From: a virus
Reading direction: 5' to 3' (one strand)
Length of the DNA stretch: 44,160 bases
Virus record (IMG/VR): IMGVR_UViG_3300043749_000004
Span: 1 to 44,160 of that record
The notes under the pieces are model-generated. The model was not told the DNA's origin and searched no databases. It saw only the letters and a program-made list of their open reading frames with translations. The translations under genes and the position numbers were made by a program. Shown one piece after another: positions 1 through 44,160 of the stretch. The number at the start of each line of letters is the position of its first letter. Position 1 is the stretch's first letter.

Positions 1-127
1 CGTCTTCTGCTCGGTGGAGCACTGTGGCTGTGGCCCCACCCGCCTTTAGGGGCGGTGTGGCATGAGCCCTTAGGCTGAAGTAGCGTGGGTACGCCTTGGT
101 TCCCCCCGGCCCCCTGTTGCCATCACC
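1..127. repeat. Terminal direct repeat, left copy
   Basis: These 127 bases are identical to the last 127 bases of the window (44034-44160). The length equals a common assembler k-mer, so the likeliest reading is the overlap left when a circular or circularly permuted genome is assembled; a true short terminal redundancy is the alternative. Inside lies an imperfect hairpin, stem about 37-44 with 51-57. Confidence 0.9.
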
Positions 128-144
128 TTGCTCTCGCTCCTAGG

Positions 145-183
145 TTATCACATACCCCCCTTCATCCACAGCCCTGTGGATAA
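145..183. promoter_or_regulatory. DnaA-box cluster, candidate replication origin
   Basis: TGTGGATAA at 175-183 is the exact complement of the DnaA box TTATCCACA. TCATCCACA at 162-170 is a one-mismatch box in the opposite orientation, so the two form an inverted pair. TTATCACA at 145-152 is a box lacking one base. DnaA boxes recruit the host initiator in bacterial origins; the role here is inferred from the motifs and from the absence of a phage DNA polymerase gene. Confidence 0.6.
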
Positions 184-221
184 CTCTGTTTTGGGAACTC
201 TACCGTAGACAAGGCTCGGAG

Positions 222-238
222 CCCTTGTGCCGCAAGGG
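222..238 (+). other. Short hairpin
   Basis: CCCTTG at 222-227 pairs with CAAGGG at 233-238 around a five-base loop. It sits between the DnaA boxes and the TCGTTACA direct repeats. No coding sequence is associated with it. Confidence 0.5.
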
Positions 239-257
239 TCGTTACAGGATCGTTACA
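239..257. repeat. Direct repeat TCGTTACA x2, 11-bp period
   Basis: TCGTTACA occurs at 239-246 and 250-257, exactly 11 bases apart, so both copies lie on the same helix face. It is close to the DnaA boxes and could be a protein-binding pair in the origin region. Confidence 0.5.
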
Positions 258-335
258 AACATATGGCAGAAATTTAGTGGGACTCACCCGAGCACCCGAG
301 CCGACGGTTTAAATGCCCCGGGTCGTGTACGAAGC

Positions 336-777
336 CATGGGATCGAAGGCCGAGGCTGTGGTTGATCATGGAAGCCCAGGCTAGCCAGCCTTGATGATCA
401 TGGATTCCAAGGATGCCATGGGGCATGGGTATGCAGTGGTGTGCATAGTGATACATGTGCACGCATGCATAGATGGAACGCACGCATGTGCGCGTAGATG
501 CCATGGATTGCAAGGCAGAGGGGGGGGATTACATGGGATGTGGGGGACTATCACCACGCCAGCCTACGATCCCCAGCCCATTACCTTCCCGCGCCATGGA
601 ATCAAAGGATTCGTGGCACACGGTGATATCGAATGCACACACAGAGAAGCAAGGCACACAGGGCCTATTCCCATGGGATTCTCTGGACTTCCATCGAATT
701 CACCATGGATACACAGGCAGGCCCTTCGTGGGGCCTGCGATTCATTTGTTCAGGCCATGTACTTGTCATTGGCATGG
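336..777. repeat. Array of CATGG-centred 14-bp repeats
   Basis: The pentamer CATGG starts at 336, 367, 399, 417, 424, 502, 532, 595, 672, 704 and 773, against about 0.5 expected by chance in this span. Seven copies (336, 367, 399, 502, 595, 672, 704) extend to a 14-bp consensus close to CATGGRWTCNAAGG. Many are part of the palindrome CCATGG. Gaps of 31, 32, 30, 63 and 32 bases suggest helical phasing of about three turns. This resembles an iteron or partition-type binding array. Open frames through it are His/Cys/Met-rich and are probably artefacts of the repeat. Confidence 0.7.
440..500. other. Alternating purine-pyrimidine, palindrome-rich tract
   Basis: This stretch is rich in GCATGC-, TGCAC- and CGCG-like alternating steps with several small palindromes. 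It lies inside the CATGG repeat array. It could be flexible or Z-prone DNA; no gene is visible. Confidence 0.35.
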
Positions 778-900
778 ACACGATCGTTGGCACACGAAAA
801 CGGGGCTTGACCTGCACTTCTTGACAGGAAGGGCATACGAGAGGAGTGTTCTCGGTGTCGCCACCACGGGACACCGCAACGGAGCTAGGACAGACCGATG
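778..900. other. Noncoding stretch between repeat array and structured region
   Basis: No convincing gene is seen here. TTGACA at 821-826 could be a -35 element for transcription into the hairpin-rich region downstream, but no good -10 hexamer lies at the right distance, so no promoter is called. Confidence 0.3.
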
Positions 901-904
901 CGGG

Positions 905-1832
905 GGCTAGACAAGAGGGCAAGCAAGCCCTAGTGTGGTCCTCAGCTCCACCGGACACCACGATCCAGACACCTCCTAGAGGTCAACGAGGATCAAGGTT
1001 CCACCAGGAGCTAGGTTGATCGCAGACGCTGGTTCGGCTAGATGGGAAAACGATCCCTTCGGGGTGAGTTCGGTACCTGATGCGTGCGAACAGATGCACT
1101 GTGAGGGCTTAGGCCCCGAAGACAGCCGACATGGACTGGACGAAGGCAGCGCAAGCCGCTAAGGTCGAGCCAAGCAAGACCATCTAGTCCGGGGCCCCCA
1201 GTCAGGGGGCAAGGCGAAGTACATTGCTAGATGGCAAGGCAAGGCCGAGTGAAGCGCCATCTAGGGTGGCGAAAGAGGCTACAGGCAGGCGACACGGACT
1301 CCGTGAGACCTCTCCATGGGCCAAGCTCACTCACCAGGGAGCGCACGGTACCCACCACGTGTGATGCCACTCCCGCAAGAGCTACACCGCAAGGGATGGG
1401 ACCTGAGTACCGCAAGGCTCAGGCGTCGACCGGGTAAAAGCCAGTGATGGCGCAGGCGATGTCAGGCGTACAGCCGAATATGTCCTAGGCCTCATGAGAT
1501 GAGGAAGCTGCGATGGCGTGAGAGGCCGCGCAGTGGCGTCGGGGAGGCACCACCTAGATTGGTGCTGAACAAAGCGCACGACCCTTGATTCGAGAACAAG
1601 AAGGTCTGGCCCACCGGAACGGGCTGGGGATACCCGAGAGCACCACTGTCAGACGACACACGCTGACGGTCAGTGTTTACGGTCACTTCCCGCTCTGATG
1701 CAACACGGAGCGAATGTTTCTCTCTTCTCTTCCTGGTTGGGATGGCCCTAGGTGGTTCGCTGTCTAGGGCTATCCTGTTGAGCCAACACGAGAGTGTTGG
1801 TTGAACAGGGTGCACGCCGTAAGGGCGTGCAC
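905..1832 (+). ncRNA. Candidate large structured noncoding RNA
   Basis: About 900 bases without a convincing gene but dense in hairpins. Examples are GGGC-TTAG-GCCC (1105-1116), a six-pair stem 1194-1199/1205-1210, a nine-pair stem 1227-1235/1256-1264, CACGG/CCGTG (1293-1305) nested in 1274-1278/1309-1313, CCTGAG/CTCAGG capped by a GCAA loop (1402-1423), CCTCAT/ATGAGG (1490-1504), GCACCA/TGGTGC (1547-1565), GTCAG/CTGAC (1648-1667) and GCCCTA/TAGGGC (1745-1770). GCAA loop-like sequences recur. The loop CCTAGAT (1553-1559) is fully complementary to 1259-1265, a possible long-range contact. Large ornate phage RNAs such as GOLLD and ROOL are known from tRNA-rich phages; assignment to either is not possible by eye. 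Strand and ends are inferred. Confidence 0.5.
1774..1832 (+). promoter_or_regulatory. Tandem-hairpin leader of the first gene
   Basis: Hairpin one pairs CCTGTT (1774-1779) with AACAGG (1804-1809) and, above a small internal loop, CCAACAC (1783-1789) with GTGTTGG (1794-1800) around a GAGA tetraloop. Hairpin two pairs GTGCACGCC (1810-1818) with GGCGTGCAC (1824-1832). The ribosome site GAGGAGAG at 1841-1848 follows. The same two-hairpin layout recurs before the following early genes. Confidence 0.65.
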
Positions 1833-1851
1833 TTCAACCAGAGGAGAGACA

Positions 1852-2034
1852 GTGACACACACTCGAAAGAAGCTGCTCATGGCTACCGAGCGTCGTCAAG
1901 CTGCCGAACTCACCTGGATCAAGGGTGGACGGAGGAAGCAGGGTAAGGCGTACATCGACTACGTCCGCACTTCCCGCGCCGAGACCGAAGCCTACCTGGC
2001 CGACTTCGACGCACGACACGCAGTGGAGGCGTGA
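1852..2034 (+). CDS. Small basic protein, unknown function
   Basis: This 60-residue protein is the first rightward gene. I chose the GTG at 1852 because GAGGAGAG lies just upstream and the two leader hairpins end before it; the upstream TTG at 1801 falls inside a hairpin. The N-terminal half is rich in Lys and Arg (KGGRRKQGKAY), the C-terminal half is acidic. It could bind nucleic acid, but I recognise no family. The next gene starts directly after its stop codon. Confidence 0.75.
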   Translation: MTHTRKKLLMATERRQAAELTWIKGGRRKQGKAYIDYVRTSRAETEAYLADFDARHAVEA

Positions 2035-2313
2035 ATGCACTCCGACTTCATGAACGCCATGGATGAGTTCGAAACCATGTGTCCGGTGACCAGCGAACAG
2101 GGTAATGACTACCTGGTGGCTGTCTCCAAGGTTGGTGGCGGAACGGTCGGCGATCTCTACTCTGGTCGCTGGTATGTGTCCGTCATGGACATCACCGGCA
2201 GGCGGCTGAACTCGTACAACTCGAACGGTGAGTTGGACACGGTCCACAAGCGGATGACTCACGGGCAAGCCGCTCGTGAGTCCGTCAAGTTCTGGGAGTT
2301 CTACCATGGCTAA
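2035..2313 (+). CDS. Unknown early protein, 92 aa
   Basis: ATG follows the stop codon of the preceding gene without a gap, so it is probably translationally coupled. The sequence is mixed, with a Gly/Val/Tyr-rich middle that suggests beta strands and no Cys motif or membrane segment. The end overlaps the start of the next gene by 8 bases. I do not recognise the family. An internal ATG at 2050 is an alternative start. Confidence 0.75.
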   Translation: MHSDFMNAMDEFETMCPVTSEQGNDYLVAVSKVGGGTVGDLYSGRWYVSVMDITGRRLNSYNSNGELDTVHKRMTHGQAARESVKFWEFYHG

Positions 2314-2500
2314 GCTCGTGATCGGCTTCTTCCACAAGGGTGAGCGCATCGGATCGGAGACGATCCCCGAGGTGATGGACAGGCTCACGCAGCGTGTCCG
2401 GGCCCAGCGTCTCGCCGAGGCCAAGTACCCCGAGGCCGACACCATCGTCGGCATGTACCAGGGATGGTCTGGCAACGACAGCTTCACCATCAAGCTCTGA
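2306..2500 (+). CDS. Unknown early protein, 64 aa
   Basis: I chose ATG 2306 (MAKLVIGFF) with GGGAG at 2294-2298 as ribosome site; a longer frame starts at GTG 2276 without such support. A short beta-like N-terminus is followed by an Arg-rich helix (RLTQRVRAQRLAEAKYP). It ends three operon genes and is followed by a leader hairpin module. The function is unknown. Confidence 0.75.
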   Translation: MAKLVIGFFHKGERIGSETIPEVMDRLTQRVRAQRLAEAKYPEADTIVGMYQGWSGNDSFTIKL

Positions 2501-2572
2501 GTCGTACTCACCAGCACGTCTCGAACGTGCTGGTTTTGAGCCACTCAGGTTCAATCAGTGAGAGGAGAGAAC
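2501..2572 (+). promoter_or_regulatory. Tandem-hairpin leader module
   Basis: CCAGCACGT (2511-2519) pairs with ACGTGCTGG (2525-2533) around CTCGA and is followed by TTTT, which looks like an intrinsic terminator or attenuator. A second stem, TGAGCC with GGTTCA including one G-U pair, follows around an ACTCA loop. GAGAGGAGAG then precedes the ATG at 2573. The palindrome GAGTCGTACTC begins the module. Confidence 0.7.
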
Positions 2573-2827
2573 ATGACTACCATCCTTGTTCCGGTGGAGG
2601 CCTACAAGCTGAAGCGTGGTGACATCGTGGTCTTCCCTCCCCGCGTGATTGAGTCGCGGGGGAAGCACAGGCGAAAGACTGAGCTTGAGGGAACCGGCCG
2701 GTACGAGGTGTGCAGCGCTCAGCTGTTCGACGGTGTGGTGAAGCTGATGATGCTAGACCGCGACCTGAAGAACACGCAGATCAACGTGCACTTCTCGACC
2801 GAGATCAACACTCTGGAGTGGCTCTGA
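2573..2827 (+). CDS. Unknown early protein, 84 aa
   Basis: ATG 2573 is preceded by GAGAGGAGAGA, so I prefer it to the GTG at 2558. The protein begins MTTILVPVEAYKLKRGD and continues with alternating hydrophobic residues typical of a small beta barrel; the LKRGDIVVFPP stretch resembles the start of SH3-like or PilZ-like folds in other small phage proteins. Its stop overlaps the next start as TGATG. The function is unknown. Confidence 0.75.
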   Translation: MTTILVPVEAYKLKRGDIVVFPPRVIESRGKHRRKTELEGTGRYEVCSAQLFDGVVKLMMLDRDLKNTQINVHFSTEINTLEWL

Positions 2828-3162
2828 TGGACACGCACAAGCGTCAGGAAATCACTTCCCTCATGCGTTCGGACAAGCGTGAGAGTGAACCCGGACAGAA
2901 GAAGCTCAGCAAGCCTTCCACCACCCGCTACACGGGCCTGTCCCGTAAGCAGGTGACGGTGGGCAAGACGACGTTCCGCAAGGGCGTGCGTCGAGCCGAG
3001 GTGAAGGGTGTGGCCAAGTACGCCAACCGCGTGCTCGGCTACGTCGTCTACGACGACAAGGGTAAGGTGTGGCGCTTCCAGAAGCCTGAATGGGAGCGTC
3101 TAAGTGTTGAGGCACACCGCACTCGCGGTGGTGCCGTGCTGCTCATGTGTGCACAGCTGTGA
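2827..3162 (+). CDS. Small basic unknown protein, 111 aa
   Basis: ATG 2827 overlaps the upstream TGA (TGATG), indicating coupling. The protein is strongly basic, with a Lys/Ser-rich N-terminus and a middle with many Lys/Arg (KQVTVGKTTFRKGVRR). Aromatic-rich beta segments (GYVVYDDKGKVWRF) follow. Nucleic-acid binding is plausible from charge alone. No family is recognised. Confidence 0.72.
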   Translation: MDTHKRQEITSLMRSDKRESEPGQKKLSKPSTTRYTGLSRKQVTVGKTTFRKGVRRAEVKGVAKYANRVLGYVVYDDKGKVWRFQKPEWERLSVEAHRTRGGAVLLMCAQL

Positions 3163-3248
3163 CCCGAACAGTACTCAGCTGTACGTCTCGAACGTACAGC
3201 TCCTGAACCGTTCGGTTCATCCTTCTGCCAGGAAGAGAGAAACACATC
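3163..3248 (+). promoter_or_regulatory. Tandem-hairpin leader module
   Basis: AGCTGTACGT (3177-3186) pairs with ACGTACAGCT (3192-3201) around CTCGA. The second hairpin is TGAACC (3204-3209) with GGTTCA (3214-3219) around GTTC. GGAAGAGAG precedes ATG 3249. Confidence 0.7.
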
Positions 3249-3470
3249 ATGGCTATCACCAACTTCGTTGAGGTCACCCGCGCCGGTCTCGTTCTGACCG
3301 GCAAGGAGCTGAACGCACTGGCGGCCCTCCTGTCCACCGCGACGGGTACCGCCATGAAGGGTGTTGCCGAGCTGGGCCGAGTGAAGGCCCAGCTTGACCA
3401 GATAGGTGCCACCGGCAAGGACTACGAAGCTGTGGTCCGCGATGGCAAGGTGTATGTCGACCGCGTCTGA
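3249..3470 (+). CDS. Small Ala-rich helical protein, 73 aa
   Basis: The protein has an N-terminal beta-like segment (NFVEVTRAGLVLTGKEL), a central Ala/Leu-rich helix and a short C-terminal strand (DYEAVVRDGKVYVDRV). It stands alone between two leader modules, so it is expressed as a monocistronic unit or with read-through. No Cys motif or clear membrane span is present. The family is not recognised. Confidence 0.75.
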   Translation: MAITNFVEVTRAGLVLTGKELNALAALLSTATGTAMKGVAELGRVKAQLDQIGATGKDYEAVVRDGKVYVDRV

Positions 3471-3544
3471 TCGGTACTCGGGGCTGCGTCTAGTACGCAG
3501 TCCCTATGAACCTGATCAGGTTCACCAGAGAAGAGGGGAAACAC
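3471..3544 (+). promoter_or_regulatory. Tandem-hairpin leader module
   Basis: CTGCGT (3484-3489) pairs with ACGCAG (3495-3500), extended by GGG with TCC. The second element, TGAACCTGATCAGGTTCA (3507-3524), is a perfect 18-bp palindrome. AGAAGAGGGGAA precedes ATG 3545. Confidence 0.7.
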
Positions 3545-3958
3545 ATGACCAGGCTGTTCACCTGGGACGTCGTCAAGGGTCTCAAGTTCACCGGGATCCA
3601 CTCCGGTCAGCACGGCGTGGTGAAGTCCGTCTTCATCCACCACGATGAGGACTGGGTAACCTTCGTCTACGACGAGGAGCCCACCCCGCAGGTCACGAAG
3701 GTCTCGGCCTTCATCGACTCGTTCAAGAAGCGGACTCACGGACTGAAGGTGTGGGACATCTTCGCCTTCAAGGGGGTGGAGGGTGCGCTGTTCATCTACA
3801 AGTCGGATCGCCACGTGGCCCGCATCGGCGCCGGAGAGAGCAAGTTCTTCACGGACTACGCCCATGGCACGATGTCGTACTACCTCTCGGAGAGCGGCAA
3901 GACCTACGATGACATCATCCATAAGGGCAACGTCGAGTACGTCATGAGCGAGATCTGA
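3545..3958 (+). CDS. Early paralogue family member A, 137 aa
   Basis: This is the first of three consecutive related genes. Its second half (KVWDIFAFKGVEGALFIYKSDRHVARIGAG and onward) aligns with the LKPGDVFHFE, LYVSDN, VIRLGQG and YNVTV landmarks of the two genes downstream, with lower identity. The pattern of short hydrophobic strands suggests a small beta-rich domain. ATG 3545 has AGAGAAGAGGGGAA upstream; the longer frame from 3506 runs through the leader palindrome and is unlikely. The function is unknown. Confidence 0.8.
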   Translation: MTRLFTWDVVKGLKFTGIHSGQHGVVKSVFIHHDEDWVTFVYDEEPTPQVTKVSAFIDSFKKRTHGLKVWDIFAFKGVEGALFIYKSDRHVARIGAGESKFFTDYAHGTMSYYLSESGKTYDDIIHKGNVEYVMSEI

Positions 3959-4031
3959 GTAGTGCTCTGCTGCACGTCTAGAACGTGCAGCATTTGAACC
4001 ACTCAGGTTCACCGGAGAAGAGGAGAAACGA
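3959..4031 (+). promoter_or_regulatory. Tandem-hairpin leader module
   Basis: TGCTGCACGT (3968-3977) pairs with ACGTGCAGCA (3983-3992) around CTAGA and is followed by TTT. TGAACC (3995-4000) pairs with GGTTCA (4006-4011) around ACTCA. GAGAAGAGGAGAA precedes ATG 4032. Confidence 0.72.
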
Positions 4032-4481
4032 ATGATCAAGGTTCGCGCCATCAAGCCTGCTGACGTGATCCAGATCGGTGACAAGTTCTGGAACTACAAC
4101 GGAACCCGCGAGTTCACCGTCATGTCCGTGGTCTACGGGATCGACGCCAAGCGTCACTTCACCTACCAGGCCGAGAATGGCCAAATGCAGGTATCCAGTG
4201 AGGACAGCTTCCGCGAGTGCCTGTACATCAAGGTCAAGAACCAGCTGAAGCCTGGCGACGTGTTCCACTTCGAGACCTTGAAGTACTCGGACATCCTGTT
4301 CCTGTACGTCTCGGACAACTCCGTGATCCGTCTCGGTCAGGGCGCCAACAACAGCAGGTACTTCAACGTGATCAACCGCGCTACCCTGTCCTGCTACGTC
4401 AAGCAGGCCGGTGACAACGACTACAACAACATCGTGGTCCTGAAGAACATCAACATCGATTACAACGTCACCGTCTCCTGA
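4032..4481 (+). CDS. Early paralogue family member B, 149 aa
   Basis: It is closely similar to the next gene throughout: both share F(W/F)NY near residue 20, FT(V/I)(M/L)S, a DVFHFET motif near residue 85, F(L)LYVS, VIR(L/I)GQG, a NSRYF/NSRYY motif, ATLS-YV, and end YNVTVS. The fold looks beta-rich and soluble. Tandem duplication is the simplest origin. No catalytic motif is obvious and the function is unknown. Confidence 0.85.
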   Translation: MIKVRAIKPADVIQIGDKFWNYNGTREFTVMSVVYGIDAKRHFTYQAENGQMQVSSEDSFRECLYIKVKNQLKPGDVFHFETLKYSDILFLYVSDNSVIRLGQGANNSRYFNVINRATLSCYVKQAGDNDYNNIVVLKNINIDYNVTVS

Positions 4482-4555
4482 GTCATACTCGGCTGCACGT
4501 CTCGAACGTGCAGCCTTTGGATCACTCAGGATCCACCAGAGAAGAGGAGAAACAC
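4482..4555 (+). promoter_or_regulatory. Tandem-hairpin leader module
   Basis: GGCTGCACGT (4491-4500) pairs with ACGTGCAGCC (4506-4515) around CTCGA and is followed by TTT. TGGATC (4518-4523) pairs with GATCCA (4530-4535) around ACTCAG. Compared with the previous module, both strands of the second stem have changed while pairing is kept. AGAAGAGGAGAA precedes ATG 4556. Confidence 0.72.
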
Positions 4556-5002
4556 ATGGGCTACGTCAACGTTCCCACCTCCCAGCCCATCGCCGCTGGA
4601 GGCAAGTTCTTCAACTACGACGCGTCTGTCGAGTTCACCATTCTGTCCGAACTGTACAGTCTGGACGGGGACCGATACATCACGTATCAGGCCAAGGGCG
4701 GACCGGTGCTCTGCGCCGACGAGAACGACCTTCGCCGCAGCCTGTACGTCAAGCAGAAGCACGACCTGAAGGAGGGCGACGTGTTCCACTTCGAGACCGT
4801 GCCCTATTCGGACATCAAGTTCCTGTACGTCTCGGAGAACAAGGTGATCCGCATCGGTCAGGGCTCGAAAAACTCTCGCTACTACACCGAGGTCAACTCC
4901 GCAACCCTGTCCAGCTATGTCAATCAGTGCGGATACAACAACTATGACAGCATCGTGATCCTGAAGAACATCACCACCGAGTACAACGTCACCGTCTCCT
5001 GA
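4556..5002 (+). CDS. Early paralogue family member C, 148 aa
   Basis: It is a close paralogue of the gene at 4032, with the DVFHFET, KFLYVSEN, VIRIGQGSKNSRYY and TEYNVTVS landmarks conserved in order. I chose ATG 4556 because of the GAAGAGGAGAA site; the frame is open upstream to 4508 only through the leader hairpins. Dose increase or diverged binding specificity are both possible reasons for the duplication. The function is unknown. Confidence 0.85.
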   Translation: MGYVNVPTSQPIAAGGKFFNYDASVEFTILSELYSLDGDRYITYQAKGGPVLCADENDLRRSLYVKQKHDLKEGDVFHFETVPYSDIKFLYVSENKVIRIGQGSKNSRYYTEVNSATLSSYVNQCGYNNYDSIVILKNITTEYNVTVS

Positions 5003-5080
5003 GTCATACTCATCTGCACATCCTTCGGGATGTGCAGGTTTTGGATCACTCAGGATCCACCAGAGAAGAGGAGAAACACA
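5003..5080 (+). promoter_or_regulatory. Tandem-hairpin leader module
   Basis: CTGCACATCC (5014-5023) pairs with GGATGTGCAG (5028-5037) around a TTCG tetraloop, followed by TTTT. TGGATC (5042-5047) pairs with GATCCA (5054-5059). AGAAGAGGAGAA precedes GTG 5081. This copy looks most like an intrinsic terminator. Confidence 0.75.
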
Positions 5081-5302
5081 GTGGTTGAAAGCAGCATCGC
5101 GTTCAACGTCGGTGACTTCGTTTCCTTCGAGTCGCCCGACGGCGACGTGCTGGGCAAGGTGGTCCAGACCGAGTACAAGCCCGGGGAGATCCGTGGCGAG
5201 TGGGTGACCGTAAAGGTCACCAGCCGCACGAAGAAGTACTACCCCAAGGGTCTGCGCTACCGCTTCATCCCGTCCGCTCTCAAGCTCCGTAAGGCGGCCT
5301 GA
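5081..5302 (+). CDS. Unknown beta-rich protein, 73 aa
   Basis: GTG 5081 follows GAAGAGGAGAAACACA. The sequence FNVGDFVSFESPDGDVLGKVVQ and later WVTVKVTSR suggests a small SH3-like or OB-like beta barrel with a basic C-terminus, a shape common in nucleic-acid binding proteins. It begins a three-gene unit with the genes at 5305 and 5541. The function is not known. Confidence 0.75.
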   Translation: MVESSIAFNVGDFVSFESPDGDVLGKVVQTEYKPGEIRGEWVTVKVTSRTKKYYPKGLRYRFIPSALKLRKAA

Positions 5303-5304
5303 TC

Positions 5305-5541
5305 ATGGGTTTCTTCGGTAAGAAGAAGGACTCCAGCTCCAGCGACGTTCCGCAGGTTCCGGTGGTCAAGGATGTCATGCGTGTCACGTACACGGACAGT
5401 CGGGGCAGCCTGATGCAGCACGACGTGGTGATCGACAAGGACTCCCCCAACAAGGAGTTCAGCGTCCGCCACATCATCGCTGACCGAGTGGACAGTGGAG
5501 CCAAGGTGCACCGCATCGACAAGATCGGTGAGGAGCGGTGA
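5305..5541 (+). CDS. Unknown protein with MGFFGKKK start, 78 aa
   Basis: The N-terminus MGFFGKKKD is echoed by MGIFGKK in the next gene, and both are followed by a short linker and a beta-rich domain. Such an amphipathic basic N-terminus could touch membrane, but this is a guess. The stop overlaps the next start as TGATG. The family is unknown. Confidence 0.75.
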   Translation: MGFFGKKKDSSSSDVPQVPVVKDVMRVTYTDSRGSLMQHDVVIDKDSPNKEFSVRHIIADRVDSGAKVHRIDKIGEER

Positions 5542-5762
5542 TGGGCATATTCGGCAAGAAGGTCAAGCGACTGCCCCGTTACGGGCAGTCGATCCAGTTC
5601 AAGCCGAGCTTCGCCATCGTGGCGACGGGAACCATCGTTCACGTCTACGACGAGAACACGGTTGAGGTCCGTATCACGTGGACCGGAACCAGCGTCTTCG
5701 AGCTGAACAAGTCGTATCAAGTGGACCTGTTGGCCGGTAACAACTGGCAACTCGTACCGTGA
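5541..5762 (+). CDS. Unknown protein with MGIFGKK start, 73 aa
   Basis: ATG 5541 overlaps the upstream TGA. The N-terminus MGIFGKKVKRLP is basic, and the rest alternates hydrophobic and polar residues (IVATGTIVHVYDENTVEVRITW), suggesting a small beta barrel similar in style to the gene at 5081. It ends the three-gene unit. No function is recognised. Confidence 0.75.
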   Translation: MGIFGKKVKRLPRYGQSIQFKPSFAIVATGTIVHVYDENTVEVRITWTGTSVFELNKSYQVDLLAGNNWQLVP

Positions 5763-5836
5763 CCATGCTTTGCGTACATCTCTGATGTACGCATTGCAGG
5801 CATCATGGTGATGCCCGGGAGAGGAGAGATGACCAA
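5763..5836 (+). promoter_or_regulatory. Tandem-hairpin leader module
   Basis: TGCGTACATC (5771-5780) pairs with GATGTACGCA (5784-5793). GGCATCA (5799-5805) pairs with TGATGCC (5809-5815). GAGAGGAGAG at about 5819-5828 precedes GTG 5837. Stem sequences differ fully from earlier modules but the layout is kept. Confidence 0.7.
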
Positions 5837-6277
5837 GTGACTGACCTGGAGAACTACCAGACTCGCGCTCAGGCTGCCGACACCTTCGAGGTTTCGGACC
5901 TCACCATGAGGAAGTACGAGACGCGGGCAGAGGAAGAGGGCATCGTCACTCCCGCGCTGAAGTTCGGGAACATGCGCCTCCGCACGAAGGACGACTGGGT
6001 GAAGGTGTACGCCCTCACCTTGGAGCCGTACATCGCCAAGGCCGAGGAGCTGAACCTCGTGGTCCGGTTCAACTACCACGAAGAGTCCCTCATGGACGAG
6101 TATCAGCGTGGCTACACCAACGGCCACTTGTCCTGCTATGAGAACGGCGTGAATGCTTCGATCGCGCCCACAACCAGTCCGTTGAACGAGACGGAGGACG
6201 TCGAAGCCACCAACTATGTGGCCGGTTCCGGCCTGACTCAGGGTGGCTTCGTGCCACTCGGGCAGCTCGGTCTGTAA
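5837..6277 (+). CDS. Helix-turn-helix protein, 146 aa
   Basis: Residues about 9-30 (TRAQAADTFEVSDLTMRKYE) read as a helix-turn-helix of the MerR/excisionase type, in which the first helix positions the recognition helix carrying SDLTMRKYE. The remainder is acidic, and the last 40 residues are low-complexity. It probably binds DNA and may regulate early genes. The nearby ATG at 5829 stops after three codons, so GTG 5837 is the start. The start of the frame gives a 10-base gap from GAGGAGA. Confidence 0.75.
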   Translation: MTDLENYQTRAQAADTFEVSDLTMRKYETRAEEEGIVTPALKFGNMRLRTKDDWVKVYALTLEPYIAKAEELNLVVRFNYHEESLMDEYQRGYTNGHLSCYENGVNASIAPTTSPLNETEDVEATNYVAGSGLTQGGFVPLGQLGL

Positions 6278-6360
6278 CCTCTGGTTACCACATCAGCACG
6301 GCTTCAGGGCCGTGCTGGTAGGGAGTATCAGAGTGATGCTCACCAGAAGAGGAGAGAAAC
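6278..6360 (+). promoter_or_regulatory. Tandem-hairpin leader module
   Basis: CAGCACGGC (6294-6302) pairs with GCCGTGCTG (6309-6317). AGTATCA (6324-6330) pairs with TGATGCT (6334-6340) with one G-U pair. A further small stem GTAACC/GGTTAC (6274-6288) includes the upstream stop codon. AGAAGAGGAGAG precedes ATG 6361. Confidence 0.7.
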
Positions 6361-6819
6361 ATGTGCGAGAACTGCGACGCCGAGTTCGGTCAGACCGTGT
6401 TCCACATGGTCATCGGCGTGGACGACAAGCCGAACCTCATGGTTCACACGCGGTTCGTGGAGGACGGTCTCAGTGAGATCTTCGGCGGTGTCACCTACGG
6501 TGACCGTGTCGCCGCGACCGGGGTGTTCCCGGTGGGCAAGCTCGTGTTCGACTCCATGAACCACTTCAACGAGTGGTGCGAGGAGAACCCGGGCGACCCG
6601 CGAATCGAGACCATGATGGCGAGCCACGTCAAGGCTCACCGTTCGATCGAGGAGGCTGCCGCGTACAACACCTTCCTCGCGGGCGTCATCAATGGCGCCG
6701 AGGACCGTTCCCGGTGGGAGGTGTCCATGGACACCTATGACTTCCTGGCCGAGATGTACGACGACGTCGATGACCCGATCGCCCACCTGGCCAGCCTGGT
6801 CAGGGGCGACGAGAACTAA
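6361..6819 (+). CDS. Unknown acidic protein with N-terminal Cys pair, 152 aa
   Basis: The protein starts MCENCDAEFG; the CxxC close to the N-terminus may hold a metal, although no second Cys pair is visible (one more Cys occurs near residue 72). The rest is acidic and mixed alpha/beta. ATG 6361 follows AGAAGAGGAGAGAAAC. It precedes the branched RNA element. No family is recognised. Confidence 0.8.
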   Translation: MCENCDAEFGQTVFHMVIGVDDKPNLMVHTRFVEDGLSEIFGGVTYGDRVAATGVFPVGKLVFDSMNHFNEWCEENPGDPRIETMMASHVKAHRSIEEAAAYNTFLAGVINGAEDRSRWEVSMDTYDFLAEMYDDVDDPIAHLASLVRGDEN

Positions 6820-6855
6820 GCTTCACATGCTGTAGCTGGCACTACGGTGAGTGAT

Positions 6856-7013
6856 GGTGGTGCACATGGGGGAAAGTCAGTAACCCAACTCTAGAAATAG
6901 ACTCCTGGGCAAACGCCCTGACTTTCCCTTCCCGCGAGACGACGGTGGCTCCATTGTCGAGGGAGACCCTACTGGTTCGGGGTTCATGTGCACTGCCACC
7001 TGTCACCGTGGCA
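6856..7013 (+). ncRNA. Multi-branched structured RNA element in leader of next gene
   Basis: An outer nine-pair helix joins 6860-6868 (GTGCACATG side) to 6985-6993. Inside are two domains. The first is an 11-pair helix 6870-6880/6918-6928 enclosing a hairpin with a GAAA tetraloop (TCTA 6890-6893 with TAGA 6898-6901) and a second hairpin GGGC/GCCC (6907-6918). The second has an eight-pair hairpin 6940-6947/6952-6959 and a short stem 6966-6969/6980-6983. A separate hairpin TGCCAC/GTGGCA (6994-7013) follows, then GAAGAGGAGAG before GTG 7042. It replaces the usual two-hairpin module. Riboregulator, riboswitch-like leader or a processed small RNA are possible. Confidence 0.65.
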
Positions 7014-7041
7014 GGATGTTCGACCGAAGAGGAGAGAAACA

Positions 7042-7638
7042 GTGAGCAACATGTACACCTACGAGATCTCCGACGTCATCGACAGTGCCCTCTCGCTGGT
7101 CCAGAACAAGGGTTCCGACTACCGCTACACCGATGAGCCCCTGTACCAGGACAAGAGGCGCTGCGTCAACGTCCTCTTCGACTACGAGGACAAGTACAAC
7201 GACGCCAAGGGTGGGGACTACCCGTCCGCCAGCACCAGCGTCCGCGACGTCTCCAAGCTGGACGGAAAGAAGAACTTCCGTCCCGGCTGCCTGGTCGGCT
7301 CGATCGTCCTGGACATCACCGATGCCGACATGGGCTGGTTCTTCCAGCATGGCCGCAATGGTAGAGCTTCGAGTGAAACCATAGGTGATCTCCAGGTGGA
7401 CGGCTTGGGTACGTTCTCCCCGCTCGCCGGGGTTTTCCTTCGGGAACTCCAGTCCATCCAGGACGCTGGCAAGACGTGGGGTGAGGCCTATGCGTCCGCC
7501 GTCCAGCACACTCTTCGGGTGTACTGCACCTCGGCGGACGCATACTACAAGCCCACCAAGGGCGAGATCCGGTGGATCCAGTACACGTTCGGTGACCACC
7601 AGGGTCCGAAGGAGGACAGTGCCGCCGTCAGCAGCTGA
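7042..7638 (+). CDS. Unknown early protein, 198 aa
   Basis: GTG 7042 follows GAAGAGGAGAGAAACA; an in-frame ATG lies three codons later. The protein is soluble, acidic and aromatic-rich in places (SDYRYTDEPLYQDKRR, WFFQHGRNGR, ADAYYKPTKG). It is the only gene led by the branched RNA element, so its expression is probably specially controlled. It overlaps the following gene. I do not recognise the family. Confidence 0.8.
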   Translation: MSNMYTYEISDVIDSALSLVQNKGSDYRYTDEPLYQDKRRCVNVLFDYEDKYNDAKGGDYPSASTSVRDVSKLDGKKNFRPGCLVGSIVLDITDADMGWFFQHGRNGRASSETIGDLQVDGLGTFSPLAGVFLRELQSIQDAGKTWGEAYASAVQHTLRVYCTSADAYYKPTKGEIRWIQYTFGDHQGPKEDSAAVSS

Positions 7639-8107
7639 GATCAAGGCTGTAGTCAAGGCTCTTGAGGGTGAGTATCCGGAGGATGCCACGTCTAAGGACG
7701 TGGCCCTCCGGGTCATCCAAGAACTTGACCTAGTGCGCGAGAAGAGCGACAAGTGGGTAACTGTCCTAAGGATAGGCCTACCCGGGGGTGAGTATCACAA
7801 CTTCGCCCTTGGTCCTTTCTCTACGTACAAACGTGCTGTTGCCGCAGGTGAGCAGGCTATGCCCAACACGATGAAGTACAAGCGTGAGGGTGATGCGAGG
7901 TTCCGTGCGGTACCGGTAGCCAATGGTGAGCGTGAAGCTTGGGAATCTATACATCCTGAGCAGATCAACCATCAGGCTTACATCCAAGAGTCGGTGGCTC
8001 AGTGGTCACCTAGCGCATGGATGGAAGCGGTCAAGGAGAAGTCCGGATGGGGTCACAAGCCCGACCCGGTAAAGGATCAGATCAACAAGGAGGAGGAACA
8101 CTCGTGA
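7619..8107 (+). CDS. Unknown protein, 162 aa, with atypical codon use
   Basis: GTG 7619 has AAGGAGG four bases upstream and overlaps the end of the preceding gene; the frame is open further upstream but only as a shadow. An N-terminal helical part (AAEIKAVVKALEGEYP) precedes a domain with FSTYKRAVAAGEQAM and FRAVPVANG. Its third codon positions are visibly less GC-rich than those of its neighbours (for example CTA, ATA, GTA), hinting at later acquisition. The function is unknown. Confidence 0.75.
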   Translation: MPPSAAEIKAVVKALEGEYPEDATSKDVALRVIQELDLVREKSDKWVTVLRIGLPGGEYHNFALGPFSTYKRAVAAGEQAMPNTMKYKREGDARFRAVPVANGEREAWESIHPEQINHQAYIQESVAQWSPSAWMEAVKEKSGWGHKPDPVKDQINKEEEHS

Positions 8108-8343
8108 TCAGATCCGACAAGGACATGATCGAGGCTGTCACCTACGCCACGTCGGACAACATCCACTACGTAATGGAGCACGTCGACCACTCGTTCGAGA
8201 TGTGCGACGTCTACCAAGCGGGCGTCTACCCTGACGACAAGATCACCCTGTCCCGCATAGATGATGACCTCAATGAGGCATACAAGGGCTGGTGGGGCGA
8301 CAACCGCTACAAGATCACCATCACCATCGAGAAGGTGAAGTGA
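8104..8343 (+). CDS. Unknown acidic protein, 79 aa
   Basis: GTG 8104 overlaps the upstream TGA (GTGA) with AGGAGGAA just before it. The protein is acidic with His and Met (NIHYVMEHVDHSFEMCDVYQ) and ends in a strand ITITIEKVK, an ending echoed by the gene at 8615 (VTVEIEEVK). This suggests the two may be distant relatives. The function is unknown. Confidence 0.78.
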   Translation: MIRSDKDMIEAVTYATSDNIHYVMEHVDHSFEMCDVYQAGVYPDDKITLSRIDDDLNEAYKGWWGDNRYKITITIEKVK

Positions 8344-8618
8344 AGAACACCCGTAAGGACGGATGGGGCATCCTCGCCCTGTCCGTCCTCATCATGAGCG
8401 GCGCACTGATCGCATTCATGGTGCGTTCGAACCACGTGTACACCGGCCCCGAGGGCCGCGTCACCGACAGGTTCTGGAGTGAGGAGTTCCGTGAGAACGG
8501 TGAACTCCTGTACCCGGAGCGCTGGTGTCTGATCCTGGACAACCGTGACGAAGTGTGCGTACCCAAGAAGATCTACGACAAGCTGCCCGTCGGCAGCTGG
8601 ATGGGCGAGCAGAAGTGA
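8340..8618 (+). CDS. Single-pass membrane protein, 92 aa
   Basis: GTG 8340 overlaps the previous gene. Residues about 9-27 (GILALSVLIMSGALIAFMV) form one membrane segment after a basic start (MKNTRKDGW), so the C-terminal domain, with two Cys, probably lies outside the cytoplasm. A superinfection or envelope role is possible but not shown. The small genes around it are all coupled by four-base overlaps. Confidence 0.8.
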   Translation: MKNTRKDGWGILALSVLIMSGALIAFMVRSNHVYTGPEGRVTDRFWSEEFRENGELLYPERWCLILDNRDEVCVPKKIYDKLPVGSWMGEQK

Positions 8619-8797
8619 AGCGAGTCACCCACATCATCCTTCCTCCGAACATGGACATGAGGGACACGATGGTCGAGATGATCGGCTTCGGGTTCGACAA
8701 CGTCTCGGATGCCAAGCGTGTTGCCAACTTCGGTGCCAAGCTGGCGCCGAGTAACCGGGTGATGAAGGTCACCGTCGAGATCGAAGAGGTGAAGTGA
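8615..8797 (+). CDS. Unknown small protein, 60 aa
   Basis: GTG 8615 overlaps the upstream TGA. The sequence VKRVTHIILPP, a Met/Phe-rich middle, and a terminal strand VMKVTVEIEEVK suggest a compact alpha/beta fold. It resembles the end of the gene at 8104. No family is recognised. Confidence 0.72.
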   Translation: MKRVTHIILPPNMDMRDTMVEMIGFGFDNVSDAKRVANFGAKLAPSNRVMKVTVEIEEVK

Positions 8798-9000
8798 TGG
8801 GCACGTTGACTATCTTCTGGACCGGCAAGGGTCCGACCGTTCTGAAGGGTGTGAGCGTGGAAGAGGGGAACAAGGCCAGCCGGAACTTCAACGCCGGTGA
8901 AGCCCTGTTCATCCACTACTCCCCGGTCGCAGGTGTCACCTCCGTGTACGGCACCGACCGGATCAACGAGATCAGTGGACTGGGGTACCAGCCCGAATGA
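8797..9000 (+). CDS. Unknown small protein, 67 aa
   Basis: ATG 8797 overlaps the previous stop as TGATG. The start MGTLTIFWTGKGPTVLKGV is beta-like. The end GYQPE is encoded by bases nearly identical to those ending the next gene (DQPE), a small local duplication. The function is unknown. Confidence 0.75.
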   Translation: MGTLTIFWTGKGPTVLKGVSVEEGNKASRNFNAGEALFIHYSPVAGVTSVYGTDRINEISGLGYQPE

Positions 9001-9161
9001 TCCACGACTGGATGACCCTGTTCATGATCATCCTGGACTTCGCCATGATAGGCATGATGGTGGTCAACTTCGTCCAGGGTGTGAACCTCCACAACAAGAT
9101 CCAGGACACGGAACAGAAGCTTCGGGAAGTCAGGTCTCTCCTCCCTGACCAGCCCGAATAA
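8997..9161 (+). CDS. Small single-pass membrane protein, 54 aa
   Basis: ATG 8997 overlaps the upstream stop as ATGA. After MIHDW a hydrophobic stretch of about 22 residues (TLFMIILDFAMIGMMVV) spans the membrane, followed by a polar, probably helical tail (NKIQDTEQKLREVRSLLP). It is the last gene of this rightward unit and is followed by a strong terminator. It could be an accessory lysis or envelope microprotein; the function is not known. Confidence 0.7.
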   Translation: MIHDWMTLFMIILDFAMIGMMVVNFVQGVNLHNKIQDTEQKLREVRSLLPDQPE

Positions 9162-9163
9162 CG

Positions 9164-9197
9164 AAGAAGGGCGGCCCTTCAGGGGGCCGCCCTCTTC
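9164..9197. terminator. Bidirectional terminator between convergent genes
   Basis: GGGCGGCCC (9169-9177) pairs with GGGCCGCCC (9184-9192). AGAA on one side and TCTTCT on the other give weak U-runs in both directions. It separates the rightward early genes from the leftward two-gene island. Confidence 0.8.
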
Positions 9198-9547
9198 TAC
9201 CACATACCATCCGTCCTCAGCCTCGCGGCTGCGTTGCTGATGGCCCGCCTCCCCTTCCCGCGAGTGTCCCACTGTCCATGAATGGACTCGTAAGGATCAG
9301 TGTTCATCAGGTCGGTCAGCGAGTAGACCGCACGGTTTACCCTCTGAATAGCCTGATGTTCCGTGATCCTGTAGGTGACCATGAGATCTGCAATCTCAAG
9401 ATCATCTTCATAAATCATGCGCAGGATGTCTCTCTGGAGCGGGGGAAGGGAAAGGAAGTTCTCCCACATCTCCCGCATCTCACCATCCGCGTCCCCGAAC
9501 ATTTCAGGGAGCATCTCGCGAATCTCTCGCGGCTTGTAGGTCACCAC
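9197..9547 (-). CDS. Sigma-region-4-like helix-turn-helix protein, 116 aa
   Basis: Residues about 35-78 (LPPLQRDILRMIYEDDLEIADLMVTYRITEHQAIQRVNRAVYSL) follow the sigma region 4 layout: a helix ending at a conserved hydrophobic core, then a turn and a recognition helix. No region 2 is present, so it is not a full sigma factor; it could be an RNA polymerase co-factor or a packaging-type DNA binder. The GTG at 9544 overlapping the upstream TGA as GTGA is an equally good start. Confidence 0.7.
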   Translation of the reverse strand: MVTYKPREIREMLPEMFGDADGEMREMWENFLSLPPLQRDILRMIYEDDLEIADLMVTYRITEHQAIQRVNRAVYSLTDLMNTDPYESIHGQWDTRGKGRRAISNAAARLRTDGMW

Positions 9548-10293
9548 TTCACCCCGTCGAACATGAAGCTTCCGTTCTGAGCGAGAACAAGCTCAGGGAA
9601 GCTGTCGAAGCCATCGTCATGGACGAGACCGAACGCCTGGTTCCAGGTGGCGTAGCCATCCTTCAGGTATCCGGCCTTGGACTTGTCCATCCCGTGACCC
9701 ACGTTCATGGCCCATCGAGTACGAACAGCGGTTCCTGTACCGATGGTGGTTGTGACGACGAGAGGTGTGTGCGTGTGCCCGTAGATGACGTTAGCGTCAT
9801 ACTCTCGTACTCGGTCCAGCCCGTACTTTCCCGGGACACTGGAGTACGCACGTTCGTGACCGTGAACCATGACAGTGGACGGGGCGACGCAGAAGGGTCC
9901 TCGCACCAGTTGCACACCAGCTGCGTCGAGGCCCACGAGTGCTCGGAAGTCAAGGCTTCGCAGACCAGACAGCCCTGGAGCGTTGTCCGCAATGTACTTC
10001 TCCGTCCTGTCGTCGTGGTTCGAGTTCACCATCAGCATCCCGCATGACCTACCAGCTGCCTCCCGGAAGGCCGCCAGCGTAGCGGCCGCCCGGTCGAAGG
10101 CCTCCTGAAGCTTCCCGGTGTACTCACCGCTCTTGCCCTTGACCCACTGGCCCACTTCGGTGCTATCTGTCAGGTCACCGACAAAGGCGACGACATCGGG
10201 TTCGATGTACTCCGTTACCGCAAGGAGTTTGTCGAGGAACCGCTCATCATGGAGCGGAATTTGCAAGTCCGGCACGATCAACGTTGTCTTCAT
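9541..10293 (-). CDS. Calcineurin-like metallophosphoesterase, 250 aa
   Basis: The metal-binding motifs occur in the usual order: an N-terminal DLQIPLHD (the DxH position reads DLQ), GDLTD, NSNHDD in place of GNHD, HGHE and near the end YGHTHTP (GHxH). The family cleaves phosphomonoesters or phosphodiesters with two metal ions. ATG 10293 gives MKTTLIVPD, the normal start of the fold; the longer frame upstream crosses a divergent gene. It shares a transcript with the sigma-like gene. In phages such enzymes may process DNA ends or nucleotides; the substrate here is unknown. Confidence 0.85.
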   Translation of the reverse strand: MKTTLIVPDLQIPLHDERFLDKLLAVTEYIEPDVVAFVGDLTDSTEVGQWVKGKSGEYTGKLQEAFDRAAATLAAFREAAGRSCGMLMVNSNHDDRTEKYIADNAPGLSGLRSLDFRALVGLDAAGVQLVRGPFCVAPSTVMVHGHERAYSSVPGKYGLDRVREYDANVIYGHTHTPLVVTTTIGTGTAVRTRWAMNVGHGMDKSKAGYLKDGYATWNQAFGLVHDDGFDSFPELVLAQNGSFMFDGVKW

Positions 10294-10327
10294 GACAGCA
10301 ATTCTACACCAAAGGAGATCCACAAAC

Positions 10328-10870
10328 ATGTCCGAGATCAAGCCGAACATCCAGCTGCTCGACTCCGTCATGCTCCACATCGAGACGAACCCCGAGCAGT
10401 GGGACCAGACGAACTGGCGCTGCGGAACCAAGTTCTGCTTCGCCGGACATGCCGCCATCATGAGCGGCTGGAAGCCCGTCCAGGACGACACCGACCTGTG
10501 GTGGCGGCTCCAGGGCTGGCACTCCGCCGAGGAAGCCCGACAGCACTTCCAGCGCGCCATGGAGAGCGACCATGGCTTGCTCAAGAACAACCCGGATCAC
10601 CTGGCCGAGAACGAGAAGTACTGGGGGGAGAGGCTGGCCCTGGTCGAGACGCAGGCTGAGAACCGGTCTGACACCGTCCAGCTGAGCGACGGCGAGCAGG
10701 GCACGATCTGCCAGGTTGCGACCGAGGTGCTCGGCCTGGACGACGAGACGGCCGGGGTCCTGTTCGGCTCGACCAACACCCTCCAGAACCTCCGGGACAT
10801 GATCCAGGAGATCAAGGAGACCGGCCACCTGGACGAGCTGGAGTGGGAGGATCGCGTGGAGAGCTACTGA
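10328..10870 (+). CDS. Conserved actinophage protein with CGTxxCxAGHA motif, 180 aa
   Basis: ATG 10328 follows AAAGGAGA. Near residue 35 lies WRCGTKFCFAGHA, a motif I associate with a widespread uncharacterised actinobacterial and phage family; Cys and His there could bind metal. A later Cys (TICQVATEVLGLDDETAGVLF) precedes a Leu-rich C-terminus. It is divergent from the metallophosphoesterase, sharing a 34-base spacer, so promoters must be compact there. The function is unknown. Confidence 0.8.
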   Translation: MSEIKPNIQLLDSVMLHIETNPEQWDQTNWRCGTKFCFAGHAAIMSGWKPVQDDTDLWWRLQGWHSAEEARQHFQRAMESDHGLLKNNPDHLAENEKYWGERLALVETQAENRSDTVQLSDGEQGTICQVATEVLGLDDETAGVLFGSTNTLQNLRDMIQEIKETGHLDELEWEDRVESY

Positions 10871-11215
10871 CGGCTCCAGGAGGGGGCAGGAGCGGCCTTT
10901 CGGGGCCGCTCCGCCCTGCTCCACCAGCCAGGTGGTTCGTCCAGCTCCAAGGGCCCCTCCAAGGCTTCGCCCTTGGGGCCGGATGATCGACCGGTTATAC
11001 CACAGACCCCCGTGAGACCAAGTCCAAGATCCGATTTGGTCAGTACACCGAACCTCGCTATACTTAAGAAACAAGAAGAAGCCACCAGAACCGAGATGAT
11101 CCGATTGCTCCACCCCCCCTGAAGGGGGTGGAGATGGTGGATCCAATGGGTTCAAGTGGCTTCAATGGTTTCCCCCTGGTCAACAGAACGCGGGGGAACA
11201 GAAGAGGAGCAAGAC
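10871..11215 (+). promoter_or_regulatory. Intergenic control region before the WhiB-like gene
   Basis: This 345-base gap holds a terminator-like stem GGAGCGGCC/GGCCGCTCC (10889-10912), a hairpin CCACC/GGTGG (10921-10935), a strong hairpin around TTCG (10952-10980) and a promoter. It also holds a G/C-rich hairpin at 11108-11130 and two TTCAA-containing repeats at 11151-11168. No gene is seen in it. Confidence 0.6.
11036..11064 (+). promoter_or_regulatory. Sigma70-type promoter candidate
   Basis: TTGGTC (11036-11041) and TATACT (11059-11064) are separated by 17 bases. The -10 matches the consensus in five of six positions. It lies about 150 bases upstream of the WhiB-like gene and would drive the whole rightward replication block. 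Confidence 0.6.
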
Positions 11216-11674
11216 TTGTCCGTTGGAATTTGGAGGGACCAAGCAGCCTGTCTGGATTGGGACGTCAACCTGTTCTACTCCGAGAACAAGGTTGATCAAC
11301 GGTTCGCTCAGAGTATTTGCAAGGCCTGCCCCGTAAGGCAGGCCTGTGAACGTGACTCAGACGACGATGACTTCAAGTACGGTGTTCGAGCTGGTCATCT
11401 CCCTGGAACCTATAGGCCTGGTCGCAAGCGTGAACCATTCATCACTGACAGGTTGATCAACCGGATGAGGATGGATCCTGCCAGGCGAGCAACTGCTGTG
11501 GCTCAGGAAGTGATCAGTAAGCGACGCGCTGAGGAGCGTCGCAACACCGATTGGTCCTACCTGTACGGTACGGACTGCAAGAATGGCCATCCTCAGACCG
11601 AACTGACGGTGAATCCATACGGTCAGTGCCGGACTTGCAACAGTGTGTATCACAAGTCAAGGTCAACTACCTGA
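11216..11674 (+). CDS. whiB: WhiB-like iron-sulphur regulator with C-terminal zinc finger
   Basis: Cys residues at about 12, 35, 38 and 44 give the WhiB pattern C-x22-C-x2-C-x5-C, and YGVRAG follows at the place of the usual turn motif. WhiB proteins bind a 4Fe-4S cluster and act on the host housekeeping sigma factor. The C-terminus adds CKNGH and CRTC, a separate zinc finger, after an Arg-rich helix. I chose TTG 11216 because GAGGAG lies seven bases upstream; the frame is open to GTG 11156. It starts the replication block and may switch host transcription to phage genes. Confidence 0.85.
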   Translation: MSVGIWRDQAACLDWDVNLFYSENKVDQRFAQSICKACPVRQACERDSDDDDFKYGVRAGHLPGTYRPGRKREPFITDRLINRMRMDPARRATAVAQEVISKRRAEERRNTDWSYLYGTDCKNGHPQTELTVNPYGQCRTCNSVYHKSRSTT

Positions 11675-11686
11675 TAGAATTCAGGG

Positions 11687-12499
11687 GTGACGCTTGAGCT
11701 ACCTGAACACCTGTCGTACAGCCAGTACTCGACCTACTCATCTTGTCCGAGGCAGTACTTCCTCTCCCGCGTAAGGCTTGCCCCTGGAAGGCAAGCCTGG
11801 TACTTCCTGATTGGGTCAGCAATCCATGACGGAATCGAGTACTTCATCAAGACCGGGAACAAAGCCAATCCAACCTGGCTACTGAACCAGCATGTCGAGT
11901 CGGCCCTCAAGGCCGACGCTGACATGGACAACTGGATGGCTGGTGGATCCAAGGAAGATCCGATCATCAAGGCCAAGGCTCTGGCTCTGGTTGAGGATTG
12001 TCTCGCCACTGCGTACGAGTTCATCTCGGGAGTCGAGGTTGTCGAGGGATCGGTTGAGATGGACATCTCAGGACGTCTCCCTGGAGTCAACCGTAGGATC
12101 AAGGCTTACGTGGATGCTCTCGTGATCCACCCCAAGCATGGTCCCATGATCATCGACTGGAAGTCATCCAGTTCCAAGCCCAAGGACAACTTCCAGTTGA
12201 AGGTGTATCGTTCACTCCTGATGGGGCCGGACATGTCCGGTGACTACAGGGAATTCACCAAGGGGAAGTTCGTCATGCTCAGGCCCGGCGTTTCGGACGC
12301 CCGGCCTGTCGACCTCTCGGATGTGACACCCGAATCGGTGGGTGCCGAGTTTGCCAAGGTCGAAGCTAAGATAGACCGCAGGATCTGGAACGCCAAGCCT
12401 GCGTTCATGTGTAACTTCTGTTCGCAGAAGATCAACTGTTCACTCATGTCTGGTTCGAATGAGTGGGACACAAGTGAGGAAGAGGGGATCCCGTTTTGA
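11687..12499 (+). CDS. Cas4/RecB-like PD-(D/E)XK exonuclease, 270 aa
   Basis: The nuclease motifs are in order: GSAIHDG (His at about 47), AYVDAL, IIDWKSSSS (the D-x-K active site) and QLKVY. One Cys at about 20 in SSCPRQY and CNFCSQKINC near residue 245 are placed as in Cas4 and AddB-type enzymes that hold a 4Fe-4S cluster. It probably resects DNA for recombination-dependent replication. The stop overlaps the next start. GTG 11687 is the start. Confidence 0.88.
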   Translation: MTLELPEHLSYSQYSTYSSCPRQYFLSRVRLAPGRQAWYFLIGSAIHDGIEYFIKTGNKANPTWLLNQHVESALKADADMDNWMAGGSKEDPIIKAKALALVEDCLATAYEFISGVEVVEGSVEMDISGRLPGVNRRIKAYVDALVIHPKHGPMIIDWKSSSSKPKDNFQLKVYRSLLMGPDMSGDYREFTKGKFVMLRPGVSDARPVDLSDVTPESVGAEFAKVEAKIDRRIWNAKPAFMCNFCSQKINCSLMSGSNEWDTSEEEGIPF

Positions 12500-12789
12500 T
12501 CGGGTACAGCAGTGACGAGTTCCGTTCGTGGAGCAACACGTACAAGGGCGACGTCCTTGGTACATGGGAGGCTTCCCCGAAGGAGGAACACGACCTGGAG
12601 AACTTCTACAAGATCTCCAGGATGCACGGTGTGATGGACGTGCTGATGGCGGCCAGGGCCTATGGCCTGGCCGACCTGCCGGACGACTGGAAGAAGTTCT
12701 TCGCAGCCGTCACGGCGGACACGAAGGAGTACGCCATCGACTCCCTGGTCGACATCAGGTTCAAGAAGATCGTGGAGGGCGAGGCGTGA
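12496..12789 (+). CDS. Unknown helical protein, 97 aa
   Basis: TTG 12496 overlaps the exonuclease stop, and no other start fits the frame upstream of the conserved-looking part. The protein is acidic and mostly helical with several Trp/Tyr (FRSWSNTYKGDV). It sits between the exonuclease and the probable single-strand binding protein, so a replication accessory role is possible. The family is unknown. Confidence 0.7.
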   Translation: MIGYSSDEFRSWSNTYKGDVLGTWEASPKEEHDLENFYKISRMHGVMDVLMAARAYGLADLPDDWKKFFAAVTADTKEYAIDSLVDIRFKKIVEGEA

Positions 12790-13151
12790 GCTTCAAGGTC
12801 GAGTACCGGATCACCGGTGCGGACTTCGAGTACATCCACGTGACCGTGGAGAGTGAGACCATGGTCACCCTGTCGATCGACCTGGACAACCTGAACAAGC
12901 GAGCCCGGGAACTGGTCGACACGTACGACACCCTGATCGCCGCCCGGAACGGTGCGGACAAGGTGGCCACGGAGGGGGCTGTGCAGGCCCTCCAGGCGCT
13001 CGGCGCGACCGTGGTGGACCAGGAGTCCAGGGAGCGCATCCCGGGCCCGGATGAGGCCGTCCAGCCTGCTTGGGGCAACCGCCCTCCGATGGTGGCAGAC
13101 GACACGGGAGCGGATCTTTCCACCCCCGCTGCCGATGACTTCAACTTCTAG
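12786..13151 (+). CDS. Unknown replication-region protein, 121 aa
   Basis: GTG 12786 overlaps the previous TGA as GTGA. The N-terminal part is beta-like (VEYRITGADFEYIHVTVE), the middle a helix, and the last 40 residues are Pro/Asp-rich and end in DDFNF. An acidic tail ending in hydrophobic residues is typical of single-stranded-DNA-binding proteins, so this is a candidate partner for replication enzymes. It is not identified by fold. Confidence 0.72.
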   Translation: MSFKVEYRITGADFEYIHVTVESETMVTLSIDLDNLNKRARELVDTYDTLIAARNGADKVATEGAVQALQALGATVVDQESRERIPGPDEAVQPAWGNRPPMVADDTGADLSTPAADDFNF

Positions 13152-13165
13152 GAAGAGAGAACAAC

Positions 13166-13549
13166 GTGACCAACCCGTACCGCTCCAACATGCAGAACCA
13201 GTCCGGCTCTTCCAACCCGGACCAGATCGACTTCAAGGAGTACCCCTTCAAGAAGCTCACCGCCGAGGGTGAGGGTGTCTACGGCAAGATCGTGGCACAG
13301 TCCAAGTGGCTGCCGACTGACAGTGGCGGCACTCGCCGGATCCTCAACCTGGTGAACGACAAGGAGAAGTTCTCCTGGTCGATCGACTCCGATGGCAAGA
13401 AGGAGTCGCTGGCTGACGCCATCGACGCCGGGAACCTGGGTGACACCCGGGTTGGTGACCTGTTCAAGCAGACCTGGGTCAGCACCGTGGTTACCAAGAA
13501 CAACCGGAAGTTCCGCCAGTACGAGACCAAGCTCAAGCGGGGCGAGTAA
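13166..13549 (+). CDS. Probable DNA-binding replication protein, 127 aa
   Basis: GTG 13166 follows AGGAAGAGAG. After a disordered N-terminus (Asn/Ser/Gln-rich) comes a beta-rich core with FKKLTAEGEGVYGKIVAQSKW and TWVSTVVTKNNRKFRQYET. The style is that of phage single-stranded-DNA-binding proteins, but no diagnostic motif is visible. It sits between exonuclease and helicase genes and is followed by a terminator. The function is inferred from position. Confidence 0.6.
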   Translation: MTNPYRSNMQNQSGSSNPDQIDFKEYPFKKLTAEGEGVYGKIVAQSKWLPTDSGGTRRILNLVNDKEKFSWSIDSDGKKESLADAIDAGNLGDTRVGDLFKQTWVSTVVTKNNRKFRQYETKLKRGE

Positions 13550-13555
13550 TCATCA

Positions 13556-13586
13556 GGGGGGCGCCTTCAGGGGCGCCCCCTTTCTT
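13556..13586 (+). terminator. Intrinsic terminator
   Basis: GGGGGCGCC (13557-13565) pairs with GGCGCCCCC (13572-13580), followed by TTTCTT. It lies seven bases after the stop at 13549 and would end or attenuate transcription of the exonuclease group. Confidence 0.8.
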
Positions 13587-13597
13587 CTGGAGGACCA

Positions 13598-13738
13598 ATG
13601 ATCTACCGGCACATGGACGTCGACCCCACCGAACTCGAACCCGGGGACATCGTCCTCGGAACCAGGGACTTCGAAGAGGATGGTTGCCACTGTGACGTGG
13701 TGATCAACATCAAGCGTCCCGTCAGTGACGACCAGTAA
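13598..13738 (+). CDS. Small acidic protein, 46 aa
   Basis: ATG 13598 follows TCTGGAGG. The protein begins MIYRHMDVDPTELEPGDIV and contains the close Cys pair GCHCD. It is acidic and short, lying between a terminator and the helicase gene. Its good ribosome site supports it. The function is unknown. Confidence 0.65.
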   Translation: MIYRHMDVDPTELEPGDIVLGTRDFEEDGCHCDVVINIKRPVSDDQ

Positions 13739-13755
13739 CAAAACGTAGGAGAGAG

Positions 13756-14643
13756 ATGCGCAGTCTTCACCGGGCCGTACGCCAGGGAATGGAAGAGGTC
13801 AAGCCTCTGCCTGCACCGTACAGGGCGTTCGAACGTGCACAGGCACTGCTCTATCCCGGAGCGGTTACCCTGCTTGCCGGTGGCCCCGGATCCATGAAGA
13901 CGATTACATCTCTGAACTTCGTAAACCAGTTGCGCGTACCCACCATGTACATCAGCAACGACAGTACGCAGTTCACCATCATCGACCGAGTGTTCTCGCT
14001 GCTCACCGGCAGCGAGAGTGTTTCGAACAAGTCCATACTGAACAACGAACCTGAGCGGGCAGCGAAAGCACTCAAGGCTTGGGAGAAGGTTCAGTTCGAC
14101 TTCGACTCGAAGCCATCCATCGAAGACATGGTCGTGAACTGTGAAGCGTTCTACGAGATTCACGGCAACTACCCGAAGCTCATGGTCCTGGACATCCTGA
14201 TGAACGTGGACCACGAGGGCGTGGCTGAGCAGAACTACTGGCGGCTCATGCCTGAGCTGAAGGAGATGGCGAGTGACATGAAGATGGCGCTCCTCGGTGT
14301 GCACCACACATCGGAGAGTGCCAAGGGTGAGCCCTGTCCACCGATGTCCAGCATCATGGGCAAGGCCAACCAGCTTCCGGAACTCATCATCACGCAGGCG
14401 CCCATCCGCAAGGCGGAGGGCAAGATGTCCATCGCCTACGCCGTTGTCAAGAATCGGAACGGTCCGTCTTCACCGGACGGCAAGATGTACTTCGAACTCC
14501 CGGTGTTCCCCTCTCGATTCAAGATCGAAGAGGCGGAGGATGACGAAGGTCTGTTGTTCAGGAATGGGATCGACACCCCCGAGTTCAGGAAGATAGGTGT
14601 CAACGGTGAAACAGAAGGAGCGGGAGTGCAGGGTCGAGCCTAA
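13756..14643 (+). CDS. RecA/DnaB-type ATPase, probable replicative helicase, 295 aa
   Basis: GGPGSMKT at about residues 42-49 is the Walker A motif. LMVLDIL near 140 is a Walker B strand, VHHTSE near 180 resembles the sensor loop, and VKNRNG near 235 is the lysine-arginine motif of DnaB/KaiC-like ATPases. There is no N-terminal primase-binding domain, so it is smaller than DnaB. It probably unwinds DNA with the split primase downstream. The 3' end overlaps a zinc-ribbon gene. AGGAGAGAG precedes ATG 13756. Confidence 0.85.
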   Translation: MRSLHRAVRQGMEEVKPLPAPYRAFERAQALLYPGAVTLLAGGPGSMKTITSLNFVNQLRVPTMYISNDSTQFTIIDRVFSLLTGSESVSNKSILNNEPERAAKALKAWEKVQFDFDSKPSIEDMVVNCEAFYEIHGNYPKLMVLDILMNVDHEGVAEQNYWRLMPELKEMASDMKMALLGVHHTSESAKGEPCPPMSSIMGKANQLPELIITQAPIRKAEGKMSIAYAVVKNRNGPSSPDGKMYFELPVFPSRFKIEEAEDDEGLLFRNGIDTPEFRKIGVNGETEGAGVQGRA

Positions 14644-14770
14644 CGGTTGGTCCGACGTTAGCTGCTGCTGCAAGTTCCGGGAGGGTCACAGCCGTCACGG
14701 CGAGGTGACCATACACGAGTGTGGCAAGTGCGGTGTCAAGTGGTACGACGACGGTAACGAGGTGTGGTAA
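14606..14770 (+). CDS. Zinc-ribbon microprotein, 54 aa
   Basis: GTG 14606 starts inside the end of the helicase gene (38-base overlap). Cys residues include VSCCCKF and CGKCG, giving one or two metal knuckles. It is short and highly charged. The ribosome site is weak, so expression may depend on coupling. It is the first of several zinc-ribbon microproteins in this block. Confidence 0.6.
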   Translation: MKQKERECRVEPNGWSDVSCCCKFREGHSRHGEVTIHECGKCGVKWYDDGNEVW

Positions 14771-14772
14771 CC

Positions 14773-14931
14773 ATGGCTCTAAGCTGGCATGAGAAGGACT
14801 ACAACGACATGGTCGAGGAGATGGAGGACTACATCCGCAAGGAGCTGCACCTCCAGACCTTCGACGCCCATGCCGTCGTCGGCCATCTGGTCAACATCAT
14901 GATCGACCACGGTGCGGTGGATCCCACGTGA
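14773..14931 (+). CDS. Unknown acidic helical microprotein, 52 aa
   Basis: The sequence MALSWHEKDYNDMVEEMED then His-rich helix suggests one long amphipathic helix. ATG 14773 lies two bases after the preceding stop. The end overlaps the next start. The function is unknown. Confidence 0.65.
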   Translation: MALSWHEKDYNDMVEEMEDYIRKELHLQTFDAHAVVGHLVNIMIDHGAVDPT

Positions 14932-15077
14932 GCAGGAAGCCGCGCACCATCGAGGACATCCGCAAGGAGCAGCAGGGTCTGTGTGACCTGATGCGCGACA
15001 ACAAGATCTCGAAGAACACCTTCGACTACCTGATGGGAAAGCTCGATGAGGAACTTCGTGCGATGGGTGCTCGCTAA
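14928..15077 (+). CDS. Small basic helical protein, 49 aa
   Basis: GTG 14928 overlaps the upstream TGA (GTGA). The sequence is Lys/Arg/Glu-rich (KPRTIEDIRKEQQG, DNKISKNTFDYLMG) and looks like a short two-helix, possibly helix-turn-helix, protein. A GC-rich hairpin (CGGCCC/GGGCCG) follows the stop. The function is unknown. Confidence 0.65.
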   Translation: MSRKPRTIEDIRKEQQGLCDLMRDNKISKNTFDYLMGKLDEELRAMGAR

Positions 15078-15115
15078 CGCGGCCCCTGCCGGGCCGTGTC
15101 CAGCGGGAGGTGAAC

Positions 15116-15301
15116 ATGAGTACTGCTCGGACGGGCAGCGAGGGATGTACTGCCGGAAGTGCCAGTAGTTGTACGCATCCACACTGGGAGGAGCACGGGG
15201 ATTACTTCGTGTGCTCCGAGTGCGGTACGATGGCCCGACACAACCCCGTGAACAGGAGCTGGACCTATGAGTCAGCCAAGAAGGAGAAGGGCCCCCATTG
15301 A
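15116..15301 (+). CDS. Zinc-ribbon protein, 61 aa
   Basis: ATG 15116 follows GGGAGG. The sequence CTHPHWEEHGDYFVCSECG carries a C/H and C-x2-C arrangement of a zinc ribbon, the type found in DNA- or RNA-binding small proteins. The N-terminus is Ser/Thr/Gly-rich. The gene overlaps the next gene by 35 bases in another frame. Confidence 0.7.
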   Translation: MSTARTGSEGCTAGSASSCTHPHWEEHGDYFVCSECGTMARHNPVNRSWTYESAKKEKGPH

Positions 15302-15500
15302 GGGACACCGATCCTCAAGCAATCGGAACCCTAATGGCTGGTCCGCCACCGGCCAGGGCCGGACTCACCGGCTGATGAAGGACAAGCAGATGGCTGGTCA
15401 TGTGGTGCTCGATCACTGCCCGTACTGTGACAAGCTGACGGATGTCAACGCCCGCAACTGCACCCACTGTGGGTGGTTGCTCAACCGGAAGGTGAACTGA
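15267..15500 (+). CDS. Double-Cys-pair zinc-ribbon protein, 77 aa
   Basis: ATG 15267 has AGGAG about 10 bases upstream. An Arg-rich start (SQPRRRRAP) is followed by CPYCDKLTDVNARNCTHCG, a complete zinc ribbon with two C-x2-C knuckles, and a short basic end. Nucleic-acid binding is likely from charge and fold. The stop overlaps the next ATG. Confidence 0.72.
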   Translation: MSQPRRRRAPIEGHRSSSNRNPNGWSATGQGRTHRLMKDKQMAGHVVLDHCPYCDKLTDVNARNCTHCGWLLNRKVN

Positions 15501-15664
15501 TGTTCCTCCCCAGCTACGCTGAGTTGCTCGAACTCCGCAAGGCCAACCAGAAGCGCTACGCCAACGGCATCACCACCCGTAAGGAGTACGAGGACGTCGA
15601 GCGCAAGATCTCGGCTGAGATCGCCGCCGCTGAGCGAGGACGGAAGACCGGCAAGGTTGTCTAA
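15500..15664 (+). CDS. Small coiled helical protein, 54 aa
   Basis: ATG 15500 overlaps the upstream TGA (TGATG). The protein is a run of charged and Leu/Ala residues (YAELLELRKANQKRYANG, VERKISAEIAAAERG), probably two helices. It overlaps the nuclease gene by eight bases. The function is unknown. Confidence 0.68.
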   Translation: MFLPSYAELLELRKANQKRYANGITTRKEYEDVERKISAEIAAAERGRKTGKVV

Positions 15665-16022
15665 CCAGTCTCGAAAGCATCGAGGCTATGCGGCCCAGAG
15701 GATCGCGGCTGAGTATGTCCGCGACCTCTGGCCGTTGGCCGAACCTACCGGTGCGGGAAGGCCGGGGAAGGACATCCTGGCAACCCCTGGGGCCAGCGTG
15801 GAAGTCAAGGCGCAGGCCAACCTTGCTATCCCCGCGTTCGTGAAGCAGGTCAAGAACAACACCAACGAGGAAGAGGTCTCCTACCTCTTCCTCCGTCTCA
15901 ACGGTCAGGGCGAGAAGTCTATCGGGCAATGGCCCGTGGTCATGCTGATGGACGACTGGAAGCAATTGATGAAGGAGGCCGGTCGTGGAGTTCCATCGGT
16001 TTCCGATCGGGAAGATTCTTGA
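15657..16022 (+). CDS. PD-(D/E)XK nuclease, Holliday-junction-resolvase type, 121 aa
   Basis: An N-terminal helix GYAAQRIAAEYVRDLWP with its Glu, then GRPGKDIL and VEVKAQA give the E...D...E-x-K active site of small PD-(D/E)XK enzymes such as phage resolvases and VRR-NUC-like nucleases. TTG 15657 is the start, coupled to the previous gene. It would resolve branched replication or recombination products before packaging. Methyl-directed or other specificity cannot be told. Confidence 0.78.
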   Translation: MSNQSRKHRGYAAQRIAAEYVRDLWPLAEPTGAGRPGKDILATPGASVEVKAQANLAIPAFVKQVKNNTNEEEVSYLFLRLNGQGEKSIGQWPVVMLMDDWKQLMKEAGRGVPSVSDREDS

Positions 16023-16383
16023 GTACTACGGCTTTGATCCCGTAGAGGATGACCGTGGTTGGCATGCCGTAAGGTGCGCCTTTCATGGCGACCGAGATGC
16101 GTCGGGATCCGTGAACAGTATCGATCAGTTGTACAACTGCTTCGGTTGTGACATGAAGGGATCGGCTACCCAGCTGATCATGAAGAGGGAAGGATTGGTG
16201 TACAAGGATGCTGTCCAGCGAGCAGAGGCAATCTCTGGCCAGTGCGACACTTCGGTACGCCAAGGATCTGGACGGCGCTCTACCGTATCTGGAGGCTCGG
16301 GGAATTACCGAAGCTATCGCCAGATCAGAGAATCTTGGATTCGTGAAGAGTCCGATCCTGGGTCATGGTCCAGCGACGGGTAG
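15985..16383 (+). CDS. dnaG: DNA primase, CHC2 zinc-binding half
   Basis: Cys 31, His 34, Cys 52 and Cys 55 (CAFH and CFGC) form the CHC2 zinc finger that lets DnaG-type primases recognise templates. GTG 15985 follows GAAGGAGG. Past about residue 80 the frame reads Ser/Arg/Gly-rich sequence that does not resemble primase, while the matching domain continues in the +1 frame from 16208. So only the first 75-80 residues are likely functional in this frame, and the two halves are either separate subunits or joined by frameshifting. Confidence 0.8.
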   Translation: MEFHRFPIGKILEYYGFDPVEDDRGWHAVRCAFHGDRDASGSVNSIDQLYNCFGCDMKGSATQLIMKREGLVYKDAVQRAEAISGQCDTSVRQGSGRRSTVSGGSGNYRSYRQIRESWIREESDPGSWSSDG

Positions 16384-16846
16384 GCTCGCCATCCCATACA
16401 TCACGGATGCTGGTCCAATCTCCATGAACTTCCGGTGCATCGAGGATCACGACTGCAAGCTGGTCGACAAGCACTCGAAGTACTGGAAGCCTGCCGGTAT
16501 GCCCAGCAGGCTGTACGGTGTGCAGGACTACTTCACTGACAGCCTGTCACTGCATGTCACCGAGGGTGAGCTTAACAGGCTGGTGCTTCGGTACCACTTG
16601 AAGCTTCCAGCCTTCGGAATCCCAGGGGCAACCAACTGGAAGCCGAGCTGGAAGCGGATCTTCAAGGACTTCGACCACGTGATCCACTGGTCGGACGGTG
16701 ATCCGGCTGGTGATGGCATGGCCAAGAAGCTGGCCAAGGAACTCGGGCAGACGTACAAGCAGGTGCGAATGCCTGACAAGCAGGACGTGAACAGCCTCTT
16801 CCTGGAGAAGGGTGTCGAACATCTAAGGAGTCTGATACCGAAGTGA
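16208..16846 (+). CDS. dnaG: DNA primase, TOPRIM catalytic half
   Basis: TEGE near residue 118 and SDGDPAGDG near 161 are the conserved acidic motifs of the TOPRIM domain that binds the catalytic metals. A helical region (LRYAKDLDGALPYLEARGI) lies before it, as after the zinc domain in one-piece primases. The frame is +1 relative to the CHC2 gene and overlaps it by 176 bases. ATG 16208 is preceded by AAGG only, a poor site, which favours coupling or frameshift. It works with the ATPase at 13756. Confidence 0.85.
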   Translation: MLSSEQRQSLASATLRYAKDLDGALPYLEARGITEAIARSENLGFVKSPILGHGPATGRLAIPYITDAGPISMNFRCIEDHDCKLVDKHSKYWKPAGMPSRLYGVQDYFTDSLSLHVTEGELNRLVLRYHLKLPAFGIPGATNWKPSWKRIFKDFDHVIHWSDGDPAGDGMAKKLAKELGQTYKQVRMPDKQDVNSLFLEKGVEHLRSLIPK

Positions 16847-17028
16847 GCGAGGATCCAGGTCCGCTTGAGGAGCGGACCTTGGATGTGATCGAGTGCGGCT
16901 GGTGGTTCATCTACACGGCAACCACCGTCGCCTCGATCTACTATCCGTACATAGCAGTAGTCATCATGTTCTTCCAGTGGGCTGTCCTCGCGCTTGCGAA
17001 GGCGCGGGGGATAAACCTCAAGGACTGA
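16843..17028 (+). CDS. Small membrane protein, 61 aa
   Basis: GTG 16843 overlaps the upstream TGA. A polar start is followed by two closely spaced hydrophobic stretches (WWFIYTATTVASIYY and IAVVIMFFQWAVLALA) that could be one long or two short membrane spans, then a basic tail. It lies among replication genes, so it might anchor the replisome or affect the envelope. The function is unknown. Confidence 0.72.
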   Translation: MSEDPGPLEERTLDVIECGWWFIYTATTVASIYYPYIAVVIMFFQWAVLALAKARGINLKD

Positions 17029-17030
17029 CA

Positions 17031-17132
17031 ATGGTTAGCGACAGGTCGTGGTGGTCCTACCTGGACCGCGAGTGGATCAATCCGGATGACATCCCGGACG
17101 AAGAGGAGAACGAGTATGACGAAGAAGACTGA
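17031..17132 (+). CDS. Very acidic microprotein, 33 aa
   Basis: ATG 17031 lies two bases after the preceding stop. The product begins MVSDRSWWSYLDREW and ends in a run of Asp and Glu. It overlaps the start of the next gene and its coding DNA also supplies the next ribosome site. A DNA-mimic role is possible for such charge, but the short length makes even the gene call uncertain. Confidence 0.45.
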   Translation: MVSDRSWWSYLDREWINPDDIPDEEENEYDEED

Positions 17133-17451
17133 CGTCGAGGTCGGAGACCTGGTCATGTGGGTCGACTCCTGGCGCAAGCTGGTGTACGGCAAGGTCATCG
17201 GCTTCGACTACCGTGACCGTCCCATCGCCCGCGAGATCGCCGAGTTCGGCGACTGGTCTCAGGACGAGAATGGCAAGTGGCGCCGTGGAGAAGCGAAGCT
17301 TCAGTACAAGCATGGCCACATCGTGGCTTCCAACTACTTCGTGATCGCTCATCGTCCCGGCTCCGAGGGCCGGACGATGGACAAGATGCACCCCATCACG
17401 AAGGCTCGTCACGAGTTCGCCATCCTGGAGATCGAGGAGCAGACCAAGTGA
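17116..17451 (+). CDS. Unknown protein, 111 aa
   Basis: ATG 17116 follows GAGGAGAA. The start VGDLVMWVDSWRKLVYGKVIGF resembles a small SH3-like beta barrel, followed by charged sequence with many Arg/Lys and His. It couples to the next gene by GTGA. The function is unknown; nucleic-acid binding is plausible. Confidence 0.75.
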   Translation: MTKKTDVEVGDLVMWVDSWRKLVYGKVIGFDYRDRPIAREIAEFGDWSQDENGKWRRGEAKLQYKHGHIVASNYFVIAHRPGSEGRTMDKMHPITKARHEFAILEIEEQTK

Positions 17452-17774
17452 CCTTCATCTCCGACGCCGTAGAGGCGCACGCGGATCTGGCCGACATGTG
17501 GGATGAGGCTCGCGTGGATCTCGAAGCCAATCCTGATGCAGTGTCTCGCATGTGCATGCGCCTGTCCTGGATTGGAGCATGGTCCGGGGCGAACCTGATG
17601 ATCGGATTCGTGGGAGGTCTTCTCACGTTCACGGTGACCGAATCCGGCGACGCGGCCAACATTGCCGCCCTCACCCTGCTCGCCCTGTTCAACACCCTGT
17701 GGGTCAGTGTCTGGCTCCGCAGCTACCGCCTGACCGAGGATGACGACTTCACTGGAGTTGACCTCACCAAGTAG
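17448..17774 (+). CDS. Two-span membrane protein, 108 aa
   Basis: GTG 17448 overlaps the upstream TGA. An acidic soluble N-terminus of about 40 residues is followed by two membrane segments (ANLMIGFVGGLLTFTV and IAALTLLALFNTLWVSVWL) and a short acidic tail. The two-span shape is holin-like, but the early location argues for another role, such as exclusion of other phages. A terminator follows. Confidence 0.75.
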   Translation: MTFISDAVEAHADLADMWDEARVDLEANPDAVSRMCMRLSWIGAWSGANLMIGFVGGLLTFTVTESGDAANIAALTLLALFNTLWVSVWLRSYRLTEDDDFTGVDLTK

Positions 17775-17777
17775 TAT

Positions 17778-17806
17778 GGACGGGGGCCTCAAGCCCCCGT
17801 CTCTCG
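17778..17806 (+). terminator. Intrinsic terminator
   Basis: GACGGGGGC (17779-17787) pairs with GCCCCCGTC (17793-17801), followed by TCTCT. It ends the primase-membrane protein group. Confidence 0.75.
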
Positions 17807-17897
17807 GACCCCCTTAGTTGGAGCCACTGGACCTGATCAGCCGGTGGTAGGTGGTGCAACTCCACTTGGGTCCACGTTCCGAGAGAGAGGAGGAACG

Positions 17898-18056
17898 ATG
17901 GCAAGGAAGGATCCTTGGGCTCCCAACAAGAAGTGGGGCCGCTGTCCTAGGCTTGGTCGAGATCACTCGATCAACGACAAGCGTTCGGTCGGACCGGATG
18001 CCTACTGTGTACACTGCAATGCCAAGTGGGATGACCTGGAGAAGGGTAAGAAGTGA
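17898..18056 (+). CDS. Zinc-ribbon microprotein, 52 aa
   Basis: ATG 17898 follows GAGAGGAGGAAC. CPRLGRDH and CVHCN give a C..H..C-x2-C zinc site within a basic protein. It resembles the other zinc-ribbon microproteins of this block and may bind DNA or RNA. It is coupled to the next gene. Confidence 0.72.
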   Translation: MARKDPWAPNKKWGRCPRLGRDHSINDKRSVGPDAYCVHCNAKWDDLEKGKK

Positions 18057-18220
18057 ACTGCACCGAGTGTGGTCAACCCCTACCCGTTCACCACTTGAAC
18101 TGCAAGAGGAAGTGGAATCCGTATGGAGAACACCCATGGCTCGCCCCGAGCGGTAGGGGGCTTCAGCCCCGAGGACTACGTGGAGCAGTTCCATCGACTG
18201 TTCGAGCAGGTCGAGGATGA
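18053..18220 (+). CDS. Possible zinc-knuckle microprotein, 55 aa
   Basis: GTG 18053 overlaps the upstream stop. The start MNCTECGQPLPVHHLNC carries CxxC and a later His/Cys set, a zinc site. The second half lies wholly inside the next gene in another frame and is Pro/Arg/Gly-rich, so the gene may be a short real protein with an overlapping tail, or only the first half may matter. Confidence 0.5.
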   Translation: MNCTECGQPLPVHHLNCKRKWNPYGEHPWLAPSGRGLQPRGLRGAVPSTVRAGRG

Positions 18221-18314
18221 CCTGCCGGACTACATGGTCTGCGTGTATGACGGTGATCTGATCCTGCGTCGTCGCGACAAGGGCTGGAGTCAGGACTATC
18301 TGATCATCTGGTAA
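18123..18314 (+). CDS. Unknown acidic protein, 63 aa
   Basis: ATG 18123 (MENTHGSPRAVGGFSPEDY) overlaps the preceding candidate. The helix EQFHRLFEQVEDDLPDY is followed by two strands (VCVYDGDLILRRRDKG). It is the last rightward gene before the bidirectional terminator. No family is recognised. Confidence 0.7.
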   Translation: MENTHGSPRAVGGFSPEDYVEQFHRLFEQVEDDLPDYMVCVYDGDLILRRRDKGWSQDYLIIW

Positions 18315-18316
18315 AC

Positions 18317-18353
18317 AGAAAGCCCCGACCCTCCCGGGTCGGGGCTGTTCTAT
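18317..18353. terminator. Bidirectional terminator between early and late operons
   Basis: AGCCCCGACC (18321-18330) pairs with GGTCGGGGCT (18337-18346), flanked by ACAGAA and GTTCT so U-runs are possible on both strands. It separates converging rightward and leftward transcription. Confidence 0.85.
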
Positions 18354-18361
18354 TCCCTGGC

Positions 18362-18679
18362 TTAGTACGCAGCCTCGGTGAACCAGTTGGTTCCATCGTT
18401 GATCAGACGCTTGGCGTGAGCCGCACCTGAAGCGAGGGTGGTGTTAGCAGCACCGTCGATGGTCACACCTCCGGTTGCGGACTGGATGGTGATGGTCTGC
18501 GCGGCTGCGTCCTTGTAGATCCAGTACGGACGACCAGGGGTGATCGCGGAGATCGCGGGAAGGGTGATGGTCACGGCACCAGTGGCACCGATGACCAGGA
18601 TTCCATAGTCGTTGGCGGTGGCGGTGGTGCTGGTTGCCACAGTACGCATGGTCTCCGAGATGTTGTCGTAGCCTGACAT
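18362..18679 (-). CDS. Small virion surface-type protein, 105 aa
   Basis: Thr/Ala/Gly-rich short strands (VTITLPAISAITPGRPYWIYKD, TITIQSATGGVTIDGAANTTLA) resemble the beta-solenoid or fibre-tip domains seen in phage tail fibres and decoration proteins. It is the last gene of the late operon. A minor fibre or receptor-binding accessory is likely, not proven. Confidence 0.65.
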   Translation of the reverse strand: MSGYDNISETMRTVATSTTATANDYGILVIGATGAVTITLPAISAITPGRPYWIYKDAAAQTITIQSATGGVTIDGAANTTLASGAAHAKRLINDGTNWFTEAAY

Positions 18680-18687
18680 GTTACTCC

Positions 18688-18882
18688 TTACTGATTGTAG
18701 ACGAACACACTGGTGATGTTGTTCGTGTTGTAAGTAGAGAACACGCCTGGTGAATTCTCGGCGATGCTCACCACCTTGCCCGGTGCAAAGAATGCCTCGG
18801 TGTCGGCCTGGTTCTTGGACCAGGGATACACGCTTGGAGATGATCCATTTCCAACCGTGAAGATCTTGATGGCCTGGGCCAT
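18688..18882 (-). CDS. Unknown small late protein, 64 aa
   Basis: ATG 18882 (MAQAIKIFTVGNG) is used; the longer frame upstream is a shadow of the holin gene. Asn/Ser/Thr-rich strands (VFSTYNTNNITSVFVYNQ) again suggest a small beta-rich structural protein. It lies between the fibre-like gene and the holin candidate. Confidence 0.65.
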   Translation of the reverse strand: MAQAIKIFTVGNGSSPSVYPWSKNQADTEAFFAPGKVVSIAENSPGVFSTYNTNNITSVFVYNQ

Positions 18883-18883
18883 G

Positions 18884-19081
18884 TTACTCCTTAGCCAGTG
18901 CTGCGGTCTCAGGGTTACCCACATGCCGGGCAACAAGAACCTTGAGCGTGGTGAGTAGCGTGGTTGCCACGGGGACGTACTCCATGGGGAGACTGGTGGC
19001 GTACACACCGGCAGTCGCTAGGACTGCCGCAAGAAAGGTCCACAGGACACGCTCGCCTGCATCCTTCCAGAACTTAGCCAT
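18884..19081 (-). CDS. Holin candidate, 65 aa
   Basis: The N-terminus MAKFWKDAGERVLWTFLAAVLATAGVYATSLP has one clear membrane span after a basic start, and a second weaker hydrophobic stretch (VPVATTLLTTLKVLV) follows. Size and charge layout fit small phage holins, which make holes so that lysin reaches the cell wall. Neighbours include a peptidoglycan-binding protein and a membrane coiled-coil protein, supporting a lysis role. Confidence 0.65.
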   Translation of the reverse strand: MAKFWKDAGERVLWTFLAAVLATAGVYATSLPMEYVPVATTLLTTLKVLVARHVGNPETAALAKE

Positions 19082-19286
19082 GGCTGTTCCTCATCTCATC
19101 GATCTTGTCTAGCGTCTTCACGTCAAGTATGCCAGTGACTGGCAGCTTGAACAGCCATTGTACTCCCCGGATCTTCATCCGGGTGGCTTCGTCTATGTCG
19201 CCGGTTATGGGAACCTGGAGCGTGCGCTGCGCATTGCGCACGATCTCCCGTTCCTTGTCGTTCGTGGCGACGTAGATGTTACGCAT
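19074..19286 (-). CDS. Peptidoglycan-binding-domain protein, 70 aa
   Basis: ATG 19286 gives MRNIYVATNDKER and then AQRTLQVPITGDIDEATRMKIRGVQWLFKLPVTGILDVKT, the pattern of a PG_binding_1 domain (helix, loop TG-x-D). It has no catalytic domain, so it may be a separate targeting subunit for a lysin. Its end overlaps the holin candidate by eight bases. Confidence 0.65.
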   Translation of the reverse strand: MRNIYVATNDKEREIVRNAQRTLQVPITGDIDEATRMKIRGVQWLFKLPVTGILDVKTLDKIDEMRNSHG

Positions 19287-19569
19287 CCAGCTTCTCCTTG
19301 ATGTCTCGGACATCTCGCTTGAGCTGGGTGATGTCCTCTCGCTGGAGAACCATGTCCTCCAGGATCTCGATCCTCTTGATGAGTCCCTGGATGATGCCCT
19401 CCTTCTCCGCTTCCCGCGACTGCATGATCTTGAGCTGAGACTCAAGGAGTCCAACAGTGTCGTGGGCCGCGTTGAGGGCTGAGCTTGCTGCGGACTTGCG
19501 TCCACCGAAGAAGCCACCTACAGCGGTGGCCGCTCCAACGGCCACCGCCATGATTGATCCGATATCCAT
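19279..19569 (-). CDS. Membrane-anchored coiled-coil protein, 96 aa
   Basis: A hydrophobic, Gly-rich N-terminus (IGSIMAVAVGAATAVGGFFGG) is followed by about 60 residues of heptad-rich coiled coil (LLESQLKIMQSREAEKEGI, ITQLKRDVRDIKEKLDA). This anchor-plus-coil shape suits a lysis accessory or spanin-like protein. It starts where the large tail protein ends (TAATG). Confidence 0.65.
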   Translation of the reverse strand: MDIGSIMAVAVGAATAVGGFFGGRKSAASSALNAAHDTVGLLESQLKIMQSREAEKEGIIQGLIKRIEILEDMVLQREDITQLKRDVRDIKEKLDA

Positions 19570-21662
19570 TAGTCACCCTCTACCATTACCGGTGTCGTGT
19601 TCGGCACTGCATCGGCAACGGTCCTCATGGTGACCGACAGGTACCCTCCGTAGTTCTCTTTGTTGGGTCCCGGCGGTGCCATCATGACGAACTGGTAGTC
19701 ATCGATGATTACCTGCACGGACAGATTGTTCGCCAGATCCTGGAAGGTTACCGTGTCTCCACGCTGGCACATCTGCCTGACGGAGGTAAGCCTGTCCAGG
19801 GACAGGGTATCACCAGAGATGATCTGGCCACCCTTGTCTCGCTCCTGGTTGAAGCACAGGAGATTGTGCATGATGATGCGCTGCTTGAGAGTTCCCGGCA
19901 GGGCCTTGATCTGCCAGCCGTTCATGACCGCACCGATTGATGGATCCGATACACCTCGTCGCAGCGTGAAGCGCAGCGACTCGTAGTTCCGTGGTCCACC
20001 TGGAGTAGGTGTTGCGATGTCATCGGTACCTGGCGACAGGTTGGGGCCGTACGTCAGGTAGTTGGTGATGCCTCCACTGTCATCAAGCAGTGTGACAGTG
20101 ATCTCTCCATTGAGGGTCGCGGGGGTACGAACAGAGCAGTACTTGAAGAGCTTAGGTTCCTGCGTGTTGAAGCGGCATCGACCGGTATCCAGGTATCCCT
20201 GTGCGATCAGGGTCGTCGCATGCTCTACGTAGACGATAGCCGGTGGACCACTGGCTCCACGGAATCCGGTGGAGAACACCACTCGGCCCTGGCCTGTAGT
20301 GGTGATATCGATCAGTGGATCCTGGTTCCCGGGGAAGTAGCTCCACGTGGTCCAGGCATTGAAGGAAGCTCCCGTGTTCTGGTCCTGGTTGACGTTTCCC
20401 AGGTCCACGACCATGACGCCCTTGTCCCCGTCGTGCTGGCCGATTCCACGTGTACACACGTACGCTCGCGTTCCGTAGAACGCGATGCGCCCGAACCCCT
20501 TGTACACATTGTTGATGGGTTCCGCTGAGATCTGACTCAGAATCGGGCCGTAGGTGATGCCAGTGAATCCGAACGTTCCAACCCGGATTCCCAGGTTGGT
20601 CGAGATCACGATGAACGAGTTCAGGTAGACCTGGGCATCTCCGACCAGTTCACCCTGGGGGAGGATGGCCGCGACAGACAGGCCATTGACAACCCCGAGG
20701 CTGTTGAACGTGGTCTTGTAGATGTATCCCTCGGTCTCGGAGTTGGCTGCCACGTAGACGGCGTCAGGTCCATCGGAGATGGCGACGATGACCTGGTCCA
20801 CGGGTACGGCAGCGTTGGGCGAGACCGGCCACGGGTTGGTGACACTGGTGTACGGGCTCAGCTGGTAGAGGGCATTGCCGATGCCGACCATCATGAACCC
20901 TCGGCCCTTGCCCATGGTGATGAAGTTCAGGCTCGGAGGGTTGTTGTAGATCTGCGTCGGAACTGCGGCCGATCCGTCCGCAGCCTTCCAGATGCCAGCG
21001 TTTGCTGGAGTCGAACGGTCTACCATAAATGCGTACACGTTCGGACGTGCACCTGGAACGGTGTTGTCCGTGAACGTAACGATGCCACCATCGATACCCT
21101 GTGTGGTTCCAGAGGTTGGGATGGTAGCGGTGGAGACGATCGTCAGATCGTTGGCAGTGACGGAGCGGGTCTCGATGTTCGAGCCCTGGCCTACGTAGAT
21201 CCTGTCCAGTCCACCGTAGAAGGAGGCGGCCAGCCATGCGCTTCCGAAGTTGCTGCCGGATACGGCGGTAGCCTGCTCCGTCTCGCGGATCAGAGAGATC
21301 TGCGCGGGGTTGGTGAACGGGTCGATTCCGATACTGTGGTGGTATCGGATGTTCTTGGCCTGACCCTGGGTGTCGGGATCCTGATAGATGATCCCCTCTC
21401 CACCCTGGAAGCTCGACTGTGAGCGAAGCCACCACTGATCCAGTGAGTACTCACCTGGATCCTTGTAGTTGTCGAACTGCTGCTTCCTCTGTGGAACCGG
21501 CTTTTCGATGTCAGGACGGTTGTCGCTGGTGGCACTCAGGAAGGGAATGCCACCGATCGCGTAGTCGTACTGATTGGTTGAAGGGGTGTAGAGGCCGGAG
21601 CTTGCTGCGCTCCGGCCACTCACCTTGTAGGTGATCCTCTGGATCAGGCTACCGAAACCCAT
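19569..21662 (-). CDS. Large tail protein, likely nozzle or hub, 697 aa
   Basis: The protein is Gly/Thr/Asn-rich with repeated strands, such as IYVGQGSNIETRSV, FITMGKGRGFMMVGIGNALYQL and RAYVCTRGIGQHDGDKGVMVVDL, which read as blades of a beta propeller. Podoviral tail nozzle proteins of T7 gp12 type have this length and style. Position between the fibre gene and lysis genes fits. A minor tail or spike protein is the alternative. Confidence 0.65.
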   Translation of the reverse strand: MGFGSLIQRITYKVSGRSAASSGLYTPSTNQYDYAIGGIPFLSATSDNRPDIEKPVPQRKQQFDNYKDPGEYSLDQWWLRSQSSFQGGEGIIYQDPDTQGQAKNIRYHHSIGIDPFTNPAQISLIRETEQATAVSGSNFGSAWLAASFYGGLDRIYVGQGSNIETRSVTANDLTIVSTATIPTSGTTQGIDGGIVTFTDNTVPGARPNVYAFMVDRSTPANAGIWKAADGSAAVPTQIYNNPPSLNFITMGKGRGFMMVGIGNALYQLSPYTSVTNPWPVSPNAAVPVDQVIVAISDGPDAVYVAANSETEGYIYKTTFNSLGVVNGLSVAAILPQGELVGDAQVYLNSFIVISTNLGIRVGTFGFTGITYGPILSQISAEPINNVYKGFGRIAFYGTRAYVCTRGIGQHDGDKGVMVVDLGNVNQDQNTGASFNAWTTWSYFPGNQDPLIDITTTGQGRVVFSTGFRGASGPPAIVYVEHATTLIAQGYLDTGRCRFNTQEPKLFKYCSVRTPATLNGEITVTLLDDSGGITNYLTYGPNLSPGTDDIATPTPGGPRNYESLRFTLRRGVSDPSIGAVMNGWQIKALPGTLKQRIIMHNLLCFNQERDKGGQIISGDTLSLDRLTSVRQMCQRGDTVTFQDLANNLSVQVIIDDYQFVMMAPPGPNKENYGGYLSVTMRTVADAVPNTTPVMVEGD

Positions 21663-21670
21663 GAGATTCC

Positions 21671-22783
21671 TTAGGCTAGGAGCGGAGTTGCCCAGACGGT
21701 GTGGGAGTAGACGGTGATGAGTCCACCGGTACCCTTCACCTTGGCCTGGAGGGTTACGGTCTCGCCTGGCACACAGTTGATCCCGTATGCCATCATGCCG
21801 CCACCCTGAGCGTAGGAGCTTCCGGCTCCTTCGAGCAGTGCGATGTTGTCGGCAGGGTTCTTGATGGCACCGGATACGGATCCGCTGGCCTGGACCGAGA
21901 GGAACGTGAACTGACCCGACACCGACTCGATGCGACCGGTCAGGTTGATGATCGCCTTGCCTGAGGGCGGGGCGATGAACGTGGTGGTGATCGAGTTGGT
22001 GAAGGCCGAGTACGACGCGGGTGCGGCGAACGAGCCGGACGTGTTCGTCTGCTCGACGTACGTACCTTGCATGGAAACGGCGGTGGCCTTGATGGTTCCG
22101 GTCACTTCATCCCCCGCGCCAGACACCTGCCACTGGTTAGTGGATCCAGCCTGGACTCCCTGCTTGAAGTGGCCGACGCCCGAAGAGTCGACGTTCGCAA
22201 GCTCGGTTCCCAGCTCATTCCTCCACGAGGTGAGCGGCCCGGTCTGAGTTCCGTCCAGCTTCTTGGCGATCAGCGAAGGGTTGGCGTCGACACTTGGGAT
22301 GTTCGTCACGTCGACGTAACTGGCACCGCCTGAAACGGTGCCAGTGATCATAGGGCTGGCCAGGGTTACCGCACCAGTGATGGTCGGGGCGATGAGGGTC
22401 TTGTTGCTCAGCGTCTGCGTGTCGGTGGTACCGACCACAGCAGACAGAGCACCCAGGCCGTGAACTCCCTGATTCGAACCCTCGTGCGCACGTGAGTCGT
22501 TCCCGTCCTTGGCGGTCCAGGTGTGACGCACACCGGCACCAGAGTTGTGCGAAGTGCCGGAGGTGCCGTCGTATGCCCGGGTGATGGTGAGAGTGGTGCC
22601 CGCCTGAGCGGTCACCAGTACGATCTCTTCCGATGGCGTGTTGTAATCCAGTGCGAGGATGTACGGAGTCGACGCGGGGAAGCCGACCGCTGCCACCACG
22701 TTGATGGTGGTCTGAATGTTTGTGATGCCGCTGGTCAGCACAGTGGGCTGTGCGGTAGCGCTGTAGTAGCGTGACTGTGCCAC
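21671..22783 (-). CDS. Tail fibre protein, 370 aa
   Basis: The N-terminal domain (QPTVLTSGITNIQTTINV) probably attaches to the virion. The middle GVHGLGALSAVVGTTDTQTLSNKTL is a motif common in actinophage tail fibres, followed by repeated IT-G-V strands. The C-terminal half looks like a beta-rich tip domain for host binding. Low codon constraint in the repeats suggests rapid change. It acts outside the cell in adsorption. Confidence 0.75.
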   Translation of the reverse strand: MAQSRYYSATAQPTVLTSGITNIQTTINVVAAVGFPASTPYILALDYNTPSEEIVLVTAQAGTTLTITRAYDGTSGTSHNSGAGVRHTWTAKDGNDSRAHEGSNQGVHGLGALSAVVGTTDTQTLSNKTLIAPTITGAVTLASPMITGTVSGGASYVDVTNIPSVDANPSLIAKKLDGTQTGPLTSWRNELGTELANVDSSGVGHFKQGVQAGSTNQWQVSGAGDEVTGTIKATAVSMQGTYVEQTNTSGSFAAPASYSAFTNSITTTFIAPPSGKAIINLTGRIESVSGQFTFLSVQASGSVSGAIKNPADNIALLEGAGSSYAQGGGMMAYGINCVPGETVTLQAKVKGTGGLITVYSHTVWATPLLA

Positions 22784-22791
22784 GATGCTCC

Positions 22792-23703
22792 TTAGGCGAG
22801 GATGTGCTGATATGCCGGGAACAGGTCGTGCAGGCGGTCAACCTCTTCCTGGTAGCGCTGCTTGTACAGGTTCCAGAAGTACTGAGTGGCGTTGGTCGCG
22901 GCACCGGCGGGAACCAGGGGTGCACGCTCGGTTGCTTCGACAGCCTTTTGCGCCAGACGCGCAGGCTCAAGGCCCGACAGAAGACGGGCCGCAGCGCCGT
23001 ACATAATCATGTCGACGTAGCGGTCCGGGTATCCGGTGGTCAGAGTGAAGTCGTCCGTGTCCAGCGCGAGCGGGACTGGAGGGACGATGTACATGCAGTG
23101 GATGAGACGACCCGGAACAACCGGGTCCATGATCTGGATGCTCTTGCCGGTGCTGGATCCGTTGGACTGGGTGGATGCCTGTGGGTTGAACCTCCAGCGC
23201 ACACCACCCTTCCAGACGAAGGACGGACCGATGCTGGAGATGGTTACCTTGTAGACCTTCTCGGCTTCGGCCGGGAACTCGTACTCGAACCGAGCCGCCT
23301 TGTACGGGAAGTCGAATGACTTCATCACGTACAGATCCGGGTAGGTAGCCCGGATCGTGTCGTTGATGGCTTCGGTGATGCGCTGCCTGGGGAAGTCGGG
23401 ATCAACGGTGATGATCGAGTTCATGTCGTGGAAGGCCGGAGTAGTGCCTTCCCTTCCCCGCCCGTTGATTCCTGCGGCAGTGTTCATCGTTCCGACCAGC
23501 GAGTTGAACTGGTCGATCAGGATCAGTTCGTTGTCGATCTCGACAAGGCCACGGTTGATAGCCGTGGCCGTGCCGGGGTTCACGAACATCTGAGTGTCGG
23601 TTGCCAGGGTCGCCTGAGCAAGCCAGGAGATCTGCTCCTGGTTACGGGTGTAACCCTGGAGGATCTGCTTGATGCGACCCTTCATGTCTCCAAGGGTGGT
23701 CAC
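22792..23703 (-). CDS. Probable head-tail adaptor or tail tubular protein A, 303 aa
   Basis: A helical N-terminus (LGDMKGRIKQILQGYTRNQ) leads to a beta-rich core and a helical C-terminus (AARLLSGLEPARLAQKAVE, FWNLYKQRYQEEVDRLHDLFP). This arrangement and size fit gp11-like adaptors of short-tailed phages, which join portal and nozzle. Neighbouring genes encode fibre and putative nozzle. The family is inferred from style and order. Confidence 0.6.
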   Translation of the reverse strand: MTTLGDMKGRIKQILQGYTRNQEQISWLAQATLATDTQMFVNPGTATAINRGLVEIDNELILIDQFNSLVGTMNTAAGINGRGREGTTPAFHDMNSIITVDPDFPRQRITEAINDTIRATYPDLYVMKSFDFPYKAARFEYEFPAEAEKVYKVTISSIGPSFVWKGGVRWRFNPQASTQSNGSSTGKSIQIMDPVVPGRLIHCMYIVPPVPLALDTDDFTLTTGYPDRYVDMIMYGAAARLLSGLEPARLAQKAVEATERAPLVPAGAATNATQYFWNLYKQRYQEEVDRLHDLFPAYQHILA

Positions 23704-23710
23704 TGTTCTC

Positions 23711-24079
23711 CTAGAGAAGCGTTCCGTTGATCACGCAGGTTCCCGTACCGGACGATGGAGCGGTGTAGCCGAACGTTCCGCTGGATCCCAGGTCGCCCCC
23801 GTACACGATGATGGTGACGTACGAGTTGTTGTTGGCTCCTGCGGTAGCCAGTCCGGTGGCGGTGCACCTTGCGACAACCTTGGTGGTTGCAGGACCGCAT
23901 CCAGTTCCAGATGGAGTCCATGTCACGCTGGCACTTGCGGTGCCAGCTAGAGCGGCGGTCACGGTGAGGGAGATGTCGAACGTGGCGTATCGGTTTGCCG
24001 GAACGGTAACCAGACTTGCGTTGGTTGCGGTAGCCGACTCACAGATAATGTCCGACGGGGTCGGTGAAAGACTGATCAT
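23711..24079 (-). CDS. Decoration-type beta protein, 122 aa
   Basis: ATG 24079 overlaps the upstream TAA (TAATG). The protein is Thr/Ala/Ser-rich with two to four Cys (ICESATATN, GTGCGPATT, RCTATG, GTCVING) and regular strands, like an immunoglobulin-fold decoration protein. The paired Cys might form disulphides in the virion. Exact role unknown. Confidence 0.65.
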   Translation of the reverse strand: MISLSPTPSDIICESATATNASLVTVPANRYATFDISLTVTAALAGTASASVTWTPSGTGCGPATTKVVARCTATGLATAGANNNSYVTIIVYGGDLGSSGTFGYTAPSSGTGTCVINGTLL

Positions 24080-24630
24080 TAGAACTCCACCCATACGACG
24101 CTGAAGTTCCACCTCTGCGAGGTGGTGCCAGTTGCAGTGCTGAACAGGATCCCCTCTCCCGGAAGGAGCAGGAATGGAAGTGGACCCTCGGTGGTGATCT
24201 GGTGAACTGGAGTGGTTGCGGTTCCAGTGTTCTCGGCGGGAGAGTTGAAGAAGAAGGTGGTCGCCGTTGCGGTTGGGTTGCCCAGTCGGATGTCGGCTAC
24301 GGTGGTCGGAGCCGCAGACGAGAACTTGTTGACGGTGGACGTCGCCTGCACGGTTCCACCGGTAGGTGCTGCGGTGATTCGAGACCCACGCATCGGATCG
24401 GTTGCTGCGGAAGCGCCGGTGGCAGCACAGCTGATGAAGATTCCCACGAGGGAGAAGGTCTTCCCGCTGGCTACCGGATTGAAGAGGGTGAAGAAGTTGT
24501 TCGCAGCTACGACGCCAGCCTGCTGTGCCGCGCTGAAAACGTTGATTGCCGCTCCAGCGGGAACGGCTGCCGAGGTGTTGACAGTGCTGTTGATCGCGTC
24601 AACAGTGACCAACTGCTGGGTGTTTGCCAT
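24079..24630 (-). CDS. Structural beta-rich protein, 183 aa
   Basis: The sequence is rich in Thr/Ala/Val with strands such as FSLVGIFISCAATG and FFFNSPAENTG and ends WNFSVVWVEF. It belongs to a run of three similar-style genes (23711, 24079, 24632), which may be capsid decoration or tail-surface proteins. No close family is recognised. Confidence 0.65.
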   Translation of the reverse strand: MANTQQLVTVDAINSTVNTSAAVPAGAAINVFSAAQQAGVVAANNFFTLFNPVASGKTFSLVGIFISCAATGASAATDPMRGSRITAAPTGGTVQATSTVNKFSSAAPTTVADIRLGNPTATATTFFFNSPAENTGTATTPVHQITTEGPLPFLLLPGEGILFSTATGTTSQRWNFSVVWVEF

Positions 24631-24631
24631 G

Positions 24632-25135
24632 TTAACCTGCCGCCATCATTCGAATGGTGATCGTACCGGTTCCTGCGGAACCGGTGAGGTTGACGCGCGC
24701 GTAACGCGCGGCACGTCCAGTGGAGAACAGTCCCAGGTTGGTGGCAGCCACCAGGGATCCGGTGGTTCCAGAGGGAACCCAGTTACCGCCATCGTCCGAC
24801 AGCTCCATGGACAGGTTCCCCGTCAGGGTTCCAGTGGGAAAGCAGAACGCGGTCCAGTTGCTTCGGGCCGAGCCACCATCGACACCAGCTCCGTTGATGT
24901 TGGAGCTGGCACCTGCGATGGTGACACCTCCGAGCACGAATCCGCTGGCAACCTGGAGGCTGTTACCTGCGTTAGCGTTGGAGATGATTCCTGCGGTGTT
25001 GGTGCCGTCGGTGACCTTGACGTTGGTCGCGGTTGCGGGGGTGTTGACCATGTTGACCGGAACCGGGAACTGCGTACCGGTTCGACCGGTAACCGGATCA
25101 ACACCACCCTCGATTGCTACAATCTGAGAAGGCAT
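24632..25135 (-). CDS. Structural surface protein, 167 aa
   Basis: The N-terminus MPSQIVAIEGGVDPVTGRTG is followed by Asn/Thr/Gly-rich beta sequence and a region MELSDDGGNWVPSGTTGSL reminiscent of a carbohydrate-binding or fibronectin-like domain, then YARVNLTGSAGTGTITIRMMA. It is a plausible decoration protein. The next gene upstream is Cys-rich. Confidence 0.65.
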   Translation of the reverse strand: MPSQIVAIEGGVDPVTGRTGTQFPVPVNMVNTPATATNVKVTDGTNTAGIISNANAGNSLQVASGFVLGGVTIAGASSNINGAGVDGGSARSNWTAFCFPTGTLTGNLSMELSDDGGNWVPSGTTGSLVAATNLGLFSTGRAARYARVNLTGSAGTGTITIRMMAAG

Positions 25136-25137
25136 AG

Positions 25138-25371
25138 TTACGCTCCATAGGCGACGCCCGTAGCGTCGCTCATCTTCTTGGCTGCTTCGATCTTGTGCAT
25201 CTTGGTGCCATCCGGCTGGATGCCTTCCGCTCGCGCCTTCTCGTAGGCGTCGAGCTCACGGTTCCAGGTCTGCTGGCCGGTGGTGAGCATCACTCCGGTG
25301 TTGATCTGGAGTCCACGGCAGCACTCTGCGTAAGATGCGTGATCCTTGGTGAGACAGGCTGAACGGCACAT
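25138..25371 (-). CDS. Small Cys-containing protein, 77 aa
   Basis: The N-terminus MCRSACLTKDHASYAECCRG has four Cys within 18 residues, suitable for a metal site or disulphides. The rest is a charged helix. ATG overlaps the previous stop (TAATG). It is paired with the more Cys-rich gene upstream; a joint structural role is possible. Confidence 0.7.
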   Translation of the reverse strand: MCRSACLTKDHASYAECCRGLQINTGVMLTTGQQTWNRELDAYEKARAEGIQPDGTKMHKIEAAKKMSDATGVAYGA

Positions 25372-25688
25372 TAGTCGTCCAGGTCTCGCTGACCCGTCAT
25401 CGGGTCAGTCTCGTAGATTCCCTGAGCGTAGCTGTCGTGGTCCGAGCCAAGCTTGGAGCGGGTGGTGGACATCACAACCATGTGGTTGTTGTACTCCTGG
25501 ACACCCTTCTCGTTGGCCCAGGTGATGGTCGAGTTACCACCAGGAGTGGCACCGACGCAGCAGGGGCAACCGCAACCCCAGCACGAACCCTGGTACGGCG
25601 ACCTGAAGGAGGTCGCCGGGTCGTAGGCCTGATGGCAGGAGCAGACTCCTCCACCGTGCTGACCCATCGATGACATCGGATAGGTCAT
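25371..25688 (-). CDS. Cys-rich protein, 105 aa
   Basis: Residues 16-44 include CSCHQAY and CWGCGCPCC, seven Cys in all. The cluster could hold zinc or an iron-sulphur cluster, unusual for a gene beside the capsid gene. The C-terminus is acidic (YETDPMTGQRDLDD). The function is not known. Confidence 0.7.
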   Translation of the reverse strand: MTYPMSSMGQHGGGVCSCHQAYDPATSFRSPYQGSCWGCGCPCCVGATPGGNSTITWANEKGVQEYNNHMVVMSTTRSKLGSDHDSYAQGIYETDPMTGQRDLDD

Positions 25689-25689
25689 G

Positions 25690-25872
25690 CTACTTGCCTC
25701 CTGCCTTCTTCTTGCCAGCGACCGCCATCTTGGTCATCTTCGCTGCACCGTACTTCTTGCGTCCGGCTGCGGCTGCGATAGCCGCACCCTTCTTGCCTCC
25801 ACCAGCGGCCTTGGCCACTGCTGCGAAACGTCCGCCTTCTCCAAGGGGTGCGTTCTTGTTCGGCTTCGCCAT
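25690..25872 (-). CDS. Lys/Ala-rich histone-like protein, 60 aa
   Basis: Nearly all residues are Lys, Ala, Gly, Met or Arg (AVAKAAGGGKKGAAIAAAAG, MAVAGKKKAGGK). It resembles histone H1-like bacterial and chlamydial nucleoid proteins in composition. In the late operon next to the capsid gene it may condense DNA in the head or bind RNA. The function is inferred from charge only. Confidence 0.7.
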   Translation of the reverse strand: MAKPNKNAPLGEGGRFAAVAKAAGGGKKGAAIAAAAGRKKYGAAKMTKMAVAGKKKAGGK

Positions 25873-25884
25873 GTCCCTGTCTCC

Positions 25885-26208
25885 TTACGCGGGGGTAAAG
25901 TTAGCGGCAGTGATGCCGATACCCGAGTTGATGATGTCCGCCTTGGTAGCGTCGTCCACGATCCAGTCGTATCCCCCGCGAAAGTAGTTCAGTCCGGTGG
26001 GGATGATCGAAGGCTGCGAAGGCTGGGCTGGAAGGTTGGCCGCACCGAGCTCATCGGTGTAAGCGTAGAACCTTTCCAGCTGGTAGTTCGGACCGGGAGC
26101 TGTCTGGTATACAGTCACTCCACGATCCATCCTATAACGAATCATGAGATCGTTCCATGCGAACGGTGCCTCGCTGACCGTTGGTGTCTTGAAGTGCCAG
26201 TTAGCCAT
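25885..26208 (-). CDS. Unknown virion-region protein, 107 aa
   Basis: ATG 26208 with GGAGGAGT upstream gives MANWHFKTPTVSEAP; the longer frame runs through the capsid terminator. The protein is aromatic- and Pro-rich (FYAYTDELGAANLPAQPSQPS, YFRGGYDWIVDD). It follows the capsid gene, so a head completion or decoration role is likely. Confidence 0.72.
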   Translation of the reverse strand: MANWHFKTPTVSEAPFAWNDLMIRYRMDRGVTVYQTAPGPNYQLERFYAYTDELGAANLPAQPSQPSIIPTGLNYFRGGYDWIVDDATKADIINSGIGITAANFTPA

Positions 26209-26224
26209 GACTCCTCCATGAGAA

Positions 26225-26250
26225 AGGGGCGCCCCCGAAAGGGCGCCCCT
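26225..26250 (-). terminator. Terminator or attenuator after the capsid gene
   Basis: On the minus strand AGGGGCGCCC (26250-26241) pairs with GGGCGCCCCT (26234-26225), followed by TTCTC. It lies about eight bases past the capsid stop and may lower expression of downstream genes relative to capsid. Confidence 0.75.
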
Positions 26251-26258
26251 TCTAAGGG

Positions 26259-27254
26259 TTAGGCGTTCGGGCGAGCCGAGCTGTTGGTCTGCGCCAGGAT
26301 CAGAGCCTCTGGACGGTAGATGCTCCAACCAGCCACGCCGTACCAGCCGAGAGGCTGGAAGCGGGTGAGCTTGTCGACCACCGGTCCACGGATGGTGTGG
26401 AACTCCTCGGCACAAGCCTCCGCCAGTGCCTGCTGACCCACGAAGTAGGTGTTGTAGACACGGGTCTGGGTCGCACCGGCACCGGCACCAACCTGAGCGT
26501 TGATGCAGCGAGGGTTCTCCAGGAAGACCGCACCCTCGTACTCTCCGATGTTACCCATCCAGATGTTCTGGGCGGCAGAGAAGTTGTGAGGGTCACGCCA
26601 TGCGGCGTTACCGGTCTCACGACGGAGGTCGTACGAGACATCCGGGTGGATGTAGCCGGTGTAGTAGGTTCCCTCGGTCGGGTGAACCTTGTTGCTGCGC
26701 AGCTTGGTCACGGAGAACCGGACAACATCCGAGTCGATGTTGTTGTTCGCGGCGTTGGCGATAGAGGTCAGTGCGGTCGGCTGGGTCGGAGTGGTTCCGA
26801 AACCGTAGGTGATCGCACCGGTACCCGGGTCCTGACGAACGGTCTGAGTAGACGTTGCCAGGACGTTCTGAACGATGGTGTCGACGGAGTCGCGCAGGTT
26901 CCACGCGACCTGGTTGACGAGACCCTCGGTCACGTTGGTGAACGAGAACAGGTCAAGCTTGTTCGACACGAGGATCGCGTTACCGTACTCGTTCAGAGTG
27001 ACAGTAACGGTGGTCGGCTGTCCAGCTGCCACGGCGTCAGGGTCAACCAGCTCGTTGAGCGGGGTGATCTGAGGAGACAGGTCCTGGTACAGCTCGAACA
27101 CGACAGAGGCACCAGGCATTGCCTGAGCCGCAGGTCGCTTGTCCGCAACGCGGCGGAAGAGTGGCTCTGCACGAAGAGCGAACTCAAGCGTACGGTCGTA
27201 CGCGGTCTGGACAAGGTTGCTCATCGCAACCGTGCCGGTAAAGGCGTTAGCCAT
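26259..27254 (-). CDS. Major capsid protein, N4-gp56-like, 331 aa
   Basis: The start MANAFTGTVAMSNLVQTAYDRTLEFALRAEP and the region TYYTGYIHPDVSYDLRRETG...WRDPHNF...GNIGEYEGAVFLENPRC match the N4-gp56 capsid family, a HK97-fold protein found in podoviruses. It assembles the head with the scaffold gene immediately upstream. The ATG is at 27254. The downstream terminator and high expected expression support the assignment. Confidence 0.85.
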   Translation of the reverse strand: MANAFTGTVAMSNLVQTAYDRTLEFALRAEPLFRRVADKRPAAQAMPGASVVFELYQDLSPQITPLNELVDPDAVAAGQPTTVTVTLNEYGNAILVSNKLDLFSFTNVTEGLVNQVAWNLRDSVDTIVQNVLATSTQTVRQDPGTGAITYGFGTTPTQPTALTSIANAANNNIDSDVVRFSVTKLRSNKVHPTEGTYYTGYIHPDVSYDLRRETGNAAWRDPHNFSAAQNIWMGNIGEYEGAVFLENPRCINAQVGAGAGATQTRVYNTYFVGQQALAEACAEEFHTIRGPVVDKLTRFQPLGWYGVAGWSIYRPEALILAQTNSSARPNA

Positions 27255-27298
27255 GTCACCCTCTCAGGGAGTAGGTGTCAGAGCTGGAGCCTCGGTTC

Positions 27299-27763
27299 TT
27301 AGAAGTTGCCGGACTGCCAGATCTGACGAAGTTCGTCACGATTGGTAGCCTGAGCAAGCCTGGCGTTCATGTCGGCCAGGGTGTTGGTGTCAGAGGACTG
27401 CCCCGATTCGACCATGTCGCGGTATTGCCGCTGCTGGTCTCCAGTCAGAACAGGCTCAGCCTGCTTCTGTGGGGCCTGACCCTGATCACCCTGCTCAGGA
27501 GCAGCGCCACCGAAGGCGCTGCGCATGTCCGTGACCCACGACTTGATGGCGTCTGGGTTGGCGTCACCCTGATAGAGGGACGCGACACTGGACTTGATGC
27601 CCAGGGACTCGAACGTGGCAGTCTTCACAGCCCTGGCTGCATCTGCCTTTTCCGTCGCCCGCTCAGTCTCCATGGCCTTGACCTTGTCCTCCAGGGACTG
27701 GATGTACTGGCGGATCCCGGACTTCTCTTCGCCCTGGGGTTCCCATGCATTGTCGTAGTTCAC
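27299..27763 (-). CDS. Scaffolding protein, 154 aa
   Basis: The protein is acidic and helical with a coiled coil (SLEDKVKAMETERATEKADAAR), a Gln/Pro/Gly-rich linker and a C-terminal helix (ADMNARLAQATNRDELRQIW). Size and position just before the capsid gene suit a scaffold, which shapes the procapsid and is then lost. GTG 27763 has AGGGAG upstream. Confidence 0.75.
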   Translation of the reverse strand: MNYDNAWEPQGEEKSGIRQYIQSLEDKVKAMETERATEKADAARAVKTATFESLGIKSSVASLYQGDANPDAIKSWVTDMRSAFGGAAPEQGDQGQAPQKQAEPVLTGDQQRQYRDMVESGQSSDTNTLADMNARLAQATNRDELRQIWQSGNF

Positions 27764-27875
27764 GACATACTCCCTAAGTTAAACGAACCCCACAGCGGAC
27801 GCCGGGGAGCGTCCGCCTCGCTGGTTCTTCCGGTCTTGATTACAAGGAACCCCGGCCGGTCGATGGGTTTCCTGG
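27764..27875. other. Spacer with strong hairpin between scaffold and tRNA genes
   Basis: GCGGACGC (27795-27802) pairs with GCGTCCGC (27809-27816), and outer GAACC/GGTTC sequences may extend the stem. No U-run follows on either strand. A processing stem for the tRNA-bearing transcript is possible. Confidence 0.45.
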
Positions 27876-27947
27876 AGCCTCACGCGGGAATCGAACCCGC
27901 ATTCTCAGTTTGGAAGACTGATGTACTTGCCGTTGTACGAGTAAGGC
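27876..27947 (-). tRNA. tRNA-Gly (UCC)
   Basis: The acceptor GCCTTAC pairs with GTGAGGC and ends in U73, as expected for glycine. The anticodon loop is CTTCCAA (anticodon TCC), with a perfect TCAGT/ACTGA stem. The T loop is TTCGATT. No CCA is encoded. It is the last tRNA in the direction of transcription. Confidence 0.9.
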
Positions 27948-27952
27948 AAAGC

Positions 27953-27999
27953 GCGGCCCACCTTGCGGTGCTTGACTCTGTGGTCAACGTTGTGGCCGC
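27953..27999 (-). ncRNA. Small three-way-junction RNA inside the tRNA array
   Basis: An outer stem GCGGCC/GGCCGC (27999-27994 with 27958-27953) encloses two hairpins: TTGAC/GTCAA (27987-27983, 27976-27972) and CACC-GCAA-GGTG (27970-27959), the latter a GNRA tetraloop. The 47-base unit has no anticodon or T loop. It lies between the leucine and glycine tRNAs and may be a processed small RNA or a spacer that guides tRNA maturation. Confidence 0.55.
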
Positions 28000-28002
28000 T
28001 CG

Positions 28003-28075
28003 TAGTTCACCAGAGATTCGAACTCTGACTGGCTGGTTCCTAAGACCAGTGCCTCTACCGTTGGGCTAGTGAACC
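28003..28075 (-). tRNA. tRNA with UAG anticodon (nominal Leu), short variable loop
   Basis: The acceptor GGTTCAC pairs with GTGAACT (G1-U72). The anticodon loop is CTTAGGA, so 34-36 read TAG (codon CUA). D stem GCC/GGC and T loop TTCGAAT are normal. Bacterial leucine tRNAs have a long variable arm, but here only five bases (CCAGT) occur, so the charging identity is uncertain. No CCA is encoded. Confidence 0.75.
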
Positions 28076-28079
28076 GTGA

Positions 28080-28160
28080 TGTAGTTGGTGGGAAGTCGAA
28101 TCCCAATCGACACACTTGGCTGGCGTGCTGTTCTGCCTCTGTTGAACTACCGATTCCTAC
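28080..28160 (-). pseudogene. Degenerate tRNA-Gly(GCC)-like gene
   Basis: D arm (GTTC/GAAC) and T arm (TGGGA-TTCGACT-TCCCA) are tRNA-like, and the anticodon loop reads CAGCCAA (GCC). However, U33 is replaced by A, an extra base precedes the anticodon stem, and the acceptor (GTAGGAATCGG against CCAACTAC) pairs only with a large internal loop. It looks like a decayed tRNA, or a tRNA mimic. Confidence 0.55.
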
Positions 28161-28163
28161 ACG

Positions 28164-28234
28164 TGGAGTAACAGGGAATCGAACCCTGATCTGCTGCTTG
28201 CAAAACAGCCGTGCTTCCGTTGCACCAAAACCCC
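28164..28234 (-). tRNA. tRNA-Ala (UGC)
   Basis: The anticodon loop TTTGCAA reads TGC. The acceptor GGGGTTT against TTACTCC contains G3-U70, the alanine identity pair, but has two U-U mismatches at its inner end. T loop is TTCGATT. No CCA is encoded. Confidence 0.82.
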
Positions 28235-28239
28235 AGATG

Positions 28240-28258
28240 GGCCGCCCATAAGGCGGCC
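28240..28258. other. Perfect hairpin in tRNA spacer
   Basis: GGCCGCC (28240-28246) pairs with GGCGGCC (28252-28258) around CATAA. It separates the alanine and asparagine tRNAs and may be a processing signal. Confidence 0.6.
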
Positions 28259-28260
28259 AG

Positions 28261-28332
28261 CTGACTAAGTAGGGTTCGAACCTACGACCTTGGAGTTAAC
28301 AGCTCCCTGCTCTGCCACTGAGCTACTAGTCA
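28261..28332 (-). tRNA. tRNA-Asn (GUU)
   Basis: The acceptor TGACTAG pairs with TTAGTCA with G73. The anticodon loop CTGTTAA reads GTT. The T loop is TTCGAAC. One mismatch is present at the outer end of the anticodon stem. Confidence 0.88.
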
Positions 28333-28411
28333 TTGTCATTGGCAACCAACCGCCGAACAGTGCACCCCGTTGTTATGGCTCTTCACCACACCATTGTGCA
28401 CCTTCCCCCTG
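28333..28411 (-). other. Structured spacer between tRNA-Ile and tRNA-Asn
   Basis: No tRNA fits here. Two GTGCAC copies (28360-28365 and 28396-28401) can pair with each other, enclosing an ATGG/CCAT hairpin, and a small TTGG/CCAA stem lies at 28339-28349. It may be a second small RNA or a tRNA remnant. Confidence 0.4.
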
Positions 28412-28483
28412 TTTGCATGAAGGGAGTCGAACCCTCGTCTACAGCGTATCAGGCTGTTGCACTAACCGTTGTGCTACATGCAA
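28412..28483 (-). tRNA. tRNA-Ile (GAU)
   Basis: The acceptor TTGCATG/CATGCAA is perfect with A73. The anticodon loop CTGATAC reads GAT and the ACAGC/GCTGT stem is perfect. The T loop is TTCGACT. Confidence 0.9.
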
Positions 28484-28485
28484 AG

Positions 28486-28566
28486 CGGAAGGCAAAGGAG
28501 TCGAACCCTTAGGTAACCCTAGCCTGGTTTTCAAGACCAGTTGCTCACCACTGAGCGCTACCCTCC
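28486..28566 (-). tRNA. tRNA-Ser (UGA)
   Basis: The anticodon loop CTTGAAA reads TGA on a perfect CTGGT/ACCAG stem. A long variable region (AGGGTTACCT core) gives the class II shape expected for serine. The acceptor GGAGGGT pairs with GCCTTCC with G73. Confidence 0.9.
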
Positions 28567-28576
28567 AAGATAATTG

Positions 28577-28649
28577 CACATCCTCTAGGGATCGAACCTA
28601 GACCAATGGTTTTGGAGACCATCGTGCTGCCCTATTACACCAAGGACGT
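28577..28649 (-). tRNA. tRNA-Trp (CCA)
   Basis: The acceptor ACGTCCT/AGGATGT pairs fully with G73, as usual for tryptophan. The anticodon loop CTCCAAA reads CCA with a perfect ATGGT/ACCAT stem. It ends one base from the methionine tRNA. Confidence 0.92.
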
Positions 28650-28650
28650 A

Positions 28651-28723
28651 TAGCGGAGACGGGATTCGAACCCGTGACCATACGGCTTATGAAACCGCTG
28701 TTCTACCGCTGAACTACTCCGCA
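28651..28723 (-). tRNA. tRNA-Met (CAU)
   Basis: The anticodon loop TTCATAA reads CAT. The acceptor TGCGGAG pairs with CTCCGCT except for T1-T72, with A73. The T loop is TTCGAAT. It is probably an elongator; an Ile (lysidine) identity cannot be excluded without a modification test. Confidence 0.88.
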
Positions 28724-28724
28724 G

Positions 28725-28798
28725 TCTGGATGGATGGATTCGAACCACCGACCAATCGCTTCCAAGGCGATTACGCTGACCACTGCGCTACATCCAGA
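28725..28798 (-). tRNA. tRNA-Pro (UGG)
   Basis: The acceptor CTGGATG/CATCCAG is perfect with A73. The anticodon loop CTTGGAA reads TGG with stem ATCGC/GCGAT. The T loop is TTCGAAT. It is the first tRNA in the transcript. Confidence 0.9.
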
Positions 28799-28800
28799 TG

Positions 28801-28837
28801 GAGCGGGAAGGGGAGAGGAGGAGAACCCTTCCCGCTC
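28801..28837 (-). other. Twelve-pair hairpin before tRNA array
   Basis: GAGCGGGAAGGG (28801-28812) is the exact inverted complement of CCCTTCCCGCTC (28826-28837). It lies between the stop of the upstream structural gene and tRNA-Pro and could be an attenuator or an RNase III-type processing site. Confidence 0.65.
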
Positions 28838-28845
28838 ATATTGAG

Positions 28846-29721
28846 TTATACCATGCCCGACATCGACTGACCAAGTCCGCCCTGTGCACCTGCTCGGGCA
28901 CCCTGAGAACGTGCACGGTTCCAAGAAGCGAGTCGCTCAAGCTTAGCCTGAGGTGACTCCGCCATGAATCCCCCTTCCACTGTAGCACCAGTGGTGTTGT
29001 TCTCAAGGAGAGCACGCTCCATCTCGAACTGACTTACCTTCTCGCCGGAGAGAGAGGCAATCTTCTGATAGTCAGGCATCTCCATGGCCATCTGACCATA
29101 GGCCTGTGCCGCCTGACCGGCGGTTACCCCTGCGGTTGCGAACTCCTCAGACATGTTGCTCGGCTGGAAGCCCCTCTTGAGGGCTTCCGCGCCGATGGCC
29201 GCTGCCTGTGCCTGGCGCTGGAGAAGTGGTAGTGCCTTGTCCTGGTCGAGGAAGTAGGCGGTCAGGTGCGACTGGTCGATACCGTACATCTGCTCAAGCG
29301 CACGCTTGTAGTTGGTGTTCGCCAAGGTCGAAGCCTGAGACGCCATGTCCACCCGGGACTTCAGTTCGGTTGGACTCAGGTCGTTTCCGATCATCGTGTT
29401 GAAGTCGGACGGCTGATCGTAGAAGCCTGGCGGTAGTCCACCCTGCTTCATGATCTGACGGTACGAGTCCTCGACGCTCAGGTATTCGGACGGGGACAGA
29501 ACCCGAAGCCCGGCCTGACGCCGTGCTTCGTTCCCCGCGAACCTCTGCTTGTACTCGTCCGTGTCCTGAAGGAGAATACTGACAGTGTCAGCACTGTACC
29601 CCTTCTGGATGTAGTCGAAGATCTTAGGGGCGAGGGAACTGAGGTTGTACGAGCTGAACAGGTTGTTCAGTGCCTCATACGCATTCCTCTGATCGCCAGA
29701 GAGAGCATCCTGTAGTGCCAT
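28846..29721 (-). CDS. Internal-virion-protein candidate, 291 aa
   Basis: ATG 29721 overlaps the upstream TAA. The protein is helical and Gln/Ala/Leu-rich with two halves (EALNNLFSSYNLSSLAPKIF, QAQAAAIGAEALKRGF) and a Gly/Gln C-terminus. The NLSSL...YIQKGYSADTVSILLQDT region resembles repeated units in the adjacent proteins. It is probably ejected or internal, as in other short-tailed phages. Confidence 0.65.
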   Translation of the reverse strand: MALQDALSGDQRNAYEALNNLFSSYNLSSLAPKIFDYIQKGYSADTVSILLQDTDEYKQRFAGNEARRQAGLRVLSPSEYLSVEDSYRQIMKQGGLPPGFYDQPSDFNTMIGNDLSPTELKSRVDMASQASTLANTNYKRALEQMYGIDQSHLTAYFLDQDKALPLLQRQAQAAAIGAEALKRGFQPSNMSEEFATAGVTAGQAAQAYGQMAMEMPDYQKIASLSGEKVSQFEMERALLENNTTGATVEGGFMAESPQAKLERLASWNRARSQGARAGAQGGLGQSMSGMV

Positions 29722-30800
29722 TAGTACAAAACACCCCAATCCTGTAGCACCTTGTGTGCTGTACCCATGGCTGCATCCTGCGCGTTCTGAGTCTTCTTCC
29801 AGCGATCATCCTGACGGAGATCGTTCTGGAACTGCCAGAGTGGCTTGGCTCCAGCCTGGCCACTCGGATCCTTCCACTGGAGTGCGCCCCTGATCGTGTT
29901 GTCGAACAGGTTCGTCTGGCCGGGAGGGATCTCCAGGATCTGGCTCATGCTCTGCATGTACGGCTGAGCGATATCCTGCATGGTCATGCCCGATCGGAGC
30001 TGCTTCTCCCAACCCGAGAAGGTTGCGATCGACTGCTCCATGATCTGGTTCTTGAAATCCTGCTCGTTGTTCTTCCCGCGAATGACGTTGCGGATCGCAT
30101 CCTGAGTCCACCAGTCCGAGTTCTGTACACCCATCGTGTAGGCGTACGAGTTCAGCTCGGACTGGATCTGACCGGCCTTGCCGTGAGCAAGGCCCCCCCC
30201 GTCGAACACGATGTACTGGCCGAGGTAGTCACGAGCCTGGTCATCCGTGTAACCCTCAGTGATGATCTTACCTGAGATGGCGTTGACCTGATCCCAGTTG
30301 TTCGGGTCAGCTCCAATGTCCGCCATCATTAGTCGGATCTTGTTCTGCGTCGTGTTCCACAGCTTGCCGTACGTGGCGGGATCCGTGTACTGAAGCATGA
30401 TGGCCTTGCGCTGGGTGTCGCTCATGTTCTTGTAGAAGTTCGTCTCCGCGAACTTCGCGTTGAACTTGGCCTGAGTCCAGCCTTCCTTGACCATCTGGTT
30501 GAACATGTCCTTGAGCTCTGGGTATGCGTTGAGCAGACCGAGAGTCATGCCGTACTGGCGGGCCAGTTCGTCATCCAGGATGGGAGTCGCCGCCGTTGCG
30601 GGCGGCGACGATGCAGCAACGGATGCACTCTTGACCGAAGAGTTCCTAGATGAAGCGCGGGAAGAGGAGGAGCTTCCAGCTGTACGACTGTTGGCGAAGT
30701 CGTGTGCCGCCGCAACACCCTGGGATGCTGCCACGCTGGCGGCCTGAGCCGCAGCGTCGTACGCTCCACGAAGGTTGGATCCTAGGTTTCCCCACGACAT
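29721..30800 (-). CDS. Internal-virion-protein candidate, paralogue of next gene, 359 aa
   Basis: After an Ala/Ser-rich N-terminus the protein is helical and clearly related to the C-terminal two thirds of the gene upstream. Shared landmarks are MVKEGWTQAKFNA against MVSENWTQAKFNA, the TDPA repeat, and the ending AQ-KAM/AAMG... ALRA/VLQDWGVL. It lacks the peptidase domain. The paralogue pair suggests duplication of an internal scaffold-like unit. Confidence 0.75.
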   Translation of the reverse strand: MSWGNLGSNLRGAYDAAAQAASVAASQGVAAAHDFANSRTAGSSSSSRASSRNSSVKSASVAASSPPATAATPILDDELARQYGMTLGLLNAYPELKDMFNQMVKEGWTQAKFNAKFAETNFYKNMSDTQRKAIMLQYTDPATYGKLWNTTQNKIRLMMADIGADPNNWDQVNAISGKIITEGYTDDQARDYLGQYIVFDGGGLAHGKAGQIQSELNSYAYTMGVQNSDWWTQDAIRNVIRGKNNEQDFKNQIMEQSIATFSGWEKQLRSGMTMQDIAQPYMQSMSQILEIPPGQTNLFDNTIRGALQWKDPSGQAGAKPLWQFQNDLRQDDRWKKTQNAQDAAMGTAHKVLQDWGVLY

Positions 30801-32125
30801 TAGCTAAGCACCCCCATCGCTCGAAGCACTGCGGATCCCATGTTCATGGCCTTGTTCTGTGCCTGCTGTGTGGTACGCCAGCGAGGATCACCACGAAGCA
30901 TGGTGTCGAAGTCACCCATGGTCATGCCAGTTGGCTTGCCATCCTGGTTGATCCCGTTCATCGCCTGCATGATGGTCGGATCCCTCAGCGTGATGTCCGA
31001 AGGATTCATCTCCAGGTTCTGCGACATGGACTGTATGTACGGGTTGGCGATGTCCTTGACCTTGACTCCACCCATGATCTGCTGCTGGTACGCGGGGAAG
31101 GAGGAGATGGCCTGCTCCTTGATGTAGTTCTGGAAGTCGTCCTGGGTGGCCATCCCCTTGACCATGAGCTGAGCGTAGTTCTTGATGCTCTGCTGTGACA
31201 GGTCGACTCCCATGTCCCCCGCATACTGACGCATGATGTGCTCATGCATACCGGCTTCACCGGTCAGGTTGTTCTTCGAGAAGTCGATGTAGTCCGACAG
31301 GATGGGCCGCAGGTTATCCTCGGTCATGCCGTACATCTGCATGTCCTCGGCCATCTTGGGGAGCATGCTGTCTGGTACAGCTGCTCCCATCTTGGATGCC
31401 AGCTGGGAGATGACCAGCTTGTTGGCATTGATCGCGGCGTTCCATGACGCCGGATCGGTAGCCTTCAGCTGGATTGCCTGGCGGGTGACATCGGCGTTGT
31501 TCTTCCAGAAGTCAGTCTGTGCCAGCTCTGCGTTGAACTTGGCCTGAGTCCAGTTCTCGCTTACCATCTTGTCGAACAGGCCTGAGAGGCTGGGCTCGGA
31601 CTTCAGGAAGGAGTACGCCCACCCATACTGAGCGGCCATCTCTTCCGGGCTGAGCGACTTCGCGAGTTGCGCTTGCTGCGGGGTTTGGGCCGACTGGTCG
31701 TTCGACGGGGAGTAGTCTCCTCCAGTGCCTCCGCCAACCACACCATCGAAACGTCGTCCACCCATGAACCTCGATGAGTAGTAGGAGTCGGTCATGTCCG
31801 AGACCTTCACCACGTCACCGGTCTTCGGTGCGTGGAGGAACTTGCCACCACCGATGTAGATACCAACGTGGTCCGGACCGGCGGTGTTCTTGTCCGTGTC
31901 GAAGTAGACTGCATCTCCGACCTGGAGATCCTTCATTCCGACTGCCATGCCTTCACCGATCTGGGTGTAGGTGGTACGGCTTACGTCGATACCGAAGTGC
32001 TTCATGCCCTGCTGGATCAGGCCTGAACAGTCGATCCCGTCAGTGAGGCTGTTACCACCCCAAGCATAGGGAGTGCCCCTGAACTGCATGAGGTAGTCAA
32101 CGATCTGCTGACCACTCACTGCCAT
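30800..32125 (-). CDS. NlpC/P60 peptidase fused to internal-protein domain, 441 aa
   Basis: Residues 1-130 are an NlpC/P60 domain: GIDCSG with catalytic Cys 33, DHVGIYIG with His 86 and FLHAPKTGD with His 98. These enzymes cut bonds in cell-wall peptides. The rest is the helical region shared with the next gene. As a virion protein it would open the host wall for DNA entry. ATG 32125 is the start; the longer frame overlaps another gene. Confidence 0.85.
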   Translation of the reverse strand: MAVSGQQIVDYLMQFRGTPYAWGGNSLTDGIDCSGLIQQGMKHFGIDVSRTTYTQIGEGMAVGMKDLQVGDAVYFDTDKNTAGPDHVGIYIGGGKFLHAPKTGDVVKVSDMTDSYYSSRFMGGRRFDGVVGGGTGGDYSPSNDQSAQTPQQAQLAKSLSPEEMAAQYGWAYSFLKSEPSLSGLFDKMVSENWTQAKFNAELAQTDFWKNNADVTRQAIQLKATDPASWNAAINANKLVISQLASKMGAAVPDSMLPKMAEDMQMYGMTEDNLRPILSDYIDFSKNNLTGEAGMHEHIMRQYAGDMGVDLSQQSIKNYAQLMVKGMATQDDFQNYIKEQAISSFPAYQQQIMGGVKVKDIANPYIQSMSQNLEMNPSDITLRDPTIMQAMNGINQDGKPTGMTMGDFDTMLRGDPRWRTTQQAQNKAMNMGSAVLRAMGVLS

Positions 32126-33111
32126 TAGACAACTCCCTTCGAGATCGCCTGAGCCAGCCACGACATGCCAGTGGTCGCAGCCTGGAACGCACCGTACTCC
32201 GGAGACTGCTTCATCTGCTCTTCCAGCAGGGCCTGACGCCCTGCTGCGGTGGTTCCACCGGTAGTAGTGGATGCCGAGTTCGCAGCCTCACCGGTGTTCG
32301 GGTCGATCTGCGTAGTCGTGGTGGTGGTCTGAGGATGCTCCTTCTCGTACCCGTTCAGGATGTTCAGGTACTGGCCGACCTCGGCCGCGCTCGGTGCACG
32401 GCCCAGCATGGAAGCCATGGAGTTCTTCGTCAGGGCGAGAGCGTCCTCACGAGTCAGCTCCTGGATCTGAGTGGACGTGGTGGTCTTCGAGAGTGGTCCG
32501 ACGTACCGGATCTTCTCGCCGGTGGCGATGTCGTACTCCCAGTTCCCGCGCGTGACCGTACCGAACTTCCCCTTCGGGTTGGCGTACGTGTTCATCACGT
32601 CGTCCGGAGTCCACTTCGGGTTGTTCGGATCCTTCTGGTTCATCGCGTAGGCAGACTTGATCAGGTCGTCCCAAGCAGACAGAACCTCAGGCATACCCAT
32701 GTTCGTGTCGAACCCCGGCACCTTGTTCATGACGCCCTTGTTGACGAACTGGGCAAGCTGGTCGGAACTCCAGTCAAGAGGCTGGAGCCTGGCCTGAGCG
32801 TAGGCGGACATCTTGTTGCTATCCCCGGAGATCATCGGGAATCCCTGCGTCGCTCCGAGGCGACGCGCATCTGGATCATGCGCAGCCGCGTACGCATCCT
32901 TCTGTGCCTGCGTGGCACCGGTCTGCTTGCCCAGGTAGATCTGAGAGTTGTCGGTCAGCTTGCCGGTAGTGGATCCTGAAGGGTTGGCCTGTGCACCGGC
33001 GATCATCTGCTGAAGCCAGGGCGGTGCCTGGTTACCCGCACCAGCACCAGCCGTTGGAGTCGGCTGGGCTGGCACCTGGTTGTATCGAGGGTCTGGAGTG
33101 GGAGTTGCCAT
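32125..33111 (-). CDS. Internal-virion-protein candidate, 328 aa
   Basis: A Pro/Gly/Gln-rich N-terminus is followed by helical sequence and a motif LTREDALALTKNSMASMLGRAPSAAEVGQYLNILNGYE that resembles internal-protein repeats, then a Thr-rich linker. Both ends overlap neighbours as TAATG, so it is translated with the adjacent genes. The function is inferred from context. Confidence 0.65.
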   Translation of the reverse strand: MATPTPDPRYNQVPAQPTPTAGAGAGNQAPPWLQQMIAGAQANPSGSTTGKLTDNSQIYLGKQTGATQAQKDAYAAAHDPDARRLGATQGFPMISGDSNKMSAYAQARLQPLDWSSDQLAQFVNKGVMNKVPGFDTNMGMPEVLSAWDDLIKSAYAMNQKDPNNPKWTPDDVMNTYANPKGKFGTVTRGNWEYDIATGEKIRYVGPLSKTTTSTQIQELTREDALALTKNSMASMLGRAPSAAEVGQYLNILNGYEKEHPQTTTTTTQIDPNTGEAANSASTTTGGTTAAGRQALLEEQMKQSPEYGAFQAATTGMSWLAQAISKGVV

Positions 33112-36100
33112 TACTTACGCGTCCCCTTGATCTTCTGGTTGGTCTTGGTCATCTGCCCCTCGATGCCGAACTGGAGCTGATCGTTGGCCAGGTAGCGGTT
33201 GAACAGGTCGTTGAACTTGGTGTCCGACTGGACCAGTCCCAGCTGAACGGCACCCCATGCCTGAGCAAGATCATGATTGGCCAGCTGACCGTTCGCGTCC
33301 CTTGCCGTGAGGCTGGTGTTCGGACGCTGGAGTAGCTGAGCCTGGATGGCGTCACGCGCCTGTAGGTACAGCTGAAGAGTCTGGAGATCCGTCCTCATCG
33401 GGTCGGACATCAGACTTTCGTCCTGGACGATCTGCTTCATGGCATCGATCTTGCGGGGTACCGCGTTCTTGTCGGTGGTGTTGAAGTCCTGCTCCCATGC
33501 CGGGTACTGATCACCGATGTGCTGGATGATCGCCTGCTTGATCAGCTGGAACTGTGCGGCACCTGGATCGGTGTACGAGTGGAATCCCGCACGGATCAGA
33601 CCGGCATCAACCATTCCGGCGTACTGCTTGTACTGCTCCCAGCCGAGCGCCTTGTCGTTGTTGTCGACAGCATCGTAGGCAGTCATCTTCGCCTTGCCGG
33701 GAGTGCCAGCGAAGTTCATGTCCTGGAGCATCTTGTTCGCAGTCTGTGAGAACGCTCCACCGTTGTACGGGCCGACGATCAGGGAGGCGAGCTCTGGGTG
33801 CTCGCCGATCAGATCCTTGTACTTGGCTGCGGTCTCAACAGCACTGTTGGTGCTGTTGATCCCGATGCTCTTGTTGAGAGCTGCGGTGAATCCGTAGTAG
33901 TCGGCACCGTAGGTCTTGAGGAACACCTGGGATGCGGTCTTCGGGTTCAGCTGCTGTAGCTGCTTGTACTGGTCCACGAAGAACTGGTACGGAGTTCCCT
34001 GGAGCGGGGAGGTAGTGACAGACGTAGGTGACGCGAACTGGGTGAGCGCCTTGAGGAAAGTGAACTGCTTGGCGTTGGCAACCGCAGCCTTGAAGTCCGG
34101 CTCCGGTCCGCCGTTGGCGTAGTCAGCCTGCTGGCGCTGGTACTCCTCAAGAAGAGTCTGCTGGAACTTCGTGTTGTTCGGGTCATCGCCCTGGTATGCC
34201 GACCACAGGGTCTTCATGTATGCGGGAGTGATGGAGTCCATGATTCCCTGCGGACCGTACGGAAGAACCTTGGCCCACTGGAGGAAGTCGCCCATGCCGG
34301 GCGACTGCTCTGCGATCTTGCTTCCCGCGATCTGAACCAGGGGCCCAGTGCCAGGGTTCCACCACGGGTCACCCGGAAGGATCGTGTTCAGGCTCTGGAT
34401 CGGGAGGGAGATGCCACCCTCGGGAACTCCACCGGTTACACCCCGAAGGTTGCGAGTGGTTCCCGGGATCTTCAGGTTGATGTACCGATCGGTCTGACCG
34501 ACGAACGTCTTGCCGGTGATGTTACCGTTCGCGTCGCGGTGAGTAACGTAACCGTCCTCATCCACAACGTTACCATTCTGGTCGGTAACGAGGTGGGCTG
34601 CGACCGGTGCGTTGTAGATCTTGGAGGCGGTGTTGAGAAGCTCGGGCTTCTCTGCCACCAGGCCGAACCAACGCTCAAGACCATCGATGTGCGCAGCCAT
34701 GAACGGAGCGACGAAACGCAGCGCCTGAGTGGCAGTGGTTCGCTCGGGGTCATAGACGATCTGGGACAGAGTGTTACGTGCGCGCTTGTCCGCGACACCC
34801 ATCATCTTGTTCATGGTGTCCGGGTCGATGGTCTGATCCATGCCGTTCTCGGCGCGGTACGAAAGCTCACGGTCCATGAGGTCTCGCATGTGTGCGGCGT
34901 GAGCACGGATGTAGATCGGTTGACGGGACATGATGTCCGAAGGAATGGTACCGAGATACTTGAACCCCTTCTCGATGATGCCGTCGATCACCTTGCTGAC
35001 AGACTTCTTGTCGCCGGTCATAGCGGCGAGATCCTCACCGTGGACCAGGGGGAAGTCCTCGGGTCGGATGGCACCACGAAGGTCAGCTTCGCTGATGTCG
35101 TTACCGGCAAGCAGCTTGTCACGCAGGCCAGTTCCCTTGGGGATGTACTGGTCGAGCATGGCGTTGATGATTCCCACCAGACGCTTCGGATCCTGAGCCT
35201 GACGAGTCATGTTGGTCATGTGAGCACGGCCAGCCTGGCTCTTCAGGAACTGCATGGCGGTATCGCCGGTCGGGTCCTTCATGAGCATCTGAGCGACAGG
35301 GTCGTTGCCCAGCTGCTTGTTGATGGCGTTCGTCCAGGACTCCATGTAGTTCGGCATGTCCGGGGTGACGCTGGTCCAGCTACCAGTCTTGATCAGTCGT
35401 GCTCGCTCGATCGCTTCCGCCCGCGCGAAGATGGATCCCATCGCCTCTTCCGAGGTGATCTGGTCACGAGGGATCGCACCGGCCCACTGCTCGTTGAACG
35501 GCTGGGGAACTTCCTGGCCCTTGTAGGTGAACGTGCCCGTTCCGAGACGGGCACGTGTTGGCTCAGCCGCCTTGCGCAGCATCTCGTTGGCGTAGTTGGT
35601 GAACTCCTGCACGACTCCACTTACGTCGTCGTGCTGGTCCTGGAGATCCTGCTTCTGAAGGGACAGCTGGTCCAGTGCGTCCTGATCGGTGGTCTTCTTG
35701 GCCTTGCTGTCGATCTGACGCATCTGCGTCTCAAGATCATTCAGCTTGTCCCTGTTGTCACCGAGGTACTTCTGGACGAACGGGAACGCCTTGTGGACCT
35801 GGATGTTCTCGGTCGGAAGGTTGTTGTCCTTCGCGAACTTCACAAGATCAGGATCGGTGATGTCAAACCCACCTCGACCGATCATGGCCTTCATAGCCTG
35901 AGGACGGTTGCGGATCCAGTTCATGCCACCCTTACCGGCATCGGTCATGGCAGAGAGCAGGCCGAACTTCACCGCACCTGCGACCATCTCCTCACTCGGA
36001 GCACGAAGGGCGTAGCCAGCACGTAGCAGCGTGCTGGCCTTCCACATGCCATTGAACCCATCGGCGAAGGTCTTGATGTTGTCGAAGACCTTTCCGCCGT

Positions 36101-38261
36101 TGGAAGTGAGCAGCGAGAAGTGACCGCTGTTGCGGCTCAGGATCTTGTCGAGCTGGTCGACGTCGAGAAGAGGATCGGACGCCGACAGCTGGGACTTGAG
36201 CAGCGGCGCCACACGGTGACCGTAACCATCATCAAGAGTGTCGAGGTACTTGCCACTCGCCTGCTGTGCAGCCGTGAAGCGGCTGCTGGTCGGAGTGCGA
36301 CCGGTCAGCTCGAACATGGACTTCTGCCAGCCATCGGTGATCAGGTCCGATGCGAACTGGGCCACGTCGTCGTTCAGGTTGTACTGGCCCACCATGTGCT
36401 GGATGACCTGCTTCTGGATACTGTCCAGGGCGACCGAGCGTGCGATCTTGTCACCGGCGTTGGCGTACTGGTTGATCAGGTCGAGTCGGTTCTGCTGGCC
36501 GAGACCAGGAACCTGCTTGAGCATGTCGTTGACGCGGTCCATCGCGTCATCGGCGTTGTGATCAACGAAGCCCTGAGGGATGCGGTCACCGAACGACTGG
36601 TACACACGAAGCGGGATTCCATAGAATCCACGCTGGAGCGTACGGGTGATCAGGTTGGAGCCGGTAGCTTCGTACGCGTCACGGTCTCGGGTCGCAGCCT
36701 TGATGGCTGCGTCCGCTGCGTTCTCGGTGTCCTTCATGGCGAGAGGACCCATTCGGTACGCCTGCTTGGCGGTACCGAAGAGCGAGGCTGAACCGGTTGG
36801 GGTTACCTGGTCCAGGGGCTGGCCGAGGTTGTCGCCAAGGGCCTTGCCGTACCACGACTCACGAGCCATCAGCCCCTGAACCACGGCATCAGCAGCCTGA
36901 ACCTGACCGGCCTGCCAGGTCTTGGCACGGTTGACCCAAGTGGTCGGAGTGTAGTTCGACTGGATACGCTTCTGCATGACAGCGTCTGCGGCGTCCGAGT
37001 ACAGGCTCTGTTGGGTAGGAGTAAGGCCATATGCCGCCTCCATCGGAGCCTCGGCCTTACCGGCGATACGGTTCTGGACGTACGCGTCCAGGATGTCCTC
37101 GTCCCAGGTGTGACCGGCGAGAAGGGTGCGGTTGTCCTGGGCCTTGCCGATCTGGGCAACCAGATCCTGGCTACCGGCAGACAGTTCCTGGAGCGCCTTG
37201 TTGTCACCCTGTGCGAACCGCCAGATCAGCGGCATCTCATCGCGGGAAGCCTGAGAGAGGATCTCACTCAGGGCGAAACGCTCCTGGATGGCACGCCGAC
37301 CGGTACCCCACATCGGGTGCTGCGCGATCTCAAACGCACTCTTGTTGCCGAGATTGTCGTTCCCCGCGTTGGACATCCAGTCGAAGGCCTTGTTCATCCT
37401 GTCGGATGCCGAGATCTCCGCAGCACTCTTGGGTCCGGGGAAGATCTTCTGTGCGGCAGTCTCCGCGAGACCGGAGACGCCGCCCTTGGCGAACGCCTGC
37501 CCCATGGTCGGAAGTGGAGCGGCAGCCTCGGCAGCCTGGAGCGAACGGGCAGCCTTGACACCCTTGGCCAGACCAGCAGCCGCCCCCCCGATGGGGTCGG
37601 CGATGTTGGCCATGAAGTCCATGGTGCCGGTACCTACGGTGTACTTCCAGCCGTCACGGTTGCGCCAGTAGTCGGAGTCATACAGGAAGCGCTCCAGCTG
37701 CTGCTTCTGCTGCATGTTCAGGTTTCCGGTGTCAGGGATACCCGGAGTGTCGGACTCGTCGGAGGTGACGGTCCGCTGAACGTTGTACGCCGCCTGGCCT
37801 GGAGAGATATGCTCGGCCTTGTGCCATGCGTCACTCCACTGGTCTCCGGAGAAGAAGGTTCCTCCACCGTAGATGTCAGCCTTACCGCCCATGAGCAGGG
37901 CAGTGCTCAGGGGCTGGCTGACGTAGTTGCTGTACAGCCAGTAGGCACCGGACGCAAGCTTGTCCAGTGGAGTGACGACAACCGCATGGGTGATGTTCTT
38001 CGTGACACCCCAGCCCGGGACGTTCGACAGTGCACCGTCAACAGCATGCCAGGCGGTACCGAGTCCACCCATGATCTGCTGCATCGCACCGGCGCGCTGC
38101 TGGCGCGCCTGCTCATCCGCGACACTCTGTCCGTAGATGGACGCGGTGTCCTGTCCCGCTAGTAGCTGGTCAGGAGTAGTCGCAAAGGTGAGAGCGGTGG
38201 ACGGGTCGGCAAACATGCCCTGCCCGGCATCGCTCATGTTCTCAGCCCACCACTTTGACAC
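33111..38261 (-). CDS. Very large virion protein, 1716 aa
   Basis: This gene is 12 per cent of the genome. The protein is largely helical; about residues 830-880 (LNDLETQMRQIDSKAKK, LSLQKQDLQDQHDD) form a coiled coil. Several Gly/Asp-rich stretches occur and no enzyme motif is evident. GTG 38261 has AGGAGAG upstream. Such giants in short-tailed phages are ejection or internal core proteins (compare N4 and T7 cores). It may span the envelope when DNA enters. The exact role is unknown. Confidence 0.8.
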   Translation of the reverse strand: MSKWWAENMSDAGQGMFADPSTALTFATTPDQLLAGQDTASIYGQSVADEQARQQRAGAMQQIMGGLGTAWHAVDGALSNVPGWGVTKNITHAVVVTPLDKLASGAYWLYSNYVSQPLSTALLMGGKADIYGGGTFFSGDQWSDAWHKAEHISPGQAAYNVQRTVTSDESDTPGIPDTGNLNMQQKQQLERFLYDSDYWRNRDGWKYTVGTGTMDFMANIADPIGGAAAGLAKGVKAARSLQAAEAAAPLPTMGQAFAKGGVSGLAETAAQKIFPGPKSAAEISASDRMNKAFDWMSNAGNDNLGNKSAFEIAQHPMWGTGRRAIQERFALSEILSQASRDEMPLIWRFAQGDNKALQELSAGSQDLVAQIGKAQDNRTLLAGHTWDEDILDAYVQNRIAGKAEAPMEAAYGLTPTQQSLYSDAADAVMQKRIQSNYTPTTWVNRAKTWQAGQVQAADAVVQGLMARESWYGKALGDNLGQPLDQVTPTGSASLFGTAKQAYRMGPLAMKDTENAADAAIKAATRDRDAYEATGSNLITRTLQRGFYGIPLRVYQSFGDRIPQGFVDHNADDAMDRVNDMLKQVPGLGQQNRLDLINQYANAGDKIARSVALDSIQKQVIQHMVGQYNLNDDVAQFASDLITDGWQKSMFELTGRTPTSSRFTAAQQASGKYLDTLDDGYGHRVAPLLKSQLSASDPLLDVDQLDKILSRNSGHFSLLTSNGGKVFDNIKTFADGFNGMWKASTLLRAGYALRAPSEEMVAGAVKFGLLSAMTDAGKGGMNWIRNRPQAMKAMIGRGGFDITDPDLVKFAKDNNLPTENIQVHKAFPFVQKYLGDNRDKLNDLETQMRQIDSKAKKTTDQDALDQLSLQKQDLQDQHDDVSGVVQEFTNYANEMLRKAAEPTRARLGTGTFTYKGQEVPQPFNEQWAGAIPRDQITSEEAMGSIFARAEAIERARLIKTGSWTSVTPDMPNYMESWTNAINKQLGNDPVAQMLMKDPTGDTAMQFLKSQAGRAHMTNMTRQAQDPKRLVGIINAMLDQYIPKGTGLRDKLLAGNDISEADLRGAIRPEDFPLVHGEDLAAMTGDKKSVSKVIDGIIEKGFKYLGTIPSDIMSRQPIYIRAHAAHMRDLMDRELSYRAENGMDQTIDPDTMNKMMGVADKRARNTLSQIVYDPERTTATQALRFVAPFMAAHIDGLERWFGLVAEKPELLNTASKIYNAPVAAHLVTDQNGNVVDEDGYVTHRDANGNITGKTFVGQTDRYINLKIPGTTRNLRGVTGGVPEGGISLPIQSLNTILPGDPWWNPGTGPLVQIAGSKIAEQSPGMGDFLQWAKVLPYGPQGIMDSITPAYMKTLWSAYQGDDPNNTKFQQTLLEEYQRQQADYANGGPEPDFKAAVANAKQFTFLKALTQFASPTSVTTSPLQGTPYQFFVDQYKQLQQLNPKTASQVFLKTYGADYYGFTAALNKSIGINSTNSAVETAAKYKDLIGEHPELASLIVGPYNGGAFSQTANKMLQDMNFAGTPGKAKMTAYDAVDNNDKALGWEQYKQYAGMVDAGLIRAGFHSYTDPGAAQFQLIKQAIIQHIGDQYPAWEQDFNTTDKNAVPRKIDAMKQIVQDESLMSDPMRTDLQTLQLYLQARDAIQAQLLQRPNTSLTARDANGQLANHDLAQAWGAVQLGLVQSDTKFNDLFNRYLANDQLQFGIEGQMTKTNQKIKGTRK

Positions 38262-38270
38262 TTAACTCTC

Positions 38271-38681
38271 CTACTGTGAGTACTTCATCTGTCGGACCAG
38301 GTTGCGTGCCGAGTCGGATGATCCCGGCTGGTTCGCCATCCACTCAAGGAACGGCATGTACGACTGGATGCGCTGCTTCTGTGCATCGTTGGCTGGCGGG
38401 GCCGGAGCCCCGGCACCTGGACCAAGAGCTGCACCATCGGTCACTGGAGTGTTGGGCTGAGCGCTCGGTGCGCTCAGCGGTGTTACTCGGTCGGCAGGAT
38501 TTCCGAACAGACTGGCGAAGTCCGTTCCACCTGGGAGGCCCTGAGCCTGAGCCATGGGGGCACTCTGCTCAAGCTGCTTGTAGGCCTTGCCCTCCCCGTA
38601 GTCCGGGTTAGGCAGATTCTGCACAGCCTGCTTATCGGTACGCTGGCTGAACTTGCCAGGCCCGGACACGGGGATAGCCAT
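38271..38681 (-). CDS. Pro/Ala/Gln-rich late protein, 136 aa
   Basis: The sequence is disordered in the middle (Pro/Ala/Gly-rich) with a short helical C-terminus (AQKQRIQSYMPFLEWMAN). It could be a small head or adaptor assembly protein. It lies between the portal-region small genes and the giant protein. Confidence 0.7.
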   Translation of the reverse strand: MAIPVSGPGKFSQRTDKQAVQNLPNPDYGEGKAYKQLEQSAPMAQAQGLPGGTDFASLFGNPADRVTPLSAPSAQPNTPVTDGAALGPGAGAPAPPANDAQKQRIQSYMPFLEWMANQPGSSDSARNLVRQMKYSQ

Positions 38682-38684
38682 GGC

Positions 38685-38909
38685 TTACTCGTGCGCTGCG
38701 AGCGGCGCGTTGGTCGAGCCGGTACCAGTGGTGGTAGGGGTCTGGACGATGGTGTCCTTCTCCCAAGGGTTGGCCACGGCGTTGGTCTGGTGGCGCGAGT
38801 CACCAGTAGCCTTGGACTCCAGAGTCATCAGCTCAGGGGCTGGGAACATCCCACCCTTGAGAGACTTCCATGCACCCTCCATCGGGTGGTCTGCGAAGAA
38901 GTCAGACAT
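38685..38909 (-). CDS. Unknown small late protein, 74 aa
   Basis: ATG 38909 (MSDFFADHPMEGAWKSL) overlaps the upstream TAA; the longer frame comes from a shadow. It is acidic, Thr/Gly-rich at the end, without motifs. The function is unknown. Confidence 0.7.
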   Translation of the reverse strand: MSDFFADHPMEGAWKSLKGGMFPAPELMTLESKATGDSRHQTNAVANPWEKDTIVQTPTTTGTGSTNAPLAAHE

Positions 38910-39055
38910 TACTTGTCCTTCCTGGTCGGGGCGGTCTTGACGACCTTGATGAAGCGAGGCGCGTGACAGAAGTTGCACAGCTCCTCACCGTTCTTGGTGA
39001 TCCACTCCGGGATGGCTCGGATCATCTTCGCGTACTTGCAGTCATGCTCGTTCAT
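38909..39055 (-). CDS. Zinc-binding microprotein, 48 aa
   Basis: Cys 6 (HDCKY) with CNFCH near residue 27-31 gives a possible metal site, and the end is basic (APTRKDK). ATG 39055 overlaps the portal stop, and its stop overlaps the next ATG, both as TAATG. It is a small virion-region gene of unknown role. Confidence 0.7.
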   Translation of the reverse strand: MNEHDCKYAKMIRAIPEWITKNGEELCNFCHAPRFIKVVKTAPTRKDK

Positions 39056-40869
39056 TAGATCGGGATGCTCCGCTTAGTTCGTGCCGTCATTGCCGGTGCC
39101 TGTCCTCCACCCTTGAGTGAGGCCAGGAGCTGCATCATGTCACCACCGCCGGGCTGTCCGGCCATGGGGGCTGGTCCACCCTGTGGAGCCCCTGAAGGGC
39201 CACCGGGGAAGCCTCCGCCCGGTCCCTGACCTGGCATACCAGGAGGGGCCATACCGGGCTGCTGTGGTGCCTCCTTGGGCTTGAATGCCTCAAGGATGGA
39301 CTCGTGTACAGGCTTGCCACCTTCACGCAGCTGGATCACCTTCGCGAGCTTAGTGAGAAGCTCGCTCGGATCCTGACCCTGCATGGTGAGGTTACCAATG
39401 CCCTGCATGAGCATCTGGGTGCCAGCCTTCAGTGCATCCTCGAAGTCCTCGGAGTCCACCTGCTGCTGCATCTGAACGACATCGATCTGCATCGGTAGCT
39501 GTCGCTGGACGAAGTCACGGGATACGAGCTTGTCGCCTCGAAGCTGCAGAAGCGCGACGATGGCACGTGCGGGATCCTGGCCACTGGCGAATCCGTAGGT
39601 GACATCTACGGAGTAGTTGCCATCGATGTCCTTCGAAGGAGTGTAGACCTCTTCGAACGGAGTTCCCTGTACCACACCACGGATGGTCTTCTTCTCCGAA
39701 GGCCAGAGCTTCTCGTCCATCTCGAACGCAAGGCGTAGCGCACCCTCCAGTGCATACCCTACCACCTGCTGACCAGTGGAGATCACGGTGTTGAAGGAAC
39801 CCATAAGGGCTTCGACGCCCTTACCGGTGATGATGGAAGACTGGAGGTTTCCCTGACGCGCCGCTGGAGAGCGCGTCGCGTTGTTCAGTTCCATCCCCAG
39901 GAGCTGTGACTCCTGGTTGGCGAACTGTGGCATATCAGGTACCAGGTACCGAGCCTTCTCGGGACTGTCCGAACGGACAACCGCGTCGTCACCGAACTCC
40001 ATCACCGTTACATCGCGGGGGACGAACAGCGGAGCACGGACAGACTTCTCGGTTGCCTCAAGACCTAGCAGGGCCATGCGTGAGCGAGCGAGGTAAACCC
40101 ACTTCGCGTCATCGAACATTCCACGGATCTGGCCGTCATGGGACGGCCTGCACGCCACGGACACCATGAGCTTCTTCATGGGGTTCGGCATGGTCTTGAC
40201 CACGCGGTTGGCGTGCTCGGGAAGGAACATGTAGATCTGGTCGGCGTCCTGGTACTTGGCCACCTCGACCATGGTGTCCATCCAGCGGTTGTCTTCCTGA
40301 CCGTAGATGCTGGACGGCGGCTTGAGGGCCGCCACCAGCTCTGGGTACTTGGTCGCGAGCTGGATAGCCTTCTCGCGCCAGACGCGAGTGTACGACTGGA
40401 GAACTCCGAAGATGTTGTACTCGGGGTAAGCCGAGATCGGGTTCTCCACGCGGATGATCGGAGTCATGCGGTCAAAGTCAGGCTCGACCGAGTACACCGC
40501 CATACCGTACGTGTTGTAGTAGTCGCAGAACTCGATCTGCTTCCCAGCCTCAAGCCGGGACACCAGGACGTAGTGCTGGGCGATCTTCGTCCTCTTGCTT
40601 GAGAACTTCTTCGCCCGCGCACTCGTCATGATCGAGTTGGTGCAGTTGATCGCAGGCATAGCGCCCATGACCTCTGAGATGTCACGGGCGGTGGTGTCGA
40701 TGGCGTTAGCCACAATCGGCTTGGGCCAAGCGTCCGGCATGGAGCCGGGGACAACCTGCTCGATGTCCCCGGCCCTGATGTCACGCACATCCTTCTGACG
40801 CTGGTCTCGATCCGAATGGGCCTTCCTCAGCGCCTCAACCTTGTTGAAGATCTGGGATGGCGTGCGCAT
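39055..40869 (-). CDS. Portal protein, 604 aa
   Basis: Size, order after terminase and lysin, and the N-terminal region (PIVANAIDTTARDISEVMGAMP) fit podoviral portals, which form the twelve-subunit DNA channel in the head vertex. The last 100 residues are Gly/Pro/Gln-rich and flexible. ATG 40869 has GGAGAAGG upstream. The assignment rests on context and the recognised N-terminal style. Confidence 0.8.
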   Translation of the reverse strand: MRTPSQIFNKVEALRKAHSDRDQRQKDVRDIRAGDIEQVVPGSMPDAWPKPIVANAIDTTARDISEVMGAMPAINCTNSIMTSARAKKFSSKRTKIAQHYVLVSRLEAGKQIEFCDYYNTYGMAVYSVEPDFDRMTPIIRVENPISAYPEYNIFGVLQSYTRVWREKAIQLATKYPELVAALKPPSSIYGQEDNRWMDTMVEVAKYQDADQIYMFLPEHANRVVKTMPNPMKKLMVSVACRPSHDGQIRGMFDDAKWVYLARSRMALLGLEATEKSVRAPLFVPRDVTVMEFGDDAVVRSDSPEKARYLVPDMPQFANQESQLLGMELNNATRSPAARQGNLQSSIITGKGVEALMGSFNTVISTGQQVVGYALEGALRLAFEMDEKLWPSEKKTIRGVVQGTPFEEVYTPSKDIDGNYSVDVTYGFASGQDPARAIVALLQLRGDKLVSRDFVQRQLPMQIDVVQMQQQVDSEDFEDALKAGTQMLMQGIGNLTMQGQDPSELLTKLAKVIQLREGGKPVHESILEAFKPKEAPQQPGMAPPGMPGQGPGGGFPGGPSGAPQGGPAPMAGQPGGGDMMQLLASLKGGGQAPAMTARTKRSIPI

Positions 40870-40878
40870 GCCTTCTCC

Positions 40879-41595
40879 TTACGCTGGAACCTTCAGGGCT
40901 GCCCACTGGAGCGGGCCAGGGATACCGTCGGCATCCGAACCGGAGTCACCGAGCTTCTGCTGCCAGAGCTTGAAGGACGCCTGATCGGCGTCCGACCACT
41001 CGGGACCGGGTCCAACCTTGTACGCCGAGCAACCCTCCTCGACCAGACGCTGACCCATCTTGGTGATGATGTCCGAGTTCTGGCCGTTGAAGAAGAAGTT
41101 CGCGCCAGGGAACGGAACGTAGCTCGAAGGCTCAGGATCGAAGTCCGGTGAACCGTATCCGGTGACGAACGCGTCACGACGGTAGCGCTTGCGGTAGTAG
41201 ACACCGTCACCCTCGGCAGAGCCGTTGGTGTTGGTGTTCCCCTCGACAGTGGTGATGTAGTCGGCATCGTAGTCGATGACGATGCCGGTGTGAACGCTGC
41301 GTCCGTAGATCACCTGAGCACCGATGGACGGATACTCGGACCAGCGGTTACGTGCGATGTACCACTGCATGGCAGTGTTGACCGACGCGGTGACAGGGAA
41401 GCTTCCTTCTGCGATTCCAGCCTGACGGAAGGCCCACGTCGTGAAGACGGCGCACCATGGCTGACCCTGAGCCCAGGAGAGCTCAGGAACCTGCGGTGCG
41501 TACTTCTCGATGTTGTTCCAGTGTCCGTCGCTGAAACCCTCCTGGTAGCCGACCTCACCACGAAGGATGGAGATCAGATTGCTACGGGTTCCCAT
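40879..41595 (-). CDS. CHAP endolysin with peptidoglycan-binding end, 238 aa
   Basis: Cys 48 (QPWCAVFTTWAF) and His 102 (SVHTGIVIDYD), with EGNTN afterwards, are the catalytic signs of a CHAP amidase/endopeptidase. After a linker, the last 75 residues (KMGQRLVEEGCSAYKVGPGPEW, SFKLWQQKLGDSGSDADGIPG) match a peptidoglycan-binding module. It digests the host wall at lysis. A DUF1003 membrane gene sits right next to it. Confidence 0.88.
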   Translation of the reverse strand: MGTRSNLISILRGEVGYQEGFSDGHWNNIEKYAPQVPELSWAQGQPWCAVFTTWAFRQAGIAEGSFPVTASVNTAMQWYIARNRWSEYPSIGAQVIYGRSVHTGIVIDYDADYITTVEGNTNTNGSAEGDGVYYRKRYRRDAFVTGYGSPDFDPEPSSYVPFPGANFFFNGQNSDIITKMGQRLVEEGCSAYKVGPGPEWSDADQASFKLWQQKLGDSGSDADGIPGPLQWAALKVPA

Positions 41596-41914
41596 CTAGC
41601 TTCCTTTCGATCTTCTGGAGGATCACCAGAGCCTCCTCGCTTGCATGAACATCCTTGTACAGGGCGCGGCGATCGGACGCCGCAGCCTTGTTGCTGCTCA
41701 TGAGAAGCACAGGTGTAGCGAATGCCGCTTCTGCGCTCATGAACAGATTAGCAAGGATGAAGGGATATGGATCAAACCTGAGACTCTCGGGAGCTAGGAC
41801 GTTCCATGCGAACCATATGACGAGGATCCCGGCCTGAGTCAGGACGAACTCCCATGAACCCACGAACCGGGACAGGGCTTCGCTGGCCCTGTCCCATGCG
41901 TCTCCACCTAGCAT
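41582..41914 (-). CDS. DUF1003-type membrane protein, 110 aa
   Basis: The sequence GSWEFVLTQAGILVIWFAWNVLAP then FDPYPFILANLFMSAEAAFATPVLLMSSNK matches DUF1003, with two membrane spans and the FDPYPF loop. It overlaps the endolysin start and terminase end, suggesting a holin or lysis helper role. The C-terminus is a charged helix. Confidence 0.82.
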   Translation of the reverse strand: MLGGDAWDRASEALSRFVGSWEFVLTQAGILVIWFAWNVLAPESLRFDPYPFILANLFMSAEAAFATPVLLMSSNKAAASDRRALYKDVHASEEALVILQKIERKLDGNP

Positions 41915-43827
41915 TACACCGCCCTCAGGTTCTGGTTGGCCATGTGGTCCAGGTCGACAGTGAATCGCCTCGACTTGTCCCGTTCACTCAGGAACGGGTT
42001 GTTCTTCCGGTTGGTGAAGAAGGAGTTCGAGGTTCCCTCGTTCACCAGCTCACGTGCACGGATCTCGGCGAACCACAGAGCCATGACACAGTCGGTCTTC
42101 TTCTTGGACTTGAAGCCAGGCTTGGTCGGTTCCCAGGTGGTGAGCTGCTCGACCATCGACTTCATCCCTTCACCACTGGAGCGGGAAGGGAGACGGATCA
42201 GGTTCTTGCCGGTCTCCCAGCCGTCGAACAGGGTGGACATCGAAGCCACACCGAAGTCGGCGTCCCACTTGTTGTTGCCGGTGAAGTGCTCACGGAGCAG
42301 GCATCCCCGGCTGGCGAGGAACTCTCGCAGTGGCTCGGACTGGGTGACCATCATGTTCATGGCGTTCTTCTCGATACGCCACTCGTTCATCTTGTACTTG
42401 ACGGTCCAGTCCATGATCTTCTGGAAGATGTCCTCAGGCTTCAGGTGTCCCTGAGTCCAGACATCGAGTACCCATCGAACGCCGGTGCTCCGGTCGACAG
42501 CGAGAACCACGGCAGCGGAGTTACCCGAGATTGCAGGGTCAAAGCCTCCGACAATATAGCAGCCATCCATCCCGTGCTCGCGGTGTCCCACCGCTCCTCG
42601 CTGGAGCGGTCCGGCAGCACGCATCCCATCGATACACCCAACCACAGCCTTCTGGTTGAAGATGGCGTCATCGACCACGTCTTCCTGCTGATAGACAAGA
42701 GCCCAGTTGCGCGGTCCCATAGAGGACCGTCGCTTGGCCAGAGAAGGACCATCCCACATCGGGTACAGGCCATCCTCATCAGCCTGAACGGTATTACGTG
42801 CCGCCAGGGATACAGGCTTTCGATTCGTTCGAGGCCAGAGGGTGACCCAGTCCTTCTTGTCCTCAGCGTACTCAAGCACCGCTGGCTGAGAAAGGTAGGT
42901 CCAGGGAGACTGCTCGTCGTTGTAGTACTCATCCTTCAGGATCTCCCCGTACAGATCTTGTGGCGCAAGACGCGTTCCCACCAGCAGCATCTTGCCGGTG
43001 GACGAGATGCGGTTGTAGACCTCACGCTGCATCCAGTCCATCTGCTTCATGAACTCGTGAGCGTTCTTTCCGGTGACCGTGTCATCGAAGATGATCAGGT
43101 CCGATCGGTTTCCGTAGATCTGACCCTGCAGACCGAGAGCCAGTACCGTAGGCGTCGGCTCACCAGAGTCACGAAGGGTACTCGACACGTAGATGGAATC
43201 GGCCGTCCAGGCGGCCGAGTCCTTGTCGAACCCTCCATCGGGTGCGAAGTCGATCTGGAGCTTACGGTACTGCGGGTTGTTCGAGGCAAGACGATCCTTG
43301 ATCGCTCGGAGGAATCGCTTCGCCATGTCCTGAGTCTGGGACACGATGATGATACGTACGTTGGGATCCTCGCAGATCCGATACGTCACGTAGTTCACGG
43401 TGATGGTCGTTGACTTCGAGTGCTCCGGAGGAGTGTTGATCATCAGGAAGTCCGGTGAACCAGGGATGTACTTCTGGCTTGGATGAAGGTTCCTCGGTTC
43501 GCGACCCTCCAGCATGTCCAGCCACTGAAGGTGGTGGTTGAACAGCTTCGTGTCCAGGTACTCCTCGCAGAAGCGTTCGAAGGAGATCATCCCACGAGAC
43601 TTCGTCTCCTGGAAGTTCTCGACCTCCCCGACAGTCTTGAGCTGTCGGAGCTCCTTGATGTTGTCGTCACGTTCCCTGAACTGACCATCCGACTGTCGCC
43701 AGTAAGCGACAGCCTGATCACTTACGCCGATCTCACGACAGGCAGCTGCGCGAGTCATACCAGCATGAGTGAGATTCAGAAACATCTGCTTCTTCTCACC
43801 GGTTGACAGTTCCCGCTTCAAGATCAT
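41914..43827 (-). CDS. terL: Terminase large subunit with N-terminal helix-turn-helix
   Basis: An N-terminal helix-turn-helix (AGMTRAAACREIGVSDQAVAYW) is followed by an ATPase with an unusual Walker A (PPEHSKST) and Walker B LIIFDD near residue 260. The C-terminal nuclease has VGGFDPAIS and DCVMALWFA. It cuts and pumps DNA through the portal. No separate small terminase was found, so the HTH may take its place. The ribosome site AGGAGG lies seven bases before TTG 43821, so the true start may be that codon rather than ATG 43827. Confidence 0.9.
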   Translation of the reverse strand: MILKRELSTGEKKQMFLNLTHAGMTRAAACREIGVSDQAVAYWRQSDGQFRERDDNIKELRQLKTVGEVENFQETKSRGMISFERFCEEYLDTKLFNHHLQWLDMLEGREPRNLHPSQKYIPGSPDFLMINTPPEHSKSTTITVNYVTYRICEDPNVRIIIVSQTQDMAKRFLRAIKDRLASNNPQYRKLQIDFAPDGGFDKDSAAWTADSIYVSSTLRDSGEPTPTVLALGLQGQIYGNRSDLIIFDDTVTGKNAHEFMKQMDWMQREVYNRISSTGKMLLVGTRLAPQDLYGEILKDEYYNDEQSPWTYLSQPAVLEYAEDKKDWVTLWPRTNRKPVSLAARNTVQADEDGLYPMWDGPSLAKRRSSMGPRNWALVYQQEDVVDDAIFNQKAVVGCIDGMRAAGPLQRGAVGHREHGMDGCYIVGGFDPAISGNSAAVVLAVDRSTGVRWVLDVWTQGHLKPEDIFQKIMDWTVKYKMNEWRIEKNAMNMMVTQSEPLREFLASRGCLLREHFTGNNKWDADFGVASMSTLFDGWETGKNLIRLPSRSSGEGMKSMVEQLTTWEPTKPGFKSKKKTDCVMALWFAEIRARELVNEGTSNSFFTNRKNNPFLSERDKSRRFTVDLDHMANQNLRAV

Positions 43828-44033
43828 TCCTCCTCTTCGGTTGAATTCAATTGGGGCCCTGGGATCCAACCAGTAGGATCCTATCGGCCCAAGTCTTGGG
43901 CTATGGAGACAGCCCTTCAGGGGGCTGTCTCTGGAGCGGGGAGAGAATTCCCAGAGGGAAGTAGTTCAAGGTTGAATCACTTGAAACACTTGAACATGAA
44001 GAAGGCCCCTACTTGGGGCCTATGGAACCGTAG
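43828..44033 (-). promoter_or_regulatory. Late-operon leader and control region
   Basis: Between the left repeat copy and terminase lie hairpins GGATCC/GGATCC (43862-43881), GCCCAA/TTGGGC (43887-43901), GAGACAGCCC/GGGCTGTCTC (43906-43931) and AGGCCCC/GGGGCCT (44003-44021). The repeats described at 43972 are also here. No clear -10/-35 was found, so the late promoter is not placed. Confidence 0.5.
43972..43998. repeat. Triple 9-bp repeat TTGAAnCAC
   Basis: TTGAATCAC (43972-43980), TTGAAACAC (43981-43989) and TTGAACATG (43990-43998) are directly repeated. On the opposite strand the unit reads GTGATTCAA. A related TTCAAGTG copy occurs near 11151 before the WhiB-like gene. It looks like an operator. 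Confidence 0.6.
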
Positions 44034-44160
44034 CGTCTTCTGCTCGGTGGAGCACTGTGGCTGTGGCCCCACCCGCCTTTAGGGGCGGTGTGGCATGAGC
44101 CCTTAGGCTGAAGTAGCGTGGGTACGCCTTGGTTCCCCCCGGCCCCCTGTTGCCATCACC
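44034..44160. repeat. Terminal direct repeat, right copy
   Basis: This copy is identical to bases 1-127. If the genome is circular in the assembly, the sequence past 44033 simply repeats the start, placing the terminase leader next to the DnaA-box region. Confidence 0.9.

Follow-up and report, generated by a model that had tools for sequence, protein, structure and literature searches.

An undescribed family of covarying structured RNAs is present between early genes of Beephvirinae and related phages. The window, that is the whole stretch of DNA analysed here (a virus contig of 44,160 bases), holds a predicted multi-branched RNA in the corresponding slot. Judged from its sequence, this element is either a remodelled member of the family or a replacement core set in the same frame. 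The finding on the family is stronger than that on the window element itself.

A structured RNA in an early intergenic gap of the window

The TerL protein of the window is 65-67% identical to that of Streptomyces cluster BF podoviruses (Beephvirinae). Early genes lie on the plus strand, ahead of structural genes on the opposite strand. Nine tRNA genes are clustered on the minus strand at 27873-28797, and BF phages likewise carry such a cluster. The element is situated between two early genes. Upstream, the ORF list gives a gene of 152 aa (6361-6819, plus strand), for which a PHROGs search returned no family; its stop codon is at 6817-6819 and the first hairpin begins 4 nt later. The downstream gene (7042-7638, plus strand, GTG start) encodes a 198-aa protein that is a distant member of phrog_572 (PHROGs match, E 1.7e-7), a group of unknown function, with FlowerPower gp74 as a homologue. 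A purine-rich ribosome binding site, GAAGAGGAGAGA (7026-7037, plus strand), precedes this gene and is common to the window's other leaders. Searches of IMG/VR with the 198-aa, 152-aa and exonuclease proteins of the window gave no matches.

The structured unit occupies the gap between these two genes from about 6823 to 7015. An earlier note, made from the sequence alone, had described a multi-branched RNA at 6856-7013 in place of the usual leader. The element is confirmed at this position, but the structured unit is longer than these limits. It does take the place of the usual leader, which amounts to 222 nt here compared with 80-90 nt for the window's other early leaders. These consist of a 10-bp hairpin of the UCUCGA type and a second, short one, followed by the ribosome site GAAGAGGAGA. 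The first leader of the early operon (1735-1839) is a further unusual structured case, with three strong hairpins closed by GGUUG/CAACC and the ribosome site directly after them. Elsewhere in the window, positions 4200-4499 and 4721-5020 form a 300-nt direct repeat, 78% identical, that spans a gene end plus leader and suggests duplicated gene-plus-leader cassettes.

The core of the element (6855-6998) is predicted to fold into a four-way junction, in which a 14-pair closing helix and three arms meet with zero unpaired junction bases. All parts are given on the plus strand. The closing helix P1 pairs 6855-6868, a strand that contains GUGCACA like BF phages, with 6985-6998. Its inner part is formed by nine perfect pairs between GUGCACAUG (6860-6868) and CAUGUGCAC (6985-6993). 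Arm P2 (6869-6929) comprises an 11-pair helix, GGGAAAGUCAG with CUGACUUUCCC, whose strands lie within 6869-6880 and 6918-6929, and two hairpins, UCUA-GAAA-UAGA at 6890-6901 and GGGC-AAAC-GCCC at 6907-6918, the latter having one base in common with the 11-pair helix. Arm P3 (6930-6964) is built from 6930-6933/6961-6964 followed by 6938-6942/6954-6958 and holds AUUGUC. Arm P4 (6965-6984) is a 6-pair hairpin, GACCCU/GGGGUU (6965-6970/6979-6984), with the loop ACUGGUUC. The 11-pair helix and the nine-pair closing helix of the earlier note are exactly present. The hairpins that it described as capped by GAAA are correct for one case (6890-6901), whereas the neighbour (6907-6918) has AAAC.

The minimum free energy was -69.6 kcal/mol compared with a shuffled mean of -54 (z -3.78), and none of 200 shuffles was equally stable. 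An independent shuffle run gave a z of -3.57, with 1 of 1000 equally stable, and a perfect 11-bp helix arose in 9 of 1000 shuffles. The closing helix had a mean pair probability of 0.98 and the long inner helix one of 0.97. The view of a compact multi-branched RNA is supported by this stability (z about -3.7) and by the four-way junction.

Two hairpins adjoin the closing helix. The 5' flanking hairpin (a:b) covers 6823-6854 with a mean pair probability of 0.81-0.83, and the 3' flanking hairpin (c:d) has seven pairs at 6999-7015. The 3' strand of the former contains CGGUGA (6845-6850), which could alternatively lengthen the closing helix, and the 5' strand of the latter is also a strand of a possible P1 extension. 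Overlapping complementary strands, CCG-CGG-CCG-CGG, surround the core. When P1 is extended outward (6845-6854/6999-7008), 21 of 24 positions are paired, with the mismatches G.G, U.U and A.C; this extension was spotted post hoc and competes with the flanking hairpins. No U-run, as would mark an intrinsic terminator, follows any hairpin in the sequence of 6823-7015.

A covarying RNA family in Beephvirinae and related phages

The phrog_572 gene of BF phages is preceded by a gap of 160-240 nt that is filled by a structured RNA. Manuel and RosePharie share this slot with the window. Loci of relatives in IMG/VR were collected via metallophosphoesterase and DnaB helicase searches, and a covariance model of 29 pairs, R1, was built from 17 sequences. 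Searching with R1 revealed 47 distinct members. Structured RNA was found in the matching slot of all 29 deposited BF records and of tens of IMG/VR contigs, and most matches in the BF records had no annotated feature. At most one R1 copy is present per genome (28 of 38 genomes match), second hits being the antisense shadow of the same RNA.

The family core consists of P1 with about 18 pairs, P2, P3 and a nested hairpin P4 with a loop that is often CUUGUCA, and a short UUGUUCGC-like joint precedes the closure of P1. P2 is a short stem of changing sequence that carries the cap GAA-N4/5-AGUA in 46 of 47 members, which we take to be the signature of a loop-E (G-bulged) motif. The 7-nt loop of P4, CUUGUCA or similar, could be recognised in about half of the family. 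In BF phages, the loops of P2 (AUAAG) and P4 (CUUGU) are complementary; the P2 loop is nearly invariant and gives no covariation test, and we do not claim a contact between them.

Two-sided changes were observed at each of the 29 pairs, with 354 double-change cells compared with 110 in shuffles (0/500). The covariation score was 0.659, against 0.183 in shuffled alignments and 0.124 or less with the partner strand slid; fitting the alignment to the model biases it towards the structure, but both controls lie far off and the changes in P1 and P2 are visible in the raw sequences. Among paired positions we counted 71 G.U and 15 A.C combinations. This excess of G.U argues for an RNA on the coding strand and disfavours a cruciform or origin acting at the DNA level. 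A hidden coding sequence is argued against by indels together with the covariation. Two mismatches in P1 are near-fixed (U.U and A.C, each in 43 of 47 members) and the pairs adjacent to them covary, a sign that something reads the helix. At the foot of P1, several base-pair types occur among the members.

Rfam contained no match for the relatives, and a loose threshold yielded just weak hits resembling miRNA precursors and other chance matches. In the literature searched, no description of an intergenic RNA of BF phages was found. An exact-pattern search of bacterial genome contigs gave matches no more frequent than chance for 15 fixed bases in 257 billion. Repeated pattern matches in one Clostridium lie within a long repeated sequence, putatively a group II intron. 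A search with R1 in 198 genomes of one class, reached via an Actinomycetes MAG, returned nothing, which is a weak negative.

The RNA is tied to a slot rather than to one gene

Family members always lie after a stop codon and before a ribosome site; the stop codon is mostly 26-45 nt upstream and the start codon mostly 18-34 nt downstream. Genes from at least five unrelated families follow the RNA: 24 cases fall in the phrog_572 group (non-R1 relatives included), and the other groups count 10, 9, 4 and 2. The upstream gene is variable too. Microbacterium and Curtobacterium phages possess phrog_572 without the leader gap. Because the neighbouring genes vary and phages with a leaderless phrog_572 exist, we assign the RNA to its slot or transcript and not to any single gene. 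A rule linking the RNA to phrog_572 was rejected on the grounds of these leaderless phages and of the many members that stand before other genes. In some relatives of the window (G004 and G006, corresponding to loci L331 and L332, and the genome of locus L066), phrog_572 is present in 2 to 4 copies per genome, each with its own leader or none.

In most members, a GC-rich hairpin with a UNCG-type loop lies 5' of the RNA and a small hairpin 3' of it, and the foot of P1 has strands in common with both. In 37 of 47 members, the 30 nt that follow hold an exact complement to the last four bases of P1. Strand exchange is possible through these common strands, which may form either a switch or just hairpins stacked in a row. 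The ribosome site lies beyond the end of the downstream hairpin and is left uncovered. In three loci (L043, L044 and L056), a second long hairpin, with UCUCUCUCC, separates the RNA from the next gene.

The window element compared with the family and with ordinary leaders

The window shares with the family the slot (between early genes on the same strand, before the phrog_572 gene or in the equivalent position), a GUGCACA/UGUGCAC closing helix and both flanking hairpins. The likeness to the R1 RNA of Beephvirinae extends over slot, strand, operon, long closing helix, strand-sharing flanks and a multi-branched core. However, the four-way junction of the window is perfect and includes an 11-bp arm, and R1 found no match at 6855-6998 with filters off and E values up to 10. 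A direct search of phages for DNA similar to the window element was equally negative. Directly after P1, GAAAGUCAGUA (6872-6882, GAA-AGUC-AGUA) resembles the GAA-N4/5-AGUA hairpin of the family, a likeness that was spotted post hoc. In contrast to the family, this loop-E hairpin exists in the window just as a competing sequence, its bases being paired in the predicted 11-bp helix with which it is mutually exclusive. Similarly, AUUGUC (6953-6958), which compares with the P4 loop of R1, is partly paired in another hairpin. The earlier note had named conservation in relatives as a test, and the outcome is split: a strongly covarying RNA does stand in the slot, but the window fold has no match to the covariance model and its core is unique among the sequences found.

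Cores that differ from the usual one were also seen in L026, L031, L067, L330 and L334. L067, among the closest relatives of the window (helicase 64%), has the CUGCC/GGCAG 3' hairpin in common with it and reaches a weak R1 score of 34 bits, apparently on P1. The same P1 frame with different cores was noticed in L026, L031, L045, L330 and L334; L026, L031 and L334 keep a CUAAGG...CCGAUG-like element, and their loop-E hairpin is replaced.

We further compared the element with ordinary leaders. The 42 other leaders of seven BF phages form imperfect stems with a median of 14 bp, in which U.U is the commonest mismatch. At L066, which is among the closest relatives of the window (helicase 64%), the same frame carries a loop of just 7 nt. 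Since ordinary leaders are imperfect stems too and L066 has the same frame with a 7-nt loop, the special RNA is best seen as an ordinary leader stem with its loop turned into a folded domain.

In BF phages, the leader right after the phrog_572 gene is a hairpin of 17-32 bp whose succession of mismatches is nearly alike in several of them (L010:8056-8179, minus strand; L006:8872-8989; L002:8038-8139; L003:8398-8502; L004:7841-7942). Its loop is rich in UCUCUCCCCC, the complement of the ribosome sites (GGGGAGAGA) that the same phages carry. From this complementarity, the hairpin is a possible anti-Shine-Dalgarno RNA.

Discussion

We tentatively favour, by analogy with other phages, the explanation that the element is an intergenic processing or stability stem of the early mRNA, of the RNase III type, whose loop has been replaced by a folded domain. 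The element would fold within the polycistronic early transcript. Its frame would be the leader stem of the early operon, long and imperfect, just past a stop codon and just ahead of a ribosome site, and a multi-branched RNA domain would have taken the place of the apical loop. In most relatives this domain would be one conserved family (long P1, loop-E hairpin P2 and P3 with nested P4); in the window it would have been divergently remodelled or replaced to give the four-way junction. The P1 stems may serve host RNase III as sites where the message is processed and stabilised, like the intergenic stems of T7 early mRNA. Cleavage within P1 would part the neighbouring messages, giving an upstream and a downstream mRNA that each end in a hairpin there, and it could free the folded core, a small stable RNA whose release we consider possible. 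As for sites of the RNase III type, a polycistronic mRNA here contains an imperfect stem roughly two turns long: the extended P1, recognised post hoc, is paired at 21 of 24 positions and lies in a row of same-strand early genes. The length and mismatches of P1 suit RNase III only by analogy.

The RNase III stems of T7 are simple hairpins without a multi-branched core. The window stem, in contrast, bears such a core, and its cleavage is what we infer. Both are long imperfect intergenic stems in a polycistronic early phage transcript (T7 R1.1 and others; PMC4858673). Inverted repeats of as yet unknown function also stand ahead of many phage genes in the ESAS of cluster K mycobacteriophages, which are 17-bp imperfect repeats with a spacer of mostly 4-13 bp beside a fixed start sequence (PMC3203893); unlike the window element, they have no multi-branched core. 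The core of the RNA family probably has a role of its own, because the conserved loop-E hairpin (46 of 47 members) is more than a processing site needs.

Such a role could be exerted in trans. The RNA would then be an independent small RNA in the operon, serving as a decoy, as a binder of host RNA polymerase or RNase, or in anti-defence, and its fast change would reflect an arms race with the host. The single copy per genome, the conserved core next to variable genes and the swapped cores of L026, L031, L067, L330 and the window in an unchanged frame are consistent with this. However, the RNA always fills the intergenic gap and is leader-like, with its own 3' hairpin beside the ribosome site, and we regard a trans-acting RNA as somewhat unlikely. 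Doubtful, too, is a regulator in cis of the riboswitch or RNA-switch kind, whose core would sense a ligand, a protein or temperature and whose strands, shared by 5' hairpin, P1 and 3' hairpin, would control how the next gene is translated. Some riboswitches and leader RNAs contain loop-E motifs. With such RNAs of Rfam the element has in common a P1-closed junction, a competing downstream pairing and its place ahead of a gene, and the overlapping CCG-CGG-CCG-CGG strands, the complement to the 3' strand of P1 (37/47), the several types of pair at the P1 foot and the loop-E hairpin (46/47) all speak for a switch. On the other hand, the 3' hairpin ends short of the ribosome site, and fixed mismatches are unusual for the P1 of a riboswitch. 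A search of Rfam, which the earlier note had proposed, gave zero matches for the window at the gathering threshold and at E 10. A gene-specific riboswitch is weakened in particular because the downstream gene of the family differs between unrelated families; instead of the constant association with genes of one pathway that marks a metabolite riboswitch, R1 stands before at least five of them.

The compact junction and the abutting hairpins just upstream of the ribosome site would also fit an exonuclease-resistant or purely stabilising structure that shields the downstream mRNA, for instance from RNase J, a model that we hold to be very improbable. The earlier note had thought of a riboswitch-like regulator, an exonuclease-resistant RNA or a small RNA, and this interpretation is partly supported. 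Finally, the window fold might be a decaying or chance elaboration without a function of its own, the leader stem alone being of importance. Its core was found in no other sequence, L066 manages without a core, and in the close relatives L331 and L332 the phrog_572 genes are preceded by ordinary leaders or by no leader at all. Yet the z of about -3.7, the perfect 11-bp helix and the strongly selected core that relatives retain in the same slot argue against decay, which we judge improbable.

Returning to the processing stem with a folded domain in its loop, a wider proposal can be made, although we deem it unlikely. The RNAs would constitute a new class of phage RNA, in which a processing stem of the early mRNA carries, in its apical loop, a domain that is cut out in infection and acts in trans. 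The stem would be conserved and the core remodelled or swapped between lineages, the window carrying one swapped core.

The RNA is present in all 29 deposited BF phages, covaries at every modelled pair, and is neither annotated as RNA nor contained in Rfam. Laboratory strains of Streptomyces served for the isolation of phages such as Manuel, FlowerPower and Immanuel3, so that its function is directly testable. A core that proves to be released or to act in trans would represent a phage regulatory or anti-host RNA of a new type.
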